64,000 nt of DNA from positions 225,384,578 to 225,448,577 of the forward strand of contig CP136062.1 in assembly GCA_032622095.1 (NCBI GenBank). Direction: 5' to 3'. The stretch is from Siphonodentalium dalli (Eukaryota > Mollusca > Scaphopoda > Gadilida > Siphonodentaliidae). Below are positions 1-64,000 of this stretch, in pieces; position 1 is the first letter of the stretch; the number at the start of each line of letters is the position of its first letter. The notes beneath the pieces were generated by a model. It saw only the letters and a program-made list of their open reading frames with translations, made no database searches and was not told where the DNA came from. Made by a program: the position numbers and the translations under genes.

Positions 1-701
1 TGTCCCAAATCAAATATTGGGTGATGAGGCATGGGTCGAGACATAATATAGTTCCAAAGATATTAACTATTTTAAGCCATTTGATTCATTGATGGAACCA
101 ATCCAATCATGTTATTGATAATGGCTTGTATATCATGTATTTCTATTCACAACGAGCGAAAGAAATATGAGTTTGTTGCTTGATAAGTTTGTATCAGTAC
201 GCACACATAAAAAAAAACATGTCTGCGTGTACGATGCAGACATGTTTCGCCGCTCAACATTCACACTGAAAACATGTTAAATAACTCAACACCTACGATT
301 ATGAACACAACTGAGGTAAGCAATGTGTACATATTTATGAAATCCATTCTAAGAATAGATTTCTTAAAGTCAAAGTCGACACTGACTGGCGAAATATTGC
401 AGACAAAACCAAATAAAAACAAAACGCACAGTGACAGTGACTTCGAGCTTGAATTGAAATAAAAACAAAATGAATTTACCACAAGTTGTGCCATGGTTAT
501 TTCACAAATGACCGCAAAAAATTGCTATTTCAAATATAATTTAATGTTTCGCTTGCTGAATTACATAACAGATACATGTATGAATCAAGTATTATTTAAA
601 AACATGCAAAATAGCAATAGCAAATTAGCATGACGATTGTATAATTAACACTACCGTAACAGAATGAGACTGAGAGCAAGAAGTGATGGAGTCGCACCGA
701 A
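1..701. other. No gene seen; one short hairpin
   Basis: AT-rich sequence. The only structure noticed is a small perfect hairpin at 216-247, with arms aacatgtctgc and gcagacatgtt around a 10-base loop. The minus-strand ORF at 261-494 has two hydrophobic stretches but no splice context, homology or repeat support, so it is not called. Confidence 0.5.
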
Positions 702-835
702 ATGTAGCAGCACCATAATCAGCTGATAATTCCAAGCCGGTCACCCATCCAAGGACTAACCGAGCTTGACGTTACTTAACATCGGTGATCAGACAAAGCA
801 TCTAATGGCTGAGACCTGGAGGTTGTATCATGACA
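702..835 (-). pseudogene. 5S rRNA-like sequence, degenerate, near full length
   Basis: Read on the minus strand, this stretch follows animal 5S rRNA from end to end. The best block is the reverse complement of the internal control region: gtcacccatccaaggactaa differs from the usual animal sequence at two positions. It is followed by a recognisable gtgatcagac block (usual form gagatcagac) and by a diverged 5' end near 835. Several changes fall in conserved stems, so this is not expected to be a working rRNA gene. It could be a dispersed 5S pseudogene or the head of a 5S-derived SINE. No oligo-T terminator was noted just past the 3' end. Confidence 0.72.
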
Positions 836-892
836 GTCCTCTAATGGCCAGACGAGCCCCCAGTGTAACAGGACGAGAGAGTGAGAAGTGCG

Positions 893-985
893 TAAGTTGC
901 ACCGAACATTGGCATCACCCGGAAACCCAACCCAGTCAACCATCCAAAGACTAACCGAGCTTGACGTTGCGTCTAACGACCGTGT
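893..985 (-). pseudogene. 5S rRNA-like sequence, second, 5'-truncated copy
   Basis: A second 5S-like block on the same strand about 205 bp from the first. It contains ccatccaaagactaaccgag followed by cttgacgttgcg. Both copies share a related flank (gtcgcaccgaa and gttgcaccgaa) on the 3' side of the RNA, so they look like a degenerate tandem pair rather than two independent insertions. The half corresponding to the RNA 5' end is missing. Confidence 0.6.
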
Positions 986-1316
986 CCAAGAAATCTAGAC
1001 CTCTCGGGTAGAAGAGTCATCTGCCTTCTATATTTACAACCATATTAGTCCTTTTCATGAAAATAAATTAAATTTAAAGCAAGTCGAAGATGTTAAATAA
1101 GTTATGTTTAAAAATATTATGCAATAATGCATGAAAATAATAAGTTTACGTTCAGACGACCACGATACAATCGTAAGCGGAAAGATTTCCGTCGCAGGAA
1201 GTAACCGGTAGCTCGATTGCGCATGCTAACATCAAAATCGTTGGTCATAAATTGATATCAAGCGCCGTTTGATTCTAGATGCGAAATGTGGATATCCTTG
1301 GTTACCTCCAGCTGTA
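986..1316. other. No gene seen
   Basis: AT-rich spacer between the 5S-like copies and the hAT remnant. No repeat structure or coding potential was noticed. Confidence 0.5.
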
Positions 1317-2298
1317 TAGGCCTGCAACGATTCATCGTGATTTCGATTCATCGCGATTCGTCATTCATGATTCTATACGCGATTCATTTGTCTGTAATTT
1401 CGATACACTACGATACAGTTCCGCTTCCGTATTATGCAGTTACCATCCGAAGTAAATCGGGACCCCTCGTTCGTTTCCGTAAACTGTGAATGCTTACGAA
1501 GTTTTATTGGAAGTAAATCTGTAAATTTCGTTTGTTTCCGTGAGCTCGCACTTTGACCTTTGACACAAACGTTTGCGGAAGTGATATGACTGACCTACGT
1601 AACCTAGCCTCAGACTGTAAGCCATGCTCTGATTGGTTTAATTTGATGAACTGCTGTGATTTCAATCAATCAAATACTAGTATATTGGATATATCGTCTG
1701 CGCAAAACAACAACATGTGGGCCGTGGAAAGATGTCTGCTCAAGAAAGCTTAAAACTTGTCAATGCGACAGCGGCCTACAGGTAGAAAATCTGGCAGTAT
1801 TTCGGTTTTGGGACGTAACCCTTTGAGGATGGAAAGCCATGCATTAAGACAGACAGAACTAAAACGATCTGCAAATTATGTTCGACGGCAACCTCTTACA
1901 AGACTGGTGTTACGACCAACATGTCACACCATTTGAAACGACATCATTCTGAGCCAGCTGTTGTGATTATATGATATATAAACAGATGAGTGAGAAACTT
2001 TTCAACTCTTTTACCGTCTTCAGTATCAATATGTCATGTTGTACTGGTATTTCCGGATGTGTACGAGCATACTACATTACTACATACTACAATACACATA
2101 TAACTAAACAATTATGAAAGTCCACAGTAATATTAGAAAAACTATCATTAAAACTCAACCTGAGAGTGTGCAAATTTGGAGTGTTGAATAGCTATTTACT
2201 CGTGGGATAAAATTTTGCCTATCACGATACGTATTGTATCATTGGCCCCGTATCGCGATACATATTGTATCGTGACCAAGCATATCGTTACAGGCCGA
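1317..2298 (+). mobile_element. hAT-like transposon remnant (about 1 kb)
   Basis: The left end reads tAGGCCTGCAACGATtcatc and the right end, reverse-complemented, reads tcGGCCTGTAACGATatgc, giving terminal inverted repeats with one mismatch over the core. Subterminal DNA is full of cgatt/atcgcg motifs (1330-1420 and 2220-2290), as is common in hAT elements. Flanks cagctgta and cagccgtg match at 6 of 8 positions, consistent with a decayed 8-bp target duplication. The interior keeps a BED zinc-finger fragment at 1789-1968 but no transposase catalytic region, so this is a deletion derivative. Confidence 0.7.
1789..1968 (+). pseudogene. BED zinc-finger exon fragment of a hAT transposase
   Basis: In one frame this reads WQYFGFGT, then a TAA stop at 1816-1818, then a C-x2-C pair (CKLCSTATSY) and a terminal HHLKRHH. 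This is the C-x2-C...H-x3-H/HH spacing of BED zinc fingers, which hAT transposases use to bind their ends. The aromatic WQYF start is also typical of the domain. The in-frame stop and the absence of any downstream RNase H-like transposase core mark it as dead. It lies inside the element bounded by hAT-like termini, which supports the assignment. Confidence 0.75.
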
Positions 2299-3110
2299 CA
2301 GCCGTGTGTACGTAAAAATCGTAGCTGGCAATGGTCGTAGGGTAGTCAATCACATTCTTTAGAACAACATATGCTATCATAATGTACGATGAGATTGCAA
2401 TCGTCTGAACAAACTATTCCTCCACTTACGATTGTATCGTGGTCGTCTGAACATACATGTACACTAAGTTGTTCCCACAGTATGTTATACTTGTGATAGT
2501 TACTAGTACAGTATGCATGCACAGTGTTCACCTGCCCCTGGCGTATTGTGATAATCACCAACCAATCATCAGAAATTAGGAAATGATGGAATCGAGATAA
2601 AAAAAGATGCATGCAAATTTCAATGACGTGCCTAAAAACCAGGTAGAAAATGTAATGTTGCGAAAAATACATAATAATGCAATACTTCAGTATGGACAGT
2701 ATGTCGTGATATAATATTAGTATACGAACATTTGCAAAACTAACTGTCAAGACTCAAGCAAGGTTTCGTTTCGGTCAACATTGTGTGGCTATATAAATCA
2801 CTAAACACTCACATGACGCAAACATTCTATTATTGGCTGACCTCGGGTTAAGTCAGAACAAATCGTGTTATGTTCCAGGTGATGACTTGCTTTCACATGC
2901 CCAAGTTGTACCCACTAACCAAGTTGTCCCTACCATCTAGGAAGCCCAGGTTAGACCGTTAACTTCTGGGTTGCCCTGGCTGATGTACCCTGCTGGACAA
3001 AACAAGTGTCCATTGGCACCGCGGTGTATTTGCCGTTCGACCGTGCTGTCAGAGTTTGTAACTGCAGTTGAGCACCGCGGCTGAGCGGCAAGTACACCGC
3101 AGCCAAACGT
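2299..3110. other. No gene seen
   Basis: Mostly AT-rich unique sequence up to about 2940. The 134-residue minus-strand ORF at 2346-2750 has no recognisable domain. The end of the stretch becomes richer in ccgcgg motifs. Confidence 0.4.
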
Positions 3111-3345
3111 CGAGTACACATGTACACCATGGCCGAAAAGCAACTACAACGGGGCCGCATGGCATGTACACCGTGGTTAGATTTCTGGTTTGTATTGTCT
3201 TTTTTCAGTTTAATGAATGTACACAGCGGTAACTACACCATGGCCGAATGGCAAATACACCGCGGCCCAACTGTAGTTAGCCGGTGGAGCCGCGATGTAC
3301 CGGTAGTTGCATTTCGGCCGCGGTGGCAATGATAACCGCACCGTG
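3111..3345 (+). repeat. Degenerate GTACACC(G/A)(C/T)GG repeats
   Basis: Repeated motif of the form gtacaccatgg, gtacaccgtgg, atacaccgcgg at irregular spacing in an island much richer in GC than its surroundings. No coding interpretation is supported. The same ccgcggtgtaa flavour returns at 5370-5460. Confidence 0.5.
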
Positions 3346-3599
3346 GTTAAGTGGGACACTTGTTTTACCCAGCAGGGTAAAAAGCTTGGTGAGAAAGCTT
3401 ATGGTACATAAACCCGAGGCATCTGGGAGACTAGTGCTGTATGGTATTTTCGTTAATCATCAACACCAAGATACCATATGCAAACAAACGCTGCCTTACA
3501 CCGCCCACATTATTAGGTCAACTTTACTTTGTAAAGTTTGAGCTATTGCCATGGCTTTGTCGTCTGTGTGTACATGTATGCGTGTGTGCGTAATTCGTC

Positions 3600-5150
3600 A
3601 ACAATACAGGCTACAGGTCGTACCTTTGGTCAGATCATTATGAAATTTCACATAGCTGTTGACATCAACATTTAGACCGGAATGATTCATTTGGATAAAA
3701 AAACATGGCCACCAGTGGCCATCTTGGATTTCAATATTCAATCCATTAGAACGGTCTACAGGTTGTACTGTTCGTCTGATCATCATGAAATTTGTCATGG
3801 ATGTTAATATTGACATGTAGATGGGAATGAGTAATTTTGGGGTCATTCGACCAAAAAACATGGCCGTCGACAGCCATCTTGGATTTTACTCTTTGCATGA
3901 CTAAATTATTTGGCACGCCCTACAGGTTGTACCTTTGGTCGGATCATCATGAAATTTGTCATGGATGTTAATATTTACATGTAGATTTTGGGGTCATTCG
4001 GCCAAAAAACATGGCCGCTGGCAGCTATCTCAGCTGGCTATCTTGGATTGTACTCTTTGCGTCGGATCATCATAAAATTTGTTATGAATGTTGACAATGA
4101 CATGTAGATGGGAACGAGTCATTTTGGGGTCATTTGGCCAAAAAACATGGCCGCCAGCAGCCATCTTGGATTTTACTCTTTGGATGACTAAATCCTTTAG
4201 CACGGGCTACAGATCGTAGCTTTAGTCTGATCATCATGAAATTTGTCATGGCTGTTTAAATTGGACTGTAGATGGGAATGATTCATTTTGGGGTCATTCG
4301 GACAAAAAAACATGGCTGCCCGCGGCCATCTTTGATTTCAAAATTCAATCCATTAGCACAGGCTACTGTTCGTCTGGTCATCATTAAATTTGTCATGGGT
4401 GTTAATATTGACATGTAGATGGGAACGAGTAATTTTGGGGTCGTTCGGCCAAAAAACATGGCCGCTGGCAGCCATCTTGGAATTTACTCTTTGCATGACT
4501 AAATCCTTTCACATAGGCCACAAGTCTAACCTTTGGTCAGATCATCATGAAATTTGTCATGGTTGTTAAATATGACATGTAGATGGGAACGAGTCATTGT
4601 CCAGTCATTCGACCAAAAAAAATGGCCGCCAGCAGCCATCTTGGATTTTACACTTTGCATGACTAAATCCTTTGGCACGTGCTACAGAACGCACCTTTTG
4701 TCAGATCATTGTGAAATTTGTCATGGATGTTGACATTGACATGTAGATGAGATCGAGTAATTTTTAGGTTATTCGGCCAAAATCATGGCCGCCAGCAGCC
4801 ATCTTGGATTTTACTATTTGCATGACTAAATCCTTTGGCATGGGCTACAGGTCGTACCTTTAATCGAATCATCATGAAATTTGTCATGGCTGTTGACACA
4901 GGCATGTAGATAACAAGTCATTTTAGGTTCATTTGGTCTTAAAATGTGTCCACTGGCAGCCATCTTGGATTTTACTCTTTGCATGACAAAATCATTTGGC
5001 ACACCCTACAGTCCACTTCCCTCATCCGATCATCTCCAGACTTCATATTAATCTTGATATTGATCTTACTAGATGGAAGCTATCAAATGTTTTTAAATTT
5101 TATTGGAAAACATAGCCACCTGGATTTTACATCTGTAAGACTGTAACCAT
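3600..5150 (+). repeat. Tandem array, period about 155 bp, about 9-10 degenerate copies
   Basis: Each unit carries, in order, gtacctttggtcagatcatc, atgaaatttgtcatggatgt, acatgtagatgggaac, ttttggggtcattcggcca, then catggccgccagcagccatc and ttggattttactctttgcat. The catggccg block recurs near 3710, 3860, 4010, 4147, 4315, 4460, 4622, 4786 and 4950, which gives the period. Units are clearly diverged and some have internal gaps (for example 4000-4050). One isolated unit in the opposite orientation lies at 8776-8880. Confidence 0.85.
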
Positions 5151-5371
5151 CTTGGATTTAACTTTTTTATATACCGGTATACATGTACCGGTATATGTAT
5201 CTCTTCATGTTGATAATCTAGTATTACTTAGACATTTCAACTTTCCGCACCCCTAATCGCTCCACATTAAATTATTCCCTTTCCAAGTTGAGGTACAGTG
5301 TCATTGACACTTTCATTATATGAAGTACAGCTATGCTCTAATTAATCGACCCTCCTTAACGAGGTTGACAT

Positions 5372-5445
5372 GCGGTATGACCGCGGTGTAATACCGCCTG
5401 ACCGCGGTGTAATAACGCCTGACCGCGGTGTAATAACGCGGTCAG
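5372..5445 (+). repeat. 22-bp tandem repeat, three copies
   Basis: Three near-identical copies of a unit containing gaccgcggtgtaata(a/c)cgc, followed by a diverged continuation with cgcggt motifs to about 5500. Confidence 0.75.
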
Positions 5446-6404
5446 CAGCGGTATTGAAAACGCGGGCAACCGCGTGGTCGCGGTTGAGTTTTTGGTGCCA
5501 CTACCGCTGTGTAAGTTTAAACCACAGTAAAACCTAGCGTCCGTATCGCAACTGAGCATTGTAAATTATCTGACAATAGACTGACATATTGCGCATGGAA
5601 AATATTAATCTGAAATTGAAAATAAATCGGTTCTAATTTACCACGGTCCCGATTTCCTTAAGCGTGCCAAGAGCGTTTATTCGTGATATGGTATATGGAT
5701 AAGGCGTGCGCGATTAAGAATTAAAATGGCTTTTCGGTTCGAGCAAGATAATTATGCGATCGCCATGTGCACATTTCACCGACACAAAAATCATTTGGTT
5801 CAAGGAATTACGTGGGGACGTCAACCATTGAAGACGTCAGTACTCTAAAATAAATTTAGTTTGGCGCGAGGAATGAATGTAAGGTCAGTTTCTTAATTAT
5901 TGGTGAAATGTTTTGAAAATTTAAGGGTACATTACTACATGTATGTTTGGGATCACCTCTAGATGGGAACGATTGAATTTGAACAATTTTCGATGAAATA
6001 CATGGCACCCCCTCCCCCTTGAATCTGACCAAAAACACAATTTTGCATAATTCCATTCGCACCTTGCACCCCCCCCCCCTTGCCCCTCAATGCTCAGGCC
6101 TAATAACCTAGATATATTCATAAACCATGGTTCTATATACCGGTACCCGGTATCTGAACCTGAAAATTCCATAAATACACAGAACGACATGATGTGTAAA
6201 TGGGTTTGTCGATATGAGAGGGGATGGGTTCACATCAGAAGATTGTTTGCAAGATTGTCGGGATAACTTGGTTACTGGGTACAACTTGGGCATGTGAAAG
6301 CGAGTCATCACAGCAGAAAACCTGGAACATAACATGATTCGTTCTGTGTCCAGTAAATATTTAGTAACACATGTTTCCTATAAGAGATCTGAATACCAAC
6401 TAAC
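5446..6404. other. No gene seen
   Basis: Unique AT-rich DNA with a cccctccccc tract near 6010-6080. The stretch 6168-6222 (acacagaacgacatgatgtg, then taaatgggtttgtcgatat) matches one arm of the long palindrome at 49886-50042, so a piece of that family lies here. Confidence 0.5.
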
Positions 6405-6408
6405 TTAA

Positions 6409-6888
6409 AGGTGCTAAATCCGAACAGAGGGTCCCCATCTCAACAGATTCCAACAACAACAATCCGATCAGATGGTCCTATATTACTATTTCTTTGGCTT
6501 TGGGGGTACAAAATATTTGATTCGAGTCGAGGAACCCATCAAACAAAGCTCAGAGTTATTAAATATTGATTTTTGAAATTTGTTATTTACTCGAGATGAG
6601 TACTAATAATTGCCTTAAACTGCCGTAATCTGCTCTGGATGTGTACTCCAAAATCTATTCAAACAGACAAGGATGGATAACTCTAAAATCAAGTGGTAAT
6701 AACAGCGCAATTTTGACTGAGTTCTGGGTCAGATAATATTCCCGATAATGAAAAATAATAGATTTCTAAAATCGATATCTAACAAATCTGAGCTTTGATG
6801 GGTGACTTCCTCGACTCGAATCAAATATTTTTGACCCCCGAAGCCATTGAAATAGTAATTGAGAGGAGTTTTATCGGATTGAGTACCT
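6409..6888 (+). mobile_element. TTAA-flanked MITE, family Q, copy 1
   Basis: TTAA at 6405-6408 and 6889-6892 flank a 480-bp element. Its ends are AGGTGCTAAATCCGA and, reverse-complemented, AGGTACTCAATCCGA. The terminal inverted repeats run for roughly 150 bp and include a ttggcttcgggggt block and a ttgattcgagtcgagga block. There is no coding sequence. TTAA duplication is the signature of piggyBac and Kolobok transposases, and the ends alone do not decide between them. A near-identical copy is at 50978-51456 and decayed copies are at 13547, 24043 and 43330. Confidence 0.85.
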
Positions 6889-7020
6889 TTAATGTTACCA
6901 GTCAATGTGATTATGTCCCAAACCATGTGAACTCAGGATTAGATGCATGGCCAAGTTTGTGCCACACTCAGGAAGATTATAATCCCCACTCTATGCTAAA
7001 CCAGGTCATACATGTGTATT

Positions 7021-7562
7021 ATACCAGCGCTGAAGCCGACCCACCCAAACTCAGTTGCGGTAGTTTATGACAAAAAATTTGCTTTAGTATATCTGGGATA
7101 AATCGCAACCATCTTTCATACGGTACTTTGCGATAATTACTTTGCGATATTATCTTTGACTGATAAATCACAAACAAATTTGCGACACTTACCTTTGCTA
7201 TTGCAAAGGTATGTTAATTTGTTTGCAAAGTAATTAACAGTTTTTATCGCAAAGATGATTGCTATTCTGTTATATAAAATTGCGAAGTATTTTACGATCT
7301 ATCGTAAAGATGTTTGCAATTTATCGCAAAGTTTTGCGAATTTATCAACATGTATTTTTAAATAGATATTTGGAAAGTGACAGGAGGGTTTTCAAAACTT
7401 GAACCCAAATTTGTTTGTGATTTATCATCAGTCAAAGATATCGCAAAGTAATTATCGCAAAGTATGAAAGATGATTGCGATTTATCCCAGATATACTAAA
7501 GCAAATTTTTTGTCAGAAACTGCCGCAACTGAGTTTGGGTGGGTCGGCTTCGGTGCTGGTAT
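7021..7562 (+). mobile_element. 542-bp inverted-repeat (fold-back) element
   Basis: Starts ataccagcgctgaagccgac and ends with the near-perfect inverse gtcggcttcggtgctggtat. Arms of about 170 bp pair along their length (for example gggataaatcgcaaccatct against agatgattgcgatttatccc). The centre is made of repeated gcaaag/tttgcgat words. No ORF. The target duplication could not be fixed; a TA is possible. Confidence 0.85.
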
Positions 7563-7930
7563 TCCAGTCCCTATGTTGTTAGTTTGATTTAAAATTTGGG
7601 AAAGTCGAAAAATTATTAAAACAAAAAAACAGCGGTGTTTGAACAGGATGTCAATACATTAGCTGACAGTGACACTCGAAAATCTTGGCGCAAATGCTGA
7701 GCTGCTTTTTTGTCCATAGTAGTTAGTACCGTGTATAATATTGTTACTTCATTTTCAGGATTTCCAAATTAAACCAATGGAACTTTGGGAGCGCTTTGTT
7801 GGGTTTGAGTTTCTGGGTCAATAACAATGGCTGCATAATTAAGGAGACACACGTCTATGTATTTCATGTTTAAATAGTAGTTGTATCAGTGTATACTATA
7901 TGTACATTGTTGTTTATTATTGGGGGGGGT
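7563..7930. other. No gene seen
   Basis: AT-rich unique sequence. An acceptor-like ttcattttcag at about 7754-7764 on the plus strand is followed by a short open frame that stops at once; it is not called. Confidence 0.4.
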
Positions 7931-7939
7931 GGTGTCTGG

Positions 7940-8110
7940 GTTGGTCAGTGGTCCAATGAGCACGGTACCGGTCACCAAGCTGTAGGACCTGAGCTAGTGA
8001 CTGACATGGGTTCGATTCCTATGTGGCGACCTCTGTCCAACTTCTTGCCTGAAGAAAACTTTCCGATCGGCGGAGTACATATGATATGTGCAGACGGTGC
8101 ATCGTGACTA
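7940..8110 (+). repeat. tRNA-derived SINE-like sequence (tentative)
   Basis: A perfect B-box-like ggttcgattcc lies at about 8010, preceded by a weaker A-box-like tggtccaatgag near 7950. The spacing exceeds that of a tRNA gene and no cloverleaf could be drawn, so it is read as a tRNA-headed repeat rather than a tRNA gene. Confidence 0.4.
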
Positions 8111-8297
8111 CCTATTGTAGGTGACTAACCATAGATCACATGGTTTCCATCAACAACAAATGATCTGGCCTCATTGTTATATCGCCTTAGTTGTGGAAAG
8201 CAACAAAACCCCAAAAAATTTACTCAATGTTGCTACTGCCTTTCATTTATTTAGTGTGCTACACTTAGTTGTGTACAATTCAGTACAAATCACTGAC

Positions 8298-8527
8298 CAC
8301 TGTGAAGGTAGCCCATGTTTCCTCTGTTAATATTCCCATGTTATTATACTAGTAATTAGATGAAAGTAGCCTGTGTTTCCTCTGTTAATATTCCCATGTT
8401 ATTATACTAGTAATTAGATGAAGGTAGCCGGTGTTTCCTGTCCTTCCCATGTTATTATCATTAAATGTAGGTACACCGGTAGTCCATGTTCCCTCTGTTC
8501 CTCCCATGTTATTATCATATTATGCCT
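8298..8527 (+). repeat. Short tandem repeat, about 60-bp unit, four copies
   Basis: Repeats of gtagcc(c/t)(a/g)tgtttcctctg plus cccatgttattat(a/c)(c/a)ta. The first two copies are almost identical; the third and fourth have lost an internal segment. Confidence 0.8.
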
Positions 8528-8775
8528 ATGGGGGTCGGGCAGGGGGGGGTATTTTTTACAGGCACTTATGCGGGGGGGGGTGGGTCACTGGGTGGGTGGT
8601 TTGGTCGATGGGACTAATAAACAATTTTTTCCGCAACTCAGAACTTTTTTTCCTGCAAGTTTTTTGACTGTTTTTTTCAATGAATTTGGCTTAAAACACC
8701 TTAGAATAAGAGAAATAATGTAATTCTAACTGCTAAACTGACTGCAGGCAGTTATTGTGTTGTATTTTGTTGCAA

Positions 8776-8880
8776 ATTTTGAAATCCAAGATGGCCGCTG
8801 GCAGCCATGTTTTATTGGCCGAATGACCCCAAAATGACCCGTTCCTATTTACATGCCAATGTTAACATCCATGACAAATA
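8776..8880 (-). repeat. Single reversed unit of the 155-bp family
   Basis: Contains aatccaagatggccgctggc, then ggccgaatgaccccaaaatg and taacatccatgacaaat, the reverse complement of the 3600-5150 unit. This shows that the unit is dispersed as well as tandem. Confidence 0.8.
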
Positions 8881-9837
8881 GTATACACAGAAATTCATAT
8901 ACAGCTGTTTACAATGAATTCCCCCCGCAAATCTGCTTTAGTGTTAAAAGGGGGTGGGTGTCCAAAAATGGTCGGAAAAATTTGGACGCATGGTGGGTGG
9001 GGGTCCCAACAAGGGTCGAAAGTAAAAAATCAGCATACGTGCCTGAAAATGTTTTCTGACACCCCCCCCCCCGGAGGGCATTTACCAGTACAGGTAGTCA
9101 AGGGCTCTGTCTGTCCGAGCATATCACCTTGTAACTCGGGTGTTGATTATCAGAGTTTGTTATCTTTTGTCATGGTGAAAGCACAGGTTGGTACCTACAT
9201 TAGTTAGGCTAATTATTCAAGGTACCGGTATGTAACTTTGTTCCAAAATGTTGTTGTACGAGAAATGTCGATTTCATGACAATTAGGTGTTGGACATTGA
9301 TTTTTATCTATAATTGTAGATATATAGTGCAGACATTTAGCACCTGTGGACCTGGTTGAATTTTTCTGTGGTTCGATGGATCACATCCATCCTCAAGCTA
9401 CTTATGTCATTTACTGGCATTTGTTTATAATGTGTAGGGGTAGATCGCTTGAGACCCCACCACAGTTCAATTCACACCAGGTTCTCAGCTTCAGATTACG
9501 TTGGCCATGTAATTTTACGATTAAACCGTAAATTCACATTACGATGATGTTGTAATTTTACGATAGTTTTTCTGTCATAATATTACGATCATTTTGTAAA
9601 TATACGATCAAATTTGTAAATGTCAGATTACGTTGATCTCGTAATTTTACGACAGTTACTGATGGTCCAATTCCTGCCAACAGTTTCTGTCGTAATATTA
9701 CAATGAATTTTTTTGGAGTGTATGATCATTTACATATACCGGTATGATTTTTGTAATTATGGTTAATTAATCATCAAATCCTACGAAAGATTAACAAGCG
9801 GGCGCAAATTACGTTTACGTATCATCATATTACCCAT
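8881..9837. other. No gene seen; TTACGA-rich stretch
   Basis: Unique DNA with poly-C runs near 9061. From 9520 to 9715 there are repeated gtaattttacgat and attacgatcattttgtaaa words, probably an old decayed repeat. No coding signal. Confidence 0.4.
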
Positions 9838-12800
9838 GAAACTATATAAACCTTGTTATCGGAAGGGATAGACTATATTTATACCCAGGAAACTATATAA
9901 ACCTTGTTATGGGAAGGGATAGACTATCTTTATACGCAGGAAACTATATAAACCTTGTTATGGGAAGAGATAGACCATCTTTATACCCCGGAAACTATAT
10001 AAAACTTGTTATGGGAAGGGATAGACTATCTTTATACGCAGGAAACTATATAAACCTTGTTATGTGAAGGGATAGACTATCTTTATACGCAGGAAACTAT
10101 ATAAACCTTGTTATGTGAAGGGATAGACTATCTTTATACCCAGGAAACTATATAAAACTTGTTATGTGAAGGGATAGACTATCTTTATACCCAGGAAACT
10201 ATATAAACCTTGTTATGGGAAGGGATAGACTATCTTTATACGCAGGAAACTATATAAACCTTGTTATGGGAAGGGATAGACTATCTTTATACCCAGGAAA
10301 CTATATAAACCTTGTTATGTGAAGGGATAGACTATCTTTATACGCAGGAAACTATATAAACCTTGTTATCGGAAGGGATAGACTATATTTATACCCAGGA
10401 AACTATATAAACCTTGTTATGGGAAGGGATAGACTATCTTTATACCCAGGAAACTATATAAACCTTGTTATCGGAAGGGATAGACTATATTTATACCCAG
10501 GAAACTATATAAACCTTGTTATAGGAAGAGATAGACTATCTTTATACGCAGGAAACTATATAAACCTTGTTATGTGAAGGGATAGACTATCTTTATACGC
10601 AGGAAACTATATAAAACTTGTTATGTGAAGAAATAGACCATCTTTATACCCAGGTAACTATATAAACCTTGCTATGGGAAGGGATAGACTATCTTTATAC
10701 CCAGGAAACTATATAAACCTTGTTATCGGAAGGGATAGACTATATTTATACCCAGGAAACTATATAAACCTTGTTATAGGAAGAGATAGACTATCTTTAT
10801 ACGCAGGAAACTATATAAACCTTGTTATGTGAAGGGATAGACTATCTTTGAACGCAGGAAACTATATAAAACTTGTTATGTGAAGGGATAGACCATCTTT
10901 ATACCCAGGTAACTATATAAAACTTGTTATGGGAAGGGATAGACTATCTTTATACCCAGGTAACTATATAAAACTTGTTATGGGAAGGGATAGACTATCT
11001 TTATACCCAGGAAACTATATAAACCTTATTATAGGAAGAGATAGACCATCTGTATACCCAGGTAACTATATAAAACTTGTTATGGGAAGGGATAGACTAT
11101 CTTTATACCCAGGAAACTATATAAACCTTGTTATGGGAAGGGATAGACTATCTTTATACCCAGGAATCTATATAAAACTTGTTATAGGAAGGGATAGACT
11201 ATCTTTATACGCAGGAAACTATATAAACTTTGTTATAGGAAGAGATAGACCATCTTTATACCCAGGAAACTGAGATGGACCATCTTTTATACCGAGGAAA
11301 CTGTATAAACGTGTTATAGTAAGAGATAAGAGGGAGACCACCTTTATACCCATGAAACTATATAAAACGTGGTATAGGAAGAGATAGATCATCTTTATAC
11401 CCAGGAAACTATATAAAACTTGGTATAGGAAGAGATAGATCATCTTTATACCCAGGAAACTATATAAAACGTGGTATAGGAAGAGATAGATCATCTTTAT
11501 ACCCAGGAAACTATATAAAACTTGGTATAGGAAGAGATAGATCATCTTTATACCCAGGAAACTATATAAAACGTGGTATAGGAAGAGATAGATCATCTGT
11601 ATACCCAGGAAACTATATAAAACGTGGTATAGGAAGAGATAGATCATCTTTATACCCAGGAAACTATATAAAACGTGGTATAGGAAGAGATAGATCATCT
11701 TTATACCCAGGAAACTATATAAAACGTGGTATAGGAAGAGATAGATCATCTTTATACCCAGGAAACTATATAAAACGTGGTATAGGAAGAGATAGATCAT
11801 TTTTATACCCAGGAAACTATATAAAACGTGGTATAGGAAGAGATAGATCATCTTTATACCCAGGAAACTATATAAAACGTGGTATAGGAAGAGATAGATC
11901 ATCTTTATACCCAGGAAACTATATAAAACGTGGTATAGGAAGCGATAGATCATCTTTATACCCAGGAAACTATATAAAACGTGGTATAGGAAGAGATAGA
12001 TCATCTTTATACCCAGGAAACTATATAAAACGTGGTATAGGAAGAGATAGATCATCTTTATACCCAGGAAACTATATAAAACGTGGTATAGGAAGAGATA
12101 GATCATCTTTATACCCAGGAAACTATATAAAACGTGGTATAGGAAGAGATAGATCATCTTTATACCCAGGAAACTATATAAAACGTGGTATAGGAAGAGA
12201 TAGATCATCTTTATACCCAGGAAACTATATAAAACGTGGTATAGGAAGAGATAGATCATCTTTATACCCAGGAAACTATATAAAACGTGGTATAGGAAGA
12301 GATAGATCATCTTTATACCCAGGAAACTATATAAAACTTGGTATAGGAAGAGATAGATCATCTTTATACCCAGGAAACTATATAAAACGAGGTATAGGAA
12401 GAGATAGATCATCTTTATACCCTGCAAACTATATAAAACTTGTTATAGGAAGAGATAGATCATCTTTATACCCAGGAAACTATATAAATGTGGTATAGGA
12501 AGAGATAGATCATCTTTATACCCAGGAAACTGTATAAAACTTGGTATAGGAAGAGATAGATCATCTTTACACCCAGGAAACTATATAAAACGTGGTATAG
12601 GAAGAGATAGATCATCTTTATACCCTGCAAACTATATAAAACTTGTTATAGGAAGAGATAGATCATCTTTATACCCAGGAAACTGTATAAACGTGGTATA
12701 GGAAGAGATAGATCATCTTTATACCCAGGAAACTGTATAAACGTGGTATAGGAAGAGATAGACCATCTTTATACCCAGGAAACTGTATAAACGTGGTATA

Positions 12801-13430
12801 GGAAGAGATAGACCATCTTTATACCCAGGAAACTGTTTAAACGTGGTATAGGAAGAGATAGACCATCTTTATACCAAGGAAAATGTATAAACGTGGTATA
12901 GGAAGAGATAGACCATCTTTATACCCAGGAAACTGTATAAACGTGGTATAGGAAGAGATAGACCATCTTTATACCCATGAAACTGTATAAACGTGGTATA
13001 GGAAGAGATAGACCATCTTTATACCAAGGAAAATGTATAAACGTGGTATAGGAAGAGATAGACCATCTTTATACCCAGGAAACTGTATAAACGTGGTATA
13101 GGAAGAGATAGACCATCTTTATACCCAGGAAACTGTATAAACGTGGTATAGGAAGAGATAGACCTTCTTTATACCCAGGAAACTGTATAAACGTGGTATA
13201 GGAAGAGATAGACAATCTTTATACCCAGGAAACTGTATAAACGTGGTATAGGAAGAGATAGACCATCTTTATACCAAGGAAAATGTATAAACGTGGTATA
13301 GGAAGAGATAGACCATCTTTATACCCAGGAAACTGTATAAACGTGGTATAGGAAGAGATAGACCATCTTTATACCAAGGAAACTATATAAACCTTGTTAT
13401 AGGAAGAGATAGACCATCTTTAATTATATG
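9838..13430 (+). repeat. 3.6-kb minisatellite, 51- then 50-bp units, about 70 copies
   Basis: The unit begins ggaaactatataaa, continues g(g)ttataggaagagatagaYc and ends atctttataccca. Three zones are visible. From about 9838 to 11270 units have ccttgttatgggaagggata. From about 11370 to 12470 they are very homogeneous with cgtggtataggaagagatag and a 51-bp period. From about 12670 to 13400 the period is 50 bp, with ctgtataaacg. Because 51 is divisible by three, the middle block gives a spurious 402-residue ORF of a 17-residue repeat on the minus strand. There are no spacers, so it is not a CRISPR array. Confidence 0.97.
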
Positions 13431-13546
13431 AAATCACCATTTTCTCCATAAACTGTCATGCCCATGTTAGGATGCACACCCATGTGTTTTTGTTTTTATT
13501 ACTTCACACAAACTATGTTCCCGTTTGGGACTTTCTATTATATTAA

Positions 13547-13938
13547 AGGAACTCAATCCGATTCGGTGGTCCCCCATATCATCAGATTCCAACAACAACA
13601 ACATTTTGTTAAATGCTGCTTCAGTTATCAGAATCGAGTTATTGCCCAAAATAATGCCAACCACAGTCAACTATAGTATAAAATTGCCAAAAACCTAATA
13701 TTTATTAACATTTTCAAATATCTGACACAAAACATCCACTTGATTTTAGAGTTATCCATCTTCATCCACAATTTGGTCAGAGAAAGTCTTCCCGTCGACA
13801 GTTACTGGGCCACTTGAAAATTACCGGTGGTGAAAAATAATAGATTTCAAACATCGATATCTGATCACTCCGAGCTTTGGTGGTTGGGTTCCTCGACTCC
13901 AATCAAATACTTTTTACCCCTGAAGCCAAGGAAATATT
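13547..13938 (+). mobile_element. TTAA-flanked MITE, family Q, diverged copy
   Basis: TTAA at 13543-13546 is followed by AGGAACTCAATCCGATTCGG. The right half keeps gaaaaataatagatttcaaa, atcgatatctgatcactc and ttcctcgactccaatcaa, as in the 6409 copy. The right terminus is decayed, so the end is approximate. The interior (caacaacaacaaca, ttttagagttatcc) is shared with the partial copy at 24043-24294. Confidence 0.7.
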
Positions 13939-13959
13939 AATGTGCGAGCGTTAATTCGG

Positions 13960-14940
13960 AATATGCATCTTTAAAGAGACTCAAGTCACTCACAGTGGGT
14001 AAAGTGCAAACATCTAAAAGTCTGTAAAAACATCACAACTGACAGAACATGGAAAATAGATCAACTTTGTTCTTATGTTGATTATTGATGGTTCTCTAAT
14101 AACGAAAGATCGCTTGTAGAAACCATTGCTATAAAACAATTTGTCAACAAACGTCTAATCCTCAAGTACGTTCAAGAATTTTAGTCAGAATATGATTTTC
14201 ATAATATTTTTCAATACTTTGACCTTCAAGTTTTCATGCAATGTTTACCGTCAAGTTTTGATTTATTTCTTCAAACTATTTGGACTGCGTTTGGTAAGTA
14301 TACAATATTGTTTACATAACAATGATTTTTACATCCGAAATTTCATCATTAGAGAGTTATTAATAATGAAAATAAGAACAATCCAATCTATTATTACGTG
14401 TACTTGTTGATGATAGTTGTTTTACAGACTTTCACATAAAAAGATCGGATTAATTTTACAAAACTCCGTATTAGTGATCAAAAACTCGCTATTGAAAGAG
14501 GTAGACATCATCAGCCTATAATTAAGGAGGGGAAGAGACTGTGCCTTAAATGCAGGACCGGTTCTGATATAGAAAATGAGTATCATTTCATTTTGGAATG
14601 TTCACACTATTTCGATCTCAGAAATGAACTTTCCCAAACTGTTAGTAGATATCACAGTAATTTTACAAGTATATGTCAAACGGTCAGAATTTTAATGTTA
14701 TAATGAAAAATAATAACCCTGAAAGAAGCAGCAAAATCAGCAACGTGGTCCGGCGCTTCTTTGATAAGCGTTCTGAATGAATGAATATTATGCTTGCCAT
14801 CACACAATAAAATACACGTAGCTAGACATGCCATGTTCACATGTAATTGTTTATTAATTGTTGCTTTATTATGAATTGTATTGTTAGCATACTGCCGTAT
14901 TGGTGTTTATGCTAATAAATCGTATCGTATCGTATTATTT
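13960..14940 (+). mobile_element. 3' end of a non-LTR (LINE) retrotransposon
   Basis: A decayed C-terminal coding tail (14449-14785) is followed by a short 3' region ending in gctaataaatcgtatcgtat, that is, a short repeated cgtat tail as is usual for LINEs. The element is 5'-truncated; its left limit is not clear. No endonuclease or reverse transcriptase core remains. Confidence 0.65.
14449..14705 (+). pseudogene. LINE ORF2 C-terminal zinc-binding tail
   Basis: One frame reads INFTKLRISDQKLAIERGRH and then a C-x2-C...H-x4-C motif (CLKC, then EYHFILEC). This is the small zinc-binding tail that ends many CR1/L2/Jockey-type reverse transcriptase proteins. A frame change near 14700 is followed by residues ending in RRFFDKRSE and a stop at about 14780. 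A homologous tail from a different element ends the fragment at 41442-41624. Confidence 0.7.
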
Positions 14941-15063
14941 CACATGAACCCAATTCGAACGCTTTGTGACTTGTGTCCCTTTAAATCTTATATGTCTATT
15001 TTGAGGTTTCAACATATGCAGTCATATAGTGATTGCCCAACAACTATCGAAATATATAGTTAC

Positions 15064-15188
15064 CCCATTCCGTAAAGTGTCGACAATCATGCCATGAAAC
15101 ATGGTGATATCTAGACCGTCAATCTTTAGGTCTCCATAGGAAAAGATGCACTTCGTGTCTTTGAACGTTGCAATGCCGTCGTTGTATA
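15064..15188 (-). CDS. Exon 5 of TULIP/BPI-like secreted protein gene
   Basis: Minus-strand exon of 125 nt between an acceptor (gatattttgcag, intron 4) and a weaker donor (GGG|gtaact). It opens with two bases that complete a codon begun by the last G of exon 4, then has 41 uninterrupted codons and ends in phase 0. The product contains YNDGIATFKDTKCIFSYGDL and KIDGLDITMFHG, then LRNG. The pattern Cys-x-I-x-x-x-G-D-L-K-I followed by a hydrophobic stretch and LRN resembles the strand after the conserved Cys and the following helix of BPI/LBP N-terminal barrels. Later exons were not found in 1-15063, so the gene is partial. The MITE at 15212-15671 ends only 24 bp upstream of the acceptor. Confidence 0.8.
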
Positions 15189-15211
15189 CTGCAAAATATC
15201 AAACGCATTAA

Positions 15212-15671
15212 AGGCCCACTTAATTTTCGAGTCTCCGATTATTTATTTTATAGTGATTTGATATACGGTTTTAATAACAATCTATGCCATAAAATATGAT
15301 TAAAATACTATAATTCATCACTATTTGAAACATCTGTGTCTCAGAAGATGCCAACAGAGAAATAGAAAACTGCTGAAGACTTCCCCCACTGGCACCCAGA
15401 ATGCAACAGAATTCAAACTTTTTCAATGAAAGGGGAAGAACTCGATCTTTAATATATAGAGTTTTTCCCCCTGCATTGAAAATAATACTGATTTTTACTT
15501 CAATCTTGATGACAAAACGCATTGGCAACTCAACAAAAACAACATGTCCACAGTTTATTGCACCGGATAAGTTGATAATACAATGTTTTGGAGCTTCCTC
15601 TTTCAAATGGTATATAATATGGCATATATTTTATATAAAGTAATCTGGGGGTTCGAAAATTAAGTGGGCCT
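15212..15671 (+). mobile_element. TTAA-flanked MITE, family R, copy E1
   Basis: TTAA at 15208-15211 and 15672-15675 flank a 460-bp element with ends AGGCCCACTTAATTTTCGAG and, inverted, gaaaattaagtgggcct. The interior has tacaatgttttggagcttcc and tcaaatggtatataatatgg, shared with E2 (19785) and E3 (20702). Non-coding. It lies in intron 4 of the TULIP-like gene, against the exon 5 acceptor. Confidence 0.88.
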
Positions 15672-15675
15672 TTAA

Positions 15676-16884
15676 AATTACGGATTATGATCGGGATCTG
15701 ATAATAGCTAGAATTTTAGGGAACCTTAAGTCGGGATTTGAACAGGATTGTATGCATATTCCGTGATCTCATCATAAGTGTTACCGGAATATAACAGAAA
15801 TGAGATCGGTATAATCACTGTTGCTCATCTGTTCCCCGAAGATCATTCCTGTCCCGTTTTAAGTTTCATTTCGATTTTGATCGTGTCCCCCCTTCGATTC
15901 CGATTTTGAAATGTTTTTGGAAGTTGAAAAGGTGGAAAAACGAGAAAACAAATGCCTGGCAGGCGAGTCTGTTAACATGTATTTTGGGTCATTGTGAGGG
16001 TGATAAATGAATATCATCGGATTTACGCCGTTTTACCAGTTTGTGTTAAATTAGAGTACGGGAGCGAATAAAGTGACACGGACGGACAATTATAGAATCG
16101 TGGCCATGAAATGGCTGTCAAAATGGCCGCAACTCCAAGCCATAACACGGAGAAAGCAAAATATTGGATAACCACATTGGAGTGAAAATACGTAATGGTA
16201 ATATACAAGTCGGTTGTTAAATATCATTAAAGGTACACAGACCATTAAACAGATCCACCTGAACGATTTATCGGCCTCAAGTCAAACCCCCAATGGTTTA
16301 CGTCTCTAAAGTTTGGGTTTTCTGATTATCCAACATCCAACAGTTACTGTCGGGCAAAAATAGTAATTTTGGACATACAGCAAACAAGCTCATGTTTTGT
16401 CTTACAGCGCATGGTAGTTTCATTCGGCATGATGATTAATTATTGAATATAACGCCTATAGTTAAGTGCATACTCTAGCGGTATAAATACTAGTTATATT
16501 TCCGGAATTGTCAACACTCCTGGCAATAATAAACTATACAGAAATGTCTTTGCTAATCCGAGCGATTTGAGAAAAAACCAGTGGCTGTATGAAAGAAAAT
16601 ATATATTAATAAAAAATTCAATAGTTGCTGCACTGGTGTTTACAAACCGATGTGAATGGTCAAGTTGGTTATAGTAACTAATACAACCAGTATTAAAATA
16701 TTTCGCAATATATACGCTGTTGAATGTTTGATACACATAGTGGCTTTTCCTATAGATAAGTTAAGATTATATGAATACCGCGAGAAACTTTAGAAAAAAT
16801 AACGGTAATTTTCTTAACAACATCAGTTTGCCCTAACAGCAAAATAGCAATTCAGCAGGACACTCCAGCATCACAGCACATCAG
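15676..16884. other. Intron 4, nothing recognised
   Basis: Unique intronic DNA. A minus-strand acceptor-like ctttcatacag near 16600 precedes a 28-codon open frame in the right phase, but the sequence is unlike the family and ends in a stop, so it was not used as an exon. Confidence 0.45.
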
Positions 16885-17655
16885 CAGGGCCCTATACTAT
16901 AGAACACAATTATTGTAATCACAAGCTTCTGTGAGGCACACACAAGGCGTCGATTACCATAGACCTCCACTCTTATTCTAACAGTGTATAGGCGACTTCT
17001 TGTAATTCCGCGTGCACATGCATAGTGACCAATAAAATAATAAGTTTTTCACATGTGACTTGATTGACCAATGAAAAAAATGATTCCTCGGAGACACTCA
17101 TTGATATGTTATCGCTAGTGCATGGGTGAGCCGTGTTCAATTTGATTAGTGGTAATCGGTATCCTTTAAATACTCGCCCAGTGAGTACACCGCAACCGTT
17201 CGTGCATTGTGTTATATTTCATCAATGGTTATCGTCTGTTCCAACAATTCAAGTCGTACGATGTATTTCAATTTCTAGTTGGTTGTCATTCAGAATCGCT
17301 GCAGTATTCTATTGATAATATGTACAAGAGACGTAGCTAGAAGGTCTCAGGTGCAGGTTTAAACTCCAAGATGTGTACCCCCAAAGGAGACCCTCTAACA
17401 ACGTCCCTGCACGAATGTCATAATTGGTCAATACTCCAATACAGACTTTAGGTTGTTTTCCACGAGACAACCGCTTGATTGCCGCAGTGTGAATGCCATT
17501 CTGACCAAACCCAATCACCCATCGGCAATGAGCCCATAAGCACACGGGTATAATCTACACTATTACAATACAGTGGTCTATCGCACTGCCCGCCTCCTGT
17601 GTACCTCCCTTAACCTTGTGATTACAATTATTATGGTCCATAGTACAGGGCCCAG
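16885..17655 (+). mobile_element. hAT-type non-autonomous element with about 80-bp TIRs
   Basis: Left CAGGGCCCTATACTATAG, right (inverted) (t)GGGCCCTGTACTATGG, and both arms continue through attgtaatcacaag. CAGGGCCC-like ends are common in hAT elements. The flanks (cacatcag and gaccactt) do not form a clean 8-bp duplication, so the superfamily is provisional. The ORF at 17309-17545 lies inside it and is not recognised. Confidence 0.65.
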
Positions 17656-17727
17656 GACCACTTGATAGGGGGTGGTTACACGCCCATGTGTTATCGTGCA
17701 TGAATACTCTACATATTATATACCCAC

Positions 17728-17798
17728 CGACAACCAGTTCCGATGAGAAATTGAGGTCTGTAATAACGACATCTAACTTCGCATGTGCGATGGCTCCC
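17728..17798 (-). CDS. Exon 4 of TULIP/BPI-like secreted protein gene
   Basis: A 71-nt minus-strand exon with acceptor tgcacatttcag and donor G|gtgggt. One base completes the codon begun by the final TT of exon 3 (giving Leu), 23 codons follow, and a final G begins the codon completed in exon 5 (giving Val). The product is GAIAHAKLDVVITDLNFSSE followed by LVV. It has alternating hydrophobic residues, as expected of beta strands, and aligns in pattern with the G-x-F-D-L-S-V-x-G-L-S-I stretch of BPI-type proteins. Short exons of this size are usual for this region in that family. All three facts (splice sites, open frame, phase) agree with the neighbours. Confidence 0.85.
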
Positions 17799-18219
17799 CT
17801 GAAATGTGCAATCCCAATTTATATATGTATTATGAGCATTCAACATCTAAATAAATAAATATCTTATATTGTACACAATTTGTATATCTTCATATAGTTT
17901 CCTTGATGATGAATAAAAAAGCGTTTACCGACGAAGATCCCCGAACAGTTTTCGTTATATCATTTCACCCAAAGGTGATATTGGCGTAGATCAATTTAGC
18001 TGTTAGTTAGCAGCCAATATCGTATGGATGTTGGTTTACCATTATTATTAGAATAGATAGATTAATTAATTAATTAATTAAACTAAATCTGATCACCCTA
18101 CGATACAACATTCGGAGGAATATATGTATATCTAGGGCAGTACAAGGTTTTTAAATTCAAGATGTATGTTAATGCTGATCCATTACAGTTAATTTAAACG
18201 TCAGTACATTAATACTTAC

Positions 18220-18342
18220 AATTTTATTGTTACATCAAGATCAAACGCGAATTTCCCGACATCGGCCAACACGGTAAATCCATTAATATCGGGTTGAAAG
18301 TTAATGTCAAACTTCTCATCTTCCATCGCTGTAATGCGTGCT
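18220..18342 (-). CDS. Exon 3 of TULIP/BPI-like secreted protein gene
   Basis: A 123-nt minus-strand exon with acceptor cttaatttcag and a strong donor TT|gtaagt. The first base completes the TC of exon 2 (giving Ser), 40 codons follow, and TT remains for exon 4. The product starts ARITAMEDEKFDINFQPDIN and continues GFTVLADVGKFAFDLDVTIK. The second half is a run of alternating polar and hydrophobic residues, as in an amphipathic beta-strand barrel. The other open frame across this exon (18230-18625) runs into the intron and is a shadow. Intron 3 is only about 420 bp. Confidence 0.86.
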
Positions 18343-18417
18343 CTGAAATTAAGAGAGTATTTTCGTTCTCACCCATTGTTTGTTTTATACATAAGCACGT
18401 ATACACGATTGTTGAAG

Positions 18418-18778
18418 GCACGGATGACCTTCGCAGTGGGTATGCTGTTAAATGAGCCACATCCGTTAAAACTACCATGAACCGAACGAATATTGAAACA
18501 TAGACATATTTTGTTCTTATACAAATCATAAATATCGCGTATAATAGTATTTTATTGTTCATAAGCTGTGTTATGTAAACAAAAGCCAGATTCTGTAATG
18601 TTTTTGGCTTTTGTTTACATAACAAAGCGTCGATCTTGACAATAACATACTATTATACGCGATATTTATGATTGGTATAAGAACAAGGTTTGTCTATATT
18701 TTAATAATCTATCTGTTTGAGGCGGTTTTAACGGATGTGACTATTTTAACAGCATACCCAACACGAAGGCCATCCATT
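18418..18778 (+). repeat. Fold-back element in intron 2
   Basis: Palindrome of about 360 bp. Left arm ccttcgcagtgggtatgctg, aaatatcgcgtataatagta and tatgtaaacaaaagcca; right arm the inverse of each, with a centre near 18595. It lies 76 bp upstream of exon 3 in the direction of transcription. No terminal duplication was fixed. Confidence 0.8.
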
Positions 18779-18899
18779 CCTTTAAAATGACAACAATAAC
18801 CTTTACATTGTGAGATCAGCAGCTACTCCATGCACTGTTCGTGTATGTATGTGTTGAAATAATGACAAGAATATCTGTGAACGTAGAAATAATAATTAT

Positions 18900-19100
18900 G
18901 TCAACCAGAATGGCCGCCATCTTGGATGTAGATGACCATTTCCCTACCCCAATGTAATTAGAATACTGTAACCCAATATTACCTACCAACATGTAAGCAT
19001 GGATAGAGTTCGTGTAATAGTTACGCCAATGGCAGAAAGAAAATAAATGGACACAGACGATTTTACAATTTGTGTTTGCCATTTTAGCCGCCATCTTGGA
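18900..19100 (+). repeat. Two copies of a GCCGCCATCTTGGAT-type repeat
   Basis: gaatggccgccatcttggat near 18910 and ttagccgccatcttggattt near 19085 head two similar stretches. The core resembles the ccatcttggat block of the 155-bp family, but the remainder differs. Confidence 0.45.
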
Positions 19101-19198
19101 TTTGGGTAACTGTTTCTTGAAGTTAGTGTAAGTAAATGTACTTCGCAAACATTATCAGCAACTTGACAGCAAGTACTAATGGACCTGTCGTGACAATA

Positions 19199-19452
19199 AG
19201 GGTACGTTCATACATTGGCAAGTTTGCACAATATGTTTTGCAGGCATTTTGCTGTAGAAAACCACATGCTGCCAGAATATGAACGAAAACGTGCATATAA
19301 CATGCATCTTTACCAACGTGAACCACACGAGAAGTACGATTTCTGTAGTTCCACTTTTAACGGTGCTGCTGGTATGCTGGCACCATTTCGTTTTCTATGA
19401 CGAAATGCCTACGAACCATACCGTGCAAACTTGCCAGTGTATGAACGTAGCC
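19199..19452 (+). mobile_element. MITE with about 30-bp terminal inverted repeats
   Basis: Left ggtacgttcatacattggca plus agtttgcac; right gtgcaaacttgccagtgtat plus gaacgtagcc. These pair over about 28 of 30 positions. Length is about 250 bp and the element is non-coding. The target duplication is not clear, so the superfamily is left open. Confidence 0.75.
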
Positions 19453-19784
19453 AATAGCTCATTGATGTAAAATTGAAGGATTTACTTTGTTTTACAGATT
19501 CCGATCGCCACTTGGGCCTCCATCTTCAATTTGCGTGAGTGTATCTCAACTAAAAATTAACAGAAAAACTGGGCCCAGAATCCCTTACACATATTTAATC
19601 ATGGATGGAGCTGTTGTAACAATAACACCCATTGATTCGAAACGGGCATCACGCGATTAGCGTATATATTATCAGCTTTGACAAAGTTATTTCGCCATTT
19701 GCAAATACGTGATATCGGGCAAAAACATTCGGCCGGAAATAGCACCTTTTGTATATGCACGCGATTGAAGAGCGAAATATACAT

Positions 19785-20157
19785 AAAGGTCACTTATTTT
19801 TTGAATCACCAATCACACTATATAAAATATATGTCATATTATATACCATTCGAAAGAGGAAGCTCCAAAACATTGTATTATCAATTGACGTGGTCGACTA
19901 AACTGGGGACATGTTGTTTTACCGATGTGCGTTCGGTGCTTAATTTTGATCCGGACTGTAAAATCTATTATTCTCAATGGAAGGGGAATAACTCTATCTC
20001 TTAGTTTGAATTATGATGCATTCTGGGACGACAACGGGGTTGTTGGACAGTATTTTAGTGGAATATCTATATTTTTGGTTCCTCTTCCAAATGGTATATA
20101 ATATGGAATATGTTGTGTATAATGTGATCTGGGAATTCGAAAATTATAAGTGGGCTT
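19785..20157 (+). mobile_element. Family R MITE, decayed copy E2
   Basis: The left end aaaggtcacttattttttga and right end aaattataagtgggctt are degraded family R termini; TTAA follows on the right. The interior gaggaagctccaaaacattg and aatggaaggggaataactct are shared with E1 and E4. Intronic (intron 2). Confidence 0.7.
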
Positions 20158-20701
20158 TTAACCGACGTTCACGGTTAGATGGTTATTCAATATGAGTAGG
20201 TACCACGCGAAGTTAGGATTACATTTCGAAGTGAGTATCCTGAGTTAATTGGAAGTGTGATAACCGAAGAAACCTACTTTTGATTAAATGAAGCTTTAAT
20301 TGTCTGAAACAGATTACAACACCATCAACTTTAGTCGTATAAAGTTAAATTCACATATTGGGAGGGTGGGCTTACAACGCCATAAGTAATCAACTTTAGT
20401 CGTACATAAAGTTAAATTCACATATTGGGAGGGTGGGCTTGATGGAGCTTTGTGGTAGCTCATTAAAATCACTTCTTTTCTTAACACACGTTCTTTAAAT
20501 TAAAGTTTGTTATAAAAGTGTAACGGGACAGGACTCGGTCCAAAACAGCATCAACCCAACCGATATACCAAGCGGAAGTGGACCGAGACGACTTTGTCTA
20601 CCACGAATGACTCCGATTTGCAGCGGTAACATAACAATATTACACCGAAGACTACCTGGGACAATCGTTCCGTATGTGACTTTATCAAATCGGGGCATTA
20701 A

Positions 20702-21890
20702 ATGCCCCCTTAATCTTTGAGTCCCCGATTATTTCTATACACCATAGTCAGTGTTATTAATTAAAGGCCCACTTAATGTTTGAGCCTCCGATTATTTATA
20801 TACATAGTCAGTGTTATTAAAGGCCCACTTAATGTTTGAGTCCCTGATTATTTACATACAGAGTCAGTGTTATTAAAGGCCCACTTAATGTTTGAGTCCC
20901 TGCCAGTGATTATTTATATACATAGTCAGTGTTATTAAAGGCCCACTTAATGTTTGAGTCCCCGATTACTTCTATACAGAGTCAGTGCTATTGAAGGTCC
21001 ACTAATGTTTGAGTCCCTGATTATTTATATACAGAGTCAGTGTTATTAAAGGGTCACTTAATGTTTGAGTCCCCGATTATTTATATACATAGTCAGTGTT
21101 ATTAAAGGCCACTTAATGTTTGAGTCCCTGATTATTTATATACATAGTCAGTGTTATTAAAGGTCCACTTAATGTTTGAGTCCCTGATTATTTATATACA
21201 TAGTCAGTGTTATTAAAGGCCCATTTAATGTTTGAGTCCCCGATTATTTATATACATAGTCAGTGTTTTTAAAGGCTCACGTAATGTTTGAGTCCCCGAT
21301 TATTTATATACAGAGTCAGTGTTATTAAAGGCTCACTTAATGTTTGAGTCCCCGATTATTTATATACAGAGTCAGTGTTATTAATTAAAGGCCTACTTAA
21401 TGTTTGAGTCCCCGATTATTTATATACAGAGTCAGTGTTATTAAAGGCCCACTAATTGTTTGAGCCCCCGATTATTTATATACAGAGTCAGTGTTATTAA
21501 TTAAAGGCCTACTTAATGTTTGAGCCCCCGATTATTTATATACAGAGTCAGTGTTATTAAAGGCTCACTTAATGTTTGAGTCCTCGATTATTTATATAAA
21601 GTCAAGTGTTATTAAAGGTCCACTTAATGTTTGAGTCCCCGATTATTTCAATACATAGCCAGTGTTATTGATAATTGTCGGATATAGTATGTTTGTACAT
21701 AGGTCGATTAAAGGCCAACTTAATGTTTGAGTCCCCGATTATTTATATACAGAGTCAGTGTTATTAAAGGCTCACTTAATGTTTGAGTCCCCGATTATTT
21801 ATATAAAGTCAAGTGTTATTAAAGGTCCACTTAATGTTTGAGTCCCCGATTATTTCAATACATAGCCAGTGTTATTGATAATTGTTGGCA
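20702..21890 (+). repeat. 56-bp tandem array, about 20 copies, built from a MITE end
   Basis: The unit starts aaaggcccacttaatgtttg, continues agtccccgattatttatata and ends ca(t/g)agtcagtgttatt. Its first bases are the family R terminal inverted repeat. Variants include a TTAATTAA spacer in some units and a 50-bp interruption at 21663-21712. The same unit in the opposite orientation forms the array at 28470-30335. Confidence 0.95.
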
Positions 21891-21949
21891 TGAAATAAAA
21901 CCAAATAGATATATAAGAGTGTCCACCAAGTGCTAGATATTGTCCGATT

Positions 21950-22165
21950 CAAGAGGGAAGTCGGTAGCCGAGAGGTATAGCGTACTGGTCTCTCTTGCTA
22001 GCGGACCGGGGATCGCAACCTGGTCACGGTATTATGACAAAAATCAGAACTCGGTCAGATACCAAGTTTGTCAGCCTGAAAAGTCTACAGATACAGATTC
22101 ACCACAATACGTCCCCATTTATTTACCCAGAATGCATCAAAATAAAAAAACTAAGAGATAGAATA
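21950..22165 (+). repeat. tRNA-headed SINE-like insertion
   Basis: A box: tagccgagagg, a full match to TRGYNNARNNG. B box: ggatcgcaacc, one base off the usual GGWTCRANNCC. Spacing is close to that of a tRNA gene. The downstream body (about 120 bp, ending in an A-rich aataaaaaaactaagagata) fits a SINE. It is not a functional tRNA gene because a complete cloverleaf could not be drawn. Confidence 0.55.
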
Positions 22166-22763
22166 TTCCCCTTCCATCGAGGATAATTGACCGGCAGTAC
22201 AGACCATCACAGAACACATGTCGGTACCTCGACAAAAACAATATTTTCACAGATTATTCGACCGGATTAGTTGATAATACAATGTTTTTGGAGCTTCCTT
22301 TTTCAAATGGTATATAACATCTAATGTGATCTGGTGATTCGAAAATTAAGTGGGCCTTTAACTATTAGATAGCATCAAAGAAAGGTCCCGTAATAAAGTC
22401 TAATATACCTAACGTTACACTTTCCAAACTGTACGATATAATAAATACTCAAAATACATAAAACAGCATACATGTATATAGTATAGATACCATGCATATA
22501 ACTTTCTTCGACGGAAACATAACACTTGATGAAATTGTTGACAAGAATTGTGTTTGTTATATTAATTTATTTATGTATTGCTTATTTTTGTTTATCACAT
22601 AATTAACCCACAAAACCAACTTCATAATTATTGGTAAGACACACGTGTAACATTAACACGTGCGATGACGTCACGCCGTTCTTTAAATGACTTGTGATCG
22701 CTGAAGTTTATGATTGTTGTTTTCGATGAATACTTCTCGTTTATTTGATCATGTGATAAAAGG

Positions 22764-22910
22764 TATCTCAAACTGGTTCTATTTTATACGTAATTTATCA
22801 ACCTCGTTCACTAAATTCTATTTGAGCCTCGGTAAACCTCGGCTCAATCGAATTTAGTGAACTCGGTTGATAAATTCCGTATAAAATAGAAACTCTTGTG
22901 AGATCCTCTA
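22764..22910 (+). repeat. Palindrome of about 145 bp
   Basis: Arms ggttctattttatacgtaat plus ttatcaacctcgttcactaa and their inverse, with a loop around gcctcggtaaacctcggc. Intron 2. May form a cruciform or an RNA hairpin. Confidence 0.85.
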
Positions 22911-24042
22911 TATGTCCTATATATGATACACATCTATATCTGGCAACTGCTCATTGGGGTGTTTTTCAATAAATTCTTGTATCTGGTATAACTTATTATA
23001 TAAATTGAGAATGTAATTTGACCGCACTGATTTATATGTTGTATCCATTGTAATTTGGCAGGCGCCATGCTTGTAATCTTATATATCGTTTGCTTCAATC
23101 AAAATGATCTTATCATAACAATATTGATTGGTGTATTACACTCTACAACAATACGTACACAGCATGTAATATAATATATCACTGACACGGTTAAATCCCG
23201 GTGGGGTATATATAAAGAGTATAATCACTTGATTGAACTGGTGATTGAACTGGAGACATGAACTGGAGACATGAACTGGTGATTGAACTGGTGACATGAA
23301 CTAATTCATGAGAGGCAGGGACGTTGAACAAACAATTCAATTCAATTCAGTTTAGTCTGTTCGTCAATAATAGACATTATAGATGTGTATACGTAAATTC
23401 AATATATATGGTCCTTACAGGTATAAATGTATATGTATGACATAAAAATAGGAATGGGGTGGTTGATATTCGTTAGTCACACTGTTTCAGTTCGACAGGC
23501 TGGTGGTAGTAAGCCTCGTGGGGACCTAAATATTTCAAGGACCTTCTTAACAAATACTAACACGTTTTTAAGTGTCTTACAATTTCGGGAGTTAAATAGA
23601 GCGGCTAGTTTATAAGTGTTAGGTCGCTGGTAGTAGTAACGTTTCAGATATTTTATTCTAAGTTCGCTATAAGTGCCCTACACTTCAGTGCCATGTGTTA
23701 TTCATCGCCGATTTCAAGATTATATCATTCTTGTATGTATATGTCACGTGGTTTATCGGTAGTTGTGCGATTGACGCTTTGCAAGCTTACTATATATATA
23801 GTACGCGTTGGTTGGTTCAGACACTACTCGTACCTAGGCAGTTAACACGAGAGTGTTTGACAAAATAGTCCCCGCATCGAATGATAAAGTGACATAATTC
23901 ACTAGTGAATTTATCGTTTTAATATAACTCGAGCAATCAAGGTAAATCACACAGAGGAATGTAATAAGAGATGTTTAATCCTTTCTCGCTGACAATTTAT
24001 GTGGCCGAGTAACAGCCGACAAGAAGACGATCTCGAACCAAA
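22911..24042. other. Intronic DNA; short GAACTGG repeat at 23233-23310
   Basis: Contains a small tandem repeat of tgattgaactggtgacatga type. Otherwise unique, with no exon found on the minus strand. Confidence 0.45.
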
Positions 24043-24294
24043 TAGCGGATGAAGATTGATAACTCTAAAATCAAGTGGCTTTTGTGTGTCAGATATTTGA
24101 CAAACCGGCAAAATTTCGTTGAACAAAATGATAAATAACAGGTTTTGGGCAATTATATACTATAGTTGACTGTGCATAGCCATTATTTGTGGACAGTTAC
24201 TCGATTCTGGTAACTAAAGCGGCATTTAAAACAATGTTGTTGTTGTTGTTGGAATCCGATGATATGGGGACCATCGAATCGGATTGAGTACCTT
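24043..24294 (-). mobile_element. Family Q MITE, partial copy
   Basis: Ends with cggattgagtacct, preceded by gttgttgttgttggaatccg and gataactctaaaatcaagtg. This is the reverse-oriented half of the 13547 copy. The other terminus is missing. Confidence 0.65.
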
Positions 24295-24571
24295 TGAGCT
24301 ACAGAAGGAGTCCTATTTATTGAGGGAAATGTTCAGATAATGAGTTCAATAAACGATGGTAGTTTGTTGAACTTATTAACTGAACATTTCCTATTGGATA
24401 ACTACTCGTCAATGCTGCAATACATATAACGGGTTCAGTCATATGATATTCACCTCTCCGCGACACTTCTATCAAAGTATTACAAAGTATTCTCTGATCC
24501 AATATTAATATAGCATTACAGGATATTGAGAAAATAGAGTATGTACAAGTAGCATATCTCATAACATGTAT

Positions 24572-25105
24572 TTCGTTCTCATATTATATCATTTGACTGG
24601 ACGACTGTTGGGTGGGGATTTCGTTCTCATATTATATCATTTGACTGGACGACTGTTGGGTGGGGATTTCGTTCTCATATTATATCATTTGACTGGACGA
24701 CTGTTGGGTGGGGATTTCGTTCTCATATTATATCATTTGACTGGACGACTGTTGGTGGGGATTTCGTTCCCATATTATATCATTTGACTGGACGACTGTT
24801 GGGTGGGGATTTCGTTCTCATATTATATCATTTGACTGGACGACTGTTGGGTGGGGATTTCGTTCCCATATTATATCATTTGACTGGACGACTGTTGGGT
24901 GGGGATTTCGTTCTCATATTATATCATTTGACTGGACGACTGTTGGGTGGGGATTTCGTTCTCATATTATATCATTTGACTGGACGACTGTTAGGTGGGG
25001 ATTTCGTTCCCATATTATATCATTTGACTGGACGACTGTTGGGTGGGGATTTCGTTCTCATATTATATCATTTGACTGGACGACTGTTGGGTGGGGATTT
25101 CGTTC
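24572..25105 (+). repeat. 48-bp minisatellite, about 11 copies
   Basis: The unit gatttcgttctcatattata, then tcatttgactggacgactgt, then tgggtggg is nearly invariant; some units have ttcccata. The unit length is divisible by three, so two long spurious ORFs (16-residue repeat) appear. They are separated only because one unit near 24750 lacks a single G. Intron 2, about 200 bp from exon 2. Confidence 0.97.
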
Positions 25106-25148
25106 GCACGGTGGTTGAAAATAAATTATATATACTCACCATGGATAT

Positions 25149-25275
25149 AGTGTGTCTGATAATTCCAGAATGAGGTCCACAGAGGGTGAAGTTGGTGACG
25201 CTATAACCAACTGTGTGGGATAGCATATTATAACTAAATCCACCCTCTCTGGGGACCTCATTCTGCAAATGTCAG
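25149..25275 (+). repeat. Short palindromic element (copy a)
   Basis: Arms gtgtgtctgataattccaga, atgaggtcc and agagggtgaa pair with ccaccctctctggggacctc, attctg and gtcagacacac. Two relatives follow at 25535 and 25820. It ends about 30 bp from the exon 2 donor. Confidence 0.8.
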
Positions 25276-25303
25276 ACACACTATGTCCAGGCTTGATACT
25301 CAC

Positions 25304-25388
25304 GATGTTACATCGAAGGAGTGCGAGGTTATCGCATCCATTCCTTTGAGAAATCGGTTCAGATCTCTGTCATTTATCCATTTAAAGA
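25304..25388 (-). CDS. Exon 2 of TULIP/BPI-like secreted protein gene
   Basis: An 85-nt minus-strand exon with acceptor atttctgtttcag and donor TC|gtgagt. It begins with TC, which completes the codon started by the last G of exon 1 (giving Val), has 27 open codons, and ends with TC for exon 3. The product is FKWINDRDLNRFLKGMDAIT followed by SHSFDVT. A basic/amphipathic stretch followed by FDVT fits the first helix and strand of BPI-like N-terminal domains. The plus-strand ORF over the same place (25283-25549) is treated as a shadow. Skipping this exon would shift the frame, since 85 is not a multiple of 3. Confidence 0.83.
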
Positions 25389-25534
25389 CTGAAACAGAAA
25401 TTATTGGTATGTATAATATCGAAGTCGTTATCGTTAGGCCAAAGAAAAAATATATTTGGTACACCAAGCTTAACAGTTATTATAAATTTCCAACCTACCA
25501 CCTCTCAAAGTCAGGCCTGCAAAAAGTGTGCCTG

Positions 25535-25640
25535 TCATTTGCAGAATGAGGTCCCCAGCGGGTGAATTTAGTAATGCTATCCCATACAGCGGGCTATCAT
25601 CACCAAATTCACCCTCTTGTGACCTTATTGTGCTTAGGCC
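25535..25640 (+). repeat. Short palindromic element (copy b)
   Basis: gcagaatgaggtccccagcg plus ggtgaattta pairs with caaattcaccctcttgtgac plus cttattgtgc. Relative of the 25149 element, with a more decayed right arm. Confidence 0.75.
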
Positions 25641-25819
25641 TCATTTTCTGGGAAGTATCTATAATAGTCTCAAATAAACATTGTTTGTAGTTACGTTTTC
25701 CCTTCTAGGAAGTTTCTATATCCCCAAATTTGCAAAAGATAAAATATTGTTGGACATCACTAACTTCAACTGGGGAACTTTAATCTGATGCCAGGTCTCC
25801 CATAGCAGTTGAGGACTAA

Positions 25820-25935
25820 GCAGAATGAGGTTCCCAGAGGGTAAATTTGGTTATGCTAGCCCGATGGGCGGGATAGCATCACTAAATTTACCCTCCGGAG
25901 ACCTCATTCTGCAAATGACAGACACACTATTTGCA
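25820..25935 (+). repeat. Short palindromic element (copy c)
   Basis: agcagaatgaggttcccaga plus gggtaaattt pairs with aaatttaccctccggagacc plus tcattctgca; the loop has gcccgatgggcggg. A flanking gacagacacacta is shared with copy a. Confidence 0.8.
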
Positions 25936-26019
25936 GGTTTGCCCAAGGTTTGAACATTTCCAACTGATGTTCATTTAAATCCAAAAGTAATATGCGACTG
26001 TTGGTCTATATAACAACAA

Positions 26020-27865
26020 CAAATTTCCCACTAATTACTGATTACTAATTTCCCACTAATTACTGATTATTAATTGCCCACTAATTAATGACTACTAATT
26101 CCCCACTAATGACTGATTACTAAATACTAATTCCCCAATAATTACTGATTACTAATTACTAATGCCCCACTAATTAATGACTACTAATTACTAATTCCCC
26201 ACTAATTAATGACTACTAATTACTAATTCCCCACTAATTTCCCACAAAACACATATTACTAATTAATAATTTCCCACTAATTACTGATTAAAAATTATTA
26301 ATTTCCCAGTAATGTCTTATTACTAATTACACGTTTACCACTAATTACTCATTTCCCATTGATTACTAATTCCCCACAAATTACTGATTACTAATTACTA
26401 ATTTCCAACTAAATACTAATTACTAATTTCCCACTAATTACTGATTACTAATTCCCCACTAATTACTGATTAGTAGTTACTAATTCCTACTAATAAATGA
26501 TTAGTAATTACTAATTCCCCACTAATTACTAATTTCCCACAAAACATTGATTACTAATTACTAATGTCCCACTAATTACTGATTAATAATTAAAAATTTC
26601 CCACTGTTTACTAATTACCAATTTACCACTAATTACTAATTACTAATCTACCACTAATTACTTATTACTAATTTCCCACTAATTACTGATTACTACTTCC
26701 CCAATAATTGCTTATTACTAATTTCCCACTAAATCTTAATACTAATTACACATTTCCCACTAATTACTAATTTCCCACTAAATACTGATTACTAATATTC
26801 CACTAATTACTAATTCCCACTAATTACTAATTTATAATTTCCCACTGATTACTGATTACTAATTCCCCACTAATTACTGACTACTACTTCCCCAATAATT
26901 GCTTATTACTAATTTCCCACTAAATCTTAATACTAATCACACATTTCCCACTAATTACTAATTTCCCACTAAATACTGATTACTAATATTCCACTAATTA
27001 CTAATTCCCACTAATTACTAATTTATAATTTCCCACAGATTACTAATTCCCCACTAATTACTAATTTTCCTCAAAATCCTTATTACTAATTACTGATTTC
27101 CCACTAATTACCGATTAATACTTATGAATTTCCCGCTAATTACTGATTACTAATTTCCCACTAATTACTTATTAGTAATTACTAATTCCCATTAATTACT
27201 GATTACTCAACTAATTATTGATTACTAATTACACATTTCCCACTAATTCTTGATTACTAATTCCCCACTAGTTACTGATTTCTAATTTCCCACTAATTAC
27301 GGATTACTAATTCCCACTAAATAATAATTACACATTTCCCACTAATTACTAATTTCCCACTAAATACTGATAACTAATTTCCCACTAATTACTAATTCCC
27401 ACTAATTACTGATTACTAATTTCCCACTAATTACTGATTACTAATTCCCCACTAATTACTGATTACTATTTTCCCACTAATTACTGATTCCCCACTAATT
27501 ACTAATTTTCCACAAAATCCTTGTAACTAATTACTAATTTCCCACTAATTACCGATTAATATTTACGAATTTCCCGATAATTACTGATTACTAATTTCCT
27601 ACTAATTACTTATTACAAATTACCACTAATTACTAATCATAATTTCCCACTAATTATTGACTACTAATTACACATTTCCCACTAATTCTTGATTACTAAT
27701 TACTGATTCCCCATTAGTTACTGATTACTAATTACTAATATGCCACTAATTACTTATTACTAATTTCCCACTAATTACTCATTACTAATTTCCCACTAAT
27801 TACAAATTTCCCACTGATTACTTATTACTAAATACTAATTTCCCACTAATTACTGCTTCGGAAAT
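26020..27865 (+). repeat. AT-rich degenerate tandem array (CTAATTACTGATTACTAATT)
   Basis: About 1.85 kb composed almost only of the words cccactaattactgattact and aattccccactaattactga in varying order, with deletions and duplications. There is no fixed period; 8- and 24- to 26-base steps dominate. Intron 1. Confidence 0.95.
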
Positions 27866-28137
27866 CAATATTTATATGAGTACAATTTCATCCTATTTAT
27901 GTGTGTGAAATTCCCAACTTACGTTGTGTCAGGCATGACATTTCCAAACAAAGTTGGGGTGAGACACCCCCCTCCATGACGCCATGCCCCTAAATTGTCA
28001 GAGTTCACGACCTTTAGTTGCAACCATATACCAAATCCAATTTCATAAATTTGAATTGCCTTTGAAAAAGGTTGGAACTCAATGTGACATAAACTATATA
28101 GACCTACATAATATACAAAAGAATATCGTTTTCTTGA

Positions 28138-30335
28138 AAGCCCACTTAATGTTCGAATCACATTATATACAACATATTCTATATTAGACACCATTTATAA
28201 AGAGGTGTTACTGTGAGCAGGCTTTTTTGTCGGGGTACGGCCGTGTGTTCTGAGTGGTTATGTGCTTAATTTTGATATTGACTCTACTGCCAGTCTACTA
28301 TTCTCAATGGAAGGGGAATAAATCTATCTCCTAGTTTTTATTTGTTTTATGCAGTTTGTGTAAATAAAGGGGATGTTTTGGGTGAATCTGAGAATCTCTA
28401 TCACTTTGTGAACACTCCTGGACCACACCTGTTCTATATTCTGGTGAAATATATTAATAACACTGACTATATATATATAAATAATCAGGGACTCAAACAT
28501 TAATTGGACCTCTAATAACACTGACTCTGTATATAAATAATCGGGGACTCAAACATTAAGTGGGCCTTTAATAACACTGACTCTGTATATAAATAATCGG
28601 GGACTCAAACATTAAGTGGGCCTTTAATAACACTGACTCTGTATATAAATAATCAGGGACTCAAACATTAAGTGGGCCTTTAATAACACAGACTCTGTAT
28701 ATGAATAATCAGGGACTCAAACATTAAGTGGGCCGTTAATAACACTGACTCTGTATATAAATAATCGAGGACTCAAACATTAAATGAGCCTTTAATAACA
28801 CTGACTATGTATATAAATAATCGGGACTCAAAAACATTAATTGGCCCTTTAATAACACTGACTCTGTATATAAATAATCGGGGACTCAAACATTAAGTGG
28901 GCCTTTAATAACACTGATTCTGTATATAAATAATCAGAGACTCAAACATTAAGTGGGCCTTTAATAACACTGACTCTGTATATAAATAATCAGGGACTCA
29001 AACATTAAGTTGGTTTTTAATAACACTGACTCTGTATATAAATAATCAGAGACTCAAACATTAAGTGGGCCTTTAATAACACTGACTCTGTATATAAATA
29101 ATCGGGGACTCAAACATTAAGTGGGCCTTTAATAACACTGACTCTGTATATAAATAATCGGGGACTCAAACATTAAGTGGGCCTTCAATAACACTGATTC
29201 TGTATATAAATAATCAGAGACTCAAACATTAAGTTGGTCTTTAATAACACTGACTCTGTATATAAATAATCAGGGACTCAAACATTAAGTGGGCCTTTAA
29301 TAACACTGATTCTGTATATAAATAATCGGGGACTCAAACATTAAGTGAACCTTTAATAACACTGACTCTGTATATAAATAATCGGGCACTCAAACATTAA
29401 GTGGGCCTTTAATAACACTGACTATGTATAGAAATAATCAGGGACTCAAACATTAAGTGGGCCTTTAATAACACTGACTCTGTATATAAATAATCGGGGA
29501 CTCAAACATTAAGTGGACCTTTAAAAACACTGACTCTGTATAGTAATAATCGGGGACTCAAACATTAAATGGGCCTTTAATAACACTGACTCTGAAAATA
29601 AATAATCGGGGACTCAAACATTAAGTGACCCTTTAATAACATTGACTCTGTATATAAATAATCAGAGACTCAAACATTAAGTGGGCCTTTAATAACACTG
29701 ACTCTGTATATAAATAATCAGGGACTCAAACATTAAGTGGGCCTTTAATAACACTGACTCTGTATAGTAATAATCGGGGACTCAAACATTAAGTGGGCCT
29801 TTAATAACACTGACTCTGTATAGTAATAATCGGGGACTCAAACATTAAGTGGGCCTTTAATAACACTGACTCTGTATAGTAATAATCGGGAACTCAAACA
29901 TTAAATGAGCCTTTAATAACACTGACTCTGTATATAAATAATCAGGGACTCAAACATTAAGTGAGCCTTTAATAACACTGACTCTGTATATAAATAATCG
30001 GGGACTCAGAGATTAAGTGGGCCTTTAATAACACTGACTCTGTATATAAATAATCAGGGACTCAAACATTAAGTGAGCCTTTAATAACACTGACTCTGTA
30101 TATAAATAATCGGGGACTCAGAGATTAAGTGGGCCTTTAATAACACTGACTCTGTATAGTAATAATCGGGGACTCAAACATTAAGTGGGCCTTTAATAAC
30201 ACTGACTCTGTATAGTAATAATCGGGGACTCAAACATTAAGTGGGCCTTTAATAACATTGACTCTGTATAGTAATAATCGGGAACTCAAACATTAAATGG
30301 GCCTTCAATCGGGGACTCAAACATTAAATGGGCCT
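28138..30335 (-). mobile_element. Family R MITE E4 with expanded terminal array, reverse orientation
   Basis: The left end aaagcccacttaatgttcga is a family R terminus (flank degraded); the right end tgggcct is followed by TTAA at 30336-30339. A short interior (28180-28470) has tattctcaatggaaggggaa, as in E2. The remaining 1.87 kb is the 56-bp array. It is the mirror image of E3 in the other intron flanking exon 2. Confidence 0.8.
28470..30335 (-). repeat. 56-bp tandem array, about 33 copies, inverse of the 20.7-kb array
   Basis: The unit on the plus strand is taataacactgactctgtat, then ataaataatcggggactcaa, then acattaagtgggcctt. Subfamilies differ by atatg/atagt/atata and by cggggac/cagggac/cagagac. 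Adjacent units often share the same variant, which indicates local duplication. Confidence 0.95.
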
Positions 30336-30634
30336 TTAAGTGGTAAATAGTTTATTGCGATATTGACTCACAAAAGTCACACAAAACATGCAATCTCGAG
30401 CTGGGGAGCCCACCCAAAATGTGAATTAGATTATTGAGGTACAAGCATTAACAAAGAAATATATTCCCTGCCTTAGTTATTTGTTCACAATAAAGTTCCC
30501 TGTAGGAACGGGTCAGAACTTTATAAAGTTCCAAGGGTGTGTACTGGTTGAATATATGAGAGTAGAGATTCATGACATGAGCTACCATTTAGTATATATA
30601 AAAAGGGTTATATAGTTACGATTATTCCACTCAC

Positions 30635-30755
30635 CTTGTTTGAAAACGCCTGTGTGTAGCTTATACACTAAGAAATCATTTTTGGTGCTCGAGCCCATTG
30701 TTCCACCAAAACTCATTATCCCAAGTACAACTAGGAAAAAAAGTGTACGTTCCAT
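30635..30755 (-). CDS. Exon 1 (start, signal peptide) of TULIP/BPI-like secreted protein gene
   Basis: Minus-strand ATG at 30755-30753 with an in-frame TAA three codons upstream and a G at +4. The product begins MERTLFFLVVLGIMSFGGTM, a short basic n-region followed by a hydrophobic core. This is a classical secretion signal with likely cleavage near residues 18-22. Residues then run to VYKLHTGVFKQ. The exon is 121 nt (40 codons plus G) and ends at a textbook donor, CAAG|gtgagt. A TA-rich ttttatattg lies about 85 bp upstream of the ATG and could be a weak TATA element. Intron 1 (5.2 kb) holds E4 and the AT-rich array. Expression would be secretory; the ligand is unknown. Confidence 0.85.
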
Positions 30756-30859
30756 TCTATATTATACAAGTATTCCAGGTCTTCAAGTATTATAGGTAAC
30801 AGTGTCCTGTAACGAACGAGTCCTAATATTCTCACACAATATAAAACCTGTGTGTTTTC

Positions 30860-31560
30860 TGTATCTCAAAACGTAGGTCTATATCGTCGTTTTTGTCGTG
30901 AAAAAATCCGAGTGATTCGAGTTGTTTACAGTCTGTGGTTTATATTGCAGACGATACAGTCTGATCCAAATTAAATGATTGGTTTTCTAAAAATCACAAC
31001 ATAAGATCCTACTAGGAAGTAATGTAACAAAGACACTATAACGGTAGTCTTTTCAAAGCCATTCAGCCTTGGTTGATAGCTCTACTTACTGTAATACCCA
31101 TAGATTTGGAGAGGGGAACCCCCTTGTTGTGAAACTGCATTTAAATGAACAATGACCTGAACGTGTCATAATAATTCCAGGAACAAACACTCGGAATTTA
31201 ACGCACAGGGCGACCATAAAGTCCTCAGTGTCGAAAGAAGAGTTTATAATATGTGCTCCCATTCAAGCATTATTCAACACTGAACAATGTGTGCAAAAGA
31301 TCTGATATCAACCCTTTAAATGACGACATCGTCCATAAGTCGATCTAGGGTGAAGGGACTTGCACACTGAAGTCCGAACATCCTACCCGGCCTTCAGCCG
31401 GAAACGACCCGACAACATGAGTCAACACTCTCACTATACACACGCTGCATGTAACAGGGTGTGTGTTCGGGGAAAATAATGCAATCATTTCACACTCCAC
31501 CCAGTTTATGCAGTTAACGCCTACCTCTACAATCAGTGAAGTTAATCATGTGATGCTGAC
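30860..31560. other. Upstream region of the TULIP-like gene, no second gene seen
   Basis: Unique DNA between exon 1 and the retrotransposon end. It may hold the promoter. No clear regulatory motif beyond the TA-rich box near 30840. Confidence 0.4.
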
Positions 31561-31564
31561 TGTT

Positions 31565-31603
31565 AAATACAAAAGTTGAAATACATAAAGGTGGACGACA
31601 AAA
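31565..31603 (-). repeat. B2 repeat of the left Ngaro-like element
   Basis: aatacaaaagttgaaataca followed by taaaggtggacgacaaaac; the same 39 bp occurs as B1 at 32339-32377 with one or two differences. It marks the outer 3' limit of the element. The right copy lacks it. Confidence 0.75.
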
Positions 31604-31839
31604 CCGAAAATGAGATAGTGTGCGATACAAGCGTGACACCAACTCCTATCACAGAATGTAATGAACAAAAATTGGCCCCAAAAGGAAAAGTTGACATTAT
31701 GAAAATATGATAGATGCTGGTGAGGTGCAGGGTGTATATAGTGAGTGATGCAAGCGCAATCACTAACCCCATAATAAGTCCCTGGATCAACGGATGAGGG
31801 GAAATGCAATATCGGAGGTTGGATGGGGAGGTGGTGGGT

Positions 31840-32196
31840 AATGAGAATAATGGGCTCTTTTCTGCTGCTGAACGATGTTTTGGTGGAATTCTGTCAGGCT
31901 GATATTCGCAGAAAAGAGGCCGTATCCATACGCCTGTCTCTCTCCTCGAGTAATGTAGTCCGACGCGCAAAATATTTCCTTTTCAAAACACGAAATCTAA
32001 TGTTTTATAATCATCATATTGAAGTTTTATTTCCTAAACTATTTGCTATCGAACTCAAGCGACTAAAATATGTCATGACCATTAATTTTTATAAATCGAA
32101 ACTAAGAAACTAAAATTCTTATTCCATAACTGCTCAAAATAGACGGGACGGATTCACAAAAGACTAATGCCGGCGATTTGCCATCATTACTCGCAT
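31840..32196 (-). repeat. A2 repeat of the left Ngaro-like element
   Basis: About 357 bp, nearly identical to A1 (46658-47594 less its MITE). Ends atgcgagtaatga(t/g)gg and cccattattctcat. It contains gagttcgatagcaaatagtt and atcgttcagcagcagaaaag. Confidence 0.85.
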
Positions 32197-32338
32197 TTAT
32201 GAACCCCGCCCATTGGATAATAAGGTGAATTTAGAAACAATGGTTTACGGATGGACTCTGTTTTAATTTATATGATTTTAAAATTTTAACATGATTTTTT
32301 CCCAACTCAAACAGAGTAAAAAAATGTAACAATATAGT

Positions 32339-32377
32339 AATACAAAAGTTGAAATACATAAAGGTGTACGACAAAAC
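32339..32377 (-). repeat. B1 repeat of the left Ngaro-like element
   Basis: Second copy of the 39-bp B sequence, just inside A2, as required for the split direct repeat arrangement. It differs from B2 at gtgtacg/gtggacg. Confidence 0.75.
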
Positions 32378-32864
32378 TGCCACAGTTGAAGCGGATCAAA
32401 CCTCTACCTTTTGTTTATCTTTGCTTTGATTCACTTCAACGCGGCCACCCAAGGAGCGAGACATGGAACTATAAGATCAGAGAATACATCCGGGATATTT
32501 TGTATATAATGTGATTAAAATATAAAAATTTGGACACAATGGCAAGGGTAATAATCTCCATTGAGCTGATTAAAGTGATATGAATAAAATGATAAAAAGA
32601 AAAGAAAGATGAGGAAAACAAATGGGTGGGGTATCCACCCCGACTGAGGTATGTTGACCAGAAAGAAAAACCCCTAAACATCACGACGCCCATGCCTTGT
32701 CGAAGGTGTAGGATCTTCCTTTCAGCGGTCCGTATGATCATACGTGATGAAAGAAGACAAGGCAAATAAGCCAAACCACCGAAAGACAAGTTTCTGCATC
32801 CCAATTGACGCCCATGCCAAGTCCGAGAAGCAGAGACCTCCCTTTCTGTTGGATTTCGTGGGCA

Positions 32865-33759
32865 TGTTAACTGATTTACAAAGGTGTTTGCCGAATATAT
32901 TTACGAAAGGCATCGGTTTTCCAGCGGCCGAGTTGCTGAATCTGAAGATCCGAAAAAACCCATTTGTGCAGCTTTGAACACAGTGGTATCGACCTGACAA
33001 AAGGTGAGTGTGCGCTGTAGTGTTTTATCAAAATTGCGACGAAGTACCGGTCGAAGGTTGGACCGACAGAATAAAGGACCGGCTGTCAAAGAACGAACTG
33101 CCAAGTAATTCCTCAATGTTATACAACAGGACAAAATAATGCGTTAGGCTGAGCCCGAATTTGAATCGAATTAGGTGCCCCTCGGATATTGTGCTTGAAA
33201 TGGCGGAAAATAATGGTTGCCAAATGAGTTGAAATTGAGCAGCCGTGAACATGAACTACTGAGGAGGCCTCTTTGAATGTTCTGGGGCAAAATTCCCCAA
33301 TGCGTGCAAGTGTGTAAAATGCTGATGTAAACAGAGCTGCTGTTAATGCACGATCGTAAGAATTATCGGTGGTGTAATGCAATGCCGCGATAAGTTGGTG
33401 AAGTAGGGGCAAAGTAATAGGTAACCGAATATCCATGACCGGGCAAAGCCTTTTGGTAGCAGATATAATCTTTTTCATCAACAATAAATTGGCGTTGTCA
33501 GGGAGCATGTTAATTTTGTATCAGTATGAAAGTGCTGTAAGGGTGGAAACAATGGAGGTTGGAGCCAATTGCTTCGTAAACAAATAAGCCACGAAAAACA
33601 CAAGCTATCTAATGGTATTGGCCATTGTTGGTTGATATTGAGAGCCAAACAGAAAGTGACATATTTGTCCCGAGCAAGCTCATATTGGCGTAGTGAATTT
33701 TTTTTAAGTGATTGTCCAATCAGCATGTTTGTGGTCGTAACCAGGTGTGAAGCGAGCAA
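32865..33759 (-). pseudogene. Tyrosine recombinase of the left element, frameshifted
   Basis: An N-terminal core-binding part includes SLRQYELARDKYVTFCLAL. Then comes the catalytic domain with LTAALFTSAFYTLARIGEFC, where Arg of ARIGE is the first catalytic Arg. The C-terminal GRW-x-x-D/S-A-F-x-x-Y motif that carries the nucleophilic Tyr survives intact in the right copy. Frames change around 33480, 33120 and 32950. The second Arg box (H-x-x-R) cannot be read cleanly in either copy. Such enzymes insert a circular DNA copy of the element by site-specific recombination; this one is dead. Confidence 0.8.
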
Positions 33760-33899
33760 TCTGGCGGGATGATTTCTTGGAGCTTGGGACCAGGCTTCGC
33801 TTGTATCAGGAACTAGGATACATGCGAACGGGATAGGAGATCGCTTAAAACATTGTGGATACCGGGCAGGTGTTTAGCTTTTAAAAGAATGTTATTTAA

Positions 33900-34276
33900 C
33901 ACTTTACCCAACAAAACGGCCAAAACCGGCCAAATAAAGCTTCAACAGTCTAAAATATCTTCGGTCTGTCTCAATAGAACCATACAAATATGGATATCAT
34001 TGGAACCGGCTCATTGACCACATTGTGATAGTTACAGTTATGCCATGTGCCAATGCATTCTCTTATATATGCGAGTCGACCATATATAAGAGAATGCATT
34101 GGCCTAAAAAAATCTTTTTTTAACACTTTTTACCATTTTTTCTTACATTCTTTAACAATTTTATAATTTTTAATGTGTTAAGCCAATGCATTCTCTTATA
34201 TATGCGAGGCGACCTATGGTCGACTCGCATATATAAGAGAATGCATTGGCACAGGGCCCTTCTGTTGGGTAAAGGG
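33900..34276 (+). mobile_element. TTAA-flanked MITE, family P, in the RNase H region
   Basis: TTAA at 33896-33899 and 34277-34280; ends CACTTTACCCAACAAAACGG and, inverted, CCCTTTACCCAACAGAA. The other arm has the unfilled site (gttatTTAAtaaacaggg when read on this strand, near 60245), proving insertion after the arms separated and proving the TTAA duplication. The interior has two hairpins built from caatgcattctcttatatat and its inverse. CCCTTT ends plus TTAA suggest a piggyBac-type source. Sister copy at 48380. Confidence 0.93.
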
Positions 34277-34280
34277 TTAA

Positions 34281-34640
34281 TAAACAGGGTAACACAAGCT
34301 GGCGCAATAAAGCCAATAGATGCTTATCTTTAGATGTTTGTGAATTAATACTACAGCTACTACAGCTGAATTATCAGAGTAGAATAAAACGCAATGGTTC
34401 TTCATCAAATGTCCCCAAATTTTGACTGCAAGATCTATGGGATACAGCTCCATGACGGCGATGTTATACTGTTTCTCCTCTGGGTGCCAAGTACCGTGAA
34501 AATATCGATTCTGAAAAATCGCACCAAAACCAAATTGTACTGGCTACATCTGTTTGCAATACCAATTTGGCACTGGTGAGCCAATGACGGTCCAAAAACA
34601 GTGTCTTCCCATTAAAGTCGCGAAGAAACTGTTGCCAGAT
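34281..34640 (-). pseudogene. RNase H of the left element, split by a MITE
   Basis: Counterpart of the RNase H domain at 59955-60345. The N-terminal half is here; the remaining part continues beyond the inserted MITE at 33820-33895. Frames are broken. The domain degrades RNA in RNA-DNA hybrids during element replication. Confidence 0.7.
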
Positions 34641-34813
34641 GAGAAGATCCTGTTTAGCTTGCCGGTTCAGTTTAATATGATGGTTAGGTTTAGTTACTCC
34701 GATCGATTGTTAAGTTGATTAATCTCCGCAGGAAAACTCTGAAAAGATTACCAGACCAATCAAAGACTGCAGCTCTTTGAGAAGAACCGGATTACGCTGT
34801 AAGAAATTAGATA

Positions 34814-35660
34814 TTAATTGTTGACAAGTTTGTCGGCCGGTAGCCGAGCCATCATCTGATCGGTATCAATCTCAATGCCCAGAAATCTGAGACAGGTCGA
34901 TGGACCACATGTCGTGTATGGTGCACTTGGAACCCCTAGCTTTTCACAGAGCATTAAGAAAGCCTGTACGTAGGTCGTGGCAAGCTCTTTAGTATGACAA
35001 ATCCAATAAACATCGTCCAGATAGTGGGTGACCGAGCGCATACCAAGCTGAGACGAAACCATCCACTCGAGGGCCGTACTAAACTCTTCAAAAAGAAAGC
35101 AACTGCTGGAAGCCCCCACGACGAGGGCCATGTCATAATAATAATGCTTGTCTACTGTAAAACCCAGTAAATGGTAGTCCTTAGGGGAAAGTGGAACGCA
35201 TGAGCCAAGTCACACGTAACCATGTACGAATGACGAGGAAGTTGTTGCATGAATGAAATAGCAGTTTGTACTGATGAGTATGGAACGGTTTTCCAATCTG
35301 GCCTGATATGGTCATTGACAGAATTACCAGCCGGATATGATAAATGCTGGATCATGCGAAATTGCCCAGGAGACTTTTTCGGAACTAGTCCAATCGGAGA
35401 AATAACAAAATCAGGTAACGGTTTGTGAAGGAAAGGTCCTGCAATGCGACCAGCTTGAAGTTCAACGCTAATTTTTTCCATTAATATTGATTTAAACTCA
35501 GTAGCCGATTTCAAGTTGGGTGAATCCAAAAGTGGAGGTGTTGTTTGACAAACCAATCGAAAGCCTTCAGAAAACCATTGAACTAAAAAAGCACGTTTAG
35601 TCTCATCGTATCCATGTAAAAGTCTATTTAAAATTAGAACCTTTACGGGTGTTTGTAGGC
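34814..35660 (-). pseudogene. Reverse transcriptase of the left element, one frameshift
   Basis: The first part (to 35152) has FVISPIGLVPKKSPGQFRMI and HSYMVTCDLAHAFHFP, the fingers and first catalytic Asp region. The second part (35131-34814) has THYLDDVYWI, the YxDD catalytic box in YLDD form, and a following LRFLGIEIDTD. The two parts are in different frames, and the break just after HAFHFP is shared with the right copy. It is therefore an ancestral lesion (or, less likely, a family-specific frameshift). Confidence 0.85.
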
Positions 35661-37228
35661 TGCTGGCCTGCAGGTGGTTTTGAACCGGGGTTGGGTTTGT
35701 TGTTGGCCGCATGGGTACGCGATGAGCGGGCAGCACAGGAGATGGCTTTGTGGGCACGAAAACATTTAAAGCATTGATGGGAAAACCCACAACTTCCATT
35801 GCAAAACAGACCGTGGTGGAAATTTCGGCAGTAAGAAACGGGCACACACAACGTAGTCTTTGGAAATGTCTGCATGCCCGATCCCGATTGATAATTATCC
35901 CTGACCGGAGCAGATTGGAGACGAGGAGGACGTTGTGTTGGTAAAGCACGCTCGTGTAAATCCCAGTTGGTGTTTTGCCAAGGCAAGTCTAATTATAATG
36001 TAGTGGCTCTAAGAGCGCGGAATTCTCGGTCATATAGTAACCAATCATAACCCTTTTCAGCCATCCTCTGAATTCGTTCATAATATGTTAAAAGATTCTC
36101 TGTGGCATCCTTATCACGCTGACAATAAATGGCTATGAAAATTCTGAATGCTTTTTGCCACTGATATAATGTGGTAATTTTGCGGGGTGGCTTGGGAACA
36201 TATACTACGGGATGAGGTTGACCCTGTATATTTTCCCACGATAGACCAGATGGGTCGCAAAGTGGCTCATCTGCTTGGTTACTGGGGAGAAGTATGGCCA
36301 AATTGATGGGCTCATTAGCCCAAATTTGTGTTTTTACCTTTAAGGGCACATGTGAGGTGATCAAAAATGGCACTGTGGTGGCCGTATGGTGGGCTGATGA
36401 TGTATTTGCCATGCCAAATACAGCGGGTGTTGACATATGAGGGATGAGAGGGACAACCGGACTTGGATTAATATCAACCCCCGGCTACTGTTGTTGTCAC
36501 CATGTAGAAAAGATGAGATGATCCTCTGAAGTTCGGATTGAAAAATCGGAATATCCCTGACAGTATTACCTGCCCCCTGCATGACTGTGGTGATTGCCGA
36601 GGCAACCTGTGAAGGCAGATTGTCATTTAAAATGTCACGAGTGGTTCATTGTGCGAGGCAGCAACACTACCGGTAACTGCATGAGAGTTTGACACAGGTT
36701 GAATGATATGACTGGTCGATGGAACAGTCATATGGACGGATGGATCAGTGTATGCGGGTTCAGAGAATGAGAATGAGCTGTAGCTGGGACGGTCGTGTTT
36801 GAAGTTGTCTAGGACGTCCTGATGGTTGATGAAGCTGGAGTGATGATGTATGACACTGGAATGTTCGGCGTCAGAGGCACTGAAAATCGTGGCATATGCA
36901 TGCTAGAAGTGTTTGTCGTTGCTGGTGAGCTGTACATAGTCGCAGAATCCTGAACTGATGAATATGGAATATGGTAATTAGTCGGTGCCAGAACTGTCGG
37001 GTTTGATATAGGTAGCAACATTGAATGCGAACAGGAAAGGTCCCATACCGGTATTTGTACCGGTAAAGAATGTGCGTCATGTGGTTGTGTTTGGATATCA
37101 GTCCCAGTATATGGAACGGATAAGTCCAGTTGCGCCGTCCTTGTAGAATCATCTGCCGTTGAATTGACTATAAATGGTGCCACATGACGCCCCCGCTTTT
37201 GTGCGATTCTGCGCTTCTTTGGAGGCAT
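35624..37228 (-). pseudogene. gag of the left element, broken in several frames
   Basis: The start MPPKKRRIAQKRGRHV at 37228 is a very basic N-terminus. A Ser/Thr/Pro-rich stretch follows to 36809, then a coiled-coil-like TVRDIPIFQSELQRIISSF (36582-36361). Next come a globular part with QWQKAFRIFIAIYCQRDKDA (36436-35993) and a C-terminal Cys/His cluster, CRNFHHGLFCNGSCGFSHQC then FKCFRAHKAISC (35986-35624). This order is typical of DIRS/Ngaro gag, the RNA-binding structural protein. Frame changes separate the blocks. The left copy keeps the middle part that is missing on the right. Confidence 0.75.
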
Positions 37229-37529
37229 GGTAAGCTGTGGAAAGAAAATTAACCACAGCAGAAGCAGGTCAATACATGAGAACAGAAGGCCCTGATTTAC
37301 AATAATGTGTTAAGATAGATAGTCGAACATTTGGTATTATAAGATGGTATAGGTAATTGATAATAACCACCAGGCCGACCGGTATTAAATTATAGTAAAG
37401 ATTAAACCACCATGAATTCCTGGTATAAATGCCGGTGCCACAGCCAGTACCTCTATATTGAATATTTAGTAGAACATGTCTTGAACATGGCATAAGGTTG
37501 ATGGGGGTGATATAATAATTGAAACTAAA

Positions 37530-37815
37530 CCCGCATACATCCCTGAGTGTGTAAACAGGCCTAACCAAATAAACAAGCCAAGCCCAGTGTGCCTGCATAC
37601 ACCCCGGGGGTGCATAAACAGGTTATGTCATGCAAGAAATAATGTCGGCCCGCATACACCATGTGGGTGCGTAACAGGCGGTTAAATGTACATAAAATAA
37701 TAATAAAATGTGCCTGCATACACGGATGGGTGCTTAACAGACGTGGACTGAAAAGCACAATGAAATTGTGTGCCCGCATACACATGTGTGCGTAAACAGG
37801 TGTGGAAAATGTAAA
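37530..37815 (-). promoter_or_regulatory. Leader with repeated hairpin-forming motif upstream of gag
   Basis: Four to five imperfect repeats of a motif with gtttacgcacccacatggtg next to tatgcgggc (minus strand), spaced about 60-90 bp. Each can form a short cgca...tgcg hairpin. The same run is at 55930-56190 in the right copy. The position directly before gag suggests a structured 5' leader (packaging or translation signal), which is inference only. Confidence 0.5.
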
Positions 37816-38072
37816 CATTAAAGTAGGGCCCGACGAAGCTTCGAGATTCGATTCGATTTCGAATCTTACGTTTCGATTCGATTCGATTCGAAAGCGGTCG
37901 GGTGATTCAGGATATTTCGAATCGTTATATACAAGTCTTTTATCACCGGATAAGACTGCATTATCTATAACAATTTGTTCATTATATCCCTAATACTTAA
38001 CCCGAGTGTGTTTCCGCGACCATCTCACAGGGAATCACGTCGTTTCGAGTTGATGAGTACTACGCATTTAAA

Positions 38073-39293
38073 ATGGCGGAGGCGACAGAAAACACATCGA
38101 GAAACGAAGAAAAAGGTAATAAACTAGGATATGACGTATTTCAAAGTATTTTTGCAGCTACGAGCATATTCTACACCAATTTTCAAACAAGCTGATACCT
38201 CATGTGTGTCCAAATTCACATGTGTTTGCTCTAAAATTCTGACCAAAAGTCGTCAGTCGGAGGATTTTCCACGACGTGTTTAATGGTGTATTCCACACGA
38301 ACATTTTCTATTTTCATGCTTTTAATCTGCTTGGACCAAAAATATTGTTACTAAATTATGTTTATTGAAAGAAAGCACATTTAGTAGTCAATATATTGAA
38401 CCCTGTTGTTAAAAAAATGTATTTTTCCTTGTGAGTCGTAGCTTTTTCATTAGTGATGAGTGTACACACACCACAATTCAGTGATGAGTTACCATGAACT
38501 TGTTCAGAATAGATTGAATAAATAGAGGATACAAAACGAGCCAAAGGGCTTACAGCGAAATTTACAAAAGAAGATCAGCAAACTAGGTCTGAACCGTTCA
38601 TATAGGCAAGGTGCAGGTCTAATTTACTGGAATTTCGCTCTAAACTGAGTCGACTTGAAGATTATATATTGCTGTATGGCCCAAGCAAACCGCCAAAGTA
38701 CGGTAGTGTTCATTTGGGGTAATAAATTAAATTGTGTACCCTAGATGTATGTTTAAAAAGTTATATATATATGCTACTGGTGCTATATACTGGTAACTCT
38801 CTCTTTTTTTTGGTGATAACGGTACCCAGGTTCTGAAAATTGTGATAAAGGCACCCAGGCTGTGCAAAATCGTAATAAGCTACCCAGGCTCATCGAATCT
38901 CAAATTAAACGAGATTTTTAAAAATATCTTTGCTTGAAATTCGTTTGATTTTATACTGTCGCTTTCAGTTTTAAATTGTTTGAACTGCTATAAATCTAAA
39001 GAATTTAGTCAACTAATGTATCCTTTGATATGTTTTCCTGCAGTGTAACTTAAAAATGCCCCGTCGAACGCAGATGAACCTGTGTACCTTTATCACAAAA
39101 ACCGATACTTTATTTTAATGTAATGGTCGTTGATCACCATTTTGTAATGAGTGTAATGACCGTAATAAATGCTTTACCATAAATAACACGAAATAATGTC
39201 ACCAAAATAATCTTACGCAGGATTTGTGATTTTATTTTTCAGATGAAATGCCTGAGAACAAGTCAGTTGTGTTGTGTAACACCTGTGGCAAGT
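38073..39293 (+). pseudogene. Two-exon gene fragment with zinc-finger start, inside the hAT composite
   Basis: Exon 1 (38073-38115) encodes MAEATENTSRNEEK and ends at G|gtaata. A phase-compatible acceptor (tttttcag at about 39242) leads to DEMPENKSVVLCNTCGK, then a TAG stop. The next residues in frame (FGSKSGL) look like the continuation of a C2H2-type finger. It may be the 5' end of a gene carried by, or belonging to, the transposon. Inverted copies of exon 1 start at 44435 and 43633 (minus strand). Confidence 0.5.
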
Positions 39294-39761
39294 AGTTTGG
39301 TTCGAAGTCAGGCCTCGGTGCCATACACGTGGCTACAGGAAAGAGGATTTAAAGTTTCTGGTTTTTATATTTAATAAAAAGAGAATCTTGTAACATTGTT
39401 TTATTGTTTCGTTAATTGGTCACGCCATCATAGTTTGTTTTACACGAAGTGCATATACTGGGTACTATATCTGCAGGAAGTAATCCGTGTTGTTGGAGGC
39501 ATATCCTGCAATAATCATTACCCGACCCCGCATCTTCTGAATCTATGGCTTCATCGACCAAATTGTAGACAGTTCCGCGCTTGGTGCAGTACGAAAAGCT
39601 CCTATATATAAAAGGGATTAACTTGGGGACAAGTTGCCAAAAAAATTGAAAATAAGAGTAACTCAAACACTAATTATGCGAATATGCAGCTTAGATGTAA
39701 ATTGAAAACGGGCTAATAATTAAGATATTATTGTTACACGGACTATGTATCTATCAGAGAA

Positions 39762-40535
39762 ATGTTTACTGGTTTGTTGAGGTATTATGATAGTGCATGG
39801 GGTAGGTGTCATGCATTTAGTGAAACCCGAAATGAATTCGGGAATGTCCACCGCCTGAGAGGTACCTTTCCCAACAAACCAAGGCGCGTCATCGCACGAG
39901 TCGTACAATTCCGTCAGCGTGAGGATGTTAAAAGGGCAGTCCGCGATAAGGGAGACCAACAATTCTGTATCACCAAACAATATCCGAAAGAGATTGACGA
40001 TTATAGGACAGCTATTCTATTCCCGGTAGCAAAGAGTGCCAGAAGCAGTGGGAACAAAGCCGTCGTTGCAGGTGACAGACTTTTTGTGAATAACTATCAA
40101 GTGTGCCCTGATGACCCACCGATGTACAGATTGAATCCCGATCGGTCGTACCCCCTTGTGCCGATGATACAGCAAACCAACTTTCGTAATATGAACTACA
40201 GGCTGATTGAGTCCCCCGTTGACCCAGCAGCAGGGAATTTTTCCCAACCTAGAGTACAATCAAATTATGCGAACACTGCAGGAAACAACAGTTTTCGACA
40301 ACAAGTACCTCCCATAATTTCTGTCCGCCCAAGAATGCCTGCTCTGGCATCCTGCCCTGTAGTGAAAACACCGGATATTGAAATGCAACCTGATACTCAC
40401 GATGAATTTCAGTACCCAGGCAAGCCAATGAACTCGGTGAGTGACCATTTTAGGCCACCCCAGGGGCGTGCACCAATCAGAGGAGGTGGAGCTCAGCCAG
40501 ACCTCCGGTGGTTGGTGTACCACAACCGGGCTTAG
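39762..40535 (+). pseudogene. LINE ORF1-like RNA-binding protein, 5'-truncated
   Basis: A 257-residue open frame. Residues about 30-110 contain KPRRVIARVVQFRQREDVKR, then TKQYPKEIDDYRTAILFPVA and KAVVAGDRLFVNNYQVCPDD. This matches the pattern of the C-terminal RNA-binding domain of L1-type ORF1 proteins (…PR-x-I-x-x-x…, F-P-x-E-I, D-x-L-x-I/V-N). The rest is Pro/Gln-rich. A coiled coil is expected upstream but absent. ORF1 of LINEs coats the RNA. It is followed after only about 20 bp by RT C-terminal sequence, so most of ORF2 is deleted. Confidence 0.65.
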
Positions 40536-40553
40536 TGGCAACATCCGGACAGG

Positions 40554-41624
40554 ATGCATTATGCAGAATATTGTGAACTCTGGAAATTAAAAATCAATAA
40601 TTCTAAAAGTAATGTTGTCATATTCGGTCGTCACAGAAAAAAAGATAAACTTCCCCAGTCCTTCGCGTTCAATAATCAACATATCGAAGTAACTGATGGA
40701 TACAAATATCTTGGAGTAAATTTCCATAAAATGGCTCCTTTTTAAATGAGAAAAAGTCTCGATGTGAACAAGCAAAGAGAGCAATGTTTGCGTTAATTTG
40801 CAAGATCAGACAATTTGACTTATCCGTTGAATGCATAATTGATATCTATGAAAAAACTGTCGTCCCAATTATGTTATATGGGTCAGAAATCTGGGGTATT
40901 TACAACAATGATATTATCCAGAGAACAGAACTGTGGTTTTTGAAATATGTCATGAAGATGAAAACTAGTACACCAACGTCATTCGTGTATGGAGAGCTAG
41001 GACTATATCCGATAAAAACCAAAATCGAACTACGAATCTTGAAATTTTGGGCGAAACTCATCAGTGGCAAACGCCAGAAAATAAGCTATCTTACTCTATT
41101 GGTCACTATGTACGCGATTCAGTCAGAACAGACAGCTCCGCAGCAAATCGATATGGATAAACTACGTTAATAACTTGCTGAATTCACTCGGACATACATG
41201 TAGGTATATTTGGGAAACACATGATGTAAGTTCAATTAAGGCCTTCAATACGGTTATGCAGACTGCGGTTCAAGACAAATACACACAAGAATGGTGGACC
41301 ATATTAAACACATCAAGTAAATGTAAATTGTATAAAAACATTAAGCCCGCTTTTGGGTATGAAAGCTATTTTAACAGTCTAAGCAGAAAAGAAGCACATA
41401 TACACTTCCCAAATTCAGAACGAGAAACCACAGATTGCTGATTGAAACGGGAGATTGGGCTGATGAAAACCCTTCTTCATGTCGCTTTTGTTACTCCGGC
41501 GAAATTGGTGATGAACTACATGTGTTGCTTATTTGCGATAAATTCGAGTATCAGAGACGCAAATTTATCGCACCATATTACTATACTAGACCGACAAGGT
41601 GAAAATGAATCAATTGATGAATAA
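40554..41624 (+). pseudogene. LINE ORF2 C-terminal part, several frameshifts
   Basis: Starts in the RT thumb region with YCELWKLKINNSKSNVVIFG and DGYKYLGVNF. It continues in other frames with PIMLYGSEIWGIYN and LKYVMKMKTSTPTSFVYGEL, and ends in a C-x2-C...H-x4-C tail (CRFCYSGEIGDELHVLLICD, read across 41470-41560). These are standard landmarks of CR1/L2/Jockey-like ORF2 C-termini. Endonuclease and RT core are absent. At least three frame changes. Confidence 0.75.
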
Positions 41625-41639
41625 CAATAAGCCAAACGT

Positions 41640-42165
41640 TTTACGAAACTTGTGCAAAGTTATTTCCCGTATTTTCAGTGCCCTAATGCAAGATTCTTAG
41701 AAAACCATTATATATAACTTTAAACATGAAATATACAAGTCGTTTATACAACCATATACTGATGGAACAATAGTCCGTGGCAATATTGGGGTCGCCCGAT
41801 CTATTCATATTCTATTTTTGTTATACATGTTTTGTTCGTGACTATTCATATATGTTTCAAAGTTGACGTTATAGTTACCGACTATACAGTAACAAGTCAT
41901 ACTCACCAATCTCTTATTATCATATATGTACCGTTATGCTGGGAGGTTGTTATCAGTAGCCAAGTGCCAGGGTGCTAATATATCCATGCACTAAGAAGGT
42001 AAACGGTGAAATACAGCAATTCATGTTGATCACGAAAACACAATCCGAACCCAAGTCGAACTTCGCGACACTGACCTAAAGAGATCTGAACTGTTTATAT
42101 CAAGATGCGTCCATCGGTGTCGCCTGAGTTTTTTTTTAACGCTTAGCACGTGCACTGAGAACATC
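41640..42165. other. Interior of the hAT composite, no gene seen
   Basis: AT-rich, possibly the LINE 3' region. A LINE-like tail (gagaataaattatttgaatt followed by tgaattgaattg) appears later, at 43072-43105. Confidence 0.4.
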
Positions 42166-42173
42166 ACTCGGTT

Positions 42174-42622
42174 ACACTGGTGTAAATAAGGTTCCGAGTG
42201 ACATCTAGCGGATGCGGGAGGAATATATAGGAGAGAATAAAATAGACACTGGGCCCTGATTGGTCAATAGCCTTGTGTGCTTTTCACATAAAAAAATCAT
42301 CACACCTCTTCCCTATGATTTCCCATAGGTAAAATAACCATTGGCACAGGAATTAACCCTTTGTAGTGAAGTTTGAATTTTTTGGTGTGGTCTAAAATAT
42401 GACTGTATTTTTTTATGCGGTTCTGACACTAGTTACGAAAACATAAGATTTAAAGGCGAATTCCCTGCTAGACAGACATGATTTTTTTGTGTAAAAAGTT
42501 TCCCAAAATGTCAATTTTTCAGATTTAAAGAAAATTTTGGACCCAACATTTATATTGCCAACACTATACGCTAAAACGTTAGCACTGAGGCCTATGGAAA
42601 ACATTTACACCAGTGTAACCTA
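42174..42622 (+). mobile_element. Small inverted-repeat element (TIR GGTTACACTGGTGTAAAT)
   Basis: Perfect 18-bp inverted termini, ggttacactggtgtaaat at the left and atttacaccagtgtaacc at the right, about 450 bp apart. Non-coding. No matching flank duplication was found. Confidence 0.65.
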
Positions 42623-43330
42623 TCTCCCACCGGCTGCGAACGGTGTCAAATGAATTTATTGGATTATTGATGTGATGGTGTCTGGGGAGGGGGTCGTCAC
42701 TATGTAAAAGGTAGATACATGTATAAGTGAGTTTTGTTTAAAGAACTAACGCAATCATTATACAATCAAATATGTGTGGATGTATATTCATACAGTTTGG
42801 TCACACTAGAACGACTCTATCTAGCTACATTGATAACATTTTGAACTATTAATGGAAATTACCCCGAACACTCACGTCTATATAAAATAGACGTATTATA
42901 TGTATGCCGGCGCATGCGAACTAATAGCTATCGGCATCGCTCACCCCATGTGAATATAGTTACTTCGGTTTAATGAAAATGCATAATTATACATTAATAT
43001 TTTATATGAAAATAAAATTATGGGGGGGGCATGTTGATATATTGTGTCTCTATTACCATATATGTTTGGAGTGAGAATAAATTATTTGAATTTGAATTGA
43101 ATTGTGAATAAACGGATCTGACCACAAATAAGCCCGAGGACACTTTAAAGCAGCCCCTATGATTTTAGCATCTTGGAATGCCGTTTCGACGAGGTGTGAT
43201 TGATAGGACCATAGTCCAAAAAGTATGACATTAAAAGACAGAATAACGCCCTGTCGGTGCCAATGCAGCGAAATATTTGGACTGCTGCCATTGTGTTCAA
43301 TATATTACACGTTTTGGGAAATTTGATAAC
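42623..43330. other. Interior of the hAT composite; LINE tail near its end
   Basis: Nothing coding. The stretch 43072-43105 looks like a LINE 3' tail with ttgaatttgaattgaattg. Confidence 0.4.
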
Positions 43331-43461
43331 ATAATTGACAATGGCTAGTATTATTTTGTTGCCATTAATCGATTCTGATAACTAAAGCGTATTTTGAAGA
43401 AATGTTGTTATTGTTGTATCTTGATGATATGGGGACCCCTTGATCGGATTGATTACCTTTC
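43330..43461 (-). mobile_element. Family Q MITE fragment
   Basis: Ends cggattgattacct, preceded by gttgttattgttgtatcttg and tcgattctgataactaaagc. Compare 24043-24294. Confidence 0.6.
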
Positions 43462-43479
43462 AATGCGTTAAACAAGTGT

Positions 43480-44530
43480 GCTTTTTGACACACACGAGGT
43501 ATCTGATCTGCTTGTTTGAAAACTATTGTATATATGCTCGTAGCTGCCAAAATTCTCTGTAATATGTTATGTCATATCCTATTTGATAGCATTTTTACTC
43601 GTTTCGCGTTGTGTTTTCTGTCGCCTCCGCCATTATTTCGTGTTATTAATTTGTCCAACATTTCATATACGGCCAATGCACTCATTGCAAAATGGTGATC
43701 AACGACCATTATTGGCACAAGTAGCACAATTATATGTAATTTAACCACAGGTTTACATCTGGGGTACACAGTTTAATTTATTACCCCAATTGAACAGTAC
43801 CGTAGTTCTGCGGTTTGCTTGGCCAATACAGCAATATATATATAATCTTCAAGTCGACTCAGTTTATAGCGAAATTCCAGTAAATGAGGCCTGCGCCTTT
43901 CCTATATGGACGGTTTAGACCAAATTTACTGAACTCCTTTTGTAAATTTCGCTGTAAGCCGGTTGACTCAGTTGGTGTCCTCTATTTATTCAATCGAATC
44001 TGAACAAGTTCGTGGTAACTCATCACTTAATTGTGGTGCGTGTACACTCATCACTAATGAAAAAGCTACGATTCACAAGGAAAATACATTTCTTTTTAAA
44101 GCAGGGTCCAATAATTTGCCTACTACATTGCTTTATTTTAGTAAACATAAAATTAGAAACAATATTTTGGTCCAAGCAGAGAAAAGGCATGAACTAGAAA
44201 ATGTTCGTGTGGTATACACCAGTAAACACATCGCGGAAAATCCTCCGACTGACGACTTTTGGTCAGAATGTTAGAGCAAACAAATGTGAGTTTGGACACA
44301 CAAGAGGTATCAGCTTGTTTGAAAAATAGTGTAGCATACGCTCGTAGCTGCCAAAATACTATGTACTATGTCATATCCTCCTAGTATATTACCTTTCTCG
44401 TCGTTTCTCGTTGTGTTTTCTGACGCCTCCGCCATTTTGAATGCGTGGTACACATCAACTCGAAACCATGTGATTCCCCACCGTGCATCTGGAACCTCGT
44501 GGTCCAATGTGTATAGGGTAAGTTGCCCAA
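43480..44530 (-). repeat. Inverted subterminal copies of the hAT left region
   Basis: The stretch 43780-44530 is the inverse of about 38040-38760. The stretch 43660-43710 is the inverse of about 39115-39160 (taatggtcgttgatcaccat). The stretch 43480-43640 is a further copy of the exon-1 region, its ATG at 43633 followed by a stop after about 12 codons. The right side of the composite is therefore a rearranged mirror of the left. Confidence 0.8.
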
Positions 44531-45400
44531 AAGCTCACTGCTCATATATATATTGGCCTCCCAGTCCCAGCGCTGGTTACTCGTGGAACGTCTGTGCGAC
44601 TCGTGCGACTTGCTTGTATAGGTCTGTGATCGTTCGCGTGTTCATTGCGATTGTACCATAATCGTAACGCACACGGTTTCCTCCACCAAATAAAACCAGC
44701 AATGTCGCGATATAGCCCGGCCCCAGCTGCCGAAGCGAGTGAATTTCTGGAGGGAAATATTTGTATCTCGTTATCTGACATTCTTACCAGAAAAGCCTAT
44801 ACTATATTACTCAGCTCAATCAAATAATATCATATTTTTATTATATATAATTCAAAATTAAAACGATATAAATATATTAAGTAAACATTATATCGTCTCC
44901 AAATTCGACCAACATCTTTAAACATCATAATGGAATATTGTTGACCATTTAGCATTTCGACGAACAGGCCCAAGTTGGGAAACTATATATAGTTCTCTGT
45001 AATGCCGTTTGCGTATGCGCCATTCCCAAGACACGATGCGCAATTCTGTGCCTGCTGTGCGCGACAGGGTGAAGCGTACATGCGCAGAAGAGTTTCCGTT
45101 TGCAATGACTCGAATCAGACTCCATTGACTCCAAAGTTCCAAACTGCTGACTTTTCACGAACTGCACGCATAGTAGCCAGAGAGTAGTGGCACAAAATAT
45201 GAAGTTGTGTCGTGCCATTCTCATATATTAAACTGTTTTAAACTGTGATTAAATATTGTTCATATTATGTCATAGGAATTAAGTTTAATGAACCTCCTTC
45301 GTAACCTGAGTTATGTCACGGACGTTATAAAATCATCTGACATTTACCCCCATTTTTGCTCGTACACCCAACTGATCGGTACCGCGAATCTACTAAAGAA
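44531..45400. other. Extra segment in the right half of the hAT composite
   Basis: About 0.8 kb with no counterpart between the terminus and exon-1 region on the left side. It is either deleted on the left or inserted on the right. No coding signal. Confidence 0.5.
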
Positions 45401-45915
45401 TATACTAAAAAGATTCGATTCGAAATTCGAATCATTTTCATGATTTGATTCGAGATTCGATTCAATGTTGAAATTGCCGATTCTTCGGGCCCTACATTAA
45501 AGCAAAATATAGGCTGCCCACGTGTCCCTGGCAGGGGCGTAAACAGGCTATAACTACAAGGTGTGTAGCCTTAGGGGAGAAATAACCAACATTGAAAATC
45601 AAACCGTGGAACTTTAAGTGGTAACTATATTGTATGTTACGGGAGATAAGGTATAGCCTTATTAGAGCTCTAGATTATAATGCCCCGATGATAACGAGTT
45701 CCGAAGTAACTCTAACATTGTGTGATTAGTTAAGACAAGGCAAAAGTCATGATCCTTGTTTATACTGTCATATGAATAAGATCCGATGTTATATCATAGC
45801 TAGTGCAAAAATGGAATAAAAATGATTGGACTAAAAATGTCTGTAGCCTGCCACAAGCCGGTTAGCAAAAGGTTGTGTGGCAGAAAAAAGTTCCGTTAAT
45901 ACCAGTTTACCCTGT

Positions 45916-46510
45916 TCAATGCAAATAAAATAGCTCCCCTAAGGCTCTTGGCATATAAATGTTCCCCAAGGGGGGGGGGTTAAAATGAATGCCATCACAG
46001 AAGAAGACCCTTGCTTTTGGCTGTAACCGGCCATGATGCCAAGTGTGCACCAAACTAGATCTGTCAGGGAGCACAACCGAGTTATATTGGTTCAGCATGT
46101 CCACATGTTTATCATAGATGGCCGGTTCCTTTCCTCCATGGATCCGAACCCGATAAAAGGCTTGACAAGCCATAACCATCCTGACAGATTTGCATTTCAG
46201 AACTTCACCAATAAAATCATCGGTGATACTCCCGACAGACTGAGGTAACTTGGTGCACAATTCGTTCCCACCGATCAGATCCGATCTGCAGTATGATTAT
46301 ATAGGGCCGAAATTTTCGGAGACGGTGAAGATAGGCCAAAACATCCGCCAACGTATTGCCACCTTTGGCAAAAAACTGAATATCGAGAGGCCGGTTATTG
46401 TGCTGTTTTAACTTGAATGCATTGGCATAATTATACAAGCGATCACCGGGAATGACCGTGTGTCCAAGCCGACGAGCATACCTGCGTCGGAGGAAACGAC
46501 CAAGACCGCT
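45916..46510 (-). pseudogene. SGNH/GDSL hydrolase-like ORF of the left element
   Basis: Minus strand. RRRYARRLGHTVIPGDRLYN, then KGGNTLADVLAYLHRLRKF and IIILQIG, followed in another frame by GGNELCTKLPQS and finally CDGIHFNPPPLGN. LQIG/GGNEL matches block III (G-x-N-D) and DGIHF the D-x-x-H block V of SGNH hydrolases; block I is not clear. A 10-bp repeated insertion (atctgatcgg) at the block III position shifts the frame, and the same insertion is in the right copy. Some YR retrotransposons are known to carry hydrolase ORFs; here it precedes gag. Confidence 0.72.
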
Positions 46511-46657
46511 GAGTCATTGTTTCAACTTTCAATGTTTTTGTTTTTTGTAACAAATTACGTGCAAATGAGCAGCGTAGGAATATCGTAAACAGTATAAATA
46601 AAATCCGACAAATGTTAATAATAAGTTAATTAAAAAGTCAGATTACCTGTTGTGTTA

Positions 46658-47594
46658 AATGGGAATAATGGGCTCTTTTCTGCTGTTGAACGATGTTTTG
46701 GTGGAATTATGCCAAGCTGATATTCGCAGAAAAGATGCCGTACCCATACGCCTGTCTCGCTCCTCGAGTAATGTAGTCTGACGCGCAAAATAGTTCCTTT
46801 TCAAAACACGAAATCTAATGTTTATAATCATCATACTGACGTTTTATTTCCTAAACTATTTGCTATCGAACTCAAGCGACTAAAATTATGTTATGATCAT
46901 TAAAGGGGTACTGTACGCCATTTTCATTAAATTTCCGGTGACAACATCTAATATCGATAATATATAGAAACATAAGTAATTTGAGTCGAAGATGTATTCT
47001 GTAAACGCTCAGGTTAATAGGCTATCTTAAAATTTAATAATTTAAAAGTTAATAATTTGATATAAATTGAATTTATGACTGGGGCCATAAAATGGCGTCA
47101 ATTAAATTACGAATTTGCGTAATCAAATAAAGTAAATGAGGGATACTGGCTTGTTAAACCGATCGCACACACGATCGCTTAAAATATTATGATGATACGG
47201 GGAGAACACTCAAGCCACTCACTGACTAGAGACGATACAATAACTTAAATGATTATATGGGACTAGTATGCCTATAATATAACTTTTATTTGATTCATTT
47301 GGTTGAAAACTGTACAAAAATTACTCGACAACGACAATTTGTATTTTTGCATTCCGGTAAATTTGTCATCCGTAACACTACTTCGTACTCAACAGACTTT
47401 CAAATAATGAAAAAATTGTTACCTTATTCTCAGACTCGGAGACTATAGAAACCAACAACAACATTTGGCGTACAGTACCCCTTTAATATCAATCGAAACT
47501 AAGAAACTAAAATTCTTATTCCATAACTGCTAAAAAATAGACGGGACGGATTCATAAAAGACTAATGCTGGCGATTTGCCCTCATTACTCGCAT
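46658..47594 (-). repeat. A1 repeat of the left Ngaro-like element (with MITE inside)
   Basis: Same sequence as A2, interrupted by the 579-bp MITE at 46904-47482. Its outer edge at 47594 marks the 5' end of the element. Confidence 0.85.
46904..47482 (+). mobile_element. TTAA-flanked MITE, family S
   Basis: TTAA at 46900-46903 and 47483-47486; ends AGGGGTACTGTACGCCA and its perfect inverse TGGCGTACAGTACCCCT (allowing one spacer base). The other arm and A2 both show the empty site cattaatataaatcg-type sequence. Non-coding, 579 bp. Confidence 0.92.
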
Positions 47595-48375
47595 ATTCAT
47601 TCTTTCAGCCACCACATCAGGTGGTACAAAGAGAAGTCGTAATGAATACGTGTATACATAAAACAAATTCCGACCATTATACCGCGAGCGGAGGCAGTTA
47701 AGCAACTAAGTATTCATGTTTTATCAATGAAACTTATTCTTTATATAGCTAACTTAACTTTACAGCATTGGCACACGGTATATAGTTTGACAAATATTTT
47801 AAAAAACACAAGTATGGTGGATGTTGAAAACATAAATATTATAATTAATATCAATAAGAAGTGATTTATTGGTGGTAAACGATGAAGATACACGACGCTA
47901 ATGTGTATCTTCGTGTACTGCCATGCAGAGCAGACGGTTGACGTTATTATTTTGATAAACTTACAGGTTGTCCTCATAGTTAACGGCCAGGATGTGCTCA
48001 ATAGTAATTTCAATTTATGAAGGCTGTAATCGCTTCTACTGCACGACAGCGTAAACGATTTTGAAGACCACCCTTCGCCGTTTCGTAAACGCCGGATTCC
48101 GTGTGTTCTGTATGCTAGATCCCGACTATATAACGAGATGGACTTTCCGGCGGAATGTCGACAATGAGAACCCGCCTTGATAATCGCCTCCCAGGATCCT
48201 ATAAGGGAGAACAACTAGGATACCACTCCCCCATTTTCCCACTGTACATTTATTTTTAATAGTTACCAATGATTCATCCAAATTTAGTGTATACCTGTAC
48301 TTTAAAAAATAAACAAGTTCTTTCCCCTACATTACATTAAAACGCCCTCTAGTGACAATTAAAATTTGGGTTAAG
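47595..48375 (-). other. Flank shared by both arms, unrecognised ORF
   Basis: DNA outside A1 that was duplicated together with the element. A minus-strand ORF (47741-48214) and its relative at 53869-54159 share RTHGIRRLRNGEGWSSK. The frames disagree elsewhere, so it may be a decayed coding fragment or chance. Function unknown. Confidence 0.35.
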
Positions 48376-48379
48376 TTAA

Positions 48380-48770
48380 CCCTTTACCCAACAAAACGGC
48401 CAAAAACGCCCAAATAAAGCTTCAACAGCCTAAAATATCTTCGGTCTGTCTCAATAACACTATACAAATATGGATATCATTGGAACCGGTTCATTGACCA
48501 CATTGTGATGGTTACAGTTATGCCCTGTGCCAGTGCATTCTCTTATATATGCGAGTCGACCATAGGTCGCCTCGCATATATAAGAGAATGCATTGGCCTA
48601 AAAAAAATCTTTTTAAACACTTTTTACAATTTTTTCTTACATTCTTTAACAATTTTATAATTTTTAATGTGTTAAGCCAATGCATTCTCTTATATATGCG
48701 AAGCGACCTATGGTCGACTCGCATATATAAGAGAATGCATTGGCACAGGGCCGTTCTGTTGGGTAAAGGG
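48380..48770 (+). mobile_element. TTAA-flanked MITE, family P, second copy
   Basis: TTAA at 48376-48379 and 48771-48774; ends CCCTTTACCCAACAAAACGG and, inverted, CCCTTTACCCAACAGAACGG. It is close to identical to the 33900 copy, including both internal hairpins. The opposite arm near 53655 lacks it. Confidence 0.93.
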
Positions 48771-49073
48771 TTAACAAATATAAAATGTGTCGTCCCATCG
48801 ATTCTTGCATTTTGAATTGATGTGTATGTACAACAGATAATATATATATTGTACTGATCGTTATTTATCATCTATAATAATTTTCATTTGACACATTTTT
48901 ATTTTAAAACAACTTCTATTATAAGTTGGAATTTAAATTAATAATTGTTATTTGATATATATTGATTTTCTTTTGACGTATTTTATTTTCAAATAACTTC
49001 TATTTTTATTTGGCGCATTTTTTAGACCAAATGGCAGCCCCATACATGAGAACACTAATTAAAATATATAGAG

Positions 49074-49227
49074 GATATCCACACTTTTTCAGTGGATATT
49101 GGTTATATCTCATGAGTGATGACAAAACACTAAATTTCCACGAGTGGCTTTAGCCACGAGTGGAAATTCAATTGTTTTGTCATCCCGAATGAGATTTAAC
49201 CCATATCCACTGAAAAGTGTGGATATT
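49074..49227 (+). repeat. Palindrome in the spacer (about 154 bp)
   Basis: Arms gatatccacactttttcagt and aaatttccacgagtggc pair with gccacgagtggaaatt and ccactgaaaagtgtggatat. Just inside the left arm boundary. Confidence 0.9.
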
Positions 49228-49885
49228 CTGTTTATTATATACTTTAGTTACTTGCCTATGCCCCCCCCCCCAACCCAATGAATGTCAATACATCAGAAAT
49301 TTCAAACTGATATCACTCACTAGTGGGATATCACTTATATCACACTGCTAAAACCTTATAATTAATGGGCAATTATATAATAAATCGCGTTATCTATTAT
49401 ATATTTTGGAAGATCTGTGTGTGTGTGTGTGTGTGAGGGTGTGTGTGGGGGGGGGTGTGTGTGTGTGAAGATGCGTGGATTGAGTGGTTTATTGTCGGAA
49501 ATAATAATATGTTGATCGATGATTGTTTATATATATGTTATAATGTACATGTGTATGGAATATGGCGATATATGGCATGCACATGTATAGATTAATAAAC
49601 TTAAATACATTTTGAACTCTAAATTTTATTACACGCTTGTTCCTATAGAAGTACAGTGTTATTGCTGTTCCATATTTACAAATCCGTATGGAACGTACGT
49701 TCCATACGCATCTCGTTGACGTAAAATGACGTAGGGCCTACATGACGTTCGCCTCAACCATGGAACTGGAACTATTTAAATAAAAGAATCATCACACATG
49801 ACAAACACGCCCTGTATGAGCCTTAATAAACCTTCTAAGTCTGTATTTTTAATTCACGGATTCTAGGACGCGAAGCGTGTAATAA
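49228..49885. other. Spacer DNA with GT microsatellite and short inverted repeats
   Basis: GT repeats at 49420-49467. A perfect self-complementary cgtatggaacgtacgttcca lies near 49686. ttattacacgctt at 49626 is mirrored by aagcgtgtaataa at 49873. No gene. Confidence 0.6.
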
Positions 49886-50042
49886 ACACAGAACGACACG
49901 ATGTGTAAATGGGTTTGTCGATACGGCACTCGTGCCGTCGCGGAAGGATAGAACTTGAGGCGCAAGCGCCTCTCGTTCTATCTTCCGCGACAGCACTCGT
50001 GCCGTATCGACAAACCCATTTACACATCGTGTCGTTCTGTGT
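49886..50042 (+). repeat. Long near-perfect palindrome (157 bp)
   Basis: Arms acacagaacgacacgatgtg, taaatgggtttgtcgatacg, gcactcgtgcc and cgcggaa are repeated in inverse order with hardly a mismatch; centre gcgcaagcgc. One diverged arm occurs alone at 6168-6222, so this is a repeat family. Confidence 0.95.
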
Positions 50043-50520
50043 ATTTATGCCATCACTATACCGTATACGAACATTTCAATTTAAATTACCATGTCTTGAA
50101 AAAATTCAAGGTGACACTAAATTTATAACCGCACTATATGATCCTGGATGAAATATGAGCTTAAACTTAGGACAATTAACGGGACATTTTCACGGAAATT
50201 TCTGGTTATTCGCTTGGAAATGATAGCCGTAACTGATGTCGTGTTCTAATTAATTTCCAGTTATGAACGCCGTGAACAAATCATTAAAAAGCCAAAAACA
50301 AACGTCAATTGAAAGGTTACTTCAAACATTTTTTTATAATATCAATTCGAAAAAATCTATCTTTCAGAGAAAATGTACATTTTAAATTGCACGGCCATGC
50401 GTGACGATCTTACCGGAAATTTTAGAATGTATTCGTTTTCTGATTGGCCGTTTGCAGTCTATATATGGACCGCAATATATAAATATAACTAATTGCAATT
50501 ATTTTATGTACAAAAAGTTC
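50043..50520. other. Spacer DNA, nothing seen
   Basis: AT-rich, no ORF of note and no repeat recognised. Confidence 0.4.
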
Positions 50521-50554
50521 CTGTGAGTTTATTAAGGATTGGGATTCGAGCAGA

Positions 50555-51565
50555 AATCTAGCCTAATCTGCATGCCGTGCATGGATGCGGTAGTAAATGG
50601 ATATGTAAAATCTGACGTTTGGAAACCGTTCAAACAAATATTCCCTGCACTTTTTATATTAATAAATATATATTGTGCATATTACCACACTATGCGTACG
50701 ATAATTCCAATTATTTCCTATGGACAAAATATTCCTGCGAGTTTCTATTGGACTCGGGTTACAAAGGAAATCTACCCCAGGCATGAAGATATTAAAATAG
50801 CAACTTCCTATGGACTTTCTGTTACTCGGGTTAGGCCAGAAATCTACCCCAGGCTGCTGTGCATGCCTCGTAGTAAATTGGCATGTAAAATCTGACGTTT
50901 GGAATTCGTTTAAACAAACATTCCCGGCACATTTTATACATACAAATATATTTATTTATATATATTGTGCATATTAAAGGTACCCAATCCGTAAAGAGGG
51001 TCCCCATCTCAACAGATTCAAACAACAACAATCCGATCAGAGGGTCCTATATTACTATTTCTTTGGCTTTGGGGGTAAAAAATATTTGATTCGAGTCGAG
51101 GAACCCATCAAACAAAGCTCAGAGTTATTAGATATTGATTTTTGAAATTTGTCATGTTCTCGAGATGAGTACTAATAATTGCCGTCAATTTCGTATCCTG
51201 CTCGAGATTTTACACAAAACCCTATTCAAACAGACAAGAGTGGATAACTCTAAAATCAAGTGGTAATAATAAAACCTATTTTGACTGAGATCTGGGCCAG
51301 AAAGTATTCCCGATAATGAAAAATAATAGATTTCTAAAATCGATATCTAACAAATCCGAGCTTTGATGGGTGACTTCCTCGACTCGAATCAAATATTTTT
51401 GACCCCCGAAGCCATTGAAATAGTAATTGAGAGGAGTTTTATCGGATTGAGTACCTTTAACACATTATGCGCACGATAATTCCAATTATTTCCTAAGGAC
51501 TAAAATATTCCCGCGAGTCTCTACATGACTGGGGTTACGAGGAAATCTACCCCAGGCGTAAAGAT
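50555..51565 (+). repeat. Two-copy direct repeat (about 290 bp), second copy split by a MITE
   Basis: gtaaaatctgacgtttggaa at about 50600 and 50884; cgataattccaattatttcc at about 50698 and 51474; aggaaatctaccccaggc in both. The second copy is interrupted by the family Q MITE at 50978-51456. Confidence 0.85.
50978..51456 (+). mobile_element. TTAA-flanked MITE, family Q, copy 2
   Basis: TTAA at 50974-50977 and 51457-51460. Ends AGGTACCCAATCCG and, inverted, AGGTACTCAATCCGA. Nearly the same sequence as 6409-6888, so transposition was relatively recent. The first unit of the host direct repeat shows the uninterrupted site (gcatattaccacactatgcg). Confidence 0.92.
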
Positions 51566-52910
51566 ATTTCTAATGAGAGTGGTTAGTCCGGGGGGGGGTA
51601 ATAAAACATTTGCAGGGATGTATATGTCGGGGTGGGTGGGTGGTCCGAGATGCAAAAAAAAACACGTTTTTTACAACTTCATGCAAATTTGTACGAAAGA
51701 CCATTTGTGCTCATATTTGACATTTGTAACAGTCTAAAACATATTATAAGAATTTATAATTGCACAAAAAACACCATATTTATATTACTGGGATCTCACA
51801 TGGGCCTCAGCGGAGATGACATTAAGCTACATGGTATGTTGGGATGGTGCATGCAGGGACCAGCAGGGTTGAACAAATTCCTTCCCGGCACCATTCGGAA
51901 AGAATCTTCGAGAAATATAAAACTGAAATAAATAAACTTGTCCTGATTTAACTAAAGCCCATAGACGATTGTGTGCATGGAAAAAGAGCAAGCAACTGTC
52001 TCAAACATGTGACTATCAATGGCTAGAAAATAACTGTCTTCAGTGCATCAAGCCAATCAGTGAATTGTGTGCATGTCTTATCAACTCAGATGATCTCTCA
52101 CAAGACCTAAGGTATCCAAGTCTGGTATATATAGTGCTGTGACTGCTTGTTATTTTTAAACGAGTAGGATATGACCCCTGGACAAGTTTAATCAAATATG
52201 GTGTGGTGACTTGGTGTTATCCTTGCATATGTTATAACAGTGAGTGAGGCGTTCAATCTAAAAAAAAAATTTAAATAATAAATATAAACCTAAATGTTTC
52301 AATGATCAAATTGTGCTTGAAGTGCAAAAAGGGGGCGCCGCCGAATAAAGGCTCTGTCTATGATTAAATGTGTGCAAAGTCCCACAAAGGCGTCACATGT
52401 CTCTCTGACGCTGAATATAGGCGCCCAAAGGGAGCCTGTTTCAGCTAGTTTAGTATAATAGAAGTTGCTCCAGTAGACTAACAAAAGTGGTATATAAAAA
52501 GAAAATGAAAAAAAGTGTTATATGGAATATATTAGATAATGGGCTTGTTGACAGACTAATCAGGAAATAGTTAAAAATTATGGAATTGTGTGTATCCTGC
52601 ACAATGACCTAGGTTTACAGATGATCAGCAATTTATACAACAAATTTTTTTCATTGAAACAGGTTAAACTGTTATTAGAACTAAATGAGATCATATCCCA
52701 GTCATATGAGTGATATCATTAGAGTTTTATGCGTTTTTTAGAGCAATTTTATTGAATTGAAGAAAAAAATGTTTTTATTATTACCCCCTCTTCCACACCC
52801 CACAAAAAGGCCATTATGTTGGACTTTAATTGAAATAAACAATGTCATGAAGTCACTATCGGCCCAGTGAAATATTATGAAGTCATTAACGGCCCTGTGA
52901 TAATAATAGT
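51566..52910. other. Spacer DNA, no gene recognised
   Basis: Open frames at 51525-51931 overlap and have no recognisable domain. AT-rich. Nothing else seen. Confidence 0.4.
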
Positions 52911-53086
52911 AATAACATGATTTTCAAGGGCGTTATGGTTCAGTACCGTCCCTGCCGGAATTATTAACAGCCCTCGGGCTATTAGCGGCCCTCGACTTCG
53001 TCTCGGGCAGCTAATATGCCCTCGGGCTGTTAATCATTCATGTCGGGCCATTACTGAACCATAACGCCCTTGAAAATCATGTTATT
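52911..53086 (+). repeat. Long palindrome in the spacer (about 176 bp)
   Basis: Arms aataacatgattttcaaggg, cgttatggttcagta and attaacagccctcgggct pair with their inverse; centre gactTCGTCtcgggc. Few mismatches. Confidence 0.92.
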
Positions 53087-54430
53087 GCTTCATTCTTCAT
53101 TTCTATTTGATCACCCTACCGGGGTGTTTCACATCACTTTAATTTCGCCATTTTAGAAATAATCTAACATGAATCGCTTGCTTGTATCTGTCGCTCCCTT
53201 ATTTTCTGCCCGACTCAGGCATGTTTTCTTGTCCCAAGTTTTGTTCGGTGAACGAAGCATTGATACGTTCGCAGTAATTCTGTCGACCATGAAACGGTGT
53301 GTTTTGGAATATAAAGCTGCAAGTATATATAATAACGTGATATTTTCTAGTTAGTGTGCTCATTTATGGGGCTGCCATTTGGTCTAAAAAATGCGCCAAA
53401 AATAAAAATAGAAGTTATTTGAAAATAAAATACGTCAAAAGAAAATTAATATATATCAAATAACAATTATTAATTAAATTCCAACTTAATAGAAGTTGTT
53501 TTGAAATAAAAATGCATCAAATGAAAATTATTAGAGATTATTAATAACGATCAGTACAATATATATAATATCTGTTGTACATACACATCAATTCAAAACG
53601 CAATAAATGGGAACGATTCAATCGTACTATATAAACGGGACAACACATTTTATATTTGTTACCCAAACTTTAATAGTCACTAGAGGGCGTTTTAATGTAA
53701 TGTAGTGGGAAAGGAACTTGTTTATTTTTAAAAGTACAGGTATAAACTAAATTTGGATGTATCATTGGTAACTGTTAAAAAGAAATGTACAGTGGGGCAA
53801 TGGGGGAGGGGTAGCCTAGTTGTTCTTCCCTATAGGATCCTGGGAGGAGATTATCAAGGCGGGATCTCATGGTCGACATTCCGCTCACACAGGCTGGAAA
53901 GTCCACCTCGTTATATAGTCGGTATCTAGCATACAGAACACACGGAATCCGGCGTTTACGAAACGGCGAAGGGTGGTCTTCAAAATTGCTTTCGCTGTCG
54001 TGCAATAGAAGCGATTACAGCCTTCATAAATTGAAATTACTATTGAGGCTATTGAGCACATCCCGACCGTCTATTATGAGAAAAACCTGTAAGTTTATCA
54101 AAATTATAACGAAGATTTATACATTAGCGTCGTGTATCTTCATCGTTTACGCCCACTAAATCACTTCTTATTGATATTAATTATAATATTTATGTTTTCA
54201 ACATCCACCATACTTGTGTTTTTAAAACCATTTGTAAAACTATATACCGTGTGCCAATGCTGTTAAGTTAAGTTAGCTATATAAAGAATAAGTTTCATTG
54301 ATAAAACATGAATACTCAGTTGCTTAACAGCCTCCGCTCGCGGTATAATGGTCAGAATTTGTTTTATGTATACACGTATTCTTTACGACTTCTCTTTGTA
54401 CCACCTGATGTGGCGGCTGAAAGAATGAAT

Positions 54431-54764
54431 ATGCGAGTAATGAGGGCAAATCGCCAGCATTAGACTTTTATGAATCCGTCACGTCCATTTTTAGCATTTA
54501 TAGTATGGAATAAGAATTTTAGTTTCTTAGTTTCGATTTATATTAATGGTCATAACATAATTTTAGTCGCTTGAGTTCGATAGCAAATAGTTTAGGAAAT
54601 AAAACGTCAGTATGATGATTATAAAACAATAGATTTCGTGTTTTGAAAAGGAACTATTTTGAGCGTCGGACTACATTACTCGAGGAGCGAGACAGGCGAA
54701 TATCAGCCTGGCATAATTCCACCAAAACATCGTTCAGCAGCAGAAAAGAGCCCATTATTCTCAT
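54431..54764 (+). repeat. A1 repeat of the right Ngaro-like element
   Basis: atgcgagtaatgagggcaaa at the outer edge, cccattattctcat at the inner edge. Partner of 61938-62301. It has a small internal deletion around the cgtatggatacggcc stretch. Confidence 0.85.
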
Positions 54765-54939
54765 TTAACACAACAGGTATTCTGAATTTTTAATTAACTT
54801 ATTATTAACATTTGTCGGATTTTATTTATACTGTTTACGATATTCCTACGCTGCTCATTTGCACGTAATTTGTTACAAAAAACAAAAACATTGAAAGTTG
54901 AAACAATGACTCAGCGGTCTTGGTCGTTTCCTCCGACGC

Positions 54940-55520
54940 AGGTATGCTCGTCGGCTTTGACACACGGTCGTTCCCTGTGATCGCTTGTATAATTATGCCA
55001 ATGCATTCAAGTTAAAACATCACAATGGCCGGACTCTCGATATTCAGTTTTTTGCCAAAGGTGGCAATGCGTTGGCGGACGTTTCGGCCTATCATCACCG
55101 TCTCCGAAAATTTCAGCTCCATATAATCATACTGCAGATCGGATCTGATCGGTGGGAACGAATTGTGCACCAAGTTACCTCAGTCTGTCGGGAGTATCAC
55201 CGATGATTCTATTGGTGAAGTTCTGAAATGCAAATCTGTCAGGATGGTTATGGCTTGTCAAGCCTTTTATCGGGTTCGGATCCATGGAGGAAAGGAACCG
55301 GCCATCTATGATAAACATGTGGACATGCTGAACCAATATAACTCGGTTGTGCTGCCTGACATATCTAGTTTGGTGCACACTTGGCATCATGGCCGGTTAC
55401 AGCCAAAAGCAAGGTCTTCTTCTGTGATGGCATTCATTTACCCCCCCCTTGTGGAACATTTATATGCCAAGAGTCTTAGGGGAGCTATTTTATTTGCATT
55501 GAACAGGATAACCTGGTATT
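54940..55520 (+). pseudogene. SGNH/GDSL hydrolase-like ORF of the right element
   Basis: Same blocks as the left copy: FKLKHHNGRTLDIQFFAKGG, LHIIILQIG, then a frame change at the shared 10-bp insertion and CTKLPQSVGSITDDSIGEVL. Here one G of a GGG run near 55414 is also lost, so the D-x-x-H block that survives on the left is out of frame. The encoded enzyme family hydrolyses esters; why a retrotransposon would carry it is not known from sequence. Confidence 0.7.
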
Positions 55521-55929
55521 AACGGAACTTTTTTCTGCCACACAACATTTTGCTGACCGGCTTGTGGCAGGCTACAGGCATTTTTAGTCCAATCATTTTT
55601 ATTCCATTTGTGCACTAGCTATGATATTACATCGGATCATATTCATATGACAATATAAACAAGGATCATGACGTTTGCCTTGTCTTAACTAATCACACAA
55701 TGTTAGAGTTACTTCGGAACTCGTTATCATCGGGGCATTATAATCTAGAGCTCTAATAAGGCTATACCTTATCTCCCGTAACATACAATATAGTTACCAC
55801 TTAACGTTCCACGGTTTGAATTTCAATGTTGGTTATTTCTCCCCTAAGGCTACACACGTTGTAGTTATAGCCTTATTACGCCCCTGCCAGGGACACGTGG
55901 GCAGCCTATATTTTGATTTAATGTTTACA

Positions 55930-56190
55930 TTTTCCACACCTGTTTACGCACAAATGGTGTATGCGGGCACACAATTGTATTGTGCTTTTCAGCCCACATC
56001 TGTTAAGCACCCATCATTTTATTATTATTTTATGTACATTTAACCGCCTGTTTACGCACCCACATGGTGTATGCGGGCCGACATTATTTCTTGCATGACA
56101 TAACCTGTTTATGCATCCCCGGGGTGTATGCAGGCACACTGGGCTTGGCTTGTTTATTTGGTTAGGCCTGTTTACACACTCAGGGATGTA
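55930..56190 (+). promoter_or_regulatory. Repeated hairpin motif upstream of gag, right copy
   Basis: cctgtttacgcac...tatgcgggc repeated four to five times (near 55937, 56045, 56105 and 56167), matching 37530-37815. Conservation of the run in both copies is expected from the duplication and is not by itself evidence of function. Confidence 0.5.
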
Positions 56191-56495
56191 TGCGGGTTTA
56201 GTTTCAAATATCATTCCCCCCATCAACCTTATGCCATGATCAAGACATGTTCTACTAAATATTCAATATAGAGGTACTGGCTGTGGCACCGGCATTTATA
56301 CCAGGAATTCATGGTGGTTTAATCTTTACTATAATTTAATACCGGTCGGCCTAGTGGTTATTATCAATTACCTATACCATTTTATAATACCAAATGTTCG
56401 ACTATCTATCTTAACACATTATTGTAAATCAGGGCCTTCTGTTCTCATGTATTGACCTGCTTCTGCTGTGGTTAATTTTCTTTCCACAGCTTACC

Positions 56496-58350
56496 ATCCC
56501 TCCAAAGAAGCGCAGAATCGTACAAAAGCAGGGGCGTCATGCGGCACCATATATAGTCAATTCAACGGCAGATGATTCTACCAGGACGGCGCCACTGGAC
56601 TTATCCGTTCCATATACTGGGACTGATATCCAAACACAACCACATGACGCACATTCTTTACCGGTAAAAATACCGGTATGGGACCTTTCCTGTTCGCATT
56701 CAATATCGGTACCTATATCAAACCCGACAGTTCTGGCACCGACTAATTACCATATTCCATATTCATCAGTTCAGGCTTCTGCGAATGTGTACAGCTCACC
56801 AGCAACGACAAACACTTCTAGCATGCATATGCCACGATTTTCAGTGCCTCTGACGCCGAACATTCCAGTGTCATACATCACCACTCCAGCTTCATCAACC
56901 ATCAGGACGTCCTGGACAGCTTCAAACCCGACCGTCCCAGCTACAGCTCATTCTCATTCTCTGAACCCGCATACACTGATCCATCCGTCCATATGACTGT
57001 TCCATCGACCAGTCATATCATTCAACCTGTGTCGAACTCTCATGCAGTTACCGGTAGTGTTGCTGCCTCGCATAATGAACCATTGGACACTCGTGACATT
57101 TCAAATGACAATCTGCCTTCACAGGTTGCCTCGGCAATCACCACAGTCATGCAGGGGGCAGGTAATACTGTCAGGGATATTCAGAATTTTCAATCCGAAC
57201 TTCAGAGGATTATCTCATCTTTTCTACATGGTGACAACAACAGTAGCCGGGGGTTGATATTAATCCAAGTCCGGTTGTCCCTCTCATCCCTCATATGTCA
57301 ACACCGCTGTATTTGGCATGGCAAATACATCACCAGCCCTCCATACGGCCACCACAGTGCCATTTTTGATCACCTCACCTGTGCCCTTAAAGGTCAAAAC
57401 ACAAATTTGGGCTATTGAGCCCATAAATGTGGCCATACTTCTCCCCAGTAACCAAGCAGATGAGCCACTTTGCGACCCATCTGGTCTATTGTGGGAATAT
57501 ATATATATCCTTTATTTCCTCCGTTAACGAAGAGCTGTTACAATATATTTTAAATGTTTACACAATTGCAATGAACAAATGAACGAATACAAAAAAAAAG
57601 CAACAAAAAAAAAGAAGGAATATGTAAGTAAACAAACATTAATGTGTGTGGTAGACAGATAAGCCAGCCACACACTGGACGAGGCAGCCATGCTCAAACA
57701 GCAATAGAGGTCGGTAAGCAGACTGTTTGTCATGCATACAACAGGCCGTGCGTGCATACAGACATACATACATACACACATACATACATACATACATATA
57801 TGCATAAACACACACATACCAACATACATACTTTCATGCATACACACATACATTCATATACACATACGTACATACACACATACATACGTATATACATACA
57901 TACATACATACATACATACATACATAAACACATGCACCCGGGGTATTGGCAGGCAATCCAGTAGGCAACCAGACATAAACAAGCATATAATCAGACGATG
58001 CATGGATATATATATAGAGAGAGAGACTTGCAAGAGAACATCATGCTCGCATGAAGCCTTCAGACGAGTCACTCAAATAATTATCAATCGGGATCGGGCA
58101 TGCAGACATTTCCAAAGACTACGTTGTATGTGCCCGTTTCTTACTGCCGAAATTTCCACCACGGTCTGTTTTGCAATGGAAGTTGTGGGTTTTCCCATCA
58201 ATGCTTTAAATGTTTTCGTGCCCACAAAGCTATCTCCTGTGCTGCCCGCTCATCACTTACCCATGCGGCCAACAACAAACCCAACCCGGTTCAAAACCAC
58301 CTGCAGGCCAGCAGCCTACAAACACCCGTAAAGGTTCTAATTTTAAATAG
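56496..58350 (+). pseudogene. gag of the right element, interrupted
   Basis: The start codon is mutated (ATC at 56496-56498), followed by PPKKRRIVQKQGRHAAPYIV. The Ser/Thr-rich part runs to about 56996 and the coiled-coil-like part to about 57250. At 57497 an insertion with a (CATA)n run replaces about 330 bp of gag. The C-terminal Cys/His cluster resumes at 58100-58270 with CRNFHHGLFCNGSCGFSHQC. Confidence 0.75.
57497..58077 (-). mobile_element. LINE 3'-end insertion with CATA microsatellite inside gag
   Basis: On the minus strand the sequence runs into gtaacagctcttcgttaacg and gaggaaataaaggatatata, a LINE-like 3' tail. The stretch 57755-57930 is (CATA)n/(CACA)n. Compared with the left arm, 332 bp of gag (left 35901-36233) are missing at this spot, so insertion came with a target deletion. 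Confidence 0.65.
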
Positions 58351-59160
58351 ACTTTTACATGGATACGGTTAGACTAAACGTGCTTTTTTAGTTCAAGGGT
58401 TTTCTGAAGGCTTTCGATTGGTTTGTCAAACAACACCTCCACTTTTGGATTCACCCAACTTGAAATCGGCTACTGAGTTTAAATCAATATTAATGGAAAA
58501 AATTAGCGTTGAACTTCAAGCTGGTCGCATTGCAGGACATTTCCTTCACAAACCGTTACCTGATTTTGTTATTTCTCCGATTGGACTAGTTCCGAAAAAG
58601 TCTCCTGGGCAATTTTGCATGATCCAGCATTTATCATATCCGGCTGGTAATTCTGTCGATGACCATATCAGGCCAGATTGGAAAACCGTTCCATACTCAT
58701 CAGTACAAACTGCTATTTCATTCATGCAACAACTTCCTCGTCATTCGTACATGGTTACTTGTGACTTGGCTCATGCGTTCCACTTTCCCCTAAGGACTAC
58801 CATTTACTGGGTTTTACAGTAGACAAGCATTATTATTATGACAAGGCCCTCGTCGTGGGGGCTTCCAGCAGTTGCTTTCTTTTTGAAGAGTTTAGAACGG
58901 ACCTCGAGTGGATGGTTTCGTCTCATCTTGGTATGCGCTCGGTCACCCACTATCTAGACGATGTTTATTGGATTTGTCCTGCTAAAGAGCTTGCCACGAC
59001 CTACTTACAGGCTTTCTTAACGCTCTGTGAAAAGCTAGGGCTTCCGATTGCACCATACAAGACATGTGGTCCATCGACCTGTCTCAGATTTCTGGGCATT
59101 GAGATTGATACCGATCAGATGATGGCTCGGCTACCGGCCGACAAACTTGTCAACAATTAA
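58330..59160 (+). pseudogene. Reverse transcriptase of the right element, frameshifted
   Basis: Contains FVISPIGLVPKKSPGQFCMI, HSYMVTCDLAHAFHFP, then a frame change, then THYLDDVYWI and LRFLGIEIDTD. The Arg-to-Cys change in SPGQFRMI (RMI to CMI) and the shared frameshift make activity implausible. The YLDD box is intact. Confidence 0.87.
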
Positions 59161-59321
59161 TATCTAATTTCTTACAGCGTAATCGGGTTCTTCTCAAAGA
59201 ATTGTAGTCTTTGATTGGTCTGTTAAACTTTACATGTTCAGTAGTTCTTCCAGGCAGAGTTTTCCTGCGGAGATTAATCAACTTAACAATCACAGTAACT
59301 AAACCTAACCATCATATTAAA

Positions 59322-59850
59322 CAGTCGACGTAAACATCTCCGTAATAATTATAATATTACGTCGACACGAATTCATGTAAAAACCCATTTCCAGAACAAT
59401 GGGCTTCCCAATATCGTGACGTCATACTGATGTCACAGACATTCCAAATAAGGAATAATTTATGCGGTTGTATTGGAATGTTACGAGAGGCAGAGATATA
59501 CAGAACACTGAATATCGGCATCGGTTATTTCGCCGCCAATCAGAATCATGCCATTTGTCAAAAGTGTTTTTCTTTAATAAAGCAGCTGGTCAAAACTTTA
59601 AATCAGTGCCACATGACCGAGTTAAACGACTATTGCGTTTGCCGTATACAGATGACACATGAGCTATGATTTTTACGGGACACGCGCAGCTGTTATCGGT
59701 TAGCCAATCGGGGTTAGCGTTTCTGGTACGCTTCCAATCAAAACAAGGAATTTCTTGGTATATCCCCAAGTCTGGAAATAGCTTTCCGGCCAGTCCTGTT
59801 CGACTCAGATGAATTTATATGATATACTGAGTCGAAATTTATGTCGACTG
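59322..59850 (+). mobile_element. 529-bp element with exact 9-bp target duplication
   Basis: catattaaa at 59313-59321 and 59851-59859 flanks ends CAGTCGACGTAAA and, inverted, CAGTCGACATAAA. The left arm at about 34672 has the empty site (accatcatattaaactgaac when read in this orientation). Nine-base duplications fit MULE-type transposases, though the termini were not recognised. Internal ORFs (59430-59669) have no known domain. Confidence 0.9.
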
Positions 59851-59954
59851 CATATTAAACTGAACCGGTCAGCTAAACAGGATCTTCTCATCTGGCAACA
59901 GTTTCTTCACGACTTTAATGGGAAGACACTGTTTCTGGACCGTCATTGGCTCAC

Positions 59955-60345
59955 CAGTGCCAAATTGGTATTGCAAACAGATGTAGCCAGTACAATTTGG
60001 TTTTGGTGCGATTTTTGAGAATCGATATTTTCACGGTACTTGGCACCCAGAGGAGAAACAGTATAACATCGCCGTCATGGAGCTGTATCCCATAGTTCTT
60101 GCAGTCAAAATTTGGGGGCATTTGATGAAGAACCATTGCGTTTTATTCTACTCTGATAATTCAACTGTAGTATCGGTCATTAATTCACAAACATCTAAAG
60201 ATAAGCATCTATTGGCTTTATTGCGCCAGCTTGTGTTACCCTGTTTATTAAATAACATTATTTTCAAAGCTAAACACCTGCCCGGTATCCACAATGTTTT
60301 AAGCGATCTCCTATCCCGTTCGCAGGTATCCGAGTTCCTGATACA
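59955..60345 (+). pseudogene. RNase H domain of the right element
   Basis: LVLQTDVAST carries the first Asp, MELYPIVLAV the Glu helix, LFYSDNSTVVSVINSQTS the second Asp (SDNS), and KAKHLPGIHNVLSDLLSR the final Asp with N-x-L-S-D-x-L-S-R. All four positions of a retroelement RNase H are visible. Frames change near 60018. The left counterpart is cut by a MITE. Confidence 0.85.
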
Positions 60346-60387
60346 AGCGAAGCCTGGTCCCAAGCTCCAAGAAATCACCCCGCCAGA

Positions 60388-61270
60388 TTGCTCGCGTCAC
60401 ACCTGGTTACGACCACAAACATGCTGATTGGACAATCACTTTCAAAAAACTCACTACGCCAATATGAGCTTGCTCGGGACAAATATGTCACTTTCTGTTT
60501 GGCTCTCAATATCAACCAACAATGGCCAATACCATTAGATACCTTGTGTTTTTTGTGGCTTATTTGTTTACGAAGCAATTGGCTCCAACCTCCATTGTTT
60601 CCACCCTTACAGCACTTTCATACTGATACAAAATTAACATGCTCCCTGACAACACCCATTTATTTTTGATGAAAAAGATCATATCTGCTACCAAAAGGCT
60701 TTGCCCGGTCATGGATATTCGGTTACCTATTACTTTGCCCCTACTTCACCAACTTATCGCGGCATTGCATTACACCACCGATAATTCTTACGATCGTGCA
60801 TTAACAGCAGCTCTGTTTACATCAGAATTTTACACACTTGCACGAATTGGGGAATTTTGCCCCAGCACACTCAAGGAGGCCTCCTCAGTAGTTCATGTTC
60901 ACGACTGCTCAATTTCAACTCATTTGGCAACCATTATTTTCCGCCATTTCAAGCACAATATCCGAGGGGCAACTCATTCGATTCAAATTCGGGCTCAGCC
61001 TAACGCATTATTTTGTCCGGTTGTATAACATTCAGGAATTACTTGGCAGTTCGTTCATTGACAGCCGGTCCTTTATTCTGTCGGTCCAACCTTCGACCAG
61101 TACTTCGTCGCAATTTTGATAAAACACTACAGCGCACACTCACCTTTTGTCAGGTGGATACAACTGTGTTCAAAGCTGCACAAATGGGTTTTTCGGATCT
61201 TCAGATTCAGCAACTCGGCCGCTGGAAAACCGATGCCTTTCGTAAATATATTCGGCAAACACCTTTGTAA
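60388..61270 (+). pseudogene. Tyrosine recombinase of the right element, frameshifted
   Basis: Core-binding part 60388-60669 (NSLRQYELARDKYVTF), catalytic part 60639-61028 with FYTLARIGEF (first Arg), then after a frame change 61170-61270 with LQIQQLGRWKTDAFRKYIRQ, which holds the Tyr nucleophile. The H-x-x-R region reads CQVDTTVFKAAQMG, where an Arg is expected but Gln is seen. The enzyme would integrate circular DNA. Confidence 0.83.
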
Positions 61271-61762
61271 ATCAGTTAACATGCCCATTAAATCCAACAG
61301 AAAGGGAGGTCTCTGCTTCTCGGACTTGGCATGGGCGTCCATTGGGATGCAGCAACTTGTCTTTCGATGGTTTGGCTTGTTTGCCTAGTCTTCTTTCATC
61401 AGTTATGATCATACGGACCGCTGAAAGGAAGACCCTACACCTTCGACAAGGCATGGGCGTCGTGATGTTAAGGGGTTTTTCTTTCTGGTCAACATACCTC
61501 AGTCGGGGTGGATACCCCACCCATTTGTTTTCCTCATCTTTCTTTTCTTTTTATCATTTTATTCATATCACATTAATCAGCTCAATGGAGATTATTACCC
61601 TTGCCATTGTGTCCAAATTTTAATCACATTATATACAAAATATCCCGGATGTATTCTCTGATCTTATAGTTCCACGTCTCGCTCCTTGGGTGGCCGCGTT
61701 GAAGTGAATCAAAGCAAAGATAAACAAAAGGTAGAGGTTTGATCCGCTTCAACTGTGGCGGT
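61271..61762 (+). other. 3' region of the right element before B1
   Basis: Matches 32378-32870 inverted. Non-coding or decayed; the overlapping frames at 61116-61623 carry no domain. Confidence 0.5.
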
Positions 61763-61799
61763 ATTGTCGTCCACCTTTATGTATTTCAACTTTTGTATT
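61763..61799 (+). repeat. B1 repeat of the right Ngaro-like element
   Basis: attgtcgtccacctttatgt followed by atttcaacttttgtatt, the B sequence. The B2 partner is absent from this copy. Confidence 0.75.
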
Positions 61800-61937
61800 A
61801 CTATATTGTTACATTGTTTTACTCTGTGTTGGGAAAGAATCATGTTAAAATTTTAAAATCATATAAATTAAAACAGAGTCCATCCGGAAACCATTGTTTC
61901 TAAATTCACCTTATTATCCAATGGACCGGGTTCATAA

Positions 61938-62301
61938 ATGCGAGTAATGAGGGCAAATCGCCGGCATTAGTCATTTATGAATCCGTCCCGTCTATTTTGA
62001 GCAGTTATGGAATAAGAATTTAAGTTTCTTATAAATATAGTTTCGATTTATAAAAATTAATGGTCATGACATAATTTTAGTCGCTTGAGTTCGATAGCAA
62101 ATAGTTTAGGAAATAAAATTTCAATATGATGATTATAAAACATTAGATTTCGTGTTTGAAAAGGAACTATTTTGCGCGTCGGACTACATTACTCGAGGAG
62201 AGAGACAAGCGTATGGATACGGCCTCTTTTCTGCGAATATCAGCCTGGCATAATTCCACCAAAACATCGTTCAGCAGCAGAAAAGAGCCCATTATTCTCA
62301 T
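61938..62301 (+). repeat. A2 repeat of the right Ngaro-like element
   Basis: atgcgagtaatgagggcaaa to cccattattctcat, 364 bp, partner of 54431-54764. It retains the full cgtatggatacggcctcttt stretch. Confidence 0.85.
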
Positions 62302-62471
62302 TACCCACCACCTCCCCATCCAACCTCCGATATTGCATTTCCCCTCATCCGTTGATCCAGGGACTTATCAGGGGGTTGGTGACGCGCTTGCATCGCTCAC
62401 TATATACACCCTGCACCTCACCAGCATCTATCATATTTTCATAATGTCAACTTTTCCTTTTTGGGGCCAAT

Positions 62472-64000
62472 TTTTTTTCATTTCGCCCAATTTGGGCGGT
62501 AATCTGATGGCTGTTTTTCATCTGACGTGTTAGCCCAAACTACATTTCCAAGTAACGATGGTTTGTTGTTTATTTTGAGGAATCGTACCACATCAGATGA
62601 ATTCAGCCCAAATATGTTAACAGTTGTCTTGTAAAACATTTGCAGTAGGTTAGCGTTATTTGTTTTTTGCGGATGTCATTTAACATGGGGAAAATAGACT
62701 ACTACGTTTGAACGGCATGTGCATTTGTCGTTTTTTAATTATAACAACATGATAATCAATAACAGAGGCAGTCTCTGTCAAATAAAGTCCCTCTATTAAC
62801 GATACTAATTGGGGAACTTTCTAAATTAAATTACGTGTAAACTAGCGTAAACGGATACCTGCTGCATTTTATAGAAGTTGCCGGAATCGGCCTACTCGCA
62901 CCAGGGCTAACTCGCCCCAGTCGACGTGTGCCAACTCGGAATAAAAGGCCGGCTCGGAATAAAAGATGTATACGGGGTGTTATATGGCGTTTGGTCCGTT
63001 GAAACTTGGTGTATATGTCCGGGCTGGGACATGGAATACAATAACGTTTGAATTGTTTTAAAATTTTCAAATGTGTTGATTTTATTCAACTTTTTCGTTC
63101 TGAACACACTATACTCGTCATATCGATATCTAATATTACTTAGAAATTTCAGCTTTCCAGATTCATAATCGCTCCATTGACCGCGTACTCGGGCATTTTT
63201 TGCGGTAACGGTGCTGGTGTGCAGATCCGCCGGTACTCGGTACTGTGGTTGCATATATATGCACGTTCGTAGATCAGCAGGCTGTCTGGCAAAATACAGT
63301 AGTATCAAGTTTCGCTCTTTAAACTACACGCGATGCACATCGATCGTGATTGTATTCATGGCGTGAGAGGTCAGTCACGGAAGGGTGGTTCCTGGTTTTT
63401 ATGTGTCTATTATAACTCTTCAATGGTTGAATTCCAATTCTTTGAAAGCACGGCCTTGTGATATTGTTTTAATCTTCAAAGATTATTTTTGTGTTGGGAA
63501 CTTGTGATTGCAACTTATATTTTTGCCTTTATTTTTGCCCAGTTGTGGCAATTATACAGTTACAATTTCTTATCATGTATTCACAAACGACCCCACCCAC
63601 AAGTATGGCCCACGCGTTTTTATTAATCACATACACACGTACCCGTTCACATGTCGTATCAGTTTGCATATATAAGGTAGACCATTTTGAATTTAAATGG
63701 GACTCATGGAACCTCCAGTTATATAATAAAATCGGGAACGAATATCCACGAACCGTTCACAGTGTACATGTAATTTGCCGAATAGACATGATAGTTCATA
63801 TTTGGTATAGGAACTCGTGAAGAGAAATTGTTGCCTAACTTGACTCATTATTGTTTAGATTTAAAATGGCCGACCGCGCGACTTTGCAAATACATTTAAT
63901 CTGATTGAATATTGTGAAGTGAAAACCACCGACGTGTGTCGCGTTACTTTCTATCAGTTTATCACACACAGAAGAACAATAAGTTAAAACCACAAAACGT
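62472..64000. other. No gene recognised
   Basis: Unique AT-rich DNA beyond the right arm. The open frame at 63491-63820 has no domain, signal or splice support that I can defend. Nothing else seen. Confidence 0.4.

Follow-up and report, generated by a model that had tools for sequence, protein, structure and literature searches.

Five short minus-strand exons scattered among repeats in a 64,000-nucleotide stretch of contig C2 (hereafter, the window; C2:225384578-225448577) very probably belong to an LBP/BPI/CETP-family gene of 15 exons, as predicted from the genome sequence, and make up its 5' third. A first-pass annotation had presented these exons as a five-exon gene for a secreted, divergent TULIP/BPI-like protein. 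Spliced alignment changes that picture in extent, giving a second domain and ten additional exons, all of which lie outside the window. The predicted product ends in a hydrophobic tail that raises the possibility of attachment to the cell surface.

Gene structure

The part of the gene that falls within the window occupies positions 15064..30755 on the minus strand and contains introns filled with tandem arrays and dispersed repeats. Exon 1 (30635..30755, 121 nt, phase out 1) supplies the ATG, a signal-peptide-like segment, and the beginning of the N-terminal domain. It is followed, on the same strand, by exon 2 (25304..25388, 85 nt, phase out 2), exon 3 (18220..18342, 123 nt, phase out 2), which is unaltered in an inverted duplicate of the gene, exon 4 (17728..17798, 71 nt, phase out 1), and exon 5 (15064..15188, 125 nt, phase out 0). 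The borders are AG and GT throughout, with exon 1 starting from the ATG, the joined frame comprises 175 open codons, and comparison across the whole window identified the five exons as unique sequences. The original description of the exons therefore stands: all five are present at the sizes claimed, open and bordered by GT/AG, and the junction phases of 1, 2, 2, and 1 agree on re-reading of the sequence. The signal peptide assigned to exon 1 likewise corresponds to a signal-peptide-like start; the N-terminus of the product is hydrophobic, with a maximum 15-residue mean hydropathy of 2.13, and the feature is recognized by hydropathy alone. No convincing terminal exon turned up within the window when one was sought after exon 5 in phase 0; exon 6 is located beyond the window. 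A match to the Pfam BRK domain at 24565-25173, below the cut-off and inside a translated tandem array, was rejected.

We searched the genome, which comprises 2.23 Gb on 9 contigs, in all six frames with the 175 residues. All 12 candidates were scored, and the search yielded 11 places, namely, the window exons themselves, an inverted second set of exons, and one place on contig C1. At the latter, denoted L017, residues 7-162 were matched within a single open frame with an E value of 1.4e-21 in the 2.23-Gb genome. The L017 frame extends over 537 codons and contains no intron. Exons separated by kilobases in the window directly adjoin one another in L017, so that their joins are confirmed independently of splice scoring.

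We then used the L017 protein for a splice-aware alignment to the locus, in which no exon positions were supplied and a stretch of 1,286 bases preceding the last exon was read as N. The alignment produced 15 exons, the first five with borders identical to those first described, in support of the claimed joins, and ten more to the left of the window. Exons 6-15, on the minus strand, run from C2:225382437 down to 225351537 and measure 58, 98, 159, 60, 174, 68, 43, 73, 86, and 249 nt, the last including the stop and having 240 nt aligned. From the first exon to the last, the coding portion extends over C2:225351537-225415332, about 64 kb. When joined, the 15 exons, each open and with AG/GT borders, give a complete open frame of 530 amino acids with 42% identity to L017. 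The true alignment scored 1069.7, compared with 347-376 in all eight controls, which consisted of the opposite strand, the reversed protein, and six shuffles. The aligner is permissive, given that the controls show 35-40% identity in aligned columns, and the identities that it reports are accordingly inflated; the smallest exons, 6 and 12, are supported largely by order, frame, and size. For the predicted exons, we consider the combination of an intronless homologue with a spliced alignment that returns the five borders to be decisive.

Family membership

The proposed affiliation with a divergent TULIP/BPI-like family is supported by a profile match of L017 and by an exon-size pattern typical of the family. 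L017 matches PF02886 (LBP_BPI_CETP_C) with 27.1 bits, above the cut-off of 23, over profile positions 28-233 of 238. In a genome-wide search, PF02886 detected six places, four of them above the cut-off, and L017 was the best of the six; other Pfam-detectable BPI-like exons in the same genome reside on C2 and C4, and one on C6 is marginally below the cut-off. The window product itself has no match to PF02886. Nor did the 530 residues match a TULIP profile from either Pfam or NCBIfam, and for the 175 residues as well as the 530 the comparison with solved BPI/CETP chains by sequence (PDB) gave nothing meaningful. The last-exon product produced only chance-level matches in Pfam, NCBIfam, and PDB sequence searches; L017 matched no solved chain by sequence, and a two-member profile built from the window product and L017 matched no solved structure. 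The N-terminal profile of the family, PF01273, matched neither the window product nor L017 in hmmscan, which drops most matches above ~0.1. The profile search suggested earlier as a check on the 175 residues divided: no TULIP match was obtained from Pfam, where matches were at chance level, and the transposon match named as the contrary outcome was likewise absent. Thus, the predicted membership of the window gene in the family is supported through its 42%-identical paralogue and its exon pattern, not through a profile match of its own.

Two cysteines are relevant in this context. Cys147, encoded in exon 5, and Cys177, encoded in exon 6, form a candidate disulphide pair that is kept in L017 as Cys147 and Cys180. 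This conservation is consistent with the BPI-N disulphide, which, according to a 2017 review of TULIP proteins, joins the 5th and 6th elements (PMC5507252).

The exon sizes can be compared with those of chicken CETP, given in Table 3 of PMC3253384 as 115, 135, 71+88, 70, 61, 92, 180, 51, 168, 68, 43, 70, and 86 nt. The internal exons of the window gene measure 85, 123, 71, 125, 58, 98, 159, 60, 174, 68, 43, 73, and 86 nt. With the CETP 88+70 counted as one, a pairing with the 125-nt exon that was picked post hoc with the data already in view, every internal exon, 13 of 13, equals the tabulated size modulo 3, and four of the 13 (71, 68, 43, and 86 nt) are identical; permuted window-gene sizes reach 13/13 modulo 3 at ~2e-5 and 4/13 identical at ~6e-5. 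The 71-nt exon 4 matches in size the first of the two halves into which exon 5 of chicken CETP is split, and the 71 + 88 split is described in section 3.2 of the same source as special to CETP. Exon 5 of the window gene differs from CETP in being shorter by 33 nt than 88+70, with one intron absent there. Against the chicken BPI sizes in that source, 11/11 separately comparable exons agree modulo 3, and the 60-nt exon has the same size in chicken BPI and PLTP. Furthermore, at all four of the other PF02886 places that hold a counterpart of exon 8, the best-scoring borders define an exon of 177 nt, phase 0-0, which is the vertebrate size.

Altogether, the gene shares with the CETP/BPI/LBP/PLTP family a signal-peptide-like start, two-domain length, a candidate N-barrel cysteine pair, and exon phases and sizes, as well as, in the paralogue L017, the C-domain profile match. 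It differs from the family in that the window copy is too divergent for Pfam and carries a C-terminal extension. Among invertebrate BPIs, such as oyster Cg-BPI and squid EsBPI2/4, the features in common with it are two BPI domains, a signal sequence, and conserved cysteines, as described for the EsBPIs (PMC5380838).

C-terminal extension and possible membrane anchor

The window product continues for ~75 residues past the end of the Pfam match found in L017. This extension includes a block of 13 consecutive residues, KTYGQVYDIRDSG, that is identical in the window gene (copy A) and L017. The last 22-25 residues are hydrophobic and preceded by small residues; D, E, K, and R are all absent from them in copies A, B, and C of the gene and in L017. 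Judged from hydropathy and composition, the tail suggests a GPI anchor, a reading to which we assign about an even chance. The earlier designation of the protein as secreted holds in part, in that the start is signal-peptide-like; the hydrophobic tail suggests membrane tethering.

In the available sections of the 2017 review, most CETP/BPI members are stated to be secreted, and membrane anchoring of such proteins is named only via the PqiA domain, in protists and amoebae (PMC5507252). The PqiA-type proteins resemble the window product in placing CETP/BPI domains at the plasma membrane, the anchor being putative in the present case, but the PqiA domain has 9-12 transmembrane segments as opposed to a single short tail. 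No described GPI-anchored BPI/LBP/CETP protein was recognized among the matches listed from the open-licence literature.

It is conceivable, albeit rather unlikely, that the same gene, in the same family, encodes a secreted, soluble BPI that binds LPS or is bactericidal, with the tail a plain extension devoid of an anchor signal. The signal-peptide-like start and two-domain family membership fit such a protein, as does the prevalence of secretion among CETP/BPI proteins. However, the N-terminal domain, with a pI of 5.55 in the window gene and 4.78 in L017, is acidic, whereas the squid EsBPIs are very basic and antimicrobial by description (PMC5380838), which makes direct bacterial killing less likely and speaks against a bactericidal form of the candidate innate-immune role first suggested; the basic N-terminal barrel associated with bactericidal BPIs is not found here. 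The uncharged tail common to all four sequences also argues against a soluble product.

With about equal weight for and against, we propose that these genes represent a branch of the animal CETP/BPI proteins, unnamed in the literature searched, that functions as a GPI-tethered lipid receptor or transfer station and is present here as a duplicated 64-kb gene, an apparently truncated copy, and an old open retrogene with the same tail. The predicted layout is a signal peptide, an N-terminal TULIP barrel, a C-terminal TULIP barrel, and the ~75-residue extension with its hydrophobic tail. Such a protein would enter the secretory pathway and would fold as two barrels with hydrophobic pockets that hold lipid, as is known for the family (PMC5507252). 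A GPI anchor would leave it on the outer cell surface, where it would capture or hand over lipids, not kill bacteria directly.

Duplicates and evidence of constraint

The second set of exons recovered by the six-frame genome search, copy B, is located at C2:225460307-225478020 and is inverted relative to copy A; inverted duplications were listed for matches of >92% and 150 nt. The two copies were compared over 12 of the 15 exons (1-11 and 15). There is no stop and no gap; across 463 codons, 30 changes are non-synonymous and 20 are synonymous, for a dN/dS of 0.40 (p 0.002). Over exons 1-5 alone, copies A and B differ at 15 sites, too few to show constraint. For the third copy, C, the genome searches recovered only exons 8, 10, 11, and 15, and neither exons 1-5 nor exon 7. 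The dN/dS is 0.33 between A and C (p 0.01, 4 exons) and 0.05 between B and C (p 0.002). These ratios, along with 15 open window-gene exons with proper borders, make it improbable that the locus is a decaying pseudogene or a non-functional segmental copy, even though the region is repeat-rich and inversely duplicated and copy C has been found only in part.

The window gene is very unlikely to encode a TULIP with just one barrel, as in the JHBP/takeout/group-7 proteins. The length of the 175 residues corresponds to roughly one barrel, and in copies A and B alike the frame of exon 5 runs on for 13 codons to a stop; L017, however, continues through the C-terminal domain, and ten further exons follow in order at the locus. 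The JHBP, takeout, and group-7 mite allergen proteins share a TULIP-N-like barrel with the window gene but have one barrel each, and the initial comparison with JHBP and the group-7 allergens does not fit a 530-aa, 15-exon, two-domain product.

Intrinsic signals were assessed with a simple gene-finder score that combines splice sites and amino-acid composition. The reported five-exon chain scores 51.3. For comparison, the region was resampled 200 times with a Markov model after removal of the arrays. Five-exon chains that begin with a signal-peptide-like exon scored at most 39.9 in these resamples; none reached 51.3, and 157 resamples contained no chain of that type. Exons 2-5 have splice sites of moderate score, and the real region also yields another chain with a higher score, 59.6, so that intrinsic signals alone would not single out exactly exons 1-5. 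The alternative that the exons are open by chance or derive from transposon coding sequence, to which these scores and the location among arrays and mobile elements might point, is nevertheless extremely improbable given the uniqueness of the exons in the window, the recovery of their sequence elsewhere in the genome in copy B and L017 only, the intronless homologue, and the family and exon-pattern matches.

Implications

The window gene illustrates that exon phase and size can assign family members whose sequence escapes Pfam. If the species is an invertebrate, as presumed, the CETP-type 71-nt split exon would predate vertebrates. If the hydrophobic tail is a GPI anchor, this would be an animal with a cell-surface BPI/CETP protein.

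Repeats in the introns of the gene

Intron 4 of the window gene holds, about 20 nt from the acceptor of exon 5, an element of 468 nt (15208-15675) whose 23-nt terminal inverted repeats are perfect. Of the 40 candidates scored, out of 3,843 at first look, the genome search placed 38 as dispersed, near-full-length copies (94-97%); this is a young, high-copy, MITE-like element. The introns also carry two arrays of a 56-bp satellite, at 20697-21885 and 28454-30336. The satellite unit and the end of the 468-nt element are alike over 37-43 nt (about 87-92%), as if the arrays had originated at the terminus of the MITE-like element and subsequently grown.

Other coding-like features

Two retroelement-like copies with similar frames lie in opposite orientation, at about 31.5-38 kb on the minus strand and about 56-62.5 kb on the plus strand, and we read both as putatively DIRS-like; one frame of the former matches reverse transcriptase, under Pfam's cut-off. 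The top-scoring exon-like segment of the whole window (40202-40507, plus strand) falls inside a 271-codon open frame, for which a Pfam search gave no match up to E 0.1.

Copies of the gene elsewhere in the genome

The coordinates place a large inverted duplication centred at about 54.2 kb of the window. The duplicate, copy B, is situated beyond the window and runs opposite to the window gene, with exons 1-11 and 15 located; part of the 3' end of its exon 7 is repeated just downstream of that exon (G000:C2:225493724-225493921). A further copy, C, at C2:225.80-225.83 Mb, apparently lacks the 5' exons.

On contig C1, locus L017 harbors an intronless homologue on the minus strand (L017 373-1986, G000:C1:251213198-251214808). 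About 8 kb away, L040 weakly matches its hydrophobic C-terminal tail. Genome search and frame reading found a 537-codon open frame with a signal-peptide-like start, this tail, and no intron. On these sequence features, L017 is an old retrogene, which may still be functional.
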